Source: an uncultured Planctomycetaceae bacterium
GTDB lineage: Bacteria; Planctomycetota; Planctomycetia; Planctomycetales; Planctomycetaceae
Length of the DNA stretch: 64,000 bases
NCBI GenBank assembly: GCA_937916515.1
Contig: CALFSX010000062.1
Coordinates: forward strand, 61,406 to 125,405
Reading direction: 5' to 3'
The position numbers were made by a program, and so were the translations under genes. Under the pieces are notes generated by a model. That model was not told the origin of the DNA, searched no databases, and worked only from the letters and a program-made list of their open reading frames with translations. This document shows, piece by piece, positions 1-64,000 of this stretch. The number at the start of each line of letters is the position of its first letter. Within the stretch, counting starts at the first letter, position 1.

Positions 1-1
1 A

Positions 2-328
2 GCGGAATGGGTGCAGTTGGCAACTTCCAGGCAGGTGTCGAATGGCAGTGATCCGTCACGAGACTGGGATCAGGGTTACGGCTTTCAGTTCTGGCGCTGT
101 CGGCATGGCGCATTTCGAGGCGACGGTAAAGACGGTCAGTTTTGTATCGTGCTGCCGGAACAGGATGCTGTGATTGCAATTACGGCGAATACTCGAGACA
201 TGCAGGGCGAGCTTAACGTTGTCTGGGATAAGTTATTGCCCGCGTTTCACGGTGAAGCACTGCCGGAAAATCCGGCGGAAGTGGAGCGATTGAACGCGTT
301 GATTAGTGGCTTGAAAGCAACTCGGTAG
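2..328 (+). CDS. Serine hydrolase (beta-lactamase family) C-terminal fragment, truncated by window edge
   Basis: Frame is open to the window start (AEWVQLATSRQ...); C-terminal pattern DAVIAITANTRDMQGELNVVWDKLLPAF typical of class C beta-lactamase-like hydrolases. Confidence 0.6.
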   Translation, partial: AEWVQLATSRQVSNGSDPSRDWDQGYGFQFWRCRHGAFRGDGKDGQFCIVLPEQDAVIAITANTRDMQGELNVVWDKLLPAFHGEALPENPAEVERLNALISGLKATR

Positions 329-384
329 GTTAAACGTTTCAGGTTAACAGCCAGCTCGACCAGGCTGCTGGTGCTGGCTGTTAA

Positions 385-1551
385 CTATTCTTCTGGCGGC
401 TTACGTAACGTCATCACGTATTCCACGATATCGATCAGTTCAGTCACTGTCAGCTGCTTTTGGAGATCCTGCGGCATCATTGAGATTTTCTGTTTTTCGA
501 ATTCCTCAACGTTTTGCCTGCTGAATTTCTTGTCAAGGCCTTCCTGAGTACGCAGTGTAATTGCGTCGTCGGTTTCGCTGACCAGCAGGCCGACCACGAC
601 CAGGCCGTTGTCGGTAACTAACGCATAACTTTCATAGTTGTGGCTGATCGCAGCGCTGGGGTCAAGAATTGATACATAGACCGCTTCCCGCGAAAGCTTG
701 CTGCCGATTTCTGACAGGTCGGGGCCAACCTCTTTGCCTTCACCCTTCACTTTGTGACAGTTGATGCACATGTTGGTTTTGCGAAAAGCGATGGCTCCGG
801 CAACTGGATCTCCCCTGCGTTGAATAAGTTCGGCGATCGGTGGCAGGGGCTGCGCGTCAGCTGTGGCAGGAAGCTGAAGGTGCTTTGCTGCCTCTGCTTT
901 GATGGCGGGATCACTTGATGATAACAGTACATTCGCAGCCGCAAACTTCAGATCATCCGCAAGCTTTCCTGACACAACAAGCGTAAGAACGCTTTTTTGA
1001 CCATTCACACTGCGACTTAATGCGCTAACAGCTGCGGTTCGCACGGCCAGTGGTGACTTGGTAGACGCAACCACTGGCAATAAGATCGCTTCCGTTCGCT
1101 CTGCAGCAACATGGCCGATCAGGGTGACCGCGGCCACGGATGTTTTTTCATCACCCGATTTGATGGCGGCTTCCAGTGTTGATCCCGCATTCATTAAAAA
1201 CAAAAGCTCGGCACCGCGGACTCCGCTGGTTTCCGTTGAATGTTGAAGACTGAATCTGGCAAGGTCTTCTGTGATCTCCTGTGGTTTGAAGCGTTCAATT
1301 AACGTGAAGTACTGATCACTGCCGGGATCTGCTTTCAGATATCGCAGGACGGCCTCTTTTGCCCTGGTTGACGATTCAAGATCAAAGCTCTTCAGTCGCA
1401 GAACTGTTTCAACGACAAGTTTGTCTTTGGGGTTTACTTGTGGCGCAGGCTCATCTGCAAATATGAGCGGTCGTACCGACAAGATGATGGCCAAAGTTGC
1501 CAGGGTTTTCGTCGACATTGGTGTTTTTGCTGTGGGGGAGAAACGGTTCAT
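385..1551 (-). CDS. Secreted c-type cytochrome / planctomycete heme-binding domain protein with HEAT-like repeats
   Basis: 388 aa; N-terminal signal-like segment; CINCH heme motif followed by GEGKEVGPDLSEIG. Confidence 0.75.
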   Translation of the reverse strand: MNRFSPTAKTPMSTKTLATLAIILSVRPLIFADEPAPQVNPKDKLVVETVLRLKSFDLESSTRAKEAVLRYLKADPGSDQYFTLIERFKPQEITEDLARFSLQHSTETSGVRGAELLFLMNAGSTLEAAIKSGDEKTSVAAVTLIGHVAAERTEAILLPVVASTKSPLAVRTAAVSALSRSVNGQKSVLTLVVSGKLADDLKFAAANVLLSSSDPAIKAEAAKHLQLPATADAQPLPPIAELIQRRGDPVAGAIAFRKTNMCINCHKVKGEGKEVGPDLSEIGSKLSREAVYVSILDPSAAISHNYESYALVTDNGLVVVGLLVSETDDAITLRTQEGLDKKFSRQNVEEFEKQKISMMPQDLQKQLTVTELIDIVEYVMTLRKPPEE

Positions 1552-1560
1552 TGCAGCTTC

Positions 1561-1610
1561 ATAAAAGAAAAACCTTCCGCCTGCGTGGATATTCCTGCAG
1601 GCGGAAGGCT
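1561..1610 (-). terminator. Rho-independent terminator downstream of the 1331-aa protein
   Basis: 12-bp perfect stem CCTTCCGCCTGC (1573-1584) / GCAGGCGGAAGG (1597-1608), followed on the minus strand by TTTTTCTTTT. Confidence 0.85.
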
Positions 1611-1638
1611 GTGGTTGAACGCCATGGCAGGCGTTTGT

Positions 1639-4600
1639 TTATAGTCCCAACAGACTGTTGAGTGCAGCATCCTTTTTGGCGCCTTCATGAAAATCGAATG
1701 CTCGCATGAAGTGGTCGTGCTGTGCTTCCGGAGTTTTTGGATCCTGAAGGATCTTTACCAGAAAATCGGCAGCGTCGCCTGCGCGACTTCGCCAAATGAT
1801 GTCCTGTCCAGCGGCAGTGTTCCAATTGGTGCCAACCAATTGTTTCCATGCAGCAAAGCACGCGTCTTCGTTTCCGCCAGCTCCAATGCCCAGTGCTTCA
1901 AGATACCAGCGGTCTTTGCCGTCGTGTTGGATTGCCAGTTGAGCCCAAAGTTGTGGGGCATCCGAAGACTTGCTGTGACGAAGTGCGACGGCAAGTTCGC
2001 GTCGAACCTGAGCGGATTTATCGTGCACCAGTGGAGTGACAAATTCAGTGATGTTCAGGTTTAGCTGGCGAGCAAGGCGAATGCCCACGATGCGAATGTT
2101 CGCATCGTCGTCTGCAATCGCTTGTGCGACCGTCTTGTTGCCACGTCCAGGGATTTTACCAAGCAGCCATAGTGCTCGAGCTTTGTAAATTGGATTGTCA
2201 GAAGACGCCAGTTTCTGCAGTTTGGCTTCAGCTTGTTCGCCCATGTTGTGCAGTGACTGCCACGCAAGGTAACGAGTTGCATAGTTGGGGTTCTTGAGAG
2301 CTTCAATGGCTCCCGCAGTTGTGGAAAAGTCGAACCGGGGAACGTCATACTTTCCGCTGTGTGCGTTGGGTGTGATGCGGAACAAGCGTCCTCGATCAAG
2401 ATCTCCCATTCCATGTCCCCCGACTCCTGGGTCGTACCAGTCTGCGATGATTAACGAACCGTCAGGTGCAACCTTGACATCTGATGGTCTGAACCACTTA
2501 TCTTGACTGCCAGTCAGGATGTTGCGGATCTCAGCCTTATAGCCAGCTTTGTCGTTGCTTGTTATGTAAGCTCGGCAGACGTTCGGGCCTGCATCGCAGT
2601 GCAGAATGTGTCCGCGAAACATGGGCAGCAGGTCACCTTCGTAGATTGTGATTCCAGTTGGCGACCCGGCACCGGTTTGAAGCAGGTTCGGTACGACTCC
2701 TGGATCATTAAGGTGCCAGTGTTTTTCGGGAACGTTGTTGCTCATTCCCGTGCGAGCTTCCTTCCAGCCCGCTCCTGTTTTTTCGTCTTTGTAGCCGTAG
2801 TTGCCAAATTCCATGACATAGTTGATGCGCACGCCTTTGTTGCCGTCGTCATCGTTGTCTGATTGCCAGATAGATCCGAATGAATCGACGGTCACCATCC
2901 AGTTGTTACGGAAATTCCATCCCAACGTTTCAAATTCCGTGCCATCCAGGTTGCAGCGGAAGACCATGCCTTCCTGGTACGGCTTGCGGTCGGCCGTTAC
3001 CCGGTTGCCAGCGGTGTCAACGATCAGGTTTCCGTTTTTGTCTTTGATTTCGTGACCGGAATTTCCAAAGTTGAAATACAACTTACCGTCCGGGCCGAAT
3101 GTGACTGCGTGAATGCCATGGTCGTGTTGCGAACCGGCAATGCCGCTGAATAGTGTCTCCTGCTGGTCGGCTTTGTCGTCGCCGTCTGAGTCCGTGAAGA
3201 TCTGCACTTTGTCGCCGGCAGAAACGATGGCTTTGTTGCCCAATACGCAGATTCCGTGAGGTGAATCGATATCTGTGCCCTGATAGAAAACGGTTTCTTT
3301 GTCCGCTTGTCCGTCACCGTTGGTGTCTTCCAAAATCAGAATGCGATCGCCTTCAGGCCGTTTGCCTTTGTGCTTTCGATAGTTCACGATTTCGCAGACC
3401 CATACACGACCACGGTGGTCGATGTCGATATTTGAAGGGCTTAACAATTGTGGTTCTGCGGCGAACAGACTGGCTGCAAGGTCTTCGCCGACTTCCAGGC
3501 CGTCAAGGGCTGCCGAGGCTTCTCGAGAAGCACCGTCGGTGTTCTGAATGGGAGGTTCTGAGTTGTAAACCAGAAACTGAACACTTGCGGCAGCGCCACA
3601 ATTACCTTGATCTGTGCCACCATTATCGAGCCCGCCGCGTGCCTGAAAACGCGTAAACCCTGCAGGTACGTCGAAGGCGACAACGGAATTGGCGTGAGTG
3701 CCTAAACCGTAAGCGACGTCTTTGCCATCAACCTTCAGTGGGCCTCCACCAGCGTTTTTGTTGACCTTTACGTCTCCAAAGCCAGCTGTCGCAGATTTCC
3801 ACTCTTGATCAGTCAGCTTTAACTCGCCATTTGGACCAATAAGTCTTGGCTCCGCCCAGTCCGCCCAGTCGCAACTGTATCCATCGCCCGCGTCTCCAAC
3901 GACCAAAAATAACTGCTTCGCCCCGCTAATATCGATGTCGATATCAACGGAATGCCCAGCCGTTTTTGATGTGATCGTTTTGCTGGTAAACAGTGGTTTT
4001 ACGCTGTTGCCTTTGCCTGGTTTCGCAGCGGGGACGCTGAGTTTGATTTTACGTCCCGTTTTTTTTTGAGCGTTTGCGGTTGGTTTTGGTTCGTCCTGAT
4101 TTTCTTCAAGCTCTTCCCGACTTGGGCTTCTGGTTGTTACGCCGTCCGCAGGTACTTCACCGTGAGCCGTCCAGACGATGGCGTTCAAGACAACTTTGCG
4201 AAAGTTTTCATCGGCCCAGTTCCAGTGGAAGTGTCCACCCGTGAATCCAAAGCCTCGACCGTTGCCATCTCGCTCTGCGGCCCACGCAACGTGTTGAATT
4301 TCTCCATTTTCGATCGCTTTGCGAACGGCAGGATTACCACTATGGGGACCATCCGGTCGACTCATCGTTTCTTTAGGCGGATGAGCTGACAGGATTGGTG
4401 TGACGCCCTGCATTTCCGGGCGAAATCGCATATGATAATACCATTCATCATTGATCGTAAAAGGTTTGACTCCATTTGTGATCGGATGCTTGGGGAACTT
4501 GTCAAAGGTTCCATCCCAGTGCGGGTTGACCGACCAGTCCGCTTCGAAATATCCACCCATCCAGTTCAGAAAGGCGTCGCCCGTTTTTCCGACGGGTGTT

Positions 4601-5634
4601 TCTACAGCATAGTGGATACACACAAGGCCCACGCCTTTTTTCATAAGTGTATCGAATTCGTCGATGTGCGGATTCAGCAGGTGTCGTCCGCCACCATCGC
4701 AGTACACAACAACAGTGTCGGCTCCTTCCAAAGCGGCAAGTCCTTCTGCGGGCCATCCATGTTTAATGACTTTGGTTTCGTAGTCTGGAAAGACTTCCGC
4801 CAGTGAATCAGCCAGTTGCAGGCAACCGGCGTAGTGTTCGTGAGACCAATAGCCGTGGCTTGGCTGCCCCGAAATGAAAACAACCTTCTTCTTTTCTGAT
4901 GATGTGTTGCTTGCAGTAGCTTTGGATGCCAGTTTCTTAATACGGATGTTGCGAAACTGAACTTTCATTGGCGGACCGGCGTGTAGTTGCAGTGCCAGAA
5001 TTCCCGATGGGCGTCGGTCCTGTTTATCGTTGTCGGTGCATTCAATTGTGGTGACTCCGTTGATTTTGTGGACGAAGTTGTAGCCGTCAGCGGTGATGGA
5101 ATACTGGTTCCAGTCTTCGTTTTTGATCTTCGACTGAATTTCTGCTGAATCGCCGACTGCTCCAATCACTTTGGCTTCGAATTTTCCATCGTTGCGGACA
5201 AGTTCTGTCTTTTGTCCTCGGTTCGCCAAGATGCCTCGAAAGCGTTCGCCGTACAGGATTCCCGAATAGGTCTTGCCTGCTTCGAAGTCGGCCTGATAGC
5301 CGCCGACGACCCACTTTTGGTTTTCGGGATCAGGCTCAAAGCTGCGATATTGAACTCCAGAGTTGCCGCCGACAATTTTGTATTCAAACTGAAGTTCGAA
5401 ATTGTCGACTTCACCGCCACGCCAGATGATAAAGGTGTTGCCTTTGGTAGGATTTTCTGCCGTGGTGGTTCCAGTAATGGCGCCGTCTTCAACGCTCCAG
5501 AATTCAGGATTGCCGTCCCAGCCGTCCAGCGACTTACCGTCGAACAGGGACACAAAGCCGTCATCCTGAGCAGCTACCATTGAGCACGGGCTCAGAAAAA
5601 TTGAAAGAAGGCAGCAGTAACTTAGCAGTCGCAT
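1639..5634 (-). CDS. Multidomain secreted protein: DUF1080 (3-keto-disaccharide hydrolase-like) + ThuA-like + NPCBM-like + PVC-type membrane-bound dehydrogenase + HEAT repeats
   Basis: 1331 aa; FVSLFDGKSLDGWDG (DUF1080); VFISGQPSHGYWSHEHYAG (ThuA-like); AYGLGTHANSVVAFDVPAGFTRFQARGGLD (NPCBM-like); propeller repeats with DADGDGQADKE-type motifs. Confidence 0.8.
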   Translation of the reverse strand: MRLLSYCCLLSIFLSPCSMVAAQDDGFVSLFDGKSLDGWDGNPEFWSVEDGAITGTTTAENPTKGNTFIIWRGGEVDNFELQFEYKIVGGNSGVQYRSFEPDPENQKWVVGGYQADFEAGKTYSGILYGERFRGILANRGQKTELVRNDGKFEAKVIGAVGDSAEIQSKIKNEDWNQYSITADGYNFVHKINGVTTIECTDNDKQDRRPSGILALQLHAGPPMKVQFRNIRIKKLASKATASNTSSEKKKVVFISGQPSHGYWSHEHYAGCLQLADSLAEVFPDYETKVIKHGWPAEGLAALEGADTVVVYCDGGGRHLLNPHIDEFDTLMKKGVGLVCIHYAVETPVGKTGDAFLNWMGGYFEADWSVNPHWDGTFDKFPKHPITNGVKPFTINDEWYYHMRFRPEMQGVTPILSAHPPKETMSRPDGPHSGNPAVRKAIENGEIQHVAWAAERDGNGRGFGFTGGHFHWNWADENFRKVVLNAIVWTAHGEVPADGVTTRSPSREELEENQDEPKPTANAQKKTGRKIKLSVPAAKPGKGNSVKPLFTSKTITSKTAGHSVDIDIDISGAKQLFLVVGDAGDGYSCDWADWAEPRLIGPNGELKLTDQEWKSATAGFGDVKVNKNAGGGPLKVDGKDVAYGLGTHANSVVAFDVPAGFTRFQARGGLDNGGTDQGNCGAAASVQFLVYNSEPPIQNTDGASREASAALDGLEVGEDLAASLFAAEPQLLSPSNIDIDHRGRVWVCEIVNYRKHKGKRPEGDRILILEDTNGDGQADKETVFYQGTDIDSPHGICVLGNKAIVSAGDKVQIFTDSDGDDKADQQETLFSGIAGSQHDHGIHAVTFGPDGKLYFNFGNSGHEIKDKNGNLIVDTAGNRVTADRKPYQEGMVFRCNLDGTEFETLGWNFRNNWMVTVDSFGSIWQSDNDDDGNKGVRINYVMEFGNYGYKDEKTGAGWKEARTGMSNNVPEKHWHLNDPGVVPNLLQTGAGSPTGITIYEGDLLPMFRGHILHCDAGPNVCRAYITSNDKAGYKAEIRNILTGSQDKWFRPSDVKVAPDGSLIIADWYDPGVGGHGMGDLDRGRLFRITPNAHSGKYDVPRFDFSTTAGAIEALKNPNYATRYLAWQSLHNMGEQAEAKLQKLASSDNPIYKARALWLLGKIPGRGNKTVAQAIADDDANIRIVGIRLARQLNLNITEFVTPLVHDKSAQVRRELAVALRHSKSSDAPQLWAQLAIQHDGKDRWYLEALGIGAGGNEDACFAAWKQLVGTNWNTAAGQDIIWRSRAGDAADFLVKILQDPKTPEAQHDHFMRAFDFHEGAKKDAALNSLLGL

Positions 5635-5769
5635 ATTTTGGCCTTAGAAAGTGGGCGGGTACATTAAGCAGCGTTTGAATGCGGCATCACATGGCGTTGT
5701 GACAGGTGACGCCAGTCAGGCAGTTGCTGCGAGCGGTTTTGCAAATGGTGAGTCTGGCTCGTTTATTAT

Positions 5770-7209
5770 TCAAACAAACTGAGAGTATGGTAAACAATTG
5801 GATGTTTGTTTGGAACAAACTACCGATTGTGGTTTATGCACATTTACGATCAAAATGGCCGTCGTCTGCCGTAGTGCAAATTGCAGCGGAACACCGCTTG
5901 GGCCGTCGTGAATTGTTGCTGTTGTTGGGGCGGGTTGCAGTTTTGCGTAGACCTTTTGTGCCAGCATATACATCAGCACACAGGATACGAAAAAACCGAC
6001 TATCGCCATGACAATAATGGCCGTTGGTACTTTACGCGGCCCTGTCAGTTCCGGGCGTGTGCCAAGATAAATCAGGGTTCCTGCCAATGCCGGAAGTCCG
6101 ATTACGGTGCATGCTTGTGCTAGAGTTATCATTGGCACAACACTGGCCTCGTTTCGCAAAGCTGCCACAGCGACCAGCATGCCAATCACCAGGGCCACCA
6201 CCGTCAAGTGGACGGGCCATTTGTCCTGCAATCTGGCACCCTTTCCCAGCGAATCGGACATCACTGTTCCGCCGATGAGTGCATTGACGAGGAATGAACT
6301 AAGAGCACCCGCCAGAATGCCACTGCAGAAGATAACTTTTGCCGTTGCTCCAAACGACGGTTCCAATTGCCTGGCGACGTCGCCTACGGAGGCCAACGTG
6401 ACCGGTTGGGGATTTCCATAGAACACTCGCCACGATGTCAGTAATACGATGGATGTGACAATTCCCAGCAAAGTAATACTGAAGATCGAATCGACAACTC
6501 CCGAGCGGACATCTTCAAGCCCCCAGCCTTTTTCCTTCACAAGATAAGCCTGATAGAACGCTCCACCAACGGAAAACGTCGTGCCAATCATGCCCAGCAA
6601 CGGAATCCAATCCAAAGATCCCGTTGGCGGTACCGGAGTAAACGACTGTGGCTTAATCATCACCACCGCAAAGTTCACCAGAAAAGCGGCAGTCATCAGC
6701 CCCATCAGCAGTTTCATAAACCCTTCGACTGAACGATACAGATCTCTGACCAGATAAAGAGACGCGATAATCAGCAGGTTGGCTATTGCCAGTGTTGCGG
6801 CGCGAAGTTCAAAGCTAAACGGTTCGCTGCCAAAGAGCGGTTCAATGCCACCGATTAACGCGATGTTGTTTGATGATTGAAACAGGGCCACTAACGTGAA
6901 CAGCGTTAATCCCACGAATACAGTAAATGGGCGCCCCACGCGACTGGAGAGTTCGTCACACAGACTTTTCTCGTAAACAGCTCCCAACCGCGCGGAAAGT
7001 GCAACCATGGCGATCATTAAGACCGCGGCAACGATAACTACTGGAAAACCAAGTAGTCCAAATGACGCTCCAACTTTTGAACTGGTCAGAATCGATCCTG
7101 GCCCCAGAACAACCGCCGCGACGATGATGGCAGGCCCAATGCTCTTGAATAGACTTTTCCGCTGTCGACGGTGTTCCATCGGCTGGCTGGTGGGATTCTG
7201 GTGCGGCAT
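5770..7209 (-). CDS. Nramp family divalent metal ion transporter
   Basis: 479 aa; GPGSILTSSKVGASFG near N-terminus and about 11 hydrophobic segments. Confidence 0.75.
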   Translation of the reverse strand: MPHQNPTSQPMEHRRQRKSLFKSIGPAIIVAAVVLGPGSILTSSKVGASFGLLGFPVVIVAAVLMIAMVALSARLGAVYEKSLCDELSSRVGRPFTVFVGLTLFTLVALFQSSNNIALIGGIEPLFGSEPFSFELRAATLAIANLLIIASLYLVRDLYRSVEGFMKLLMGLMTAAFLVNFAVVMIKPQSFTPVPPTGSLDWIPLLGMIGTTFSVGGAFYQAYLVKEKGWGLEDVRSGVVDSIFSITLLGIVTSIVLLTSWRVFYGNPQPVTLASVGDVARQLEPSFGATAKVIFCSGILAGALSSFLVNALIGGTVMSDSLGKGARLQDKWPVHLTVVALVIGMLVAVAALRNEASVVPMITLAQACTVIGLPALAGTLIYLGTRPELTGPRKVPTAIIVMAIVGFFVSCVLMYMLAQKVYAKLQPAPTTATIHDGPSGVPLQFALRQTTAILIVNVHKPQSVVCSKQTSNCLPYSQFV

Positions 7210-7438
7210 GTTATTTTCAGTGGGAGGAGGTTGGTGGGCCTATATCAAACCGTGACACTCGTTCAGATGCAAACGTGTGCTGAACTTAGCCAAACGTCTG
7301 GATGCACTGATCAGTTTGAAGCTGAGACCTCGAATCTTGTTGAAATAACGCAGTAACGGGATCTCCTGGAATACCAAATCTACGTGCTGGCGAAGTCGTC
7401 TGTTCTAAATGTTCACTGAATTCAGGCAGTTCGCAGAC

Positions 7439-8698
7439 CTACAGTTTCTTTTTTCGAACAAGATAGTCGATTGCTTTTTGTTCAAATTCCGGCTTCTTGA
7501 GTCCCACTTGTTTGGCTTCGCTGATGGCCTGATCGGATGCCATTCGCGATTGCAGAACTCGGTGAACCAACCAAACAGCGGCGACGCGATTGCCGGAGGA
7601 ACAGTGCATCAGCGTTCCCTGCCCTGAAGGGCTTGCTTTTAATGCCGCCGCTGCATCAGCGAAAGCCTTGTCTGTTAGTTCGCCAGCATCTTTGAATGGT
7701 ATCTGCACAAACGTTAGCCCGAGCGACTCAGCCAGTTGCTTTTCATCCCAATCCAGTTCTTCCGGTTTTCGCAGGCTGATAATTGTTTTGATGCCAAGTT
7801 CCGGCAGTAGCCGGATGTCATCCATCGCTGGCTGAGCGGCAAGCCAGATATCGCCAGCTCGAAAGGTATTGGTTGTTGAACCGATACTTGCTGGTTCCAG
7901 CTTTGCATTCATGTCGAACACGCCCGCCTGTTTCCAACCGCCCTGCGGCACGACTTTTTCGGCGGTCTCTGGAATGGTGATGTCTTTTGTTTGAATGATC
8001 GGTAGATTATCTGGAAGCCGCTTGAGCTTGAAGTTGCGGTAACGAATTTCCATCTTGGGACCGACGTGTACTTGTACTCCAATGACTCCTGACAAAGATC
8101 GCTTCTGTTCATCAAGATCAATCAGGTCGGCGGTGGGCACGTCGTCGATCCAGTGTCGATGATGATTTCCTTCCACTAAAACTCGATACTGATGCCATTC
8201 GCCAGCCGCAAAATTCTGCACGCGCATTTGTTCCACAACCCATGGTTGGCCCTGCGGATCGATGATAACCTTTTCGCCGGTATGCGACAGAATTCGGCGT
8301 CCTCGTTCTTCGTACAGCATCCCGTTGTACTTGTCGTTGTTTGAAACGACATCGCACTGATAGCCCGTGACGACAAACGGGCCAAGGTCTGGCCGTTCTT
8401 TGCTGCGATACTGCAGTCCACTGTTTCCGCCGGCTGAAATCCAGACTTCAGCTCGCAGTTCGAAGTTTTTCACCGGCTTAATGTCTGCGACGATAAAACG
8501 ATTGGCTCTTAAAGTGCCATCCGCATGGCCGATCAGTGTTTTGTCTTTGACTGTCCACGATTCCAGGTCGCCTCGCCATCCGTCCAGCGAATCAGCTTGA
8601 ATCAACGAGGTAAAGCCGTCTTCCTGTGCCATTGCGGATGCAGTGAGTTGTGGCAGAGCAAGCAGAATGGCAGCCAGGGCGGTGATTGATGGTTTCAT
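7439..8698 (-). CDS. DUF1080 domain fused to a protein tyrosine phosphatase-like (DUF442-like) domain
   Basis: N-terminal DUF1080 pattern (GFTSLIQADSLDGWRGD); C-terminal HCSSGNR matches the CX5R PTP loop. Confidence 0.75.
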   Translation of the reverse strand: MKPSITALAAILLALPQLTASAMAQEDGFTSLIQADSLDGWRGDLESWTVKDKTLIGHADGTLRANRFIVADIKPVKNFELRAEVWISAGGNSGLQYRSKERPDLGPFVVTGYQCDVVSNNDKYNGMLYEERGRRILSHTGEKVIIDPQGQPWVVEQMRVQNFAAGEWHQYRVLVEGNHHRHWIDDVPTADLIDLDEQKRSLSGVIGVQVHVGPKMEIRYRNFKLKRLPDNLPIIQTKDITIPETAEKVVPQGGWKQAGVFDMNAKLEPASIGSTTNTFRAGDIWLAAQPAMDDIRLLPELGIKTIISLRKPEELDWDEKQLAESLGLTFVQIPFKDAGELTDKAFADAAAALKASPSGQGTLMHCSSGNRVAAVWLVHRVLQSRMASDQAISEAKQVGLKKPEFEQKAIDYLVRKKKL

Positions 8699-8855
8699 GC
8701 TGTTTCTTTATGAAGGCGGGGAATACGCAGCTTGCTGATGCTGCCGGAGGGGATTGAAAAATGATGTCGTGTTGCGAGTACGGGGTCCGTCAGCAGATGG
8801 TCAGAACGGGAGTTTATGACTTCCGTTCTGATAGGTTAACTTGATTGGGGACGAA

Positions 8856-9581
8856 TTAAAGCGGCTCAAGGCCGACTCGATCGCAATATTTCAACAGACC
8901 GCAGTTCGTGCAGTTTGGTCTTCGGGCAACGCACGTTTTTCGACCGTGATAAATAATGCGGTGTGAGTATTCAATCCATTCTTTTTGCGGAAGTATCTCC
9001 ATCAGGTTGCGTTCAATGATTTCCGGATTTTGTGAAGCCGTTAAACCGAGTAAGTTGGAAATCCGCCGCACATGTGTGTCCACGACGACTCCTGATGGAA
9101 TTCCAAACCAGGTTCCCAGGACTACGCTGGCTGTCTTGCGTCCTACTCCAGCCAGTGTGGTGAGCTGGTCAATGTTTAGAGGGATTTCTCCGTCGAATTC
9201 ATCGACGAGCTTTGCCGCCATCGCTCGAATGTTTTTCGCTTTAGCTCGGAAGAAGCCGAGCGGGTGCACAATTTTTTCAACGTCGGCCTGTGATGAATTT
9301 TTTAAGGCCAGTGCATCGGGATAACGTCGAAACAGCTCAGGCGTGGCCATATTGACTCGTTCGTCTGTACATTGAGCAGACAGAATTGTGGCCACCAGCA
9401 ATTGAAACGCCGATTCATGGTGTAGAGCGCATTCAGCAACGGGAAACAGTTTTTTCAGAGTGCGGATGACCGACCGTGACTTGGCACGCCGTTCCTGCAA
9501 GGACGCTTGTTCCTCGGCTGACCTGGTTGCAGCTGATTCGGATGCAATCGCCTTTTTGGCGGACTTCTTTTTGTTGGCCAT
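8856..9581 (-). CDS. nth: Endonuclease III
   Basis: LLVATILSAQCTDERVN, LAGVGRKTASVVLG (HhH), VVDTHVRRISN, and C-x6-C-x2-C-x5-C iron-sulfur loop (CVARRPNCTNCGLLKYC). Confidence 0.95.
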   Translation of the reverse strand: MANKKKSAKKAIASESAATRSAEEQASLQERRAKSRSVIRTLKKLFPVAECALHHESAFQLLVATILSAQCTDERVNMATPELFRRYPDALALKNSSQADVEKIVHPLGFFRAKAKNIRAMAAKLVDEFDGEIPLNIDQLTTLAGVGRKTASVVLGTWFGIPSGVVVDTHVRRISNLLGLTASQNPEIIERNLMEILPQKEWIEYSHRIIYHGRKTCVARRPNCTNCGLLKYCDRVGLEPL

Positions 9582-9830
9582 GCTTTGGTCTCCAGAAGAA
9601 TCGCCAGCTTCGACAGAAGCAGTCCAGCTGCTAGACTTCTTATGATCGATCAGACGTTCTTGACGTATATGTTCGAGTAAAAGTTGGAAGGGCGCCGGGC
9701 AGTCGCTCTGTAAAAGTGTCAGGTGCCGTCGTCAGCGTGGCGTTGCTTGCGAGTTCGATCGTTCGATCTTCTTTTGCTGAGCTTGGTTTAGCCTGTGTTT
9801 TATCCGATCTCATGAATCCTGGTAGCTTCG

Positions 9831-10232
9831 ATGGCAGTGAACTTCAATTCCGCAGATTCTCGAATCAGTGAAGGTGTTTGGCTGTTCAATGAAGGTGAGT
9901 TCTTTGCCTGCCATGATGTGTTCGAAGATCTTTGGTCGGAACTTGTGGGCCCGGAGAAGCCGTTCTTTCAAGGGCTGATTCATGCGGCCGTGTGTTTGTA
10001 TCACTTTGAAGGTTCCAACTTGTCGGGAGCCCGCAGGATGTACTCCAGCTTTAGAGCCTATGTCGCAGATTTTGCTCCCGAGTTTTGTGGAATTGATGTG
10101 GCAAGGTTGCAGCAGGATATGGAATTCTGCTTCGAAGAGTTGCTGGCAGTTTCAAGTGGCTACCCTCATGGACTTTTCCTGAGGCTCGACCGTATCCCGC
10201 ACATCCACTATGTTGCTTTGCCCGGGAAGTGA
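9831..10232 (+). CDS. DUF309 domain protein
   Basis: FNEGEFFACHDVFEDLWSEL...FFQGLIHAAVCLYHFEGSNLSGARRM. Confidence 0.75.
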   Translation: MAVNFNSADSRISEGVWLFNEGEFFACHDVFEDLWSELVGPEKPFFQGLIHAAVCLYHFEGSNLSGARRMYSSFRAYVADFAPEFCGIDVARLQQDMEFCFEELLAVSSGYPHGLFLRLDRIPHIHYVALPGK

Positions 10233-10411
10233 ATCTGGCGCGATGAGACTTTCTTTGCCTGTGAATGATTGATTTCAAGACTTGATAAGTCGTGGAAGTA
10301 CGTAGACAGAGCTTAATTTTACAGCGATTTTCGGCGGACGATTCACGACTATTCATGGAATCTGGCATTGTCTAAAATTTGCGGTTCTGAATTGGCAGGA
10401 ACGGCAAAAGT

Positions 10412-11371
10412 ATGGATGCGAAAAGTCTCAGGTTTCGACTGGAATACCTCTTCTTCATGGCAATGGTGTTTGCTCTGAACTGTTTGCCGGTACGCGCGGC
10501 GGTTCGGTTGGCGGACGCAGTTGCCTGGTTTCTGCACAAGGTCGTGCCAAAAAAACTCACTCGTTACGACGTCGCGGCAGACAATATTCGCACTGCTTTT
10601 GGTGACGCGCTGACCGAACAGCAGGTCGATTCAATTGTTCACGGCATGTGGCAGCATCTGGCTCGTATGGTTGTGGAAGTAATGCAGCTGCAACGCCGCT
10701 TTCGGCTGTATAACTGCAGTGAGGTTCTTGAGTTTCGCCAAAGAGAAGAATGCGTGCAGGCTATGATTTCCGGGCGTCCGATTCTGTTTTTGGGCGGACA
10801 CTTTGGCAATTGGGAAGTGTCAGTCAACACGTTCGGTTACTTTGGTTTTCCGATGGGAGTTGTCGCTCGAGATCTGGACAATCCTTGGTTGCATAAGTGG
10901 TTTTTGAAGTTCCGAGAATCAACGGGCAACAGCCTGATTTCGAAACAGGGCGCCAGCACAGAATTGGTGCAGGCGATGGAAGCCGGCAGGAATGTGTCAT
11001 TGCTTTGTGACCAGGATGCCGGTCGTCGAGGTGTGTTTGTTGATTTCTTTGGCAAGCCTGCTTCAACTTATAAGTCAATCGCGTTACTGGCGCTTCAGCA
11101 TGATGCGCTAGTGGTGCTGGGTGGTGCTTATCGATTGCCCGATGATTGCCAGCACAACAGTCGCTGGCGGCAATTCAATCTTACCACGGAAGCTGTGATT
11201 GACAGTCGCGATTATCAGGATGCGGATGCGGTGCCTCAGTTGACGCAGGCATTTACTGCGGCTCTGGAATCACTCATTCGACGTGCTCCCGAGCAATACT
11301 TTTGGGTGCATCGTCGCTGGAAAACGCCACCACGCGAAAAGAAATCCAAAGAGCAGCAACAAGCGGCCTGA
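10412..11371 (+). CDS. Lysophospholipid / lipid A lauroyl acyltransferase family protein (LpxL/HtrB-like)
   Basis: GRPILFLGGHFGNWEVSVNTFGYFGFPMGVVARDLDNPWL (HX4D/E-like), LLCDQDAGRRGVFVDFFGKPAST. Confidence 0.85.
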   Translation: MDAKSLRFRLEYLFFMAMVFALNCLPVRAAVRLADAVAWFLHKVVPKKLTRYDVAADNIRTAFGDALTEQQVDSIVHGMWQHLARMVVEVMQLQRRFRLYNCSEVLEFRQREECVQAMISGRPILFLGGHFGNWEVSVNTFGYFGFPMGVVARDLDNPWLHKWFLKFRESTGNSLISKQGASTELVQAMEAGRNVSLLCDQDAGRRGVFVDFFGKPASTYKSIALLALQHDALVVLGGAYRLPDDCQHNSRWRQFNLTTEAVIDSRDYQDADAVPQLTQAFTAALESLIRRAPEQYFWVHRRWKTPPREKKSKEQQQAA

Positions 11372-11456
11372 CAGGGGATTCGCCCTTGCCCCGGTGGCGT
11401 AGCACGCGGAACGAAGTGAAAAGCTGAAATCGCCGAGTCGCTTCCGTTGTCGCTTG
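11367..11456 (-). repeat. Dispersed intergenic repeat, copy C
   Basis: Reverse complement CCGCGTGCTACGCCACCGGGGCAAGGGCGAATCCCCTGTCAGG aligns with copies at 28944-29085 and 36379-36499. Confidence 0.65.
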
Positions 11457-11715
11457 ACGCAAGTCCTTTGCACACGGGTTTGTCGCACCGCCGTTATGGC
11501 GGCTGTTACGCCGAAACGGCCTGTACTGTGCGTCGGCGAACCGTCAGCCTGATTGGCACGGGTACGCCAGAAGTGGTTTCAGTATGCCGCAGGCCGTCAG
11601 GCACCGGGATTCCTGAGAACAAATCGTACTCCCGCAACTCCCGCAACTCCCGCCCGGCCGCTTACGCGTCACAGCTCACACGAAAATCTCTTCACAGCTT
11701 TTGGCGAAGCTACCG

Positions 11716-13056
11716 TTAGCTTAGTCCCGTTAACACGCCGTCGCCACAGAAGTCTGTATTGCCAAAGGATGGCACCGGGTGTCCCATGCCTTCGCAGATA
11801 CTCATCAGCAGTCGGTTATGTGGAACACCGCCGAACTTCAAAGAACGTCCCATTTCGAAGTCCAGGCCGCCGCCAACCATGATGAATGGGATGTTGTCGC
11901 GGGTGTGTGAATTGCCCTTGCCCAGTTCGTTGGTCCAGATAATGGTGGTGTTGTCCAGCAGCGAACCCTGCCCACCGGGTTCCGGTGTTTCTGCGAGTCG
12001 TTTTGCCAGGTAGGCCACTTGTTCGCTGTACCAGGTGTTGATTTTGATCAGCTTTTCGTAGGCGTCTTCATTGCTGTCTGGTTCGTGTGAAAGTTCGTGA
12101 TGGCCCTCTTCGATTCCCAGCCATTTCATGCGAGGCTGGCCCACACTGTTGGTGATTTGGAATGTTGCAATTCTGGCGAAGTCTGCCACAAAGCTGTTCA
12201 CCATCATGTCCATTTGCATGCGACTGATCTGTGGAATGTTTTCATTTTGCTCTTCAACGTTGGGAGGCAGTTCGGGAACCGCATGACCGACGGAAGCGAC
12301 GTCTGACTTTCTGCTAAGTTCTGTTTGAAGTTCCTTTTCGACTTCGCGAACCATTGCCAGATGGTCCTGAAGCAGGCGACGGTCTTCGCTGCTGATCATT
12401 TGTTCAACTTTGCGGAAGTCGTCTGAAAGGTTGTCCAGGACGCTGGCGAGTAGTTCTTTGTTGCGCGCCTGTCCGTACAGCTTGTCGAACATCTGATAGG
12501 GATTGTCGATAGGAGCAACTGGTTGGTTGGCACCTGCGTAAGACATGCGTGTCCATGTGTCGGCTCGATCCGGTACCATTACCCCGAATTCCAGCGAACC
12601 GAAGCGAGTTTGCGTGGCGGGATCAGCTTGTAACTGGTTGCGAAGGTGCTGATCGACGGAGATTCCCATGGACCATCCGGCCGGCGTGTCTGAGCCGCCC
12701 TGAACGTCGCCGGGGAACAGCTCGATGCCGGTAAGCAGGCAGCCGATGCCGCGCATGTGACCATCGCCATCGCCCTTAATTCGATTGTTGATGCCGTGCA
12801 GCGTCAGCATTTTGTCTTTGTAATCAGCCAGCGGTTCCAGAATTCGCTTCAGCTGAAAGTCTTTGCCTTCTTCATCCGGCCAGAAGTGCTTTGGAATCAC
12901 TCCATTTGGACTGAAAATCACAACCATGCGTTTTTTGCGAGGCGTTTCGGCCTGCGACGCAAATCCAAGACCGGGCACACCCAGCACCAGGTTTGCGGCT
13001 GCAACACTAATGCCGGTTTTCAGCAGGAAGTCACGACGTGATAGATATCGATTCAT
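11716..13056 (-). CDS. DUF1552 domain-containing protein
   Basis: [27 protein letters not shown] (Tat-like leader), [40 protein letters not shown]. Confidence 0.85.
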
Positions 13057-13266
13057 CTTGGAGTCTCAATCAGTGAAATGCCGGGCGGCGAATAGGCGGG
13101 TTGGAAACGAGCAGTTACCGTTTTATTCGATCGTCAAAACCAGAGCGGTGATCATCTTAGCGGAAGTTGTAATCGCTGCGGCCTTGGCAGGGAATCCAGG
13201 AACAAACGAGCCCGTAACGACCTCTACTTGTAAACAAACAAAACCATGTAAAGTGATGCAGGCGAA

Positions 13267-15654
13267 CTAAGGCGTTGTCGGCTCATTATCTATTTTCGCC
13301 GCTACGGCGGCAATTTGGACAATAAGTTCTCTAATGTTATACCCACTTTCGCGGAACTTTTTAGTCAGTTTTTCCAATGTATCGGTTCCATACGCTGCTG
13401 GCGGCTGTTTGACGAAGTGCTGGAAGGCTCGATTTACAAAGGAACGGTGTGCGTCATCACTTTCGGCCAGAAATCTGGCAAGCTCCGCTGCTCCGGAAAA
13501 GCTGACTTCCGCGCCGGATCGATCAGCATAACGCCCCGCGGAATCAATATTCTTTGAGTGCTCCTTAGTTCGAAAACGCCCGACAGCATCATAATTTTCC
13601 AGAGCAAAGCCGAGACCATTGATCTTGAGGTGGCATACCTGGCAACCTTCGGGGCTTGTCTGCAGGGCGACTCGCTCACGCGTGGTCAGGTCGGGGTGCA
13701 GGTCCGGACTTAGTGGGGTAAACGCTTCAGCCGGTGGCCTGAGGGTTCGGCCCAGCATGTAGCGAATCAAAAACACGCCTCTATGAATGGGCGACGTTGA
13801 ATCATGATAAGCAAGGCCGCTCATCAAAAATGGATGATTCAGCAAGCCCAGACGAGCGGTGCCATCAGCGCCAGTCATTCTTAGGCGTGGCCCTTCGTCG
13901 GATTCTGCCTTCCATGCGTCTCCATAAAATTCTGCGATGCGATCCGTGGTGTACGATCTTTCGGCCAGTAGAAGTTGCCGAAAGTCACTGGCGTCGCTCC
14001 AGATAGTGTCTTCGATAAACGCGTTTAGAGATGTTCTGAGATCGTGTTCCAGTTCATCATTGAAGCCGGGGAACTGTTGTTGATCTTTGTTGATGTCGTG
14101 CAGGTGATCCAGATTCAGCCAGGCATGCATCAATGCCAGAGTTTTGGCCTGAGTGCGATAATCTGACACCATGCGATAGGCGGCTGATTTTATCTGTTCT
14201 TCTGTTTTAAGTTTGTCCTGTCGAGCCAGTTTTTGCAGCCACTCGTCAGACGGCAGAGAATCGAACATCACCAACGCCAGCCGGTTGGCCGCGCGGTGAG
14301 ATTGTGGCTGTGTCTGGTCAGCCAATGGGTATAAGAATCTTGGCGACTTTAACGCTAACAGGACGACGCGTCGGATTGCTTCTGCGTCGTCCGGCGTGGT
14401 ATCGACCTGTTGATCCACGTGTCTTTGTCTTAGTTCCTTGTCGCCGGGGTCGTCGTTCAGTGAAATCCGAAAGGCCGTTTCCACTACTTCCGCCAGAAAG
14501 CTTCGCAACTGTGCTCGGTTTTCATTGGCATCTTTTTTGTGAATGCGTTGGTACCGCGGCCACAGCTCAGCAACTGCGATATCGGCGAATTCCAGCGCGG
14601 CCGCTGTGGTGGAATCGTCCCACTCGCGACTGATGGCAATTCCGCGTTCGTAGCCGTAGCTGCGGTCGTCGGGGGGCAGCGTTGTTTGCAGAGAAAACGT
14701 GGCCTGCGGTGAATACGGTATCAACTGACGAGTCGGAATAATCTCCTCAACACCGCGAGGCGGAATCCACGACAACGAGACGACAGCAGGTGGAAGTTCG
14801 GTTTTGCGTTCACGTTGAATAAAGTCAATCTTAAACGGATAGACGCGACCGGCTGTCAATGTCACCGTTTGGCGGAATTCCGTCTTGTCGCCTGACTGCA
14901 CGTGATTGTCGAAGAATTGCCGACCGATTTTTCCGAAGTCCATGACAAACGAACACGTACTGCGGACGATGATTTCGTAGCGACCAGTCACATCAGCCTT
15001 CAAGCCGCCTTCCCAGTAAATATAAAACGACTTTGCATCGATGCCTTCTCCCGGACTTTCACGCCCAAAATCGAAATCAATTACTGGATCAACTCGTTCA
15101 ATTTTCTTTTCTTCGTTCTTCCAGCGATGTCCGTTGAAATAGATCGCCTTGACGCCTCGATCCCTGGTTGGTCCAACAATGCCGTCGAAGTGAGCATACA
15201 AGTCTGCAATGCTTTGGCGTAGCTGATTTGCTGTCAGTCTTGCCAGGCCGATTCTGGGCGGACGGTTGCGGATCTGAGCAGCGTCGCTGTAAAAACTATA
15301 GTGGATGAATTCAGCGACTGCTTTTGCATCCTCACCGACGCACTGATCGGCTTCATCTTTGGGCATGGTTGTCGTGATCAACTTTGTAAGTTCACCAGTG
15401 GTGTCGTCGCCTACGAGTCGATCTTTGTACAATCCGTCGACGCCCTGCCCCTGGTCTCCATGACACGAAGCGCACTGTTCGCGATAAATTGTTGCGCCTC
15501 GTTCCAACAAAACTGAATGCTGGGTAGGCGGTTCGGCTGGCGTTTCCTGCAACGCCGCTTCATCTGCGACAATGCACGGAATTGTGTGCATCCATGCCAC
15601 GACCGTACACAAGGTCCAGACGCAACCATGGCGAAAGTTATGTGTCTTATTCAT
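13267..15654 (-). CDS. Cytochrome c / PA14-like / DUF1592-DUF1588-DUF1585 type protein
   Basis: CASCHGDQGQG heme motif; PA14-like segment; YDSTSPIHRGVFLIRYMLGRTLRPP; CQVCHLKINGLGFALENYDAVGRFR. Start set at internal MNKTHNFRHG. Confidence 0.85.
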   Translation of the reverse strand: MNKTHNFRHGCVWTLCTVVAWMHTIPCIVADEAALQETPAEPPTQHSVLLERGATIYREQCASCHGDQGQGVDGLYKDRLVGDDTTGELTKLITTTMPKDEADQCVGEDAKAVAEFIHYSFYSDAAQIRNRPPRIGLARLTANQLRQSIADLYAHFDGIVGPTRDRGVKAIYFNGHRWKNEEKKIERVDPVIDFDFGRESPGEGIDAKSFYIYWEGGLKADVTGRYEIIVRSTCSFVMDFGKIGRQFFDNHVQSGDKTEFRQTVTLTAGRVYPFKIDFIQRERKTELPPAVVSLSWIPPRGVEEIIPTRQLIPYSPQATFSLQTTLPPDDRSYGYERGIAISREWDDSTTAAALEFADIAVAELWPRYQRIHKKDANENRAQLRSFLAEVVETAFRISLNDDPGDKELRQRHVDQQVDTTPDDAEAIRRVVLLALKSPRFLYPLADQTQPQSHRAANRLALVMFDSLPSDEWLQKLARQDKLKTEEQIKSAAYRMVSDYRTQAKTLALMHAWLNLDHLHDINKDQQQFPGFNDELEHDLRTSLNAFIEDTIWSDASDFRQLLLAERSYTTDRIAEFYGDAWKAESDEGPRLRMTGADGTARLGLLNHPFLMSGLAYHDSTSPIHRGVFLIRYMLGRTLRPPAEAFTPLSPDLHPDLTTRERVALQTSPEGCQVCHLKINGLGFALENYDAVGRFRTKEHSKNIDSAGRYADRSGAEVSFSGAAELARFLAESDDAHRSFVNRAFQHFVKQPPAAYGTDTLEKLTKKFRESGYNIRELIVQIAAVAAKIDNEPTTP

Positions 15655-16128
15655 GAGTTGATTCACGCGTTTGCGAGATGTTGCTGCTGGCACTGAATTT
15701 TGGCTTCAGCGAGAACTGAAGAGGCCATAAGCGGTTGATGGACTGCGGGAGGATGGTTTCCCGCACACGTTGCGTGTGACTTGAAACCAAAGTTGGGTGG
15801 GTATTAAGGAAGGATTTGCGCGACAAGCGATTCGGGGAGCAATTTGCAAATTTCGCTCCAGCACACCGATTGTTGCACGTTTGAATTCTAGCAGCCGAAA
15901 TCGGCGGCTTCAAACGGCGATTCTGCAGAATGCCGACATAGCGTTATCCGCCAACCATGGATTCAGAAAGCAGCTGAATTCGGCGCAGCAGAGGTCTCGA
16001 AACTGAGACGGATACACGGTTTGAATACCGGGATGCGTCAGGCAATTTGGGCGAGCAACTGTGTCTCGTTGTTTTTTTGACATCTCGGCCCTGGCGTAAA
16101 TGGCTCCAACGGCAAGCCACTGGTGCAT

Positions 16129-17061
16129 CTAAAGACCGGGGTCCGTGCGTTCAAGATTCGCTCGGATTTCTGCAATGGCTTCTTTGGAGCTACCACGAAG
16201 TCGATCCAGCTCAGTTATTGTCTTTAACATCTCTTCGTAGGCGACCGAAGCATTTCCTCGAGCATCATTTTGAGCGGCGGCCAGGTGAAGCGTGTGTAGG
16301 TGCTGTTGGAATGGCCCGTCCAGCATTTCGACGGTCGGTCTCGTACAACGGCGGATCGTTTTGACGAGTTCGCGAAACGCGTCTCGTTCCGTATTTCGTT
16401 CTGCCGCCGAAAGCTCTCTGCGAGTTGTTCGAACATGCTGTTTTGCAAGTTCTGCTTCATCAACCAATCGTCCCAGCGGTGCAGCGTTTCTTCGATTGCC
16501 TTCCTTAAGCTGCCTGGCTTTCTGCAAGATCGCCTGAAGCTTTCTGGAACCTGCGCAGTGGGCCAGGCCGTCTTCTGCTGTTCTGATTGCCTGAGCTGGG
16601 TTTTTCATTTCAACAAAGATGTTGGCCAGATTCGCATACGGTTCCGGCATGGTCGGATCCAGTTTAATGGCTTCTCTATACGCTGATATCGCCATGGAAT
16701 TCATCTTCATGGCCTTCTGGGCAATTCCCAGATTGTAATACGCAGACGCACACTTCTTGTCCTTCTGAATTGCTTTTCGAAGTGTTTTAGTAGCTCCCTG
16801 GAAATCCTGAAGAAGGTTTTGGACGGCACCCATGTTAACCCAACCGGGGGCGTAAACTGGGTCCATCCGCGTAAGTTGGTTAAACGCTTCTTTCGCCGGC
16901 AGATACTGCTTGTCCATGAAGTAGGCCATTCCCAAAAGCTCTTGAGCGTTTCGGTTGGCTGAGTCGGCTGCAAGACATTCGGTCAACAACTGAATGGCCT
17001 CTGCGAAACTCTTCTTCTGCAATAATTGCCGAGCTCGTTGAACTGTTGCATCAGTAGGCAT
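16129..17061 (-). CDS. Tetratricopeptide repeat protein
   Basis: Successive TPR-like units (SAYYNLGIAQKAMKMNSMAISAYREAIKLDPTMPEPYANLANIFVEMKNPAQAI). Confidence 0.85.
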   Translation of the reverse strand: MPTDATVQRARQLLQKKSFAEAIQLLTECLAADSANRNAQELLGMAYFMDKQYLPAKEAFNQLTRMDPVYAPGWVNMGAVQNLLQDFQGATKTLRKAIQKDKKCASAYYNLGIAQKAMKMNSMAISAYREAIKLDPTMPEPYANLANIFVEMKNPAQAIRTAEDGLAHCAGSRKLQAILQKARQLKEGNRRNAAPLGRLVDEAELAKQHVRTTRRELSAAERNTERDAFRELVKTIRRCTRPTVEMLDGPFQQHLHTLHLAAAQNDARGNASVAYEEMLKTITELDRLRGSSKEAIAEIRANLERTDPGL

Positions 17062-17425
17062 CGTTAGTTCTCCTCATTGGTGGCAGCGGACGATCGAAGT
17101 TTCGGCAGATCAGGCCCCGAACGACTGAATGTTGAGCATTTGGCCGAAGTGATACTGATGGTCAGCCAAATCGGGCCAACACCGTGCTCGACTTACCGCG
17201 TCAACTTTAGTCGCCTATGGGGTTCTTGCCGATTGTACAAACAGTTGGGCGTGATCAGTGGTCAATTCTACCTAGATTAACGCCGTAGGAACACAGGTAA
17301 AGTTTGCGTCGCCCGAACACCGGGTTCAAGCCGCATTTTCGGGGCTGCCGAAAGATCCGTTGACGCTTCGGTTTGTAGTGAAGCCGACAGTTTTGACGGA
17401 CTGCTGAAGAAGGCGCAGGTTCTGC

Positions 17426-18832
17426 ATGTTTGTAACTCGGCGAATATCTCTCGCTTTAACTCTGCTATGTATGTCGCTTCCAACGGCATCAGCAGTTGAC
17501 AGCGATGATCCGCGCGTGACGCCTTTGGTGAAGGCCGTTGAAAATTGTCGAGAGTTCGTCGTCAATATTCATACTGAGAAGGCCGGAACAGACGAAGGCG
17601 ATTCCCGCTTCTTTACCTCGAAGTCTCGACGTGTAAGCGGCATGGGAACCGGAATCGTCGTGGACGAGCGTGGTTACATCGTGACCAACTATCACGTGAT
17701 TCATGAAGTTGACGAAATTACTGTCACCATGATGAGCGGCGAGGTGATGAAGGCTCGTCCGGTGTCCTTTGACCGTAAACAGGACATGGCGATTATTCAC
17801 GTAACTGCTCCCGGTCCGCTAACTGTGATGCCAATCGGAACGTCGTCAGACATGAGATTGGCGGAGCAGGTGTTTGCTGTCGGAAATGCTTTTGGCTACG
17901 AATACACCGTAACTTCCGGGATTGTGAGTGCTCTTGGACGTGACGTTGAAGTTGATGAGACTCAGGCTTATGAAAATCTGATTCAGACAGATGCCAGTAT
18001 TAACCCCGGCAACAGTGGAGGCCCGCTGCTTAACCTGAACGGCGACGTGATTGGAATCAACGTCGCCATTCGTGCAGGTGCTCAGCGGATCGGCTTTGCT
18101 ATTCCAATTGATGACGCCAGAAAGACGATCAGCCGACTGCTTAGCACTGAGCGTTTGAACGGTATCTCTCACGGCTTGTTTGGCACGGACGTTAAAACAC
18201 CCAACAACCAACATCTTCTGGTTGACAACGTCATCACAGGATCAGCAGCTGACCGTTGTGGATTGAAACCAGGCGACGTGGTTGCTTCGGTTCGAGGAAT
18301 TAAGATTCACGATCTGGCCGACTGGGAACGAAGTCTGCTGGACATTCCTGTTGGTAAAGTGCTTGACGTGTCTGTCCTGCGAGACAGCAACCCGGTTGCT
18401 CTGCAGTTTGCCGTAGGTGTTGGCCAGAATGTGCCTTCAATCGCCGTGAGTCCAGATCGCCGAATTAACGTACAGACCGTTGCCACGAATGGAACTGCGG
18501 TTGCACCAGCCACCGAATCGATTCGGGAAAAAGCCGAACGACTTTACGGAATGCAAATTGTGCCGTTGAGTCCGCGAGATCGAGCGGCACTGGGACGACG
18601 ATACAGCGGCGGCATGAAAATTGTGAATGTGTCGGCTGACAGCCTGGCTGCCAAACACGGAATTAAACGAGGCGATGTATTGCTGGGGCTTGACGGTTTC
18701 GAAACGCTGGACGACCGAAACCTGAATTTCATCCTTCAGGATAGTCGCTTGAAAAGCCTCACAACAATGAAGTTTCAGATATTTCGCGGCAACCAGGCAC
18801 TGGTTGGCCACATGAAGCTGGACGGTGTGTAA
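17426..18832 (+). CDS. Trypsin-like serine protease with PDZ domains (DegP/HtrA family)
   Basis: YIVTNYHVIHEV, QTDASINPGNSGGPLLNLNGDVIGIN; two PDZ-like segments (SAADRCGLKPGDVVASVRG; LAAKHGIKRGDVLLGLDG). Confidence 0.9.
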   Translation: MFVTRRISLALTLLCMSLPTASAVDSDDPRVTPLVKAVENCREFVVNIHTEKAGTDEGDSRFFTSKSRRVSGMGTGIVVDERGYIVTNYHVIHEVDEITVTMMSGEVMKARPVSFDRKQDMAIIHVTAPGPLTVMPIGTSSDMRLAEQVFAVGNAFGYEYTVTSGIVSALGRDVEVDETQAYENLIQTDASINPGNSGGPLLNLNGDVIGINVAIRAGAQRIGFAIPIDDARKTISRLLSTERLNGISHGLFGTDVKTPNNQHLLVDNVITGSAADRCGLKPGDVVASVRGIKIHDLADWERSLLDIPVGKVLDVSVLRDSNPVALQFAVGVGQNVPSIAVSPDRRINVQTVATNGTAVAPATESIREKAERLYGMQIVPLSPRDRAALGRRYSGGMKIVNVSADSLAAKHGIKRGDVLLGLDGFETLDDRNLNFILQDSRLKSLTTMKFQIFRGNQALVGHMKLDGV

Positions 18833-18929
18833 ACAAGCGTCGCAAATTTCAAACTGCAAACGCGGTGCTTCTGCACGCTATCAGGTGGCGACGCTGAAAC
18901 ACTTCGCGAATCTGCTAAGTGCGGTGACA

Positions 18930-18953
18930 ATGCTGCTGCTGCTGCTGCTGCTG
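18930..18953 (+). repeat. CTG trinucleotide microsatellite (7 units) directly after an ATG
   Basis: ATG followed by CTG x7 then TTG. Confidence 0.9.
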
Positions 18954-18990
18954 TTGGAGGCAGCGAGCCAACAGGGTTCCGTTCTTCACC

Positions 18991-19872
18991 ATGACTGAAT
19001 GGACATCTCAGCTGCACAAATGGATCAGACTGTGTTGCGTCGCAGAAGTGAGCGCAGCAAAGCCCGGGAACGTATCGTTCTCTCAATGTTTCATTGACGT
19101 TGCAGCGGAAGACTTCCTGCGTTCTGCAGACGCGATTGCTCCTGTTATTTCGCAAGTGAATAAATGCGGAATTGGTGAGACGATTTTCCTGGCTGTTCAG
19201 GCAACTCAGGCCGCTGTTCACAGCAATACGAATCTGGGAATCGTGCTGTTGCTGACACCAATGGTCGCCGTATCTGCAAGTCATTCGTTGGCTGATGGAA
19301 TCGAAGACGTTTTGCGAACGCTGACAGTTGACGATGCCGTGTGGGTTTACAAGGCGATCGGCTTGGCGGCTCCTGGCGGGCTTGGCAAGTCGGCTAGTCA
19401 GGATGTCTTTGATGTGCCAACAATGGATCTTCGTGCGTGCATGCAGTTGGCAGCCGATCGCGATCTGATTGCCGCTCAGTACACCAATGGCTTCGTTGAC
19501 GTATTGCAGACCGGTTGTCGTTTGCTGCAGCAGTCTGGAGACTGGCGCAAGCTGGCGGATTTTCGTCTGGCATGGTTGGCTTTGAATCTCATGGCGGAAT
19601 TCGGAGATTCACTTATTCAACGCAAGTGCGGCGACGAAATGAATCGTTTGGTCTCAACGAAAGCTCGCCACGTGCTGGAATGCGGTTGGCCTTTTACCGC
19701 AGGAACTCAGGCGATTTACGACGAATTCGACAGCTTTCTGCGAGCGGACGGAAATCGCAGAAATCCTGGTACAACGGCCGACATGATTGCCGCAATTCTG
19801 TTCGCTTCACTACGTGAGGGAATTTGCACTTATGATGAGTCAGGAAATACGTTGATGTTTTCCGCCGACTGA
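18991..19872 (+). CDS. Triphosphoribosyl-dephospho-CoA synthase family (CitG-like) protein
   Basis: EVSAAKPGNVSFSQCF, NTNLGIVLLLTPM, AAPGGLGKSASQDV. Confidence 0.8.
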   Translation: MTEWTSQLHKWIRLCCVAEVSAAKPGNVSFSQCFIDVAAEDFLRSADAIAPVISQVNKCGIGETIFLAVQATQAAVHSNTNLGIVLLLTPMVAVSASHSLADGIEDVLRTLTVDDAVWVYKAIGLAAPGGLGKSASQDVFDVPTMDLRACMQLAADRDLIAAQYTNGFVDVLQTGCRLLQQSGDWRKLADFRLAWLALNLMAEFGDSLIQRKCGDEMNRLVSTKARHVLECGWPFTAGTQAIYDEFDSFLRADGNRRNPGTTADMIAAILFASLREGICTYDESGNTLMFSAD

Positions 19873-20035
19873 TAAAAACGGGCGTCTGTTGTTATTGAGT
19901 GGCGTACAACCGCGATAGAATTCTGATTGAGCCTTGTTTGTTCACATTCAGTCGAGTTCTCTGAGCGACAACGGGCCATTTTTATGTGGCAGTTTTCCCA
20001 GAGGGTAACGGCCATGCTCTTGTAAGGTTGCGGTT

Positions 20036-20536
20036 ATGGCTGAAGTCTTTGAAGCTCGAGTTACTAAAGATTCGCTGGTCTTCAGTGCAGCTCATTTTAT
20101 TACGTTTAACGGAAACATCTGTGAACGGCTTCACGGCCACAACTGGCGTTTGGATGTTTCGGTGGCCGGGCAGCTTGATGAAAACTATTACGTCTTCGAC
20201 TTCATTGCGCTACGTGACGCCTGCATGAAGTTGGTTGCCGAACTTGATCACAAAGTGCTGCTGGCAGAATTGCATCACAGCATTGGCCTGGAAGAATCTG
20301 CAGATGGGCGAGAAGTGACAGCTCGATTTGAAAATCGTCGCTGGGTGTTTCCCGTTGAGGATTGCTGCATTTTGCCAATCGAAAACACAACGGCAGAATT
20401 GATTGCTCGCTGGATCGGACACCAACTTGTAGAAACTCTAAATTTGAAAGCCGCAACGTCGATTGATGAATTACGAGTCGGCGTGGAAGAAAACTTCGGC
20501 CAGTGGGCAACCGTTCGGATTGACGTTACTGAATAG
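20036..20536 (+). CDS. 6-pyruvoyl-tetrahydropterin synthase / QueD family protein
   Basis: VFSAAHFITFNGNICERLHGHNWRLDVSVAG zinc-binding His pattern; ELDHKVLL; PIENTTAELIARWI. Confidence 0.85.
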   Translation: MAEVFEARVTKDSLVFSAAHFITFNGNICERLHGHNWRLDVSVAGQLDENYYVFDFIALRDACMKLVAELDHKVLLAELHHSIGLEESADGREVTARFENRRWVFPVEDCCILPIENTTAELIARWIGHQLVETLNLKAATSIDELRVGVEENFGQWATVRIDVTE

Positions 20537-20639
20537 TCAATTCAGTAACTTGATCATCGAAACAATTGCGGAACGCCGCTGGTTTAGCCTGGGAATCCGC
20601 CGATTTGGTGTTTGGATTTTCTGCAGCCAACGCAATTGG

Positions 20640-20674
20640 TTGTCCGCCCTGCGTTGAGGCGGGCGGCAATTTTT
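20640..20674 (+). terminator. Probable terminator between convergent genes
   Basis: TTGTCCGCCC ... GGGCGGCAATTTTT, imperfect stem plus T-tract. Confidence 0.55.
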
Positions 20675-22424
20675 AGAGTGTTTTGAGTAAGTGTTGAACG
20701 CGAGACCGTTCGGGATTTGCTTCGACGTCCGCTTCTTTCAGGATCTCAGTGGCGTCCTGGACTCGTTCCTGTTGCAGTAGCGACAGGGCCTGGTTGATCA
20801 GCGTTGAGTACTTCCATTTTCCTTCTGGATACTGACGGCGATAGTTCAACAGTGTGATAATTGCCGTGCCGTATTCTTCTCGATCCATTTGGCAGAGTGC
20901 CGTCCAATACAGCGAATCGCCGGTCGAACTTTGATTCACTTCGCGGATCAACTCCGGAAACGGAATAGACATGATCGGTGGGTATCCATTTTGCTCTTGA
21001 ATCGCCTGAGGCACTCGAATTCTTAAAGCGTCCTGCATACTTGCGATTCGCACTTGTTGCAGTTGTTGAATGACGCCAGTGTCTGTCATACCTTGAATTT
21101 GGCTGACACGTGCTTTCAGAAGACCGTTGGAAGGCTTGCCGAACAGTTCGTCGCTGGATTCCATCATGCGTTCAAAGCTTTGCATCAGGCGTTGCTGGAC
21201 GTATGTCTGTCGCTCTGTGTCGGTTAGCTCTTCAGGAACGGTTGTCAGTTCTTCCGCGTTTTCCGGTGCAAAATCTTTGCGTTCGAAGGGAGCCTGAAAG
21301 GCCCGCATCATCTGTTTGACGTCCTTCTTTTGCTTCTGGTCGACTGAGTTTGATGCAATCACCTGCTGTTCAGGATACGGCCATAAAGCGATTTGTTCTG
21401 CCGTCCAAAGCCCATTGCCAGCTTCTTTGATGCGATCGACGAGAGGTGCAATTTTAGAAACACCGCCAGTTAGTTCTTCGAACAGAATGGCGGAATCTTC
21501 TGCCGCCAACTGTTCCTGCAGTACCAGCATGCGCGGGGCAAATGCAGATGTCTGCGCAATTAATTGAACGCCTGGCGATTTCCATCGATCGTGTTGGGCC
21601 AGATCGCTGACTGACAGAAAACTATTTTCAGTGGCATCTTCGGACTGCTCTTTTGTAATCGGTATCCCTGTCGCGGCATCAAAGACGATGCTGGTTGTTT
21701 CAAGGAATACGGCGACAAGCCAGTTGGCCGAATTCAATGAATCGCCCTCAACGGCTTCCTGCTGTGAACTAATGATTACGGCATCGATCTGCATTTGACG
21801 CAGTGCTTCGCCAAAGATCCACGCTCTGTCTTCCGGTGTGCCTCGACCGGTTAGCAGGATATCAAACAACGCCAGTGGAGGTCTGTTTTCCGTGGGGGAG
21901 ATGAGGCTCACATGCCGAACGATCCATTCAAAGACCGCGACGATCCGATTGGAGTCTGCGTGAGTCTCACCTTCTTCCAAAGAAGCTCCTGAATGCTCCG
22001 AAATTGCTTCGGTTAGATTTCTAAGCACGATGCAGTCGCGGATGTAGGCCCCATCATTGGCCGTGTATCGTCCGGCAGTTGCTCGCGCGCTGTCGCCGAC
22101 CATGGCCAGAGTGGCCTCGCTTAGTTCGATGGCTGCAACTTCATCCTTGGCACATGAAGATATCCAGGCGTTTAATCCATTGATCGACCGCTCCGGGTCT
22201 TCCTGCAATGCGACAGTTTCCGGATCAAGACGGCGAATGGCTGCAGCAAGTTTTTTGCGACAGCGTTCGGCTGCCGTTTCCGTTTGGGAGTCTGGTGTGC
22301 CTGCTGATTCTGTGGACTCAGTCGCTTCCCTGGAACCGCTGCAGCCTGCAGTTGCCAAACATAGGCTTAGAAAGAAAGCAAACGACGCTACACAAAGACG
22401 TTGAGATGCAGAGAACACAATCAA
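20673..22424 (-). CDS. Lipoprotein with transglutaminase-like and tetratricopeptide-like regions
   Basis: Lipobox-like LCLATAGC; IVAVFEWIVRHVSL...RAWIFGEALRQMQIDAVIIS; C-terminal repeat-like helices. Confidence 0.5.
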   Translation of the reverse strand: MIVFSASQRLCVASFAFFLSLCLATAGCSGSREATESTESAGTPDSQTETAAERCRKKLAAAIRRLDPETVALQEDPERSINGLNAWISSCAKDEVAAIELSEATLAMVGDSARATAGRYTANDGAYIRDCIVLRNLTEAISEHSGASLEEGETHADSNRIVAVFEWIVRHVSLISPTENRPPLALFDILLTGRGTPEDRAWIFGEALRQMQIDAVIISSQQEAVEGDSLNSANWLVAVFLETTSIVFDAATGIPITKEQSEDATENSFLSVSDLAQHDRWKSPGVQLIAQTSAFAPRMLVLQEQLAAEDSAILFEELTGGVSKIAPLVDRIKEAGNGLWTAEQIALWPYPEQQVIASNSVDQKQKKDVKQMMRAFQAPFERKDFAPENAEELTTVPEELTDTERQTYVQQRLMQSFERMMESSDELFGKPSNGLLKARVSQIQGMTDTGVIQQLQQVRIASMQDALRIRVPQAIQEQNGYPPIMSIPFPELIREVNQSSTGDSLYWTALCQMDREEYGTAIITLLNYRRQYPEGKWKYSTLINQALSLLQQERVQDATEILKEADVEANPERSRVQHLLKTL

Positions 22425-22492
22425 TTATCCCGGTTCGACAGATATTGAAGGGGCGGAAACAACGATCGGGCACACGGTCCATCGAGTGCGAA

Positions 22493-23332
22493 TCATAAGG
22501 CTATTACGGTTTCACGAAGTGTTGTCAGCTGCCTTACCAGTTGTTCAACACCTGCCAGTGAAACCATGTTCGGTCCATCACTTTTGGCGTTGTCCGGATC
22601 CGGATGAGTTTCGAAGAACACGGCATCACATCCGACGGCAACTGCAGCTCTGGCCAAAGGAGACACCATGTGCCGCTGTCCTCCGGTTGTTGCTCCGCCC
22701 GGGGTTTGTACGCTGTGAGTTGCGTCGTAAACCACCGGAACGCCAAACGACTTCATGATCGGAATACACCGGAAATCGTTAATCAATTGACCGTACCCGA
22801 ATGTTGTGCCGCGTTCCGTCAGCATCACACTGCGCAGACCGCGAGCCTCACACTTTCGTACGGCGTGAATCGTGTCTTCGGGGGCAACAAACTGCGGTTT
22901 CTTCACATTCACACAGATATTTCTGGCGACGGCTGCATCTGCTGCGGCCACTATCAGGTCAGTCTGGCGGGCCAGGAATGCGGGAATTTGAAGAATTGAG
23001 CAGACTTCTGCACAGGGGGCAGCGTGCGAGGCTTCGTGAATATCCGTCGTTGTGGGAAGCCCTGTTGCCTGCTTTACCTTTTCCAGTAGTTTCATGCCTT
23101 CGTCCAGACCGGGCCCGCGATAGCTATCAACGCTGGTGCGGTTGGCTTTGTCAAAGCTGGATTTGAAGACAATTTGCAGGCCCAATCGATCCTTTAGTTC
23201 CGCCAGAAATTCGGCAACCTGCATCACCATGGATTCCGACTCCATGACGCACGGGCCAGCGATCAGCAGCAAAGGCTGCCCTGTTCCGACCTTGTAATCT
23301 CCGATTTCGACGATTCTGTCTTCCATCTGCAT
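22493..23332 (-). CDS. kdsA: 3-deoxy-8-phosphooctulonate synthase
   Basis: [75 protein letters not shown]. Confidence 0.95.
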
Positions 23333-23614
23333 TCACTCCATCCGTGATTTTTTTACCGGTCAGCCGTTAAAAGCACCTGCACATCGCCAATTTTCGCACG
23401 CTATGGTACATCACTCGAAAACGCCAGTGAAGATGAGCATTTCAGTGATTCCGATTTGTATTCACTGGCTCAACATGTCTCTGTTCTCTGGTTTGAGTGT
23501 CTCCGTAAGCATAACCGAGGCCAGCCGAGTTCGACGAATCCCCCATTTTCCGTTGGCCGGAGGCCGGGAGACTTCGCCGCAAAATGTCCACTCAACCAGG
23601 CGGTGCTAAGCAGG

Positions 23615-25066
23615 CTACACTCGAACAGCTTCCGCTTCGCCCGCCAGGTCGCTTCTGTATTTGGACCGCACCGGTTCAATTTGTTCCGAGATGAAGGCGT
23701 CAACCTGCTCGGGCGCTCGCCCGATGTACTTGCGAGCATCCAGCGTGCCGGCAAGGTCGATGCCTTCAAATGCAGGATCCTTCTGAAGGCGGCTGATCAG
23801 GTCGTTTGGCAAAGCGTTCTGCTTCACTTCCGCAGCCGCCGCCTGGCTGTGAACTCGAATACTTTCGTGAAGGTCCTGACGATCGCCTCCGGCTCGAACG
23901 CCAGCCATCAGAATTTCTTCTGTCGCCATAAACGGAAGTTCTTCATTCAGGTGCTTTTCGATTGTCTTTGGGTAGACGACCATGCCATCTGTGATGTTAC
24001 GATACAAAATCAGGCACGCATCGATTGCCAGAAAAGACTGCGGCACGGCAAGTCGTCGAATCGCACTGTCGTCCAGGGTACGTTCCATCCACTGAGTGGC
24101 CATGGTTGCGTCTGTGCCCGCTTGCAGGCTCATCGCAAAACGAGCCAGCGCACACATGCGTTCGCTTCGCATGGGGTTGCGTTTGTACGCCATTGCGGAA
24201 GATCCAATCTGATTCTTTTCGAATGGCTCTTCCAGTTCTTTTTTGTGCTGAAGAATGCGAACGTCACTGCCCGCTTTATGGCAGGACTGTCCGATTCCGT
24301 TAAGTGTTGCCATCACCTGCGAATCAAACTTGCGCGAATAAGTCTGGCCCGTGACTGCATGACGGGCGGTGAAGCCCATCTTTTGTGTGACCAACTGATC
24401 CAGCTTTTCAACCTGAGCGTGATTGCCTTCAAACAGGCTCAAAAATGTGGCCTGGGTGCCAGTCGTCCCCTTGACGCCTCGAAAGCGAATTGTGTCAATG
24501 CGGTGCTGCAGTTCTTCAAGGTCCAGCAGCAGGTCCCAACACCAAAGAGTGGCCCGTTTGCCAACGGTTGTTGGCTGAGCTGCCTGCAGGTGCGTAAAGC
24601 CAAGGCACGGAAGATCACGATATTGAACGGCGAATTTCGCCAATTGATCAATGACCTGCACAAGTCGTTTTCGCGTGACAAGCAGGCTTTCTTTGATCTG
24701 CAGTAGTTCCGAGTTGTCGGTGACATAACAACTGGTTGCACCCAGATGAATGATCGGCTTGGCAGCGGGACACTGCGTGGCCCAGGTTTCAACATGAGCC
24801 ATTACGTCGTGGCGTCGTTCAAGTTCAAACTTCGCGGCCATTTCGAAGTCGATATCGTCAACCGTCGCCTTCATTTCAGCCAGTTGCTGATCGGTTATTG
24901 GAAGTCCCAGTTCCTGCTGAGATTCCGCCAGGGCAATCCACAGGCGACGCCAGGTTGAATGCTTCTTTTGAGCCGACCAGATGCACGCCATTTCTCGAGA
25001 TGCGTAACGCGTAATCAGAGGGTTTTCATAAATATCGTGAGACAATGGACGTTCCTTTTGATTCAT
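23615..25066 (-). CDS. purB: Adenylosuccinate lyase
   Basis: [55 protein letters not shown] signature. Confidence 0.93.
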
Positions 25067-25265
25067 ACCAACGAGGCACTGCCTCTAACCGACATAACTG
25101 CCGCCGGAAAAGGCGACGACACTGTATTACTGATTGACGCGATAAAGACTGACGACGGTGTTACTTGTCGCTGACGAATTTGTTTTCGTCAACGACGGTT
25201 GTGTTTGTACGTTTTGCTTTTGGAATCAGCCGTTTCGGATGGCGGACGATTTTGCAGCAACTCAA

Positions 25266-25931
25266 TCACACGCGTTCAACGCGGATCGTCTGCGCAGCTT
25301 TCAGGCCTACAGTAAACTGCTGTCCGTCGATGTCTGCTCGCACAACACCCGCATCTTCGCTGTTTTCGATGATGTGACCAACCGCTCCCAGCTGAAATCC
25401 GGATTCTGAGAGATACCGCAGAAAATCCGGCTGCTGGTTGACAACTCGTACAAATCGAACGTCGCTGCCGATTTCGCAATCGCAAAGTGCCAAAGCGTCC
25501 GACAGGTCACTGCGCATCTGCCCGTCAGCAGCCGGGATGGGAGACCCGTGAGGATCGGCTTCCGGGTGTCCCAGAAAATCGTCGATGCGATCGATGAGAA
25601 ATTCGCTGACAGCGTGTTCCAGTTCTTCCGCTTCTTCGTGGACCTGATCCCAGGTCAGGTTCAGCGTGTCGTGCAGAAAAAGCTCGATCAATCGGTGTCG
25701 TCTAAGCATGCGCATCGCCAGCTTTCGGCCAGCTTCGGTAAGTTCGACACCTTCGTAGCGGATGTAGCTGACGAGTCCTGATTCAGATAGCGTTTTCAGC
25801 ATACTGGTGACGCTGCCCGGAGAAACTCCCAGTCGCGCGGCCAAAGCTCCGGGTGACACCAGAGGCTGCCCGGATTTTTGCTGTGCCTGCAACACAGCCT
25901 TCACGTAATTTTCGACGGTTAAGCTTGCCAT
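25266..25931 (-). CDS. DtxR/MntR family metal-dependent transcriptional regulator with FeoA-like C-terminal domain
   Basis: ENYVKAVLQAQQKSGQPLVSPGALAARLGVSPGSVTSMLKTLSESGLVSYIRYEGVELTEAGRKLA; EEAEELEHAVS. Confidence 0.88.
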   Translation of the reverse strand: MASLTVENYVKAVLQAQQKSGQPLVSPGALAARLGVSPGSVTSMLKTLSESGLVSYIRYEGVELTEAGRKLAMRMLRRHRLIELFLHDTLNLTWDQVHEEAEELEHAVSEFLIDRIDDFLGHPEADPHGSPIPAADGQMRSDLSDALALCDCEIGSDVRFVRVVNQQPDFLRYLSESGFQLGAVGHIIENSEDAGVVRADIDGQQFTVGLKAAQTIRVERV

Positions 25932-26051
25932 ATCGGAATTGTTTCCGAAGCACGGGTGTGTTGACTATTCCCACACGGAAAATTTTCGAACTCCGTCACG
26001 AATCGTGCTCGTGGTTGAACCCGCGATGGTGTGTTGTAACCGCCAAACGGT

Positions 26052-26609
26052 TTAATCACCAAACAGATCGCTGACGTCCAGCCTGGCTTGCGGCGCGACC
26101 ATAGGAGCGATCTGTTCGCCTTTGCTGGCGACCGAACGATCTGTGTATTGCGTACCAACCGGCTGGCGAAACACATGAACGCAGGCCGAGCCAGCATCCA
26201 CAATCCAGTACTCAACAATTCCAGCCTCAGCATACAATTCGGCCTTCTCGTGAAGATCGCTGTGCAGACTGCTGTAGAACACTTCAATCGCAAGTTTGAC
26301 GTCCGACGCCGACGGGTGCGATTCGCGGTATCGAGCATTTCGCAACCACATGAGGTCGGGTTCGGGGCGACTGGCAAGTTCAGCAAGATTTAGTCCGGTT
26401 TGCGATGTCACCAGCAGCGACACTTTAGCAACTTCCAGTGCCGACCAATTAGTGAGGTACACAATCAGTCCGTCGTGAATCGGCCCTGCTGGGTTCATTT
26501 CTCGCAGTTCTCCCCGAATCAGCTCGATCTTTCGCTGTAGATGGTCGAACGCACCGCATTCAATCATCCGGTCGAATTCTTCCGTTGTCAGATGTAACGC
26601 TGTGCTCAT
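26052..26609 (-). CDS. Uma2 family (DUF820) restriction-endonuclease-fold protein
   Basis: MTTEEFDRMIECGAF...KIELIRGELREMNPAG; PEPDLMWL; KLAIEVFYSS; EYWIVDA. Confidence 0.85.
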   Translation of the reverse strand: MSTALHLTTEEFDRMIECGAFDHLQRKIELIRGELREMNPAGPIHDGLIVYLTNWSALEVAKVSLLVTSQTGLNLAELASRPEPDLMWLRNARYRESHPSASDVKLAIEVFYSSLHSDLHEKAELYAEAGIVEYWIVDAGSACVHVFRQPVGTQYTDRSVASKGEQIAPMVAPQARLDVSDLFGD

Positions 26610-26734
26610 GTGAGTTCCCCGCGATCAGCCAGTTTGTGGCTTCTCTATTCTAAATCGCTAATTACCGATGCGAAAGTTGTTTTTCGAATCCGCTGCTCGA
26701 ATAGCAAACAGAACATTCGCGATAAACGGCCAGC

Positions 26735-26771
26735 GGCCTGATTCACTTCTTATGTTTATGTGAATCAGGCC
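26735..26771 (-). terminator. Hairpin downstream of glyS, possible terminator
   Basis: GGCCTGATTCAC (26735-26746) / GTGAATCAGGCC (26760-26771), 12-bp perfect stem; no good T-tract. Confidence 0.5.
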
Positions 26772-26785
26772 ATTTGGCCGTAGGC

Positions 26786-28465
26786 TTACGAAGCGTTCAG
26801 GCGGCTGGTCACCTCTTCGACCACCTTGTCGATTGAGATGCGTTCCTGCTTCAGTGAATCGCGATCACGAATGGTGACGGTGCCATCGGTCATCGTGTCT
26901 CCATCCACGGTGATGCAGTATGGTGTGCCGATTTCATCCTGACGACGATAGCGTCGGCCAATGGCTCCCTGTTGATCAAATTGGCAGCTTAGTCCGGCAG
27001 CTTTCAATGCGCCAAAGATCTCCGCCGCTTTCTCCGGCATGCCTTCCTTTTTGATCAATGGGAATACGGCCGCTTTTACAGGGGCCAGCCGAGGATGAAA
27101 TTTCATCACGACACGTTCCTGCATTTCGCCTTTTTCATCGGGTTGCTTGTCTTCGTGATAGGCTTCGCAGATGAACGCCAAAGTCGCTCGATCCGCACCC
27201 GCAGAAGGTTCGATGACGTGAGGCAAAAATCGTTCTTTTGCCTGGTCGTCAAAGTATGTCAAGTCCTTACCGCTGCCTCGATGTTTTGGCTTGCCGTGTT
27301 CGTTCAATTCAACTTCCAGTTCGCCAGCCGCATTTTTGGTCAGCTTGCCTTCCATGTGCGATCGCAGGTCAAAGTCGCCTCTGTGAGCGATCCCTTCCAG
27401 TTCGCCGAATTCCCCTTCGTCCAGGAATGGAAAGGCGTATTCGATGTCGGCTGTTCCCACTGAATAATGGGCCAACTCTTCGGCGTGATGATCTCGCAAA
27501 ATCAATCTGTCCTGGCTGACGCCAAGTCCCAGATACCACTGATAACGACGGTCTCGCCAATACGTGTACCAGCCAGTGGATTCGTCCGGTCGGCAGAAGA
27601 ACTCGATTTCCATCTGTTCGAATTCACGAGATCGGAAGGTGAAGTTTCTGGGTGTGATTTCGTTGCGGAAGCTTTTGCCGACCTGGCAAATTCCGAACGG
27701 AAGTTTCACTCGACTGCTGTCGACCACGTTTTTGAAGTTGACGAAGATTCCCTGAGCCGTTTCAGGACGCAAAAACGCAGCATCGTCGTCTGTGCCCAGT
27801 GCTCCGATGATAGTTTTCATCATCAGATTGAATTCACGAGGGGCCGTCAGCGTTCCGGCTTTCTGTGCTCCAGGAGCAACCACGTTGACGAACTCAGCAA
27901 CGTCGATTTGGTCCAGAGTCGTTGCTTCACCGTGCCACTGCAGCTTGTCTGCGTATTTCTTCTTTTGTCCAAATGCACGCAGGGCTTCGGAAGTCAGGTC
28001 ATCGTGAAAATCTTCCGCCGTGGATGTTACCATCACTGTTGCCAGCTCAACGTCTGTTTCGTCCTGCTTGACCGTCTGGCCTTCAAACGAAACGGAACGC
28101 ACTCGCATCTGATCCAGGCGATAGCGACTTTTGGTGGCTTTACAGTCGACCATCATGTCGTGAAACAAGTCGTAATGGCCGGAACATTTCCAGACCTGAG
28201 GATTCATAATCAGCGCGGTTTCCACGCCAACCATCTGATAGCTGGAAGGAGCACCCTGTGGAGCGATCAGTTCATTGTGAGCGGAAACCATGTCGTGGTA
28301 CCAGCTGTCGCGCACATTGCGTTTCAGTTCTGTTCCCAGTGGACCGTAGTCCCAAAAGCCGTTCTGTCCGCCATAGATTTCGGAGTTTTGAAAAATGAAA
28401 CCTCGGCGTTTGCACAACGCCACAATCTTGTCCATGGAACGACTCATAATGTCATCTGCCTTCAT
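26786..28465 (-). CDS. glyS: Glycine--tRNA ligase (single-chain type)
   Basis: FIFQNSEIYGGQNGFWDYGPLG; LRPETAQGIFVNFKNV; start chosen at MKADDIMSRSMDK within the ORF opening at 28546. Confidence 0.92.
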   Translation of the reverse strand: MKADDIMSRSMDKIVALCKRRGFIFQNSEIYGGQNGFWDYGPLGTELKRNVRDSWYHDMVSAHNELIAPQGAPSSYQMVGVETALIMNPQVWKCSGHYDLFHDMMVDCKATKSRYRLDQMRVRSVSFEGQTVKQDETDVELATVMVTSTAEDFHDDLTSEALRAFGQKKKYADKLQWHGEATTLDQIDVAEFVNVVAPGAQKAGTLTAPREFNLMMKTIIGALGTDDDAAFLRPETAQGIFVNFKNVVDSSRVKLPFGICQVGKSFRNEITPRNFTFRSREFEQMEIEFFCRPDESTGWYTYWRDRRYQWYLGLGVSQDRLILRDHHAEELAHYSVGTADIEYAFPFLDEGEFGELEGIAHRGDFDLRSHMEGKLTKNAAGELEVELNEHGKPKHRGSGKDLTYFDDQAKERFLPHVIEPSAGADRATLAFICEAYHEDKQPDEKGEMQERVVMKFHPRLAPVKAAVFPLIKKEGMPEKAAEIFGALKAAGLSCQFDQQGAIGRRYRRQDEIGTPYCITVDGDTMTDGTVTIRDRDSLKQERISIDKVVEEVTSRLNAS

Positions 28466-28744
28466 TAACAAAAGAAGATCCCTGCTGGGTGCAGCGATCT
28501 GTGGAAATCGGCCAGTTTGCCGATCGGGGAGATTGTAGGAACCCACAGTTTTGCCGCAATCTCAGAAGCGGAATACGGGCCATGACTCTCGGACACGACT
28601 AAGCTTTTGGGGTTCTTAAATGTGCCGATTACATAAAGCTACAGGTGAAAACAGCCGCCAAACTGAATAGTTGGCGGGCTGCGTCACCGGCCTGTTCATT
28701 TGTCGTCACCGCTGAATCAGCGAGTTTACGGTGTTTTTCTGAAC

Positions 28745-28832
28745 CTCAGAGAACACCAAGGACGCAGAGAAAAAGAGAAATGGTTAATGAACCATTGCGA
28801 TGCAACTCTGCGTTTTCTGTGCCCTTGGTGGG
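28745..28832. repeat. Imperfect palindromic intergenic element
   Basis: CACCAAGG (28754-28761) / CCTTGGTG (28823-28830) with purine-rich imperfect arms and inner ATGGTT-aatg-AACCAT (28780-28795). Confidence 0.6.
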
Positions 28833-28943
28833 TTAGACTTCATTTATTGCAGCGAACATGTTCACGTAGTGTCAAGTTTTCTGAGCGACGTAGTCGAGGT
28901 TCCAAGCGGCAGCTCGAATGGCCTGAGGCACGGTCTCGCTGGA

Positions 28944-29085
28944 GTCTTACTTAAAACGATGCACGCACCTTGCGCCAAGGTTGGTCGTAGCGACAACGGA
29001 GCGTCTCAGCGATTTGAACGTCCTGCGTTTGTCTGCGTGCCACGGCACTGAGGCAAGGGCGAAGCTCTTGTTAGATCCCATGCAC
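28944..29085 (+). repeat. Dispersed intergenic repeat, copy A
   Basis: Begins GTCTTA..TTAAAACGATGC, contains CTGCGTGCCACGGCACTGAGGCAAGGGCGAAGCTCTTGT, ends ATGCAC as copy B does. Confidence 0.7.
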
Positions 29086-29125
29086 GACCGAACCTCGCTG
29101 CCAGTTCGAAACTCAAGCCTGAGAT

Positions 29126-30028
29126 TCACGCGGCATCCGCGATTTGGGACTTGGCAACTGATTCGCAGGATGTTGCACCTTTGAGTTGTTGCAGGCGCAA
29201 ATTTTCTTCCGCCTGCAGTATTGCCAGCCGTTTCTTTTTTTTGCGGCTGAACCCATTGGCAAAGTCGATGAGGCTTGGTACGAACCGTTTCATTTGAAAC
29301 AATCCGTGGGCCATCGGAGTAATTACGACCTGTCGCTTGTTGCGCCGGATGGCGTTAATCGTCAGTGAAGCCACTCGTTCTGCAGATGCACATAACCAGT
29401 TGGGAGGCGTTGGCACTTTGCTGCCTTCACGGCCACTGGCTGCGGCTTCATACAGGTTTGTCTTGACTGGCCCCGGACAGATTGCGCTCACGCCGACTCC
29501 CTTGCGATTGTATTCGGCTCGCAGAGCTTCAGTGAATCCGATCAGCCCAAACTTGCTGGTGTGGTAGGCCGTAAATCTGCCACCGGCAACAATTCCGCTG
29601 ATGCTGCACATGTTGGCAATATGGGCGTCCGGGCGAGTCAGCAATTGGGGCAGGAAATGGTTTGTGATTTGAATAGGAGCCAGCAGATTGATGTTCATCA
29701 GCCAGTTCCACTGTTGCTGAGTCATCGTGTCGGTCGGCCCGTAATAGGCGACGCCCGCATTGTTGATTAAAACGTCGATGACGTCGCAACGCTTGTCGAA
29801 GTCGGCAAGCGTTTTTGAGACCTGAGCGGCATTCGAAAGGTCGCAAGTATGAGTCAGTACTCGAACGCCTTGCGCGGCTGCTTCTTCGGCGACTGTGTTC
29901 AACCCCTTTTCATCGACGTCGACCAGGTAAAGATTGCATTTCAGTTGAGCCAGTTGAAGTGCAAGTTCACGACCGATGCCGGAGGCCGCACCTGTTAGAA
30001 AAACGCTTTTGTTTTCGAACGACTTCAT
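29126..30028 (-). CDS. Short-chain dehydrogenase/reductase
   Basis: VFLTGAASGIGRELA; INNAGVAYYG; SISGIVAGGRFTAYHTSKFGLIGFTEAL. Confidence 0.92.
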   Translation of the reverse strand: MKSFENKSVFLTGAASGIGRELALQLAQLKCNLYLVDVDEKGLNTVAEEAAAQGVRVLTHTCDLSNAAQVSKTLADFDKRCDVIDVLINNAGVAYYGPTDTMTQQQWNWLMNINLLAPIQITNHFLPQLLTRPDAHIANMCSISGIVAGGRFTAYHTSKFGLIGFTEALRAEYNRKGVGVSAICPGPVKTNLYEAAASGREGSKVPTPPNWLCASAERVASLTINAIRRNKRQVVITPMAHGLFQMKRFVPSLIDFANGFSRKKKKRLAILQAEENLRLQQLKGATSCESVAKSQIADAA

Positions 30029-30118
30029 CGAAATTCCCTTCTCGAATGGTCCGCAGACTGTCTGCTGGCAGCTGCGATTGTATCACATCGACGTCTTCGT
30101 CGGGAGTGGTGAATTGGC

Positions 30119-33100
30119 CTAAAATCGAGATCCTGATTGCTTGCAGATCTGCTCAACTAAGGCCGAAAAAGACTTTACGGCGGCCAATTGTGATTCAAGT
30201 TGATCCAGCGGCAGTGGAGAATTGTGGACGGCTTCCATTCTTTTGACCAACTGAGCGTAGTCTGCCGAATCCTGCGGCGGAATGGTCAGGTCTTTGGCGT
30301 TTCCGCGAGCCATTCTCAGACAGTCGATCAATTCACGCAGAAATACATACGCCGTCGTTGCCGAATCGCATTCCTGTTGTGACAGAAGTCCTTCTTTACG
30401 AGCGGCGGCGATTGCCTTCAGAGTGTTGGTTGTTTGCAGTGAGCTCAGCCGTTTTCCAAACGTCAGTTGTAATGCCTGAGCTGCGTATTCGCAGTCAACA
30501 AGTGCTCCATCGCTGAGTTTTGCATTGATGGTTCCTCCATGAACCAGCTGTCGAATTTGCTTTTCACGCATGCCTCTCATAGCGTCAAAGTCAAAGCCGG
30601 AATCCGTGTAGACGATGTCTTTGCATGCTTGATCAACCTCACGGCTGAACGCGGCATCTCCACTGACGCATCTTAGCTTAACCAGCGACTGGCGTTCATA
30701 CGGCCAGGCGTCGCCATCCGGTGCGAAGTAGCTTTTCAGTGAATTCAGAGAAACAGCGGGTGACCCCGCCTGCCCGTATGGTCTCATTCGCAGATCAATT
30801 GCGAAGATGCCCTTATGACGGCATTTAATGATGTCGGTAACTCGAGCGATCATGCGTTCAAAGAAATGGCTGGCAGTCATGGCCGAGTTTGAATCCGTCC
30901 GGCATTCTTCCTGAAAGACCAGAAACATTTCAATGTCTGATGCGAATCCCATTTCGACTCCGCCAAACTTTCCTAAAGCGACGATGGTGAATGGGCAAGT
31001 GGTACCGTCTGCAAGTTTGGGTACTCCGTGTGCGTCCCGCAGTTCAGCAAAGGCGATTTGGCAGGCCGCATCCACAATGACTTCTGCCAATTCTGTGATC
31101 TCGTCAGAAAACGTGCCGAACGGTCCGCAGTGGCCTAACACGTGTCGAAGGTCTGTTCTGAACAGTTGCAGATCTTTAAATGTATTCAACGCCTTCACTT
31201 GTTTTGCCGGTGTCTTTGCGGCTTTCAGAATTTCCGAAAGTTCGCTGTGAAATTCGCTGCGTGTGATGCGGTTTTGCAGCTGTTCGGGGTCGGTTAGTAG
31301 CGGCAAGAGTTTTTCCGAACGAACCTGCAAAAAATCTTCCCACAGGTGACGGCTGATTCCCAGCACCTGCGCGACGGCTCTAAGAACTTCGGGCTGTTTC
31401 AGATTGGCGACGTTGGATTCCCACTGTGACTTTCGCAGTAGTGTATGTAACAGATCTCGGAAACGCAGTAACGCCTGGTGAGGATCGTTGTTGGATGGCA
31501 GCCAGTTGGTGAATTGTTTAATCAGTACTACGGCTGTACGCAATTCTTCGATGCGTTCTTTGCTGCTGACAACGCCGCCATCAGATTCGGCCACGTGCAG
31601 GATGTCCTGAATGCGACCATTGGTTTGCCCCAGTTGTGCTCGCAGAATTCTGAAGCCGCAAATGGAAAGAGCGTTGGCCAGTTCGAAGAAGAATCCAAAA
31701 CTGTCGTCGGCAGAAATCCGCAGCACGGTTGCTCCATCGTCTTCGCGCTGAGTTACCTCAATGGATAGATCCGCCAATGGGCTGGGGGCAGCTTTCAGAT
31801 TTGCAACGCGGCGACAAAACATATCCAACACCGTGGCTCGAACATCCGACGACTTGTCGGTTTGTTGCATGTTTAACAGACGCTCCAGTTCCGACTGAAT
31901 AACGGCAGCTGTTGTTCTTGCACTGGTGGATTCGTTGCTGGACGTATCTTCGCACAGAAAAATTCCCAGAAAGCGATCAGGCGCAATTTCGCCTCCGAAG
32001 CGATTGGGACCTGCACCGTTGTTGCAATCGCCTTCTCTGATGTCCAGAAAATTGGCAAAAAAGACGCCGCAAATCATAGACGTCAGCCCAGGGGTTTCCG
32101 GGACTGCGATTGTCAGCAACTGCAGCCTGCTGTTGCTTCCCAGACTCTGCCCGTGAACACAGCATCTGGCACCTCGCTGCAGTTCACTGAACATTGAGTT
32201 CCGTAGTGCTTCGTGTTCTGCAAAGTGATCGCGGAAGTAAGTTGCAAGTTCCGAATGCTCAATCGTTGCCACTTCCAGCTGCGATTGCGATTGGGGGTTC
32301 GTTTCGGGAAGTTCAACGTTTGAATCTCCCCGAAACTGAGCGTCAAAGATTTTGCGGACGGCTCTACGATGTGCGTCAAAACGATTCAGCAGATCAGCTT
32401 CGCTGGGGTAGTCCATTCTTCTGGCCAGCCATTCTCGCTGTTCTGAGTTGTCCGGTAGTTCGTGTGTTTGTTGGTTGTGCAGCAGCTGCAAAGCGTGCTC
32501 AATCGTTCGCAGAAAAATATAGCCTTCGCGAAGTTGCCGATAGATGGATACGTCGATGAGTCCGAAGTCTGCAAGGCGCACAAGAGCATCCAGTGTGTTG
32601 GCACTGGCAACTCGCGGTTCTTCGCTTCCGTGAATCAGCTGCAATGCCTGAACCAGAAATTCGATGTCGCGAATTGACCCGGATCCCAGTTTCACTTCGG
32701 AAGCCAGTTTGCCACGTCGTCGCAGGCGATCTTCGATCTGTCCTTTCATGTTGACAACATTGGCGATGACGTCTTCTTTGCGAACAGCGAACAATAAGGG
32801 GGGAAGCCGCTGCAGTAGATCGTTTCCGGTTGGCATGTCGCCCGCGACGATTCGAGCCTTCAGCAGGGCCTGTTTTTCCCAAAGTTTCGCGTCGGTTTTT
32901 AGATAGTGTTCGTAGCTGTCGGGAGTCGTTGCCAAAGGTCCCGCATCGCCCCATGGTCGCAGTCTCATATCAACGCGATACAGGAAACCGGTGGCCATGT
33001 TTTCGCTAAGTCCATCAATCAGGCCGCGGGCGACCTGCTTTAGCTTTGGCGCGTCACTGTTTTTTGCAACAAGAATCAGGTCGATGTCGGAACTGTAGTT

Positions 33101-33811
33101 AAGTTCTTCGCCTCCGTGTTTGCCCAGAGCAAGCACGGCAAATGGGGCTTCAGTAATTCCGGAATCTTCGCATGCAATTCGCAGGCAGAGTTGAACCATG
33201 GCATCCGCCAGAAGAGAAATCTGCAATGTCACAAATTTCAAGTCCAGAAGTCCGAATGCGTCGCACATGCCAATGCGAAGGATTTCACGACGTTGAAAAC
33301 AGCGCAAAGTCGACAGTTTTGTTTCTGAAGTTGTGAGATCCTGAATGGCGGTCGTTGCTTCATTAACGAAGTCCTCACGAGACTTCATTTCTGCGGTGCG
33401 GCGTTCGAAGGTTAGTTCTCGTAGTACGTCTGGTTGATTGAGTAGTGCCTGAGTTAAAAACGGACTGCCGCAGGAAATTCGAGCCAGCACTTCCAGCGAT
33501 CGGGGGGCTTCTTCGAACAAAGCAAACGCCGATGTGGCACTGGAGCACTTTGCAACAAAACGGTCAACGGCGTCCAGCACAACGCTGGGACTGGGGGCTT
33601 CCAGCAGGATGCGTTTTAAAGTTTGAAACCAGGCAGGTGTCGATTGCGGGCGAGGTTGCTTTTGGTCGGCGTCGTACTGCACAGACGCTTCACGCAAACG
33701 CATCAGGTTTTGGATGGCCGATTCTGTATCTGAAAATCCAGCGTCCGACAGCGAACGGCAGTTCTGGTCAAATTCAGCCGGCACAAGTTTGTGGAATGGT
33801 GGAAACATCAT
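30119..33811 (-). CDS. glnE: Bifunctional glutamine synthetase adenylyltransferase/deadenylase with ACT-like linker insertion
   Basis: Two nucleotidyltransferase cores (ALGKHGGEELNYSSDIDLILV; ALGKFGGVEMGFASDIEMFLVF), DMRLRPWGDAGPLA and DLRMRPYGQAGSPA; 1230 aa with about 230 aa of extra linker. Confidence 0.93.
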   Translation of the reverse strand: MMFPPFHKLVPAEFDQNCRSLSDAGFSDTESAIQNLMRLREASVQYDADQKQPRPQSTPAWFQTLKRILLEAPSPSVVLDAVDRFVAKCSSATSAFALFEEAPRSLEVLARISCGSPFLTQALLNQPDVLRELTFERRTAEMKSREDFVNEATTAIQDLTTSETKLSTLRCFQRREILRIGMCDAFGLLDLKFVTLQISLLADAMVQLCLRIACEDSGITEAPFAVLALGKHGGEELNYSSDIDLILVAKNSDAPKLKQVARGLIDGLSENMATGFLYRVDMRLRPWGDAGPLATTPDSYEHYLKTDAKLWEKQALLKARIVAGDMPTGNDLLQRLPPLLFAVRKEDVIANVVNMKGQIEDRLRRRGKLASEVKLGSGSIRDIEFLVQALQLIHGSEEPRVASANTLDALVRLADFGLIDVSIYRQLREGYIFLRTIEHALQLLHNQQTHELPDNSEQREWLARRMDYPSEADLLNRFDAHRRAVRKIFDAQFRGDSNVELPETNPQSQSQLEVATIEHSELATYFRDHFAEHEALRNSMFSELQRGARCCVHGQSLGSNSRLQLLTIAVPETPGLTSMICGVFFANFLDIREGDCNNGAGPNRFGGEIAPDRFLGIFLCEDTSSNESTSARTTAAVIQSELERLLNMQQTDKSSDVRATVLDMFCRRVANLKAAPSPLADLSIEVTQREDDGATVLRISADDSFGFFFELANALSICGFRILRAQLGQTNGRIQDILHVAESDGGVVSSKERIEELRTAVVLIKQFTNWLPSNNDPHQALLRFRDLLHTLLRKSQWESNVANLKQPEVLRAVAQVLGISRHLWEDFLQVRSEKLLPLLTDPEQLQNRITRSEFHSELSEILKAAKTPAKQVKALNTFKDLQLFRTDLRHVLGHCGPFGTFSDEITELAEVIVDAACQIAFAELRDAHGVPKLADGTTCPFTIVALGKFGGVEMGFASDIEMFLVFQEECRTDSNSAMTASHFFERMIARVTDIIKCRHKGIFAIDLRMRPYGQAGSPAVSLNSLKSYFAPDGDAWPYERQSLVKLRCVSGDAAFSREVDQACKDIVYTDSGFDFDAMRGMREKQIRQLVHGGTINAKLSDGALVDCEYAAQALQLTFGKRLSSLQTTNTLKAIAAARKEGLLSQQECDSATTAYVFLRELIDCLRMARGNAKDLTIPPQDSADYAQLVKRMEAVHNSPLPLDQLESQLAAVKSFSALVEQICKQSGSRF

Positions 33812-34371
33812 AGAAACCGCACGGTTTGCTCAGGGATTTCGGTTTTCGGCATTAGGTTTGGACTGAGCTTGCGAACAGAAGCCCCGACGTGGCATTTTTG
33901 CCTTCTACCAGTTCCGACCCCTTGCCAACTTAACAATCGACCGTGAATGCTCCCGAAACCGCTTACGTTTGGCGGATTTTGGAGTGGTTGTAAGGAAACT
34001 CAGGGAACACCGACTGTCGAGATCCGGAATTCGACGAATTGTGAAACCGATGAGGGCGTCGGCGAGATTCTACTGGTTTAATGCGTCAGAATCAGAGCGC
34101 GAACGAGTTTCCAAAGTGCGGGACTTTTTGTTTCTGCGAATTTTGGGCGTAATAAGTCATTAAATTTCACATTGTTCGCCGGAGAACCGCTCGGCAAACA
34201 GGATCGATGGGACGTGAAGGTTGCCTGATTCTGGCAATCCGGGATTCTGAAGTGACTTTGGTTTCTCGCTGGCAGGCTGCTGTTAAACTTTTCGCCTGTC
34301 ATCATTGATCCGTTCCTGTTTGTTTAATTGCATTCAGCCTTTTTTATCACACCAAAACCTGACGAAGACCC

Positions 34372-34737
34372 ATGACGGAACCAAGCAGAGATACTCTGGA
34401 AACTTTTGACAATCCGTTTCCAGAACGCAATTACATCATTGAAACCGTTCAGCCGGAATTCACTTCGGTCTGTCCCAAAACCGGTCACCCTGACTTCGGA
34501 ACTCTGAAGATCGATTATGTGCCGGACAAAGTTTGCTACGAACTGAAGTCTCTAAAACTGTATCTTCAGGAATACCGCAATCATGGAGCGTTCTACGAAC
34601 GTGTGACCAACACGATTCTGGATGACCTTGTCGCAGTTACGCAGCCACGCTGGATGAAAATCGCAGCCGTGTTTACTCCACGAGGCGGCATTCAAACGAC
34701 AGTCATCGTTGAACATGGCAAGAATCCAATTTCGTAA
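34372..34737 (+). CDS. queF: NADPH-dependent 7-cyano-7-deazaguanine (preQ0) reductase
   Basis: [47 protein letters not shown], catalytic Cys and ELKSLK motif. Confidence 0.95.
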
Positions 34738-34912
34738 AACGGACGGCATGTGGTTTTGCCTGGTCGGGCCAAACGTCCATTCGACGCGGCTCCGGCAGGC
34801 TGGCAGACGTTGACCGCATGCTTGTTCTATGTAAAAGTCTACGGACGCCAGGCGAATTTATCGCGCTGGCGTTTTCGTTCGTTTGTCTACAGATAAAGCA
34901 GGAATCATACAG

Positions 34913-36289
34913 ATGGCCAAAGCATGGGGCGGCCGCTTTCAACAGGACACTGATCCCAGAGTTGAAGCCTTCACTGAATCGATCAGCTTTGATAGCCGTC
35001 TGTTTGAAGTCGATGTGCGAGGCTCCAAAGCGCACGCCACGATGTTGGCGGCGGTTGGCTTGATTTCAAGTGACGAGCGAGATCAGATTTGTCACACGCT
35101 GGATGAGATTAAAGACGAGATTGCGGCTGGCAACTTCCCGTTCAAGGCGGAACTGGAAGATATTCACATGCACATCGAAAGCGCGCTGATTCAGCGAGTT
35201 GGCGATGTGGGACGAAAGCTGCACACTGGTCGAAGTCGCAATGATCAGGTTTCCACAGATCTGAAATTGTACGTTCGTGACGCGATTGATGAACTTGATG
35301 AACTACTGTTGAATTGTCAGTTAGCCTTTCTTGAACGCTGTGACAAAGACGCAGGAGTCGTGTTGCCAGGGTATACGCATCTTCAGCGAGCTCAACCAGT
35401 ACAGGCTGCTCACTACTGGTTGGCCTATTGTGAAAAATTTCATCGCGACCGCGATCGTTTGTCGGACTGTCGTCGTCGCGTCAACGTTTCGCCACTGGGA
35501 GCGGCCGCTTTGGCGGGCAGTTCTTTGCCGATCGATCGCCAGATGACCGCCGACTTGCTGGGGTTTGATTCTGTGGCCGGCAATAGTCTGGACATAAGCA
35601 GCGACCGCGACTACCTGGCGGAATTCGTGTTTGCGATGTCATTGATTTCAGCACACCTTTGCACCTGGTGTGAAGAATGGATCATCTGGTTCACAACGGA
35701 ATTTGGTTTTATCAAACTGCCGGACGCTTACACGACTGGCTCTTCAATCATGCCGCAAAAGCGGAATCCTGACGTGCTGGAATTGATTCGCGGCAAAAGC
35801 GCTCGAGTAATGGCTTCTGTTCCGCAGTTGTTGATTCTGATGAAGAGTCTGCCAATGGCGTACAACCGCGATTTGCAGGAAGACAAGCTGGCGATGTTTA
35901 CGGCATTTGACACGGTTAAAGCGTGTCTTGAGCTTACGCCCGCGATCGTCGCTGGAGCAGAGTTGCAGCGAGATCAGATCGCTTCAAGAATAGAAGACGG
36001 TTTTCTGGATGCGACCGCGTTGATGGAATACCTCATCAAGAAAGGCGTCCCCATGAGAACCGGACACGGAACCGTCGGCGCACTGGTGGCGAAATGCGAA
36101 AACGAAAAACGTCGCTTGAAGGATCTGTCACTGGAAGAACTTCAAGCTGCATGTGATCTGATTTCCGACGATGTGTACTCAGTGCTGGGCACCGAAAACG
36201 CGATGAAGGCATTGCAGAGTTTCGGTTCTGGCGGTGAGAAACCGGTTGCTGATCGAGTGGCTCACTGGAAAGTCGTATTGGCGGAATAG
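34913..36289 (+). CDS. argH: Argininosuccinate lyase
   Basis: [51 protein letters not shown] signature; ATG at 34913. Confidence 0.95.
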
Positions 36290-36321
36290 TTCTTACAGCA
36301 GTTGTTTCTGACTGTCGCAGA

Positions 36322-36363
36322 AAACAAGCCCTCGACCGTGGTCTCACTATCGAGGGCTTGTTT
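36322..36363 (+). terminator. Terminator downstream of argH
   Basis: AAACAAGCCCTCG (36322-36334) / CGAGGGCTTGTTT (36351-36363). Confidence 0.8.
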
Positions 36364-36378
36364 GAGTGTTGTGTTATA

Positions 36379-36499
36379 GTCTTAATTAAAATGATGCGTG
36401 CATGTTGGCCGGAGCGGCTCGGCGATTCGAGTGTTCCACGTGTTTCTGCGTGCCACGCCACTGGGTCAAGGGCGAAGCCCTTGTCAGGCTTTAATGCAC
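36379..36499 (+). repeat. Dispersed intergenic repeat, copy B
   Basis: GTCTTAATTAAAATGATGC...CTGCGTGCCACGCCACTGGGTCAAGGGCGAAGCCCTTGTCAGGC...ATGCAC; includes hairpin CAAGGGC-GAA-GCCCTTG. Confidence 0.7.
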
Positions 36500-37752
36500 T
36501 ATTGGTTCGCCGCAATCATTCCGCCAACAGCTGCCAGGCCGCATAGTACGGCGAATGCAATCTTCCAGGGACTGTAAGGACGTTCGCCCTGCACTTCGCC
36601 ACTGGCTGCGTTGATGAATACCTGATAGGTCTTGTTGCCGTATTGGTAGGCCAGCAGCCACACCGGCAGTAGCAGGTGTTTGTAGGTTGCGGCTTCGTAT
36701 CGGCTATCCACCGACGAAATTCGCTGAGTGTCTCCGCCAATTCGTTGCCGTGTTTCTGCCTGAATAGCTTCGTCGATTCGCTGTTTGGCTTCTGTAAAAC
36801 ACGTGTCCAATTCTATGTCGTATGTTCTAGCCATCATTCCGGCCAGCATCTGCTGATTGAATGGCACAACCTTCAACAACGGCCATGGCTCCAGCGCCAG
36901 CATGAATGGGCGGTTCAGCCCCGTATTGGCAAGAACCAATACATCGTCAAAGAAACGCTGAAACCTGCCGCTGGCCGGGTACCATCGAGTTCTTCGCTGG
37001 CGCGTGCGGTTTTTTCCGGTGCCCACCGTGACGTAATAGTATTCGCCTCGTTGTCCGGTGTATGCGGTAAACGTCATCGAATCAAACGTGAAGTAAGACA
37101 GGTAGACTCCGTTGAAGTTTCCTTCGGCTCCCTGCTTGCGAAATTTGTTAGGAGCAAACCAGCGCGAATTGACCCATTGGGCAAGATTATTTTTCGCGTG
37201 GTCTTTCTCAATTTGAAACGGAAGTACTCCATCGACGGGAATGCGATGTTCTGCACACTTATGCGCCTTTTCCAACTGAACTGGTGAGCCGCAGTAGGGG
37301 CAGTGAGTGCTGGTCAGCGTGCCAATGAATTCAACGTTGCCCCCACATGAATCGCATCGCAGTTCGTTTCGAGTTGTGCTGTCGCCAGCGTGTTCTGCAT
37401 CGCCGCTGTCAAGTTTTTTTTGTGCTGCTTCCTGTCGCCAGGTTCGCAGTCTCTCCAGCATGCTGGAGAAATCCTGCTCAGTGACTTCTGCATCGCTATC
37501 GAACTCAATATCTTTGACGTGACCGCAAAACTGGCAGGCCAACACCTGATCACCAATATGAAATTCCAGATCGGCTCCGCAGGATTCACATGGGAAAATA
37601 CGTCCCTGCCCGGTATCAAAGGTCTGTCCAACTCCACCGGTCGTGGCGTCTTTAAGCCTCAGGTCCAATGGTCCGTCCGGATCTCCAGGCGCGCCTTGTG
37701 GTAGCAGAGGCGGGGAGTAATCGTCTTCGAATTCAGAGTCTGTTTCGTTCAT
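36499..37752 (-). CDS. Zinc-ribbon membrane protein
   Basis: Two CxxC..CxxC ribbons (CESCGADLEFHIGDQVLACQFCGH; CDSCGGNVEFIGTLTSTHCPYCGSP); C-terminal hydrophobic segment. Confidence 0.65.
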   Translation of the reverse strand: MNETDSEFEDDYSPPLLPQGAPGDPDGPLDLRLKDATTGGVGQTFDTGQGRIFPCESCGADLEFHIGDQVLACQFCGHVKDIEFDSDAEVTEQDFSSMLERLRTWRQEAAQKKLDSGDAEHAGDSTTRNELRCDSCGGNVEFIGTLTSTHCPYCGSPVQLEKAHKCAEHRIPVDGVLPFQIEKDHAKNNLAQWVNSRWFAPNKFRKQGAEGNFNGVYLSYFTFDSMTFTAYTGQRGEYYYVTVGTGKNRTRQRRTRWYPASGRFQRFFDDVLVLANTGLNRPFMLALEPWPLLKVVPFNQQMLAGMMARTYDIELDTCFTEAKQRIDEAIQAETRQRIGGDTQRISSVDSRYEAATYKHLLLPVWLLAYQYGNKTYQVFINAASGEVQGERPYSPWKIAFAVLCGLAAVGGMIAANQ

Positions 37753-38066
37753 GGACCTGCTATTGCGGGTTGATTCCGCGTCTACGAACTTGAAACGTCG
37801 TGCCGTCAGATGCTAAGGCAACACGATCGAAAAATGTACCTATATTTGGCGTGATCTGACCTGCAGCGCAAACCGATCAGCTGCAGGACGCCATGCCCGT
37901 TTAAAGCGTTATGTTGAAGCTTTCAATCGCCGCTCATTCATTGACAGCCGCGAATTGTGGCTGCAAATATCAACCGTTCTAAGCTGATGAGTGGGGAAAG
38001 CGGTTGGAGTGACCAACCGCTTGTGGAATTCCCGGACTGCGTTTTGAAAGCTTTGTTGTGCTGAAG

Positions 38067-39191
38067 TTACGGAGCTGGTGGTGGTGGCGGTGGAGTACTT
38101 CCAAACGCAGGTTGAAGCTGCGGAACCTGACCAGCTGCCAGCCATCCGGCCATTCCGTTTGTCCAGACCATCGTGTCGGGCTTTACTTCGCCGGATGCAA
38201 TGCCTGTCGCAATTTGTTGCGGGTTGAATGGCCCCTGAGTTTGCCCGTTAACGGCAACATGCCACATTGTCATTTGAGGCGGTGGCGGTGGTGGAGCCAT
38301 TCCGGCGTTTCCCATTCCTGGAGTGCCACCCATCATGCCCGGTTGCATCATGCGTCCGGCCATGGCGAATCCCATGCCCATGCCCATGCCTTCAGCCGCA
38401 CCTCCACCATTGGGGTTTTCGGCGGCGGCGGTCATGGCCTGTCCCATCTGGTACTGCTGGAACTTATTCATGTCTCCGATCACCCCGATGCTTGTCCGAG
38501 TGTCCAGAGCTTTTTCGACTGTTTCCGGTAGAGAAATGTTGACGATAAACAGTTGAGGAATTTCCAGACCGTATTCGTCATCAATACGTTCCTGCACTTC
38601 CTTTCGTAGTGTTTCGCCGAACTCTCGATACTTGCTGGCAAGGTCAAGTGCCGCCACATTTGAAGTGGCAATGACTTCTGCGAATGTGCTGATGATGATT
38701 GATCGCAGCAATTCCGTCACTTCGTCAGCATCGACAACCTTGTCTGTTCCGACAAGTTCTTCCAGCAATGCTTTCGGTTGCACGGCTTTTAGTGCATACG
38801 TGCCAAACGCGCGAATTCGAATCGGGCCAAACTCCGGGTCGCGAAGCATGATTGGATTCGGAGTTCCCCATTTCAGGTCTGTGATTTGTTTTGTGCTGAC
38901 AAAATAAACTTCAGCTCGGAATGGGCTGTTGAAGCCGTATTTCCAGCCTGCGATGGTGCTGAGAATCGGAAGGTTGTCTGTTTTAAGTTCGTAATGGCCT
39001 GGTTCGAATACGTCAGCGATCTGGCCGCGATGGACGAAAACTGCAGTCTGTCCCGGACGAACGATTAACTGAGCTCCGTTCTTGATTTCGTTCTGGTAGC
39101 GAGGAAATCGCCAGACCAGAGCATGTCGCGAATCGTCGACCCATTCGATAATGTCGACTAACTCATTCCGCAGTTTTTCGAACAAACCCAT
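38067..39191 (-). CDS. SPFH domain protein with C-terminal GYF_2-like domain
   Basis: MGLFEKLRNELVDIIEWVDDSRHALVWRFPRYQNEIKNGAQLIVRPGQTAVFV; C-terminal WHVAVNGQTQGPFNPQQIATGIASGEVKPDTMVWTNGMAGWLAAGQVPQL. Confidence 0.82.
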   Translation of the reverse strand: MGLFEKLRNELVDIIEWVDDSRHALVWRFPRYQNEIKNGAQLIVRPGQTAVFVHRGQIADVFEPGHYELKTDNLPILSTIAGWKYGFNSPFRAEVYFVSTKQITDLKWGTPNPIMLRDPEFGPIRIRAFGTYALKAVQPKALLEELVGTDKVVDADEVTELLRSIIISTFAEVIATSNVAALDLASKYREFGETLRKEVQERIDDEYGLEIPQLFIVNISLPETVEKALDTRTSIGVIGDMNKFQQYQMGQAMTAAAENPNGGGAAEGMGMGMGFAMAGRMMQPGMMGGTPGMGNAGMAPPPPPPQMTMWHVAVNGQTQGPFNPQQIATGIASGEVKPDTMVWTNGMAGWLAAGQVPQLQPAFGSTPPPPPPAP

Positions 39192-39648
39192 TATCAGATA
39201 CTCCGGCGTCTCAAGGAAAATCAAAATCACACGAGGCCATGCCCCATCTCATTTAACTCAGCCGCTGACGTAGACGACTTAAGCGTTCATGAAAATTCGC
39301 CTAAACGTCAGCAAGTTTACTTCATTCAAAAAGATCAACCAGTCAGATTGCCCTGTTCTGTTGTGGGTATCTGATGGCGACCTGTTGATGATGAATCGAC
39401 TGCCAGGTTGAGGGAGTGCTGGATTTTTTCAAACTAATAGCGAAAACCAACAGCAAACAAGGCAATTCAGCCGCCTTTTGGGGGCGTTGAACACCCTTGA
39501 CGATGGTTTTCGCTTGATCGTAAAGTGAACGAAATCAATTCGCGTCCGGATCAGGAAAGTTGTCGAGCGAAGCGGAAGTTCGTCTTTTTTTTGTGACTCT
39601 GGATTTGATCGCGGGATGCTGATCGTTTTGGCTGAATCCAGTTCACTG

Positions 39649-41508
39649 CTAATTCTCTGTTGCCCAGCTCGGATCCGGCGCGTGGAAGGTGCGCAATTCG
39701 CCGTTCATGTCGTGCAATGAAATTGTTGATGCGTGCAGACACATGACAGGTTCGTCAATGGTAAGCGAGCGGTTGCTTCCCGTTTCGCCGTTGGGCAGAT
39801 AGGCCGGATCGCCGACAATTGGCAGGCCAAGATGCCACAGATGTAGCCTGATCTGATTTGTTCTGCCTGTGAGTGGCGTAACTTTTAGTAGCGTCGAACC
39901 ATCTGCCAAAGTTCGGACAACTTCAAACTTTGTATGCGATTCCAGCCCGTTTTCATCGTCGACCAAACGAAGTCCGTTTTCTGCTGGAGTTGCGGAAATG
40001 GGGGCCGTGCATTCAAAACTCGATTGTGCAGGAGTCGCAGCAACTCGGGCAAGGTAGGTTTTGCTGACGGTTCGCTTTTCGAACTGAGGCTGGATAATTC
40101 TGGCCACTTTTCGTTTGCGGCACATGACCAGCACACCGGACGTATTGGCGTCCAGTCGATGCACAAGCAGCGGGGCTTCTGGTCGATAGGTTTCGTTAAT
40201 TATGTACTGCAATGTGTTGCGGTTAAATCGTCCTGATGCATGCAGCGGCAGCGGTGCAGGCTTGTTGACGACGATGAATTGATCGTCATCAAAAATCACT
40301 TCGATGCTGCCGTTCACATCTGGCTCGACGGTTCCGGGCAGAAGGTTTTCAAACCGTTCGCCCCCCCGAACGACTCGTTCCGGCGATAAAGGCACAGCTT
40401 CAACGGGCGATGTCATTCGACGTTTGCGACGACCATATCGTTGGCCGGGCACAATCTCGCAATCCTGAATCTTTCTTTGCCATTCTTCCTGAGGCACCTG
40501 AGGGTGCCACCCAGACAGAAAAGAAAGCAGCGAAAGTCCGTCGAACTTTTGCGGCACATTTAACGGTCGCTTATTGAAATACGGAATGCTGCCCGGCAGT
40601 GGACTGACCAGTGACTGTATCTGCGCATTGCGAAGTTTCAGTCGATCCTGCATCTGCTGATCTGGTTCGCGATAACAACGTGGGCATGAAATTCCGGGGA
40701 CGTATTTTTCGGACGATTGACTTTCCGGCGAAACAACTTCCTGGCAGATAAAACACTGAGTGTGTTCTGTTTCGTTCAGCTTGGGGTCCACCGCAACACG
40801 TTGGTCAAAGACAAAGCAGTCTCCTGTATAGTGATCGCCGCCGCAGTCTTCGAAGTACTTCAAAATTCCACCTTCAAGCTGATACACCTGTTTGAAGCCG
40901 GCTTGCTCCATGTACGGTCCCGCCTTTTCGCAGCGGATGCCTCCTGTGCAAAACATGACAAGCGGCTCGTCCTTCATTGATTCCGGAAGCTTTGCGACTG
41001 CCTCAGGGAAATCTCGGAAATTGTCGATGCCGGCAGGGATTGCGTTGGTAAAAGTGCCCACTTCAACTTCGTAATCGTTGCGAGTATCCAGCAGGTGAAC
41101 TTTGCGGCCTTCGTCCAACCACTTTTTCAGTTCAGTGGCTGGTAGCTTCGGTGATGTGCGGTGTATTGGGTCAACACTGTCGATTCCGAATGCAATGATT
41201 TCCGATTTGATCTTGATCAACATGCGGTTAAACGGCTGATGGTCGCTGACGCTTTCCTTGGTTTCCAGATCGGTAAAGGCAGCGTCAAGATGGATCTCCT
41301 GCAGAAAGGCGTCGATAGCTTCGCGCGGCCCTGCCAGAAACAAATTGATGCCTTCCGGGCTAAGCAAAATTGTGCCTTTTAGTTGCAGGCGATCGACAAG
41401 GCTTCGCAGCTTTTCTCTGCGTTCCTGCAGATCGTCAAGCGAGACGAACTTGTAACCGGCAATGTTGATGAACTGGCAGCTGTTGGCTTCGGGGCAAATC
41501 GTAGACAT
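39649..41508 (-). CDS. Fusion of rhodanese-type tRNA uridine hydroxylase (TrhO/YceA) and RluA-family pseudouridine synthase
   Basis: N-terminal KGTILLSPEGINLFLAG, VMFCTGGIRCEKAGPYM; C-terminal VVNKPAPLPLHASGRF...LLVHRLDANTSGVLVMCR and GRTNQIRLHLWHLG. Confidence 0.9.
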   Translation of the reverse strand: MSTICPEANSCQFINIAGYKFVSLDDLQERREKLRSLVDRLQLKGTILLSPEGINLFLAGPREAIDAFLQEIHLDAAFTDLETKESVSDHQPFNRMLIKIKSEIIAFGIDSVDPIHRTSPKLPATELKKWLDEGRKVHLLDTRNDYEVEVGTFTNAIPAGIDNFRDFPEAVAKLPESMKDEPLVMFCTGGIRCEKAGPYMEQAGFKQVYQLEGGILKYFEDCGGDHYTGDCFVFDQRVAVDPKLNETEHTQCFICQEVVSPESQSSEKYVPGISCPRCYREPDQQMQDRLKLRNAQIQSLVSPLPGSIPYFNKRPLNVPQKFDGLSLLSFLSGWHPQVPQEEWQRKIQDCEIVPGQRYGRRKRRMTSPVEAVPLSPERVVRGGERFENLLPGTVEPDVNGSIEVIFDDDQFIVVNKPAPLPLHASGRFNRNTLQYIINETYRPEAPLLVHRLDANTSGVLVMCRKRKVARIIQPQFEKRTVSKTYLARVAATPAQSSFECTAPISATPAENGLRLVDDENGLESHTKFEVVRTLADGSTLLKVTPLTGRTNQIRLHLWHLGLPIVGDPAYLPNGETGSNRSLTIDEPVMCLHASTISLHDMNGELRTFHAPDPSWATEN

Positions 41509-41666
41509 CTGAACTTAGCAACAAATCTAAAGTAATGAATCGCACGACAATAACCGAATATTGTCACATCTTCGGCAAGAAGTCACCCGCGAAATTCCCA
41601 GGGCCATTGCGGGCCACTTTACTCGCTACCTGCAAAACAAAGCTGAGTTTTAGCTGAAATGAAGCG

Positions 41667-43973
41667 TCAATCAGAGTTTTCTGCTGACAGTTCATCACTG
41701 TTTATTGTTGAGGATACCGGCGTTGTCCAACGGAGCAAGAGTGGAAGCAGCACCAGATCGCCAAATACTCCACCCACCATAGACAGGCTCAGCAACGCAC
41801 CAAAGTAAACCAAGGGGACAAACCGGGAAGCCGTCAGTACAAGTAGTCCGGCAACGAGAGCCAGGTGGGCAAAGACAAGTGCTCTTCCCGCACTGGCGTG
41901 GGCGATGTGCAGCGAATTTTGCACCGAATTTTGCCTTCTGGCACGCTCAAACGCAGTAATGTAGTGGATTGTGGAGTCAACCGTCAGTCCCATAGAGACG
42001 CTGGTAATCATGGCGGTGCCTATGTTTACTCGACTTCCCGTCCATCCAAGAATGCCCATGACAATGGCGACCGGAAAAATATTCGGCAATAAAGAAACGA
42101 AACCTATTCTCAGGCTACGGAATGCGATCGTCATGCACACGAGAATCCCGATGGTGGCGACGACAAAGCTAAGCAGTTGATCCTGCAGCAGGCTCTGAAT
42201 CAGATCGGCCAGCAGGACAAACATTCCGGAAGCTTCTGGTGGAGTCGTCTGGCGAAATTCCGTCGATGCAAAAAAATCGTGGACGCAGCTGCGGATGCGA
42301 ATGATCTGCGTGAGCTTCTGTTCGCTTGGCTGCTGTTCTGCGGACCGCAACACGATTCTCATTCGACGAGCATCCTTGTTATAGAAATTACTAACAAGGG
42401 TGGGTTGCTTGCTCGCGATTTTTCTGAGTGTTTTGGTTGGTACGAAAATTCTGGGAGGCAGGTCGGTGAAGTCCGTCAACGACAGAATTGAAATTGTTTC
42501 ATCGTCTTCGGACAAACTTCGAAGCTTCTCCGTCAGCCTCTGGATATCCGAAAGGAAATCGTCCGTGAGTTCTTCTGGAGTGTCGAACGCGATCTCCCAA
42601 CTGCCTGCCCCGCCCAGTCGCGATTCCACGAACTTAAGAGACTGAACGATGGTGGACGAGTCTTTGAAGTTCTTGCTGAAGTCGGTTTCGACGTTCAGCA
42701 TCAGGACTCCCGGAATCGCAAATGCGAACATCAAGAAACAAATCACGCCCGTCAGCACTGGTCGTTTTTCTACAGCTCGAGCACTAATGTGAAGCGCTTT
42801 GTCCAGCCAGTGTTCCATGGGCACGCTGGCCGGCGGCGACAGACGTGAACCAGACCCCAGCGTTGCCGGAAACACGACAATGCACGCAAGCAGCACCACT
42901 CCCGTTCCAAGGCACATCATAATGGAAAAGCTTCGTACCGGCGTAATCTGGCTGACAAGCAGCGACGTAAAGCCGACAGCCGTTGTAACGCACGTCCAGA
43001 ATATTGGCATCGTCATTTCAGACAACGTGCGTTTGGTTGCGTCAAGCACCTTCTGTTTCCGTTGATGATCGGTTTCCAACGGAAGCACGCCCTGTTCATT
43101 TCGGATGTCTCGATAGTGAACAATGACGTGCATACATGTTGCGATGCCAATGACGGTTACAAGCGAATTCAGCATGGAACTAACCATACTAAGCTCGGCG
43201 CCAATCACAGAAAGTGTCGCTCGAGTGACAACGACAGATCCGAGAACCAGTCCGACAGGAGCCAGAACCCAGCGAAATCCCTGAAACATCATCAACAGCA
43301 CAAGCGACAAAATGCTGAGTGAAACCAGAAACAGAATCTGCCCGTCTTCCTCAACCATCTGAAACATATCAAAAACCTGCACCGGTTCGCCCGCGACGGC
43401 TACTTCGCCGTCCATCGATGCAGCGATTTTGCGAATTTTCTCCAGCGTTGCGGCTCGCGATTCGGTCGACTCATTCTGGGGCCTTAGTTCCAGCAGAATT
43501 CCCGTAGTTCGTCCATCGCGGCCAACCATAGTTCCTTCAAAAAGTCGCAACATCGCTCTGCGTGACGGCTTGAAGCGAGGTGCAGCGTCAAGCAGGTCTG
43601 CGAGATGCTGCGTTTTTTCACCGTTAACCCCGGGGATCTCATTCAACCGGGCAGACACATCTCGGATCTTTTGGGCGACGGGATCGTCAACCGCCAGCAA
43701 GACATCAATTTCCAGCACTGCGGCTAAGGACTGTGGCACCTGCTGGTCGGGCATCGCAAACAGCTGGTCTTCCGTCCAGGCGACAATGACGAATTCGCTG
43801 CCTCCAAATTCACTGCGATTCCTCTGCAGCAACAGCAGGTCCGGGTTGTCGGACGCAAAGAACGCCTCAATTCTTTGGTCGAACTTCAGCCGTTCAGAGA
43901 CCGGAATCGCGGCCAGGACGATGGCCGCAGCTCCGAACAGCAATAGATTTCTAAGCGAAACAAGCGTCTTCAT
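41667..43973 (-). CDS. RND/MMPL family exporter
   Basis: 768 aa with two blocks of transmembrane segments and large loops; SMLNSLVTVIGIATCMHVIVHYRD; TSVSMGLTVDSTIHYITAFERAR. Confidence 0.82.
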   Translation of the reverse strand: MKTLVSLRNLLLFGAAAIVLAAIPVSERLKFDQRIEAFFASDNPDLLLLQRNRSEFGGSEFVIVAWTEDQLFAMPDQQVPQSLAAVLEIDVLLAVDDPVAQKIRDVSARLNEIPGVNGEKTQHLADLLDAAPRFKPSRRAMLRLFEGTMVGRDGRTTGILLELRPQNESTESRAATLEKIRKIAASMDGEVAVAGEPVQVFDMFQMVEEDGQILFLVSLSILSLVLLMMFQGFRWVLAPVGLVLGSVVVTRATLSVIGAELSMVSSMLNSLVTVIGIATCMHVIVHYRDIRNEQGVLPLETDHQRKQKVLDATKRTLSEMTMPIFWTCVTTAVGFTSLLVSQITPVRSFSIMMCLGTGVVLLACIVVFPATLGSGSRLSPPASVPMEHWLDKALHISARAVEKRPVLTGVICFLMFAFAIPGVLMLNVETDFSKNFKDSSTIVQSLKFVESRLGGAGSWEIAFDTPEELTDDFLSDIQRLTEKLRSLSEDDETISILSLTDFTDLPPRIFVPTKTLRKIASKQPTLVSNFYNKDARRMRIVLRSAEQQPSEQKLTQIIRIRSCVHDFFASTEFRQTTPPEASGMFVLLADLIQSLLQDQLLSFVVATIGILVCMTIAFRSLRIGFVSLLPNIFPVAIVMGILGWTGSRVNIGTAMITSVSMGLTVDSTIHYITAFERARRQNSVQNSLHIAHASAGRALVFAHLALVAGLLVLTASRFVPLVYFGALLSLSMVGGVFGDLVLLPLLLRWTTPVSSTINSDELSAENSD

Positions 43974-44414
43974 GGTTGCAAGAAGGACTGCCGAAAGGAA
44001 ACGACCGTTCGAGACAAGGCGACTGCCGAAACGGTGTCGGCTGATGTGTGAGATATCGAAATGCCGCTCAAACGGCTACCCCCGACGCACGATTCCCGAC
44101 AATCAGTCTCAAAAAACGCTTGATCGGTAATTTCCAGCGGGCGGACTGTGCAAGTTAAATCACCAAACAGCTCACAAACACAATTTGCGACTCATACCGA
44201 ATGCCCGGCCTGTAGCAGTTGACGTCCTCACAAATCTTACAGCTGGCATAATCAGATGCCGAATCACCGCGAAAATGTTGTCGGAACACAACATTCCTGC
44301 ATGTTTCAACCGTCAAGGCTTCCAGATATGACCTAGCTTTACTCTGAAGGAACTCTGCGCGGATCGTCTTCCTCTCCGCTGCTGCAATTCAAAAATAGAA
44401 ATTCGGAGTTAGTC

Positions 44415-45722
44415 ATGGTAGCCCTGCCAAAATCACGCTCAAACACCAACGACTTTGAAGCACTGAAAGAACACATTCACGGCAAGCTAGTTGAAAAACT
44501 TGACCTGACGCGGATTTCAGAGCTTGAAGGTGATTCTCTTCGACGTGAAATTCGCGTCGTTGTTGAACATTTATGCGATACCGAAAATCCTCTTCTTAAC
44601 CGTTCAGAACGTGAGCGGCTTGTAGAAGAAGTCCTGGACGAAGCCTTTGGCTTTGGTCCGCTGGAACTTCTTCTTAAAGAGGAAGGCGTTGCGGATATTA
44701 TGATCAACGGTCCGAAGAATGTGTTTCTTGAAAAGAACGGCCGAATTATCAAGTCCGATGTGACATTCCGTGACAACGACCACCTGCTGCAGATTCTTGA
44801 CCGTATCGTATCCAAGGTTGGTCGACGCGTGGACGAAACTTCACCGATGGTCGACGCTCGACTTCCGGATGGTTCTCGGCTGAACGCAATTATCCCGCCA
44901 TTGGCACTGGATGGCCCTTCTTTGACAATTCGTCGATTCGGTTCGAATCCTTTGACGCTGGAAGACCTGCTGAAATTCGGTGCGTTCACACCTGAAATGG
45001 TCATGTTTATGGAAGGAGCCATGAAGGCTCGCCTGAACGTCATCATCAGCGGCGGTACTGGTTCTGGTAAGACGACGCTTTTGAATACGCTGTCGAGCTT
45101 TATCTCCAACGAAAACCGCATCGTCACAATTGAAGATGCGGCGGAAATTCAGCTGCAGCAGGAACACGTGCTTCGCCTGGAAACGCGACCAGCAAATATC
45201 GAAGGCAAGGGGATGGTGACTGCCACGGACCTTGTGAAGAACGCACTGCGTATGCGTCCTGACAGAATTATTATCGGCGAGTGTCGTGGTGGAGAAGCGC
45301 TGGACATGTTGCAGGCCATGAATACCGGCCACGATGGATCTTTAACAACGGTCCACGCGAACACTCCACGCGACGCGATTTCTCGTATTGAAACGCTTGT
45401 GAATATGAGCGGCATTGACTTGGCAATGTCCGCGTTGCGTAAGCAGATTGCGTCTGCTGTGCACTTGATCATTCAAGCCAGCCGACTGCAGGGTGGCCCT
45501 CGTAAGGTGACTTATATTACTGAGATTGTCGGCATGGAAGGCGACACCATTGTTATGCAGGATATCTTCAAGTTTGTTCAGGAAGGTATCGACGGAAATG
45601 GTAAGGCGACCGGTCACTTTATCTCAACCGGCGTACGGCCGAAGTGTATCGAACATCTGGAATCTTCGGGTGTGAAACTGCCACCAAGCATCTTTGCTGA
45701 GCGTCAGTTGCGATCTATGTAG
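44415..45722 (+). CDS. cpaF: Tad pilus assembly ATPase CpaF/TadA
   Basis: NVIISGGTGSGKTTLLNTLSSFI (Walker A), RIVTIEDAAEIQLQQEHVLRLETRP, GECRGGEALDMLQAMNTGHDGSLTTVHANTPRDAISRIE. Confidence 0.95.
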   Translation: MVALPKSRSNTNDFEALKEHIHGKLVEKLDLTRISELEGDSLRREIRVVVEHLCDTENPLLNRSERERLVEEVLDEAFGFGPLELLLKEEGVADIMINGPKNVFLEKNGRIIKSDVTFRDNDHLLQILDRIVSKVGRRVDETSPMVDARLPDGSRLNAIIPPLALDGPSLTIRRFGSNPLTLEDLLKFGAFTPEMVMFMEGAMKARLNVIISGGTGSGKTTLLNTLSSFISNENRIVTIEDAAEIQLQQEHVLRLETRPANIEGKGMVTATDLVKNALRMRPDRIIIGECRGGEALDMLQAMNTGHDGSLTTVHANTPRDAISRIETLVNMSGIDLAMSALRKQIASAVHLIIQASRLQGGPRKVTYITEIVGMEGDTIVMQDIFKFVQEGIDGNGKATGHFISTGVRPKCIEHLESSGVKLPPSIFAERQLRSM

Positions 45723-45866
45723 TTTTAGTATGACTCGGAACAGCGTTTGTCATACGTTGCTCCGAGGTTTCTGTCAGGTTTTTTCGTAAGCTAAATTTGT
45801 GATGTTGCCTGTTGTGGCTTCCGCCCAGTTGGCATGTCGGAATTCGTTTTCCGGAAAGTTGAATCA

Positions 45867-46829
45867 ATGGACCCGGTTCTCACAATCATGATTGCGGCCT
45901 TCGTCGGTGTGCTGGCACTGGTGATTGGCGTTGGCAATATCATTCAAAGCAAACGATCGTCACAGGCGGAGTCTCGTCTTGCAGCGTTTACGGGCGGTAG
46001 TACGTCCGTTGGCTCGCAGATTGCCGACGAGATTGTACGTGATGGTCTGTCGTCGGCTTCCGGGCTTGTTGGCAAAATCATTGGCCGGTTTAAGAATCTG
46101 CCGATGTTTTTCCAACAGGCAGAATCGCCATTGAAGCCCGAACAGTTTCTGTTGCTGTGTGCAGGGGCTGGTGCGTTGGGAGCACTGGTGACGGTGATTA
46201 TACGTTCGCCTCCAGCGTTGATTCCTGTTGGAGCAGCATGCGGAGTCGCCTTGCCCTGGCTGTGGCTTTGGATGCGACGCCGAAGTCGTTTCAAAAAGTT
46301 TGAAGCTCAGCTTTCGAATGCTCTGGACCTGATGGGGCGAGCACTGCGTTCCGGACACAGTTTATCGTCTGCCCTGCACGTCGTTTCCAGTGAAATGCCT
46401 GCTCCCATTTCGAAGGAGTTTCAGAAGGTTCACGAAGAACAGAACCTGGGAATTCCAATCGACCAGGCGCTTAAAAATATGCTGAAACGTATGCCGAGCA
46501 TGGACGTTCAGTTCTTTGTCATTGCTGTTTGTATTCAGCGTCAATGCGGTGGTGACCTTGCCGAAATTCTGGCAAAAATTGGCGGATTGGTTCGCGAACG
46601 TTTCAAGATTCTGGGGCAGGTTAAGGCGTTGACCGGAGAAGGTCGAATCAGCGGAATCGTGTTGATGGCGTTGCCGCCAGTTCTGTTTGCCGCTGTTTAT
46701 TATCTGAATCCCGATTACGTGATGATCCTGTTTGATCGTGAAGAAGGTCGGAAGATGTTGTTTGCAACAGGCTTTCTTCAGTTGCTTGGTGCAATCTGCA
46801 TCAAAAAGATCATCGACATCAAAGTGTGA
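45867..46829 (+). CDS. tadB: Type II secretion system F family protein, TadB-like
   Basis: ALDLMGRALRSGHSLSSALHVVSSEMPAPISKEFQKVHEEQNLG; follows cpaF; start chosen at MDPVLTIM. Confidence 0.88.
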   Translation: MDPVLTIMIAAFVGVLALVIGVGNIIQSKRSSQAESRLAAFTGGSTSVGSQIADEIVRDGLSSASGLVGKIIGRFKNLPMFFQQAESPLKPEQFLLLCAGAGALGALVTVIIRSPPALIPVGAACGVALPWLWLWMRRRSRFKKFEAQLSNALDLMGRALRSGHSLSSALHVVSSEMPAPISKEFQKVHEEQNLGIPIDQALKNMLKRMPSMDVQFFVIAVCIQRQCGGDLAEILAKIGGLVRERFKILGQVKALTGEGRISGIVLMALPPVLFAAVYYLNPDYVMILFDREEGRKMLFATGFLQLLGAICIKKIIDIKV

Positions 46830-46900
46830 GTTTACGGCAGGTTTTTGAAGTCTGCGTTCATCAAAACAAATAGCGTTTCCCTCTGCGGGAGTTCGATTAA

Positions 46901-47830
46901 ATGTCACCTGAAATCATCATTCCTGTTTCTGCGTTCTGTGCGATCGCTTGTGTCGCGTGGGTCATTCTAAACCTGGTCACAGGCAAGAAGTCTCGCGCCT
47001 CGCAACGTTTGGATGAATTGCGCGATCCTGGATCTCGCAAACGTCGTGAGAACGATAATGCGTCCGTGAAGAACGTGCTTGAAAAAGCGGCTCCGGCACT
47101 GTCCAACGTTCTTAAACCGAAGACTGAAGCCGAACAGAGTAAGCTGAAAATTCGACTTGCAAATGCGGGCTTTTCAGGTCCCAATGCACCTCGAAACTTT
47201 CTTGCCCTGAAGTTTGTTGGATTTATTATGGGCATCATTTTTGGAGCCGGTTATGGCTTCGCCAATATGGGATCCGGCGGTAATTCGTGGACGTCGTTCA
47301 TTATTGGCGGTGGAGCCGGTTTTTATATTCCGGAAGCGATGTTGACGCTGATGAAGATGTCCAGACAGCAGAAGATCTTTCTTCAGTTGCCCGATGCTCT
47401 GGACCTTCTGGTTGTGTGTGTCGAAGCTGGTCTGGGATTGGATGCGGCGATGCGTCGGGTTTCTGAAGAACTGGCCAATGGTGCTCCTGAAGTTTGTCAG
47501 GAACTTGCCACTGCCAACATGCAGTTGCAGATGGGTAAGCATCGACGCGACGTGCTGCATGACCTGGGAATTCGAACCGGCGTGGACGACATGAGAGCTC
47601 TTGCGGCGATCCTGATTCAGGCTGACCGATTCGGTTCGTCGATCGCTCAGGCATTGCGAGTCCAATCGGACAGTATGAGAACCAAGCGAAGGCAAATGGC
47701 CGAAGAAAAGGCTCAGGGAGCTGCGGTGAAAATGATTTTTCCGCTGGTTCTATTCATCTTCCCGGGTATTTTCGTAATTCTGGTAGGCCCTGCCGGCATT
47801 CAGTTGATGGACAATATCGTCAACAAATAA
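46901..47830 (+). CDS. tadC: Type II secretion system F family protein, TadC-like
   Basis: LPDALDLLVVCVEAGLGLDAAMRRVSEEL; LAAILIQADRFGSSIAQALRVQSDSMRTKRRQMAEEKAQGAAVKMIFPLVLFIFP. Confidence 0.9.
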   Translation: MSPEIIIPVSAFCAIACVAWVILNLVTGKKSRASQRLDELRDPGSRKRRENDNASVKNVLEKAAPALSNVLKPKTEAEQSKLKIRLANAGFSGPNAPRNFLALKFVGFIMGIIFGAGYGFANMGSGGNSWTSFIIGGGAGFYIPEAMLTLMKMSRQQKIFLQLPDALDLLVVCVEAGLGLDAAMRRVSEELANGAPEVCQELATANMQLQMGKHRRDVLHDLGIRTGVDDMRALAAILIQADRFGSSIAQALRVQSDSMRTKRRQMAEEKAQGAAVKMIFPLVLFIFPGIFVILVGPAGIQLMDNIVNK

Positions 47831-47865
47831 GGTTGCCAATCGGCAACTGCTTGATTGAGACAACG

Positions 47866-47907
47866 AAGCCCCGGAAGTCGATTTGCGACATCTGGGGCTT
47901 TTTTTAT
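47866..47907 (+). terminator. Rho-independent terminator after cpaF-tadB-tadC
   Basis: AAGCCCC (47866-47872) / GGGGCTT (47894-47900) followed by T-tract. Confidence 0.85.
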
Positions 47908-47988
47908 GTCGCCAATGGAAGGCGGCCAGCTGGTGCAAATGTTTGCGATAATGAAACGCGATTCGTGGATTGTTGCCGTGTTTGTTTT

Positions 47989-50124
47989 CTAGAACCACCA
48001 GACATTGCGCTGGACAAACTCAACAACATCACCGAACAGGCGGAACGCCAAAGAACATTCACCGCAGTAGATGCGAGTTGTGACTTCAGTTCCGATTTGT
48101 TGTGTTGGAATTTGTTCGCCTTCATCGGCAACGGCAATCAGTTCGAATGCGGTACCCAATTCCGGGTCGATGGTGGATCGCGTCGCAAGTGTGGTTAACT
48201 TGCATTTAAATCTTGACTGAGGCAGGCTGACGACGGCAAAGTCACCTTCCAGCTGGCCGCCCTTGTTTTCGTCAATAAGTGTTTGTCGAGCACGGTTCAG
48301 ATGCCCCATGCGTTTTTCTTCGACCAATAGTTCCATGTGCCAATCGCCCTTTTCGTTCATGATGTCAAACAGGTGATCACCCTGCTGAACGGGACGGTCT
48401 TTCAGAATGTCCAGTCGTTTGAAGTCGGGAATGATTCCGTCTGCTGGAGCAATAACTCGCAGCTTATTGGTTCGCGTTTCAAGAAGCTTCTGCAGTTGAA
48501 CTTCGGCGATCTTCAGATCGGCTTTCGTCGTAATGAGCTCTATGTCCAGGCGATGAGCTTCAGTGGCCTGTTCGCCACTGCTGCCGATGCTGTTTCTTGT
48601 ACGGTTAGCCTGATCAATGTGCATCATGTGCTTGTCACGTTCTGCTTCAGCACCTTTGATTTCTGTGTTTAGTTGGTCATTTTCCAGTATTAAAATGACG
48701 TCGCCTTTTTTGACTCGATAATCGCCTGCTTCATCGGGCTTCACCACGATTTCCGTGATTTCACCATCCCACAACGCAAACACCGCGTGCTGTTCAACTG
48801 GCATTAGTTTGCCATCGGCTTCAACCGGGTAAGAAACCTTAACCAGTGCCAAAGCCGCCACAATTCCACCAATTAGCAGCAGCACTCCCATTGTGATGGC
48901 GAGCTTTTTGCCTTGGAACCATTCAAGGCAACTGCCCATTAACTTGAAAAATGATTTCCCCAGGATGCGTCCATGCGCCCGTGAATTCCACAGCGCTGCG
49001 CCGATATGATCGGCGAGTAATTCGGCTCGCTGTTCCAGTTGTGGGGCGGGTTCAGATTCGCCAACCTGTTCGACAACAATACAGCCGACCGCCTTGGGGC
49101 GTTTGATTTTTCGCTTTTGTTCTGCTTCTTCGCCCTGCTCTCGTACCAGTACCTCGTTCGGAAACAGAGGCACGATCATGATCATTCGGGAGCCGCTTTC
49201 CTGAACGAAGTTTGCCAGAGGTTTTTCCACCTGTGGCGCCAAGCCTTCGATCTTTCCGGCGTACAAAAGTGTTTCACCCGAATCAATCACACGTTTGGCC
49301 AGCTTTGACATCGCCTGTATCAGGTTAGCTCTGGCGTTGACCGTTGACTGCCCGCTGACAGCTCGAATTTTAACGCTGCTGCCCTTCTTTGTGACAATGC
49401 TTAGTCGGTCACAGCTAAGCAATGGTCGACCGTCGCTGGCGGCTGCGTCGGCGACTTCCTGTTCGTCCAAAGATCGCTGAATACGAAGGGTAAATTGTTC
49501 AAAGTCTGTCCAGAACTTGCTCTTTAAGTCTTCGTTCATGGACGCATTGCGTCGCTTGCCTTCGATGTAACGCGAAGCGTAGCCACACATTTGTTCCAGA
49601 AACTGCATGTATCCGGATCGAGCTTTGTCTGGAACCTGGGCACGCTGGAACAGCTGAACAACTCCAACGCACTCTTTTTCTTTGTGCAAGGCAGACAAAA
49701 CCATGACGTGCTCTGTTGGCAGGTCAACGCCCTGTCCGTGAACAAGCGTTTTGGCTTCGCCGGTTTGAAGTACGTCAATCAGCAGCTTCTCATTAACCTG
49801 CAGAGCTCCCGGAATTTCTCGCAGGCCTGTCTGGTCCAGGTTTACTTCCGCGGCCAGTGCAAGTCGACTGCCGTTTTCCAGCATCCACACGGCACCCGCT
49901 TTGGCGCCAATTGCCGTCACAACCCGAGTTAGGAACTCGTTGAAAAATATGTTGGGAGGAACTTCTTCTCCTGAAAGTTTTTCCACCTCGCGCGCAAGTT
50001 GCATGACTTTTTCGCGAACGCGATTCAGGTTTTCTTCTGATGAGCCACCTGGTTCAGACATTGTTTTTCCGACCAATCGGCCAAGCCGACCCTGTACTTC
50101 TGGAGACGATTCTGGGTGATGCAA
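47989..50124 (-). CDS. GAF domain + HlyD-like membrane fusion/adaptor protein
   Basis: N-terminal GAF-like segments; single TM (AITMGVLLLIGGIVAALALVKV); HlyD region VEADGKLMPVEQHAVFALWDGEITEIVVKPDEAGDYRVKKGDVILIL. Confidence 0.8.
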   Translation of the reverse strand: MHHPESSPEVQGRLGRLVGKTMSEPGGSSEENLNRVREKVMQLAREVEKLSGEEVPPNIFFNEFLTRVVTAIGAKAGAVWMLENGSRLALAAEVNLDQTGLREIPGALQVNEKLLIDVLQTGEAKTLVHGQGVDLPTEHVMVLSALHKEKECVGVVQLFQRAQVPDKARSGYMQFLEQMCGYASRYIEGKRRNASMNEDLKSKFWTDFEQFTLRIQRSLDEQEVADAAASDGRPLLSCDRLSIVTKKGSSVKIRAVSGQSTVNARANLIQAMSKLAKRVIDSGETLLYAGKIEGLAPQVEKPLANFVQESGSRMIMIVPLFPNEVLVREQGEEAEQKRKIKRPKAVGCIVVEQVGESEPAPQLEQRAELLADHIGAALWNSRAHGRILGKSFFKLMGSCLEWFQGKKLAITMGVLLLIGGIVAALALVKVSYPVEADGKLMPVEQHAVFALWDGEITEIVVKPDEAGDYRVKKGDVILILENDQLNTEIKGAEAERDKHMMHIDQANRTRNSIGSSGEQATEAHRLDIELITTKADLKIAEVQLQKLLETRTNKLRVIAPADGIIPDFKRLDILKDRPVQQGDHLFDIMNEKGDWHMELLVEEKRMGHLNRARQTLIDENKGGQLEGDFAVVSLPQSRFKCKLTTLATRSTIDPELGTAFELIAVADEGEQIPTQQIGTEVTTRIYCGECSLAFRLFGDVVEFVQRNVWWF

Positions 50125-50656
50125 GACGCGGCATGCTGCGAGACGTCAAATTCACCGCGGGCAAGACGAATCCGAGAAGGTTTTCCAACGGAAGTCTTGT
50201 GTAAACATCACTTTGCGCCGCGAAAGCGGCTTCTTGCGGCAGTTTTGCACAGATCCGCATGCAGAGCAACATCGAGTGCACCATGGTTCGTCTGTTTTCC
50301 AGTGCGACGGGCGTTTTGGCCGGACTTGCGGCAGCAATCTACGAATGCCCGCTGCTTACGGAATCTGGTTGAATAGCCATTTTGCAGCTCAGCCTCCGCC
50401 AGACACGTCTTAGTCTGAATCGGATAATGCGATGAGTGGCTGGCTTGGGTGGTTTAGCGAGTTGTCGTGGCTATCGTTGCGGCTTTGCGGTTTGTCGCTG
50501 TGTCCTGAGCGGGCAACGCCAACACGCAGCGCACGGCACATGCGAGCTCACTTGTGCTGAGGGTGGCTATGAGAGGGCATTTTAATGCCGCTGTCTTCGT
50601 CAGGAAAGCGGTCGCTCTGTCGATGTCAGCGTGTTTCCAACGCCGCGTTGCTGCGA

Positions 50657-51253
50657 CTAGTTGGGCGTTTTCACAGGTTGATCGGCGGTGCATTCGCTTG
50701 CGGCAAATCGGTGCAGTCCGAAAAGTTCTGCATTCTTCAAACGTGGTGCCGCTGCGTCCTTGTCGGAAATAACTGGAGACGAAACCGGCCAGTCTATTCC
50801 CAGATCGGGGTCATCCCAGCGGACTGCTCGTTCGTATTCCGGGCTGTAAAAGTCGGTGCACTTGTACAGAAAGTCGGCAGTGTCGCTTAGCACACAAAAA
50901 CCATGTCCGAACCCTGGAGGCACGTAAAGTTGGCGCCCGTTCTCAGAGGACAGATTTACGCCAACCCATTCTCCGAAAGTTGTACTGTCGATCTGCAGGT
51001 CAATCGCCACGTCAAAAACTTCACCCGCCAGAACAGTGACCAGTTTTCCTTGAGGATTTCGGATCTGATAGTGTAAGCCTCGCAGCACGCCTTTGACTGA
51101 GTGCGAAAAGTTGTCCTGGACAAATGGCCGTTCAATTCCAGCTTCCAGATATCGGTCCGAATGAAAGGTCTCAGTAAAGTAGCCTCGAGCATCGCCGAAT
51201 CGTCGTGTTTCGATCATGACGACACCTTTAAGTTTAGTTTCGATGATGTTCAT
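50657..51253 (-). CDS. rfbC: dTDP-4-dehydrorhamnose 3,5-epimerase
   Basis: RRFGDARGYFTETFHSDRYLEAG; FVQDNFSHSVKGVLRGLHYQI; GKLVTVLAGEVFDVAIDL; YVPPGFGHGFCVLSDTADFLYKCT. Confidence 0.95.
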   Translation of the reverse strand: MNIIETKLKGVVMIETRRFGDARGYFTETFHSDRYLEAGIERPFVQDNFSHSVKGVLRGLHYQIRNPQGKLVTVLAGEVFDVAIDLQIDSTTFGEWVGVNLSSENGRQLYVPPGFGHGFCVLSDTADFLYKCTDFYSPEYERAVRWDDPDLGIDWPVSSPVISDKDAAAPRLKNAELFGLHRFAASECTADQPVKTPN

Positions 51254-51347
51254 CTGCGATCCATGTTTAGAAAAGTTGCGACAGTGCACGCACGACTGCG
51301 AAAGTTGTCGCCTGCGGGGCGTTTTTCTTGTTTTGTATCTTCGCGAT

Positions 51348-52616
51348 TCAACGGCTCATGCGACCGTGCTGTGTCTTCGCCAGAGCAGCTGCTGATTGGA
51401 CGGATTGGTTTGTGTATTCGATCATCAGGATAGAAACGTCATCGCCCGGGATTCCGTTTGCGGCCCAGTCGTGCACGTTTTTCGCGACCAGTTTGACCAG
51501 CTCGTTGACTCCCAGCGTGCGGCCTTCCTTAAGCCACTTTACAACTCGGTCCAGGCCAGCCTCTTCGCGTTCACTGTTTAAGACTTCGAACAAACCGTCG
51601 CTAAAGAACAGCAATCTGTCGTGTGGTTGCAGCATAAGTTCGTGGTGATCGTAGTCGGCTTCAGGAGCGATTCCGATTGGGAACCCAGACCCTTTCAGTT
51701 GGCGTATACTTCCGTCGGCGGCGATCAAAAGCGGAGGCGGGTGTCCGGCGGTTGAATATTCCAGGCGGCCGGTTTCCGCGTCGAGGACTCCGTACAGCAT
51801 CGAAAAATACTGTGATGTTTCCATATCCATCTGGAATTGACTGTTAAGCCGACTAAGGACTTCCGTCGGCGGCACAATCAAGTGACGCGGGTCTTGCGCG
51901 GAATCTGCCCACAGCAAAGGAGTGTGTCGGTAGCGTGGGTCGATAACGTGCTGAACCGTAACCGCCAGTAGCGCTGACTTGAGGCCATGGCCACAAACAT
52001 CAATGAAGCTAATGCCGAAACGGTTTTCGGCCAGCTTGTAAACATTAAATGCATCACCGCCAAGTTGAATTGACGGTTCAAACGACCATGCAAAGTCGAT
52101 GCCGTCTGAGTCTGGCAGGTGTTGCGGCAACAGAGCTCGCTGGACGTTGGCGGCCGCGTCCAGTTCGCATTGAAGTTTTGCGTGGGCCTGTTCAACGGCT
52201 ACGCGAGATCGACCGATTTCGTCGATTTTTTCCTGTAGCTTGTCTTCCAGTTCAAGGACTCGCGTTCCGGATTTCATTCGGATGCGAAGTTCGGCTGGAT
52301 CGAACGGCTTCGTCACGAAATCGTCGGCCCCGGCGGCCAGGCCACTGATGAAGTGTCCTTTTTCGTGATTCGCGGTCAGCATCACAACATAGGTGTAGTG
52401 ACTGTCCTGCTGTTCGCGAATTCGGCGACAGAGTTCCAGACCGGACACGCCAGGCATCTTCCAGTCGGTAATTACAAATCGCGTGGGGCTTATCAAGAAA
52501 CGTTCCCACTCTACATCTCCGCAACTGGCAACAGTTACGTCTTAGCCTTCGCTTTTAAGAAATGTTCGGATCAATTTCTGAGCTATTGGATCATCTTCAG
52601 CGACCAGGACCCTCAT
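51348..52616 (-). pseudogene. Response regulator receiver + SpoIIE/PP2C-type phosphatase, interrupted by an in-frame TAA at codon 25
   Basis: ATG at 52616 gives MRVLVAEDDPIAQKLIRTFLKSEG*DVTVASCGDVEWERFLISPTRFVITDWKMPG...GADDFVTKPFDPAELR...GGDAFNVYKLAENRFGISFIDVCGHGLKSALLAVTVQ. Confidence 0.85.
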
Positions 52617-53563
52617 TTCAAACGCTCCCTGTTGACATACATAATGCCTGAATTCTGAGTCAATTTCTGCCTCACATACGACGACAGAACTTGTCGCGGT
52701 TTGCTAAGCGACCATCTGCACATGTGTAGTGCGTGTTCCGCATTCTTTAAATCAGTTTGGGAACCCATTGTTGTGATCGTGATTACCAGCGATTTTGTTG
52801 CGTCGCGAAGTATTGCTTTTGCCAGAAACATCCAGTTTCTTAAGTACCGCGGGCCGAGCCTACCAGGTTCTTTATAGAATCGGTACAACCATTCCAGGCC
52901 AATTCCGGCAATCCACGTTGGGGCGCGGCAGATTTCTCCGGTTACAAAATTGAAGGAGCCACCCAATTGTACGCTCACGGGTCACCAAGCTGTTGGTGCC
53001 ATCTGTGAATCCACGCTTCGCCTTTGGGCTGCCCGAATACAACCAGAAGAATATCCGGTTTTGCTGACTTGATGCGTTCGATCATGGCAGCTTCTTCGTC
53101 AGGACCCAGTTCGCCGAATGGTGGAGATTCGACTCCCGCTACTTTTAGCCCCGGATTTCTGTTCTTTAGAATCTCGGCTGCCGACTGAGCAACTCCAGCA
53201 GCGCCTCCCCAAAAGTAAATTGATTGCCCTTTTTCGGCCGCCATTTCGGCAATGGAATAGATCAGGTCAGAACCGGCAACACGTTCCGGGATCGGTTTGT
53301 TCGTAAATCTGGATCGCCAAACGATGGGCATGCCGTCAGCCAGAATAAACGCAGCAGCATTGTTGATTTCAGACATTTCCTTGTGGCTGTCCGTCAGCAT
53401 CAGGTAATGCATGTTGCTTTTATGAAGTATCCGGGCTTGTCTGAATCAGCCTGACGTTCAATCAGCTGCATTGCTTCCGAATACGTAACAGGCGCGAATG
53501 GAACGCCCAGATGTCGACGGGTCTATACGACTTGGCCCCTGCGGATTCGCTGTCAGGTTGCAA
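52613..53563 (-). pseudogene. WecG/TagA/CpsF family glycosyltransferase, disrupted by about three -1 frameshifts
   Basis: Across three frames: YRPVDI / LGVPFAPVTYSEAMQLIERQADSDKPGYFIKA / NMHYLMLTDSHKEMSEINNAAAFILADGMPIVWRSRF...ILLVVFGQPKGEAWIHRWHQQLGDP / VSVQLGGSFNFVTGEICRAPTWIAGIGLEWLYRFYKEPGRLGPRYLRNWMFL. Confidence 0.8.
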
Positions 53564-54271
53564 TCCCGTCGGTAGCGTGCGATTGTGTTTTTGCACGGGT
53601 TGGGTTATCGGTGCGTCGGCTGCAACTGGCATACAGGACTTTCGTTGGTCGGGCGTTTCCAGCGTTTGGTGAACGCTCGAACTTCATTTCAAAGAACAGT
53701 GAGTACGTGGAAACGCTACCGGATATTGGCAATTCCGGATGGCCGGTGCATCGCTGAGTTCTTTATTGACTTGCCTGAAAAACACGGCGTTCTACATAGA
53801 ATTGGTGCAAAATCTGATCGTTAATCCGCAATATTGAGATAGCCGTTTCAGGTCGCGACAGGGCTGGAATACAGCTTGTTTCAGGAGGATGTGCGACGTC
53901 GAACAGCTAACGCACGAGCTACGTTTTCAGTTGTTGTGTCACGTTGCTGTGCTCCTGATGCAGGCCTGTTTTTGTGGGGGCAGCCTGCTTGAAGAAGGAC
54001 TTGGATGGCTGAAGCTGGCAGGCATCGAAACACACGGGCAGCTTGAAAAGATGACACTGTACTTTCAAATCGCAGTTGCAGTGTGAAGGAAAATGCGTTG
54101 GTAATGCTGGTGGATGTGGCAAGTTCTAAAGCGACCACACGATAGGCGATTACGCAGCGGGTTCTGGAATATTCGTTTTTCGTTGTCTTGCCCGCATTTA
54201 GATACGCAAATGAGTGCGAATTTGTCTTTTGGTGTTTGTCCGAATTGACTTGAATTGCTGTAAGGTTCGCC

Positions 54272-54841
54272 ATGAAGGGAATAATCTTCACGGAGTTTTT
54301 TGAACGGGTTGAGAACGTGTTCTCGATCGATGTCGCTGAACAGATGCTGGAGCTTGCCAATCCCGCGTCGGGAGGAATCTATACTTCCGTCGGTAACTAT
54401 GACCATCGGGAACTGTTGCTTTTGGTTGAACAGCTAAGCCTGATCACAGGTGTGCCGGAATGCGATCTGACAATGTCGTTTGGTGAGCATCTGTTTTTCA
54501 GGTTCACGCAAATGTATCCGGGCATGCTTACGGGGAAGACGTCGGTCTTTGCCTTTATCGAGTCGGTTGAGGAAGTTATCCATGTTCACGTTCGAAAGCT
54601 TTATCCTGACGCCGAATTGCCAACGATTGGTACTCAGCGATTGGATGATGGCTCGTTGCACGTCACATATCGCTCCCCTCGTGAATTGGGCGATATTGCT
54701 CATTCAATGATGTCTGGTTGCATTAAGCACTTCGACGAAGCCCTGGCGATTGAGCGAATGGATCTGCAGGATGAATCTGGTCCCTTTGTTCATTTCCGAA
54801 TTTACCCCGTAGATGTCAGGGTAGAAGCATGCTCGAAATAG
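54272..54841 (+). CDS. H-NOX (heme NO/O2-binding) domain protein
   Basis: 189 aa; candidate proximal heme ligand His104 in [17 protein letters not shown]; YxSxR motif YRSPR at residues 133-137. Confidence 0.92.
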
Positions 54842-57057
54842 ATAGAGCCTTGCGCCGCGCTGAAAGGGAAAGAGCCGCAAGAAAGACAGCAGAGCAACTG
54901 TTGGAAGAGCGGAGTCTGGACCTGTTTCTGGCCAATGAACGCACCAACGCAGCCCGTGAGCAGCTTGAAGATCGTGTGAATGAGCGAACACGTGAATTGG
55001 CAATTGCGACTGAGCTTCTACGTAAAGCCGCTCAGCGCGCAGAAGCTGCCAATGAAGCCAAGAGCAGCTTTCTTGCAAATATGAGTCATGAAATCCGTAC
55101 ACCGATGAACGGCATCATTGGAATGACGGAATTGGTTCTGGAATCTTCCCTGTCGCCAACTCAGCGAAACTATTTGGGAATCGTCAGAGACTCATCACAT
55201 GCGTTGTTGGGAATTATTAACGACGTATTGGACTTCTCGAAGATTGAAGCCGGCAAACTGGATATATCCCCCGTCGAATTTGATATTCGAAACCAACTTG
55301 CCGCCACAACAAGAACGCTTGCAGTAAAAGCTTACGCAAAAGGTGTTGAGCTTATCTGCAGCGTTGACCCAACGTTGCCGAAGTTGGTGTTTGGTGATGC
55401 TGGGCGGTTTTCACAGATTCTCATCAACCTGCTTGGGAACGCGATTAAGTTTACAGACGAAGGCGAGGTTGTTGTTCGTCTTACATCCCGATCTGCCGCA
55501 GGTGACACGCTGCTGATTAGCCTGTCTGTTACTGATACCGGTATCGGTATTCTACCCGAAAAACAGGCCCTCGTGTTTCAGCCGTTTGACCAGGCTGATG
55601 GTTCCACAACTCGCGTCTACGGTGGATCCGGGCTGGGCCTCGCCATTTCCCGGCAACTGGCAAAAATGATGGGAGGAGAAATTACAGTCTGCAGTGATGG
55701 CGTTTCCGGATCAACGTTCTCGGTCGAATTGCAGATGCAGTACAGTCATAGGCCGCGTGCTGAAACCCCTGCAACGCTGCAGGGGTTTGAAAACATCAAG
55801 CCGTCTCTGATCCTGAACAATCCCAGTCAGGCGTCTGCCATTGAGGAGATGTTGAGCCAATTGGGAATGCCGGTCGTTGCAGCAATCGATTCCCCCAATT
55901 TGTTTGTGGTCGATCAATCGCGACTTGACGATGCTACGATCGTCCAACATCCCGATTTGCCGGTTGTCGTGTTGACATCCGTGACGTCCCACCAGGACCG
56001 TCAAACTGCGTCTGAAGACTCAGACGTCAATGCACGCAGCGGGCGAAGTGTGAGCGTTGCAAAGCCTGTTTTCGAAACTGACTTATTGCAGGCCATCAAA
56101 GTCGCAGTGTTTGGCGATGTCGTTTCCGAAGCTGTTGTGAATGACGGACGTGTCCAAGACGCACTGATTGAAGAGACGGGAATCAAAATTCTGGTCGCCG
56201 AAGACAATCATGTGAATCAACTATTGGCAGAAAAACTTCTTCAGCAGATGGGGCATTCCGTCAAGGTTGTCTCCAACGGTGTTGGAGCAGTTGATGCGTT
56301 TATGTACGGAAAGTTCGACTTGATTCTGATGGACGTGCAGATGCCATTGATGGATGGTATTGAAGCAACCATGAGAATTCGAAGTCATGAACAGGGCTTA
56401 AGTCGAATCCCAATCATCGCCCTGACCGCACATGCGATGGCAGCTGATAAGAAACGTTGTCTTGATGCCGGAATGGACGATTATGTGACGAAGCCGATCG
56501 AACGTTCGGTTCTGGAAACGACAATTGTTAAACATTTGGGCAAGAAACTGTCCATTGGTTCGAAACCCAGAATGTCTGAAGGCATTGCCCCGGCGCTTGA
56601 TGCTGAATTCAAAGATCGTCGAAAGGCGTCCAGCGAAGTTGCAAAGATCAGGAAAGTCATGATGGATGCTCACGAGGAATTGAATAAGAAAATCAGCAAT
56701 GTGCCGGTTTTTGATCATCAGGACTTGCAGGGCCGCATCGGCAACAACATGGAATTGTTGCAACGTGTTGCGGCGATCTTCAGCGAAACCGGAGATCAAT
56801 ACGTCGGAAAAATACAGGCGGCTATTCAGGCGGGAGACGCAGAAGCAGCCAGTGACGCAGCTCATTCACTGAAAGGGGCTTCAGCGAGCCTCGGAGGCAA
56901 GCGGTGTTCTGAAGTTGCCCGGTGTATCGAGACTTCAGGTCGCGAAGGTGACCTGGACAGCGTGGCTGGTTTCATTCAGTCTTTGCAGGATGAAGTCGCA
57001 GCTCTGAAATGTGAACTGTCTGATTTTCTTCGCAATAGTTCGTCTGAAACGGTGTAA
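54829..57057 (+). CDS. Cytoplasmic hybrid histidine kinase: coiled coil - HisKA - HATPase - degenerate REC - REC - HPt
   Basis: [83 protein letters not shown]; no TM segment seen; overlaps H-NOX stop. Confidence 0.92.
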
Positions 57058-57058
57058 C

Positions 57059-58036
57059 ATGAACGGCGAAGTGAGAGTTCTCATTGCTGAAGATGATCTG
57101 ATTGCTCAGGCCATGCTTGTGTCTGCGCTGGAATCCTGGGGATACCGGCCAATCCTTGCTACTGACGGCAGGGAGGCTCTGGACATTATGTCGCAGCCTG
57201 ATCCGCCTCAGATGGCGATTCTGGATTGGACGATGCCTTCAATGTCCGGAATTGAAGTTTGTCGCCACATTCGGCAACATAATCCAATTCCCTATACCTT
57301 TATTGTTCTGTTAACACATCGAGATGAACAGACCGATCGACTGACCGGTCTGGAATCCGGCGCCGACGATTTTGTCACAAAGCCATTCGATCCCAGGGAA
57401 CTGCGGTTGCGACTGCGGACGGGGCTTAGAATTCTTCAGTTGCAGCAGCAGCTTGAAGATGCGCGGGATGCGTCTCGCTTGGAAGCGAATTCTGACCAGC
57501 TGACCGGACTCTGGAACAGACGCAGCCTTCATCCTCGTCTTGAGCGAGAGATAGCTCGCTGTCGTGAATCGAGACGATCATTAAGCGTCATCATGCTGGA
57601 CATCGATCATTTCAAATCAATCAACGACGGCGCGGGGCATGCCTATGGTGACAGTGCATTAAAGTTGGTTGCCCAGACAATTAAGCAGGGGGCCCGCGCC
57701 GACGATTTTGTTGGACGTTTTGGCGGGGACGAATTCATTGTTGTTTTGCCCGGGGCCGATGAAGATGTCGCAAAGCGTGCAGCGGAAAGAATAAGACTGG
57801 ATATCTCTTCATCGCAGTTATTGTCGGTTGAGAATCCGTTTTCTATAACCGTCAGTATTGGGGTCGCTGAGGTGACTGGAATTGCTGTTTTGACTCCGGA
57901 AATCGCACTCAGTATGGCGGACCGAGCACTCTATGCCGCGAAAAGAGCTGGACGAAATCGAGTTGTTTGCTTTGACGATTCCATGGAACCAGGGGAATCG
58001 TCGTTGCAACAGGAATCTCACGTTGAGCGACGATAG
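57059..58036 (+). CDS. Response regulator with GGDEF domain (diguanylate cyclase)
   Basis: VRVLIAEDDLIAQ; LDWTMPSMSG; RFGGDEFIVVLPG with RADD upstream at I-site spacing (RxxD, 5 residues before GGDEF). Confidence 0.93.
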   Translation: MNGEVRVLIAEDDLIAQAMLVSALESWGYRPILATDGREALDIMSQPDPPQMAILDWTMPSMSGIEVCRHIRQHNPIPYTFIVLLTHRDEQTDRLTGLESGADDFVTKPFDPRELRLRLRTGLRILQLQQQLEDARDASRLEANSDQLTGLWNRRSLHPRLEREIARCRESRRSLSVIMLDIDHFKSINDGAGHAYGDSALKLVAQTIKQGARADDFVGRFGGDEFIVVLPGADEDVAKRAAERIRLDISSSQLLSVENPFSITVSIGVAEVTGIAVLTPEIALSMADRALYAAKRAGRNRVVCFDDSMEPGESSLQQESHVERR

Positions 58037-58274
58037 CTTAGTGCGCAGAAATGCGGATCCTTTGAATTTGTATGCTGCAGGTTTCTCATTTAGACAGCGG
58101 TCAGTGCACAGAAATTCAATTTCCTTAACTCGCCCTGTCTTCCGTTTTGCTTTGCAACATTAAATAAACACGATGGCGTACTGCCGTGTCTTGTGGCTGC
58201 ATTGCAGGCTTGTCCCAATTGTGGGACGCATCCAACAGGTCAGGCACATCTGCAACAGAAGGTAACCTGCTAAA

Positions 58275-59927
58275 ATGTCCGCACCATTGTTTGTCGTTGG
58301 ACATCGGAAACCTGATACAGATTCCTCTACGTCTGCAGTGGCGTACGCTCGTTTTCTGAATACTTCTGGGCGGTACCAGGAAAATGCCATTCCGGTTGTG
58401 CCCGGTGAACTGACGCCACAGGCCGAATGGGTGTTCAAATATGCAAACGTCGATGTGCCCGAACGTGTTGAAACACTGGCGCCCCGTGTCAGAGACGTCG
58501 CACGGCTTTCGCCCGACTTTCTGAAAAACTCCGACCGACTGCGAGATGCTGTCGATATGTTGATTCGAACCGGGCACAGCATGTTGCCCATCGTTGATGA
58601 GCAACATCGACTTTGCGGAGTCTTCAGCAACCGAGAGGATGCCGGGTGATACCTGCTAAATCTGGATGCTGCTCCAATCGCGGCCAGCCTGTTGACATGG
58701 GACGACCTGATTAAGCTGCCTGGCGGACGATTGGTCGGAACCACCGTTGGTGGTTCTGAGTATGGAAACATTGTGCTGGCTTTAGCTGGCGACGATGACT
58801 GGGGGCGGTCTCTTACGGCTGACGATATCCTGATTGCTGCAAGCCTTGATGTTTTGGACCTTCTGCCGTTAGAACGTCGCCCCAGTCGTATCATTCTGGT
58901 TAACGCGGAATTTGATCCGTACCTGCACACGAATGCGATGGCCAGAAACGTGTCTGTCATCGTTTTCAGTGGTACGGCGACCGACCTGCTGTCTTCGCTA
59001 AACAGGCAGGTGCGTCTGGAGTCCCTGCATTTTCCCCACGGTATCTGTGTCGGCGCAGATGATCTGCTGGAAGATGTTGTTGGACTGATTTCATCGTGTC
59101 GTAGAGCGATTCCCGTTGTTGATGATGAGAATCGGCTGATCGGAGTTGTCGCTCGAAAGGACCTGAAAGCACCTTCTCGTCGAAAGGCGATTTTGATCGA
59201 TCATTTCGAATCAGATCAGGCAGTGCCTGGGATTGAGTCGCTGGATATTGTCGAGATCGTCGATCACCATCGGATCGGCAATATTGAAACGCCGTCGCCA
59301 GTGCGCGTGGATTGTCGACCGATCGGAAGTTCCTGCTCAATAGTCGCCATGAACTATTTCGAAGCAAATCTGGAACCCGATCCTTCAACAGCCATTCTAT
59401 TGCTTGGTGGACTCTGTGCGGACACGCTCGCCCTGCGAGGTCCAACAGCAACACCACTCGATCAAATGATTGCGGGACGACTGGCAGGCATTGCTGGTAT
59501 AGACCTGGAATACTTTGGTAGAGACTTGCTTCGTGCGGGCGATGATCTGATGGCCTCTGCTGCGGCTGATATCTGGAATCGCGACCAGAAGGTCTTTGGT
59601 GTTCGCAACAGAAAATTTGCTGTCGCTCAATTGGAAACCGTCGCGATGGATGCACTTTCCATGGATCAGTTGCAATCTCTTCGAGATGAGCTGCAGCGAG
59701 ACTTTGATCGCAACAACTACCTCACCAGTCTGCTGGTGGTGACCGACGTTGTTAAGGGGGACAGCTGGATCACATGTTTTGAATCGGATGTTGCTGAGGG
59801 GACAACATCGATGGCGTTTGGCGGTGAATGTCCCTGCCCGCATTGGGTGGGAGTCGCAAACGTTGTCTCACGAAAGAAGCAAATCGTCCCTGAATTGATG
59901 AAATTATTCGCAGAATTGCCTCTGTGA
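58275..59927 (+). pseudogene. Mn-dependent inorganic pyrophosphatase (DHH family) with CBS/DRTGG-type regulatory insert, interrupted by in-frame TGA
   Basis: ORFs 58275-58649 and 58692-59927 lie in the same frame separated by TGA at 58647-58649; GHRKPDTDSSTSAVAYA, VDHHRIGN, GLCADTLALRGPTATPLD. Confidence 0.85.
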
Positions 59928-60038
59928 TTGCGATAGTGATTGTCAATATCCAAAAACGAAACCGTCGAGCTGTTTGTAGGTTCGGCGGAACTTGATGTGC
60001 ATCACGATACGGTTTCTGATTGAGAGTATTGAACTAAC

Positions 60039-61022
60039 ATGGCCACTATTGTTGTAACCGGCGGTGCGGGTTTCTTAGGAAGCCACCTGATTGATCGATT
60101 GATTGCTCGTGGTGATGACATCATCTGTGTCGACAACCTGTTTACCGGGCGCAAAGATAACATTCGCCATCTGCTGGGGAACTCTCAGTTCGAATTCATT
60201 CGGCACGACGTCGTTAATCCACTGTTTGTTGAGTGCGACCAAATCTATAACCTTGCATGTCCAGCGTCGCCGGTTTCCTATCAATATAATCCGATCAAGA
60301 CAATCAAAACTTCAAGCGTCGGGACAGTCAATGTTCTGGGGCTAGCCAAACGTTGTAACGCACGAATCCTGCATGCTTCAACTTCTGAAGTCTACGGAGA
60401 CCCGGCGATTCATCCGCAACCGGAATCTTATTGGGGACACGTGAATCCCATTGGCCCACGAAGTTGCTATGACGAAGGCAAGCGAATCGCAGAATCGCTG
60501 TGCATGAACTACCACGTTTCGCATGGTGTTGAAGTTCGATTGATAAGGATCTTTAACACCTATGGGCCGCGGATGGACCCGAATGATGGTCGAGTCGTTT
60601 CCAACTTTATCAATCAGGCCCTGCGTGGGCAGGACATCACCGTTTATGGAGACGGCGGACAAACTCGTTCATTCTGTTACGTGGACGACTTGATTGAAGG
60701 AATGATCAAGTTGATGGATCAGGACGAAACTACCGGACCGATGAACATCGGCAATCCCATTGAAACGTCGATGCGGGAACTGGCCGATACGATTATTCAG
60801 CTAACCGGATCTCAGTCCCGAGTTGTGAACGAACCACTTCCGCAGGATGACCCAACGCAGCGCTGTCCAGACATTACGCTGGCAAAAAAGGTACTGGGAT
60901 GGCAGCCGTCTGTATTGCTTGAACAAGGATTGCAGAACACGATTGACTACTACCGAAGCCTGATGGAAAACAACGATATCTGGACCAACTCATCACACCA
61001 GCACTGTGCTGTCAGCCGTTAG
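60039..61022 (+). CDS. UDP-glucuronate decarboxylase (UDP-xylose synthase)-like extended SDR
   Basis: [101 protein letters not shown]. Confidence 0.93.
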
Positions 61023-61074
61023 AGCGTCTTCATTCCGCTCTGAAATTCAGCAATTTCGATAAGATGCTTCGAAT

Positions 61075-61105
61075 GCTGCCACCATTGAGTGGCAGCTTTT
61101 TTTTT
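61075..61105 (+). terminator. Rho-independent terminator downstream of UDP-xylose synthase gene
   Basis: GCTGCCAC-cattga-GTGGCAGC followed by nine T. Confidence 0.95.
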
Positions 61106-61259
61106 CGAGGCCTCGAGCGACTGCACTGTGATCGTTGCCTGGAAATGGCAAATTGAGGTTGCTTCGCCACTTGGAGTGACTGTCGCTGCAACTATGGTCG
61201 TTTACTGCCAGTCAAACCACAAGCCAGCCTTGTAACCAGCTCAAATAAAGCGACCGCTT

Positions 61260-62297
61260 TCAGGCGGTGACTGGCCCCGACAGTGGCTCAGTGGGTGGAA
61301 TCGAATCAATTGATTCAACTGGGAGTGTTGCCAACTGCACATAGTCTGGGCGATCTGCCGACGTTGCATGTCGAAACGACCGAACGATCTTGCCTCGATG
61401 AATTAAGAACGTCCCAGGCATCCGAAAGCCATTCCCGTTCAGGGCGCCAATGCCGTGACCGGATATCCACGCGTTGAATCCTCGCATCCAGACTTTTAAA
61501 CCGAATAGCTGCCGGAACCCACCCATTTCCAGCCCAAAGGCCTCGTACAGGGCACATACGGGGTCGCGGAAGCAGTGCACGTCCGTCAATTGATTGCGTT
61601 CAAGAAGGTCGGTAGGCTCTTCGTATCCCATATGAACTAAAGCGATCTGGGTTCCGTTGGCTTCAATCTGTTGCCTTTGGCTGGCAATGTCAAACAGAGC
61701 TTCGCGGCAAAACGTACATCCTGAATGTCGAAGAAACACAACCAGCACTGGATTGCGTCTTGAAAGCTCAGTCATTGATGAGCCAAATTGACTTAGCATT
61801 CGGCCCATCGGGTCGATTGGCTTAACTGGCGGGCTAACAGTGATAAGATGCTGATCTGCCTGATGAGCCTGAGCGGCTCTCCACAGGATCACACAAAATG
61901 GGAACCACCAAATCAGGTCATTGGTTAAGATTGTCCAACCCAATGCCAGAGGTAGTTTCCCGCTGTAGACTGATGATGCGAATCCGATTGGGCCCGCAAC
62001 TTTTCCAAGCAGGCCAACTAAAACAATCGGCCAGTGGCGAAAGGGATCTCGAGCGGCAATGCCATAGCCGATTCCGTAAACACCGACGATCATCCCAATG
62101 CACTGCCAGAATTCTGGATACAGCGGAAGTGGATCGAATCCGGTTATCCGAAACAATGCCATCGGGAAAATTATGGCGAATGCACCCCAGGCAAGGTTGT
62201 AGACCGCGGCCGCGATCAAAACTTTTCGCATCCACGGTGAAGCTTGCATATTTGCAATTGAATTGGAGCACACTTCGTTTTTACGTTCTGCAATCAC
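61260..62297 (-). CDS. Integral membrane region fused to a peroxiredoxin-like (AhpC/TSA-2, SelL-related) thioredoxin-fold domain
   Basis: N-terminal about 4 hydrophobic segments; C-terminal VLVVFLRHSGCTFCREALFDIASQRQQIEANGTQIALVHMG and RMPGTFLIHRGKIVRSFRH. Confidence 0.75.
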   Translation of the reverse strand: MIAERKNEVCSNSIANMQASPWMRKVLIAAAVYNLAWGAFAIIFPMALFRITGFDPLPLYPEFWQCIGMIVGVYGIGYGIAARDPFRHWPIVLVGLLGKVAGPIGFASSVYSGKLPLALGWTILTNDLIWWFPFCVILWRAAQAHQADQHLITVSPPVKPIDPMGRMLSQFGSSMTELSRRNPVLVVFLRHSGCTFCREALFDIASQRQQIEANGTQIALVHMGYEEPTDLLERNQLTDVHCFRDPVCALYEAFGLEMGGFRQLFGLKVWMRGFNAWISGHGIGALNGNGFRMPGTFLIHRGKIVRSFRHATSADRPDYVQLATLPVESIDSIPPTEPLSGPVTA

Positions 62298-62526
62298 GGT
62301 GTATTCTAACCCAATCTTAACCAGGCAAACAGATAAGTCAGTAATGTTGCCAGAATGGCATTACATGACCTGCATTTGGGGATCGAGACACATCAGGCCA
62401 AATTAAATGCCTGCAGTGTCTCGTGCAGTTTAGACCTTATAGTCGCTTCGTTTCATTTGGCGAGTGAATTTGGCAATGTAAATCCCGAGCGATCAGCGAA
62501 AAAACGCTGCAGTCACGTGTGATGTT

Positions 62527-63432
62527 TCAGCACGAGGCGATTTCCGGGTCGAGTTCGTCGAAAAGGTCTCGTAGTTTGTCAACGGCAACGATCTGCAATT
62601 GACGAACTCGTTCTTTCGATAGCCCCATTTCAGCAGACAGTTCTCGAAGAGTTTTCACGACGCCGTCTTTGGTTAAACCGAACCTTGCTGTAACAATCTG
62701 ATGCTCTCGCTCATTCAGCCTGTCAGCCATCATCGCGATCAATGATGTCATACGTTGTTCTTCTTTGACCCACTCACCAATGGCCGCGTCTGATTCTGCG
62801 TTGGGAATTTCGTTAAGAACTTCTACCGACGATTTGAATTCCAGTGTGTTACGTCTTTGGCTTCGCTGAGCATAGCGATAGAAGTGTCGCTGCACCGAAT
62901 GGGTCGCATATGTGCTGAATCGAAAGCCACGTGAAAAGTCGAATTTGTTGATTGCCTTCAGCAGAATTTCGTTCCCCTCACTCATGAGTTCGTCGAAGTC
63001 GCAAAAGGAGGTACAGAATTTTCGAGCGATCGAAATTACAAGTCGCAGGTTGCATTCAGCAATTTGATTTCGTACAGCATCTGCGTCTGTCAAAAGATTC
63101 GACAGATCTTCCGCCGTTTCTCGCCCTGACGAATTGGCTAGCAGTCGCTGACGAAGTTGTTCAGCCTGATACTTCAGGTAGTTCATTTTCCGAAACAGAA
63201 AGGTCTCTCCCTCTGGAGACAGCAGTGGGAGTCCTCGAAGTGATTCATAGTCTCCTGTTTCTGTTACATCTTCTGCGCGAACGTCGCTGTCAGAATAGAT
63301 TGACGAACCGCTTTGCAGGCACATCAATTCGTGATCGCACTTTGATTCAAAGGCATCATTGTAAATGTGAAAAATCTGCTCAGGCAAACGGTAGTCGACG
63401 GTTTGTGATGCTGAAGGTGCGATCGTGTTCAT
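62527..63432 (-). CDS. RNA polymerase sigma-70 family factor
   Basis: NQIAECNLRLVISIARKFCTSFCDFDELMSEGNEILLKAINKFDFSRGFRFSTYATHSVQRHFYR; region 4 LRELSAEMGLSKERVRQLQIVAVDKLR; start uncertain. Confidence 0.92.
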   Translation of the reverse strand: MNTIAPSASQTVDYRLPEQIFHIYNDAFESKCDHELMCLQSGSSIYSDSDVRAEDVTETGDYESLRGLPLLSPEGETFLFRKMNYLKYQAEQLRQRLLANSSGRETAEDLSNLLTDADAVRNQIAECNLRLVISIARKFCTSFCDFDELMSEGNEILLKAINKFDFSRGFRFSTYATHSVQRHFYRYAQRSQRRNTLEFKSSVEVLNEIPNAESDAAIGEWVKEEQRMTSLIAMMADRLNEREHQIVTARFGLTKDGVVKTLRELSAEMGLSKERVRQLQIVAVDKLRDLFDELDPEIASC

Positions 63433-64000
63433 TTTGAGCGTCGTTCTAGCTTGCGACCGGGGCCGCGTTGAAGCAATGAGTTCCGGACTTACACCTATTG
63501 TCAGCATTTAACACCAAGAGTTAACTAAGTAAACGTCCAAAACGGTCAATTTTTGTGGCATCGCACCGGGATTGTCGCGGTAAATTTATGAATTCGTTCA
63601 TAAGTGAACGTTGTTTAGCCTCTGAAACGTTCATGTGTGCTGGGGTGGGGATTCACGGGACGTACCAAACTGGCTGGTCTGGCAAGGTTGGCGGGCACTG
63701 CAAACTCGCGTTTGACCGGAAACTAGACCTGCGTTGTTAGTGTTTGACGACTTACAGTAAATTTCGCTGACGTGTGGCCGCGGCTAACACGAAAATGACG
63801 ATGCGGGCTGGTTCCCGTTGGCCAGAACTGCCCATAACAACAGCTAAATTGCCGAACTGCGGGCGTTTCTTGTGCCTGGTCAGTGGCGGCAACCTGTTTG
63901 CTCGCAAGCCGGCAATGCCCGGAGGAACGACTGAAGCTCTTCTATTTGAGTTACTGTAGAAAGTTGTGTTTGATGGGCAGTTGAAAAAGGCGACGTGTTT

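Follow-up and report, generated by a model that had tools for sequence, protein, structure and literature searches.

A widespread GlnE subfamily with a GlnD-type ACT pair fused to its adenylylating half in Planctomycetota and Chloroflexota

The textbook scheme for the adenylylation of glutamine synthetase (GS) is a two-cycle cascade in which GlnD senses glutamine and PII carries the message. In this classical control, GlnD reads glutamine and adjusts the uridylylation of PII, and either PII or PII-UMP then sets GlnE (PMC6316151, PMC4285133). E. coli GlnE combines a C-terminal domain that AMPylates with an N-terminal domain that deAMPylates (PMC12409994), and since this ATase itself adenylylates in a glutamine-dependent manner (PMC6316151), a ligand response by GlnE is not new; what would be new is a response mediated by a GlnD-type ACT module. 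The ACT domains of GlnD are regarded as the glutamine sensor, and the nearly invariant glycine of the ACT loop coincides with the serine site of PGDH (PMC3173338). Paired ACT domains tied to metabolic regulation also occur in IlvA, SerB2, large glutamate dehydrogenase, and plant ACR proteins, which surfaced here as Foldseek or Pfam matches; none of these, unlike the predicted enzyme described here, is a nucleotidyltransferase acting on GS. In the open-access literature, we found no paper bringing together "GlnE" and "ACT domain", and only incidental mentions of glnE with Chloroflexi or Planctomycetes, although the subfamily may be noted in subscription literature.

We analyzed a 64,000-nucleotide stretch of the genome of an uncultured Planctomycetaceae bacterium (hereafter, the window), which includes a gene whose product is predicted to be a bifunctional GS adenylyltransferase/deadenylylase with an ACT-ACT module. 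The original prediction had described a 1230-aa GlnE carrying two ACT-like stretches, and translation of the open reading frame confirmed both this length and the position of the two peptides quoted for these stretches. The features of the gene are as follows:

30119..33811, minus strand: glnE open reading frame, 1230 aa, stop codon included (NF008292 equivalog match)
32327..33619, minus strand: N-terminal nucleotidyltransferase half, AR/deadenylylase type, residues 65-495 (HMM of N halves)
33080..33124, minus strand: catalytic motif GKHGGEELNYSSDID of the N half, residues 230-244
32264..32326, minus strand: probably flexible linker, residues 496-516 (pLDDT 34-59 in the 1200-residue model)
32177..32251, minus strand: helical hairpin ahead of ACT1, residues 521-545 (AlphaFold; aligned to the pre-ACT1 helices of GlnD)
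31862..32161, minus strand: ACT domain 1, residues 551-650, loop residues E572 and G575 (AlphaFold, Foldseek)
31493..31765, minus strand: ACT domain 2, residues 683-773, loop residues D703 and G706 (AlphaFold, TIGR01693, profile-profile)
30173..31492, minus strand: C-terminal nucleotidyltransferase half, adenylylating type, residues 774-1213
30929..30973, minus strand: catalytic motif GKFGGVEMGFASDIE of the C half, residues 947-961

The protein is the only GlnE found in a search of the window genome, and scored 547.6 bits against the NCBIfam equivalog NF008292 (cut-off: 487). Met2, which is near-invariant among relatives, suggests itself as the likely translation start. Two PF03710 (GlnE) domains, each followed by PF08335 (GlnD_UR_UTase), were identified by Pfam, phmmer matched the N half to 1v4a and the C half to 3k7d, and metal-binding motifs are kept in both halves (GKHGGEELNYSSDID and GKFGGVEMGFASDIE, DMRLRP and DLRMRP). 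These paired halves and active-site motifs are shared with E. coli-type GlnE (NF008292; structures 1v4a and 3k7d), and the N half clusters with canonical GlnE N halves (support 95/92). Unlike E. coli-type GlnE, however, the window protein has about 200 extra residues, i.e., the ACT-ACT region between the halves, and its C half groups apart, in a clade whose metal motif reads D-x-E; the Glu that serves as second metal ligand in GKFGGVEMGFASDIE is typical of this ACT-linked clade. We take the C half to be the adenylylating one because it is homologous to the AMPylating C-terminal domain of E. coli GlnE. Curated NCBIfam models label GlnE proteins with this insert (ACT-GlnE) as ordinary GlnE.

The region between the two halves spans 278 aa in the window protein (residues 496-773), compared to 84 aa in E. 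coli GlnE (residues 439-522). A fold prediction had been proposed as a check, and it returned two ACT topologies (AlphaFold pLDDT 91.2, pTM 0.89), with the beta-alpha-beta-beta-alpha core predicted twice by AlphaFold and Foldseek. Both ACT-like stretches are thus ACT domains, albeit wider than first drawn (551-650 and 683-773, instead of 561-620 and 693-745). Foldseek matches in the PDB include large glutamate dehydrogenase, IlvA, SerB2, and GcvR-like regulatory ACT proteins, with loose superpositions when both domains are spanned; matches to EutL were set aside as poor superpositions from a different fold family. In the full-length model, for which the relative placement of domains is uncertain (pTM 0.59), the N half and ACT1 are separated by the sole long disordered stretch, and ACT2 continues straight into the C half with no disorder between the two.

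Pfam alone returned no ACT match for the window's own insert, and we therefore aligned 35 family members. PF01842 was matched at E<=0.1 by 25 of these (best 1.8e-8). Among relatives, L091 reached 27.9 bits for the Pfam ACT model (curated cut-off: 27) and L205 30.3 bits for PF24931 (cut-off: 27). The ACT region of the GlnD model TIGR01693 (positions 629-844) aligned to residues 523-760 of the window GlnE, for which the total score of 46.8 bits is below the GlnD cut-off of 519.4, and phmmer matched residues 681-762 to the last ACT domain of a GlnD from the same genus (E 2.8e-6). When the insert profile was compared to a profile of GlnD C-termini (1 from E. coli and 13 from the window's phylum), the match extended over 216 columns, including the pre-ACT1 helices, and was far beyond chance (probability 99.9%, E 1.9e-32). 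Overall, the whole length of the ACT pair is homologous to the ACT-ACT region at the GlnD C-terminus, so that the likeness to GlnD originally proposed for the second stretch holds, but applies to both (profile-profile, TIGR01693). The window GlnE shares with GlnD (TIGR01693) these helices and ACT-ACT domains, and unlike GlnD lacks an HD (uridylyl-removing) domain and has two GlnE-type halves.

The beta1-alpha1 loop Gly conserved in ACT domains is present in both ACT domains of the window protein. G575 in ACT1 is kept in 87 of 90 GlnE proteins, while in ACT2 the loop residue D703 is found in 90/90 GlnE and 14/14 GlnD, and G706 in 84/90 and 14/14, respectively. An insert common to all standard GlnE would have refuted the original prediction, but this is not the case: no ACT match was obtained for E. 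coli GlnE or for five canonical GlnE (1043-1153 aa) from sister families, and a Pfam scan of 3 of these 6 proteins found no ACT either.

Next, we evaluated the distribution of the insert. In a draw of 392 genomes from the phylum, it was carried by 28/28 genomes of the window's family and by seven genomes from six other families. A contig search of species genomes with the single window protein gave no match, whereas an alignment of the cassette, searched against 84,980 species genomes, did. The best 80 loci considered came from Planctomycetaceae and Chloroflexota (Anaerolineae and Ardenticatenia, including the isolate Anaerolinea thermolimosa), along with single members of Fraserbacteria and Thermoanaerobaculia, and nearly all complete proteins among them were arranged as N-ACT-ACT-C (about 1200-1300 aa). 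The tandem insertion noted in one protein is thus real but not particular to it: ACT-GlnE is a widespread subfamily found in many Planctomycetota and Chloroflexota rather than a local oddity, with the ACT pair fused to the adenylylating half.

This coupling is evident from genes in which the ACT pair and a C-type half occur without a recognizable N half, detected in six genomes of the phylum (L033, L034, L035, L087, L091, and L093). In five of these, the solo gene is the only GlnE-type domain found, and no deadenylylase half was recognizable in the genome:

L034:2842-5118 (genome G051): solo ACT-ACT-AT gene, about 4.4 kb from glnA
L091:715-3009 (genome G133): solo ACT-ACT-AT gene
L035 (genome G040), L087 (genome G093), and L093 (genome G166): solo ACT-ACT-AT genes

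A further gene, cut by a contig end, displays the permuted order ACT-ACT-C-N (L089:1-3594, genome G338). In an unrooted tree of the halves, ACT-linked C halves form a 100/100 clade found only with ACT-ACT. When the ACT modules themselves are compared, those of GlnE all fall on one side of a branch against GlnD. The ACT pair thus travels with the adenylylating C half, the unit being ACT-ACT-AT. That the C half is an unrelated paralogue was rejected as unproven, since three clades and an unrooted tree cannot place the ACT-AT clade relative to canonical C halves; the clade may have diverged from the canonical C half or may be an ancient paralogue, both of which fit the tree.

To place ACT-GlnE in its pathway, we searched for GlnD, PII, and GS genes. 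The glnD/glnB check proposed for the window genome identified a complete GlnD whose gene adjoins one for PII, another PII gene next to an ammonium-transporter-like ORF, and a GSI-beta that has the Tyr for adenylylation (motif DKDLYDLAPEE). Similarly, all 28 genomes of the family in the draw carry both ACT-GlnE and GlnD, and a constant pairing of ACT-GlnE with GlnD loss was rejected on this basis. GlnD loss is also not specific to ACT-GlnE, because some planctomycetes of the class with canonical GlnE are without GlnD as well (G036, G045, and G042).

Outside of the planctomycetes, GlnD was absent from all 28 tested Chloroflexota with ACT-GlnE (genome completeness not stated), and among the 30 non-planctomycete genomes with ACT-GlnE it exceeded the cut-off only in the Acidobacteriota member. 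Across 301 Chloroflexota, GlnD was over the cut-off in 1, with three more strong partial GlnD-like matches. PII was undetected in 15 of the 30 ACT-GlnE genomes, with only weak matches in 8. Since GS was found in 29/30, incompleteness does not easily explain these absences. In 17 of these 29 genomes, the matches to glnE and glnA lie within about 4 kb of each other. A DLY-type adenylylation motif is present in 28 of the 30 GS proteins retrieved. Five Chloroflexota PII proteins (L230-L234), from genomes with no GlnD, have a T-loop tyrosine near the Tyr51 position.

Taken together, we consider it an evenly balanced proposition that, in this GlnE subfamily, an amino acid, most probably glutamine, directly gates the adenylyltransferase. 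The protein would be laid out as an AR half and a flexible linker followed by the ACT-ACT-AT cassette. When plentiful, glutamine would bind the paired ACT domains, and the signal would pass through the ACT2 helix running straight into the AT half, favoring adenylylation, i.e., the switching-off, of type I GS; at low glutamine, the AT half would stay quiet and the AR half would remove AMP. Glutamine as the ligand, the sign of the response, and the choice of gated half are our inferences. The retained loop Asp/Gly occupy positions that are characteristic of ACT domains with a bound ligand. In the window genome, where glnD and two PII genes are present, ligand sensing within GlnE is not needed to explain control, and would come on top of the classical route rather than replace it. 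In planctomycetes, a direct glutamine input may thus be layered on the still-encoded PII/GlnD cascade.

The alternative that best survives is that the ACT pair senses nothing and is instead a structural spacer, a dimerization module, or a PII docking site replacing the central R domain of E. coli GlnE. We regard this as unlikely, but worth weighing seriously: the pair occupies the place of that central regulatory domain (PMC12409994), planctomycetes have PII, and dimerization is frequent among ACT domains. However, the loop Asp and Gly remain conserved, and the module is kept both where PII is undetected and in solo ACT-ACT-AT proteins.

Against gating by glutamine, ACT domains as a group bind a variety of amino acids, and some of them have no ligand. 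The pair could bind an amino acid other than glutamine, so that GS adenylylation would follow a different nitrogen or amino-acid signal. Foldseek neighbors include isoleucine- and serine-binding proteins, and the ACT1 loop differs at position 577 (Leu in 80/90 GlnE vs. Phe in 14/14 GlnD). In addition, the window genus is fast-evolving, with an insert only 21-30% identical to those of other genera, compared to about 40% for the whole protein, and has a Glu (E572) where ACT1 usually has Asp; because of these two properties, the ligand or function of its insert may have changed. Conversely, the GlnD module is the closest homologue, the pathway is that of glutamine synthesis, and the ACT2 loop motif is common to GlnE and GlnD, and we thus consider a non-glutamine ligand for the subfamily distinctly unlikely.

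It is also very improbable that the C half and ACT pair represent an enzyme in its own right, joined to a GlnE N half and modifying a protein other than GS. In one genome (G038, with L033 and L042), a solo ACT-ACT-AT gene does coexist with a canonical GlnE, and the AT half sits in a long-branched clade of its own, but the proximity to glnA, the adenylylation Tyr of the GSs, and the lack of any other GlnE in the window genome all argue for GS as the target. Finally, a chance ACT likeness in an ordinary expanded linker, to which the missing Pfam match for the window insert might point, is refuted by the phmmer match to a GlnD ACT domain, PF01842 in 25/35 members, TIGR01693, AlphaFold, and the profile-profile comparison.

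Replacement of the GlnD route by direct gating through glutamine is plausible for Chloroflexota alone, which lack GlnD and in which ACT-GlnE may be the main nitrogen input. We tentatively extend this to a scenario that we hold to be somewhat doubtful as a whole: in Chloroflexota without GlnD, and often without PII, GS adenylylation would be run by GlnE alone, which would carry a GlnD-type glutamine sensor, i.e., a collapsed bicyclic cascade. Planctomycetaceae would maintain the two routes side by side, and some genomes would have only ACT-ACT-AT without a deadenylylase half. If true, a large GlnE subfamily bearing the sensor module of GlnD where GlnD itself is missing would show that a single protein can take the place of the cascade, and ACT-GlnE allows a direct test of ACT gating of a nucleotidyltransferase.

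Elsewhere in the window, three other genes stood out:

39649-41508, minus strand: 619-aa fusion of a UPF0176/rhodanese (TrhO-like) protein and an RluA-type pseudouridine synthase
18991-19872, plus strand: CitG-family triphosphoribosyl-dephospho-CoA synthase-like protein
38067-39230, minus strand: SPFH/Band 7 protein with a C-terminal GYF_2 domain
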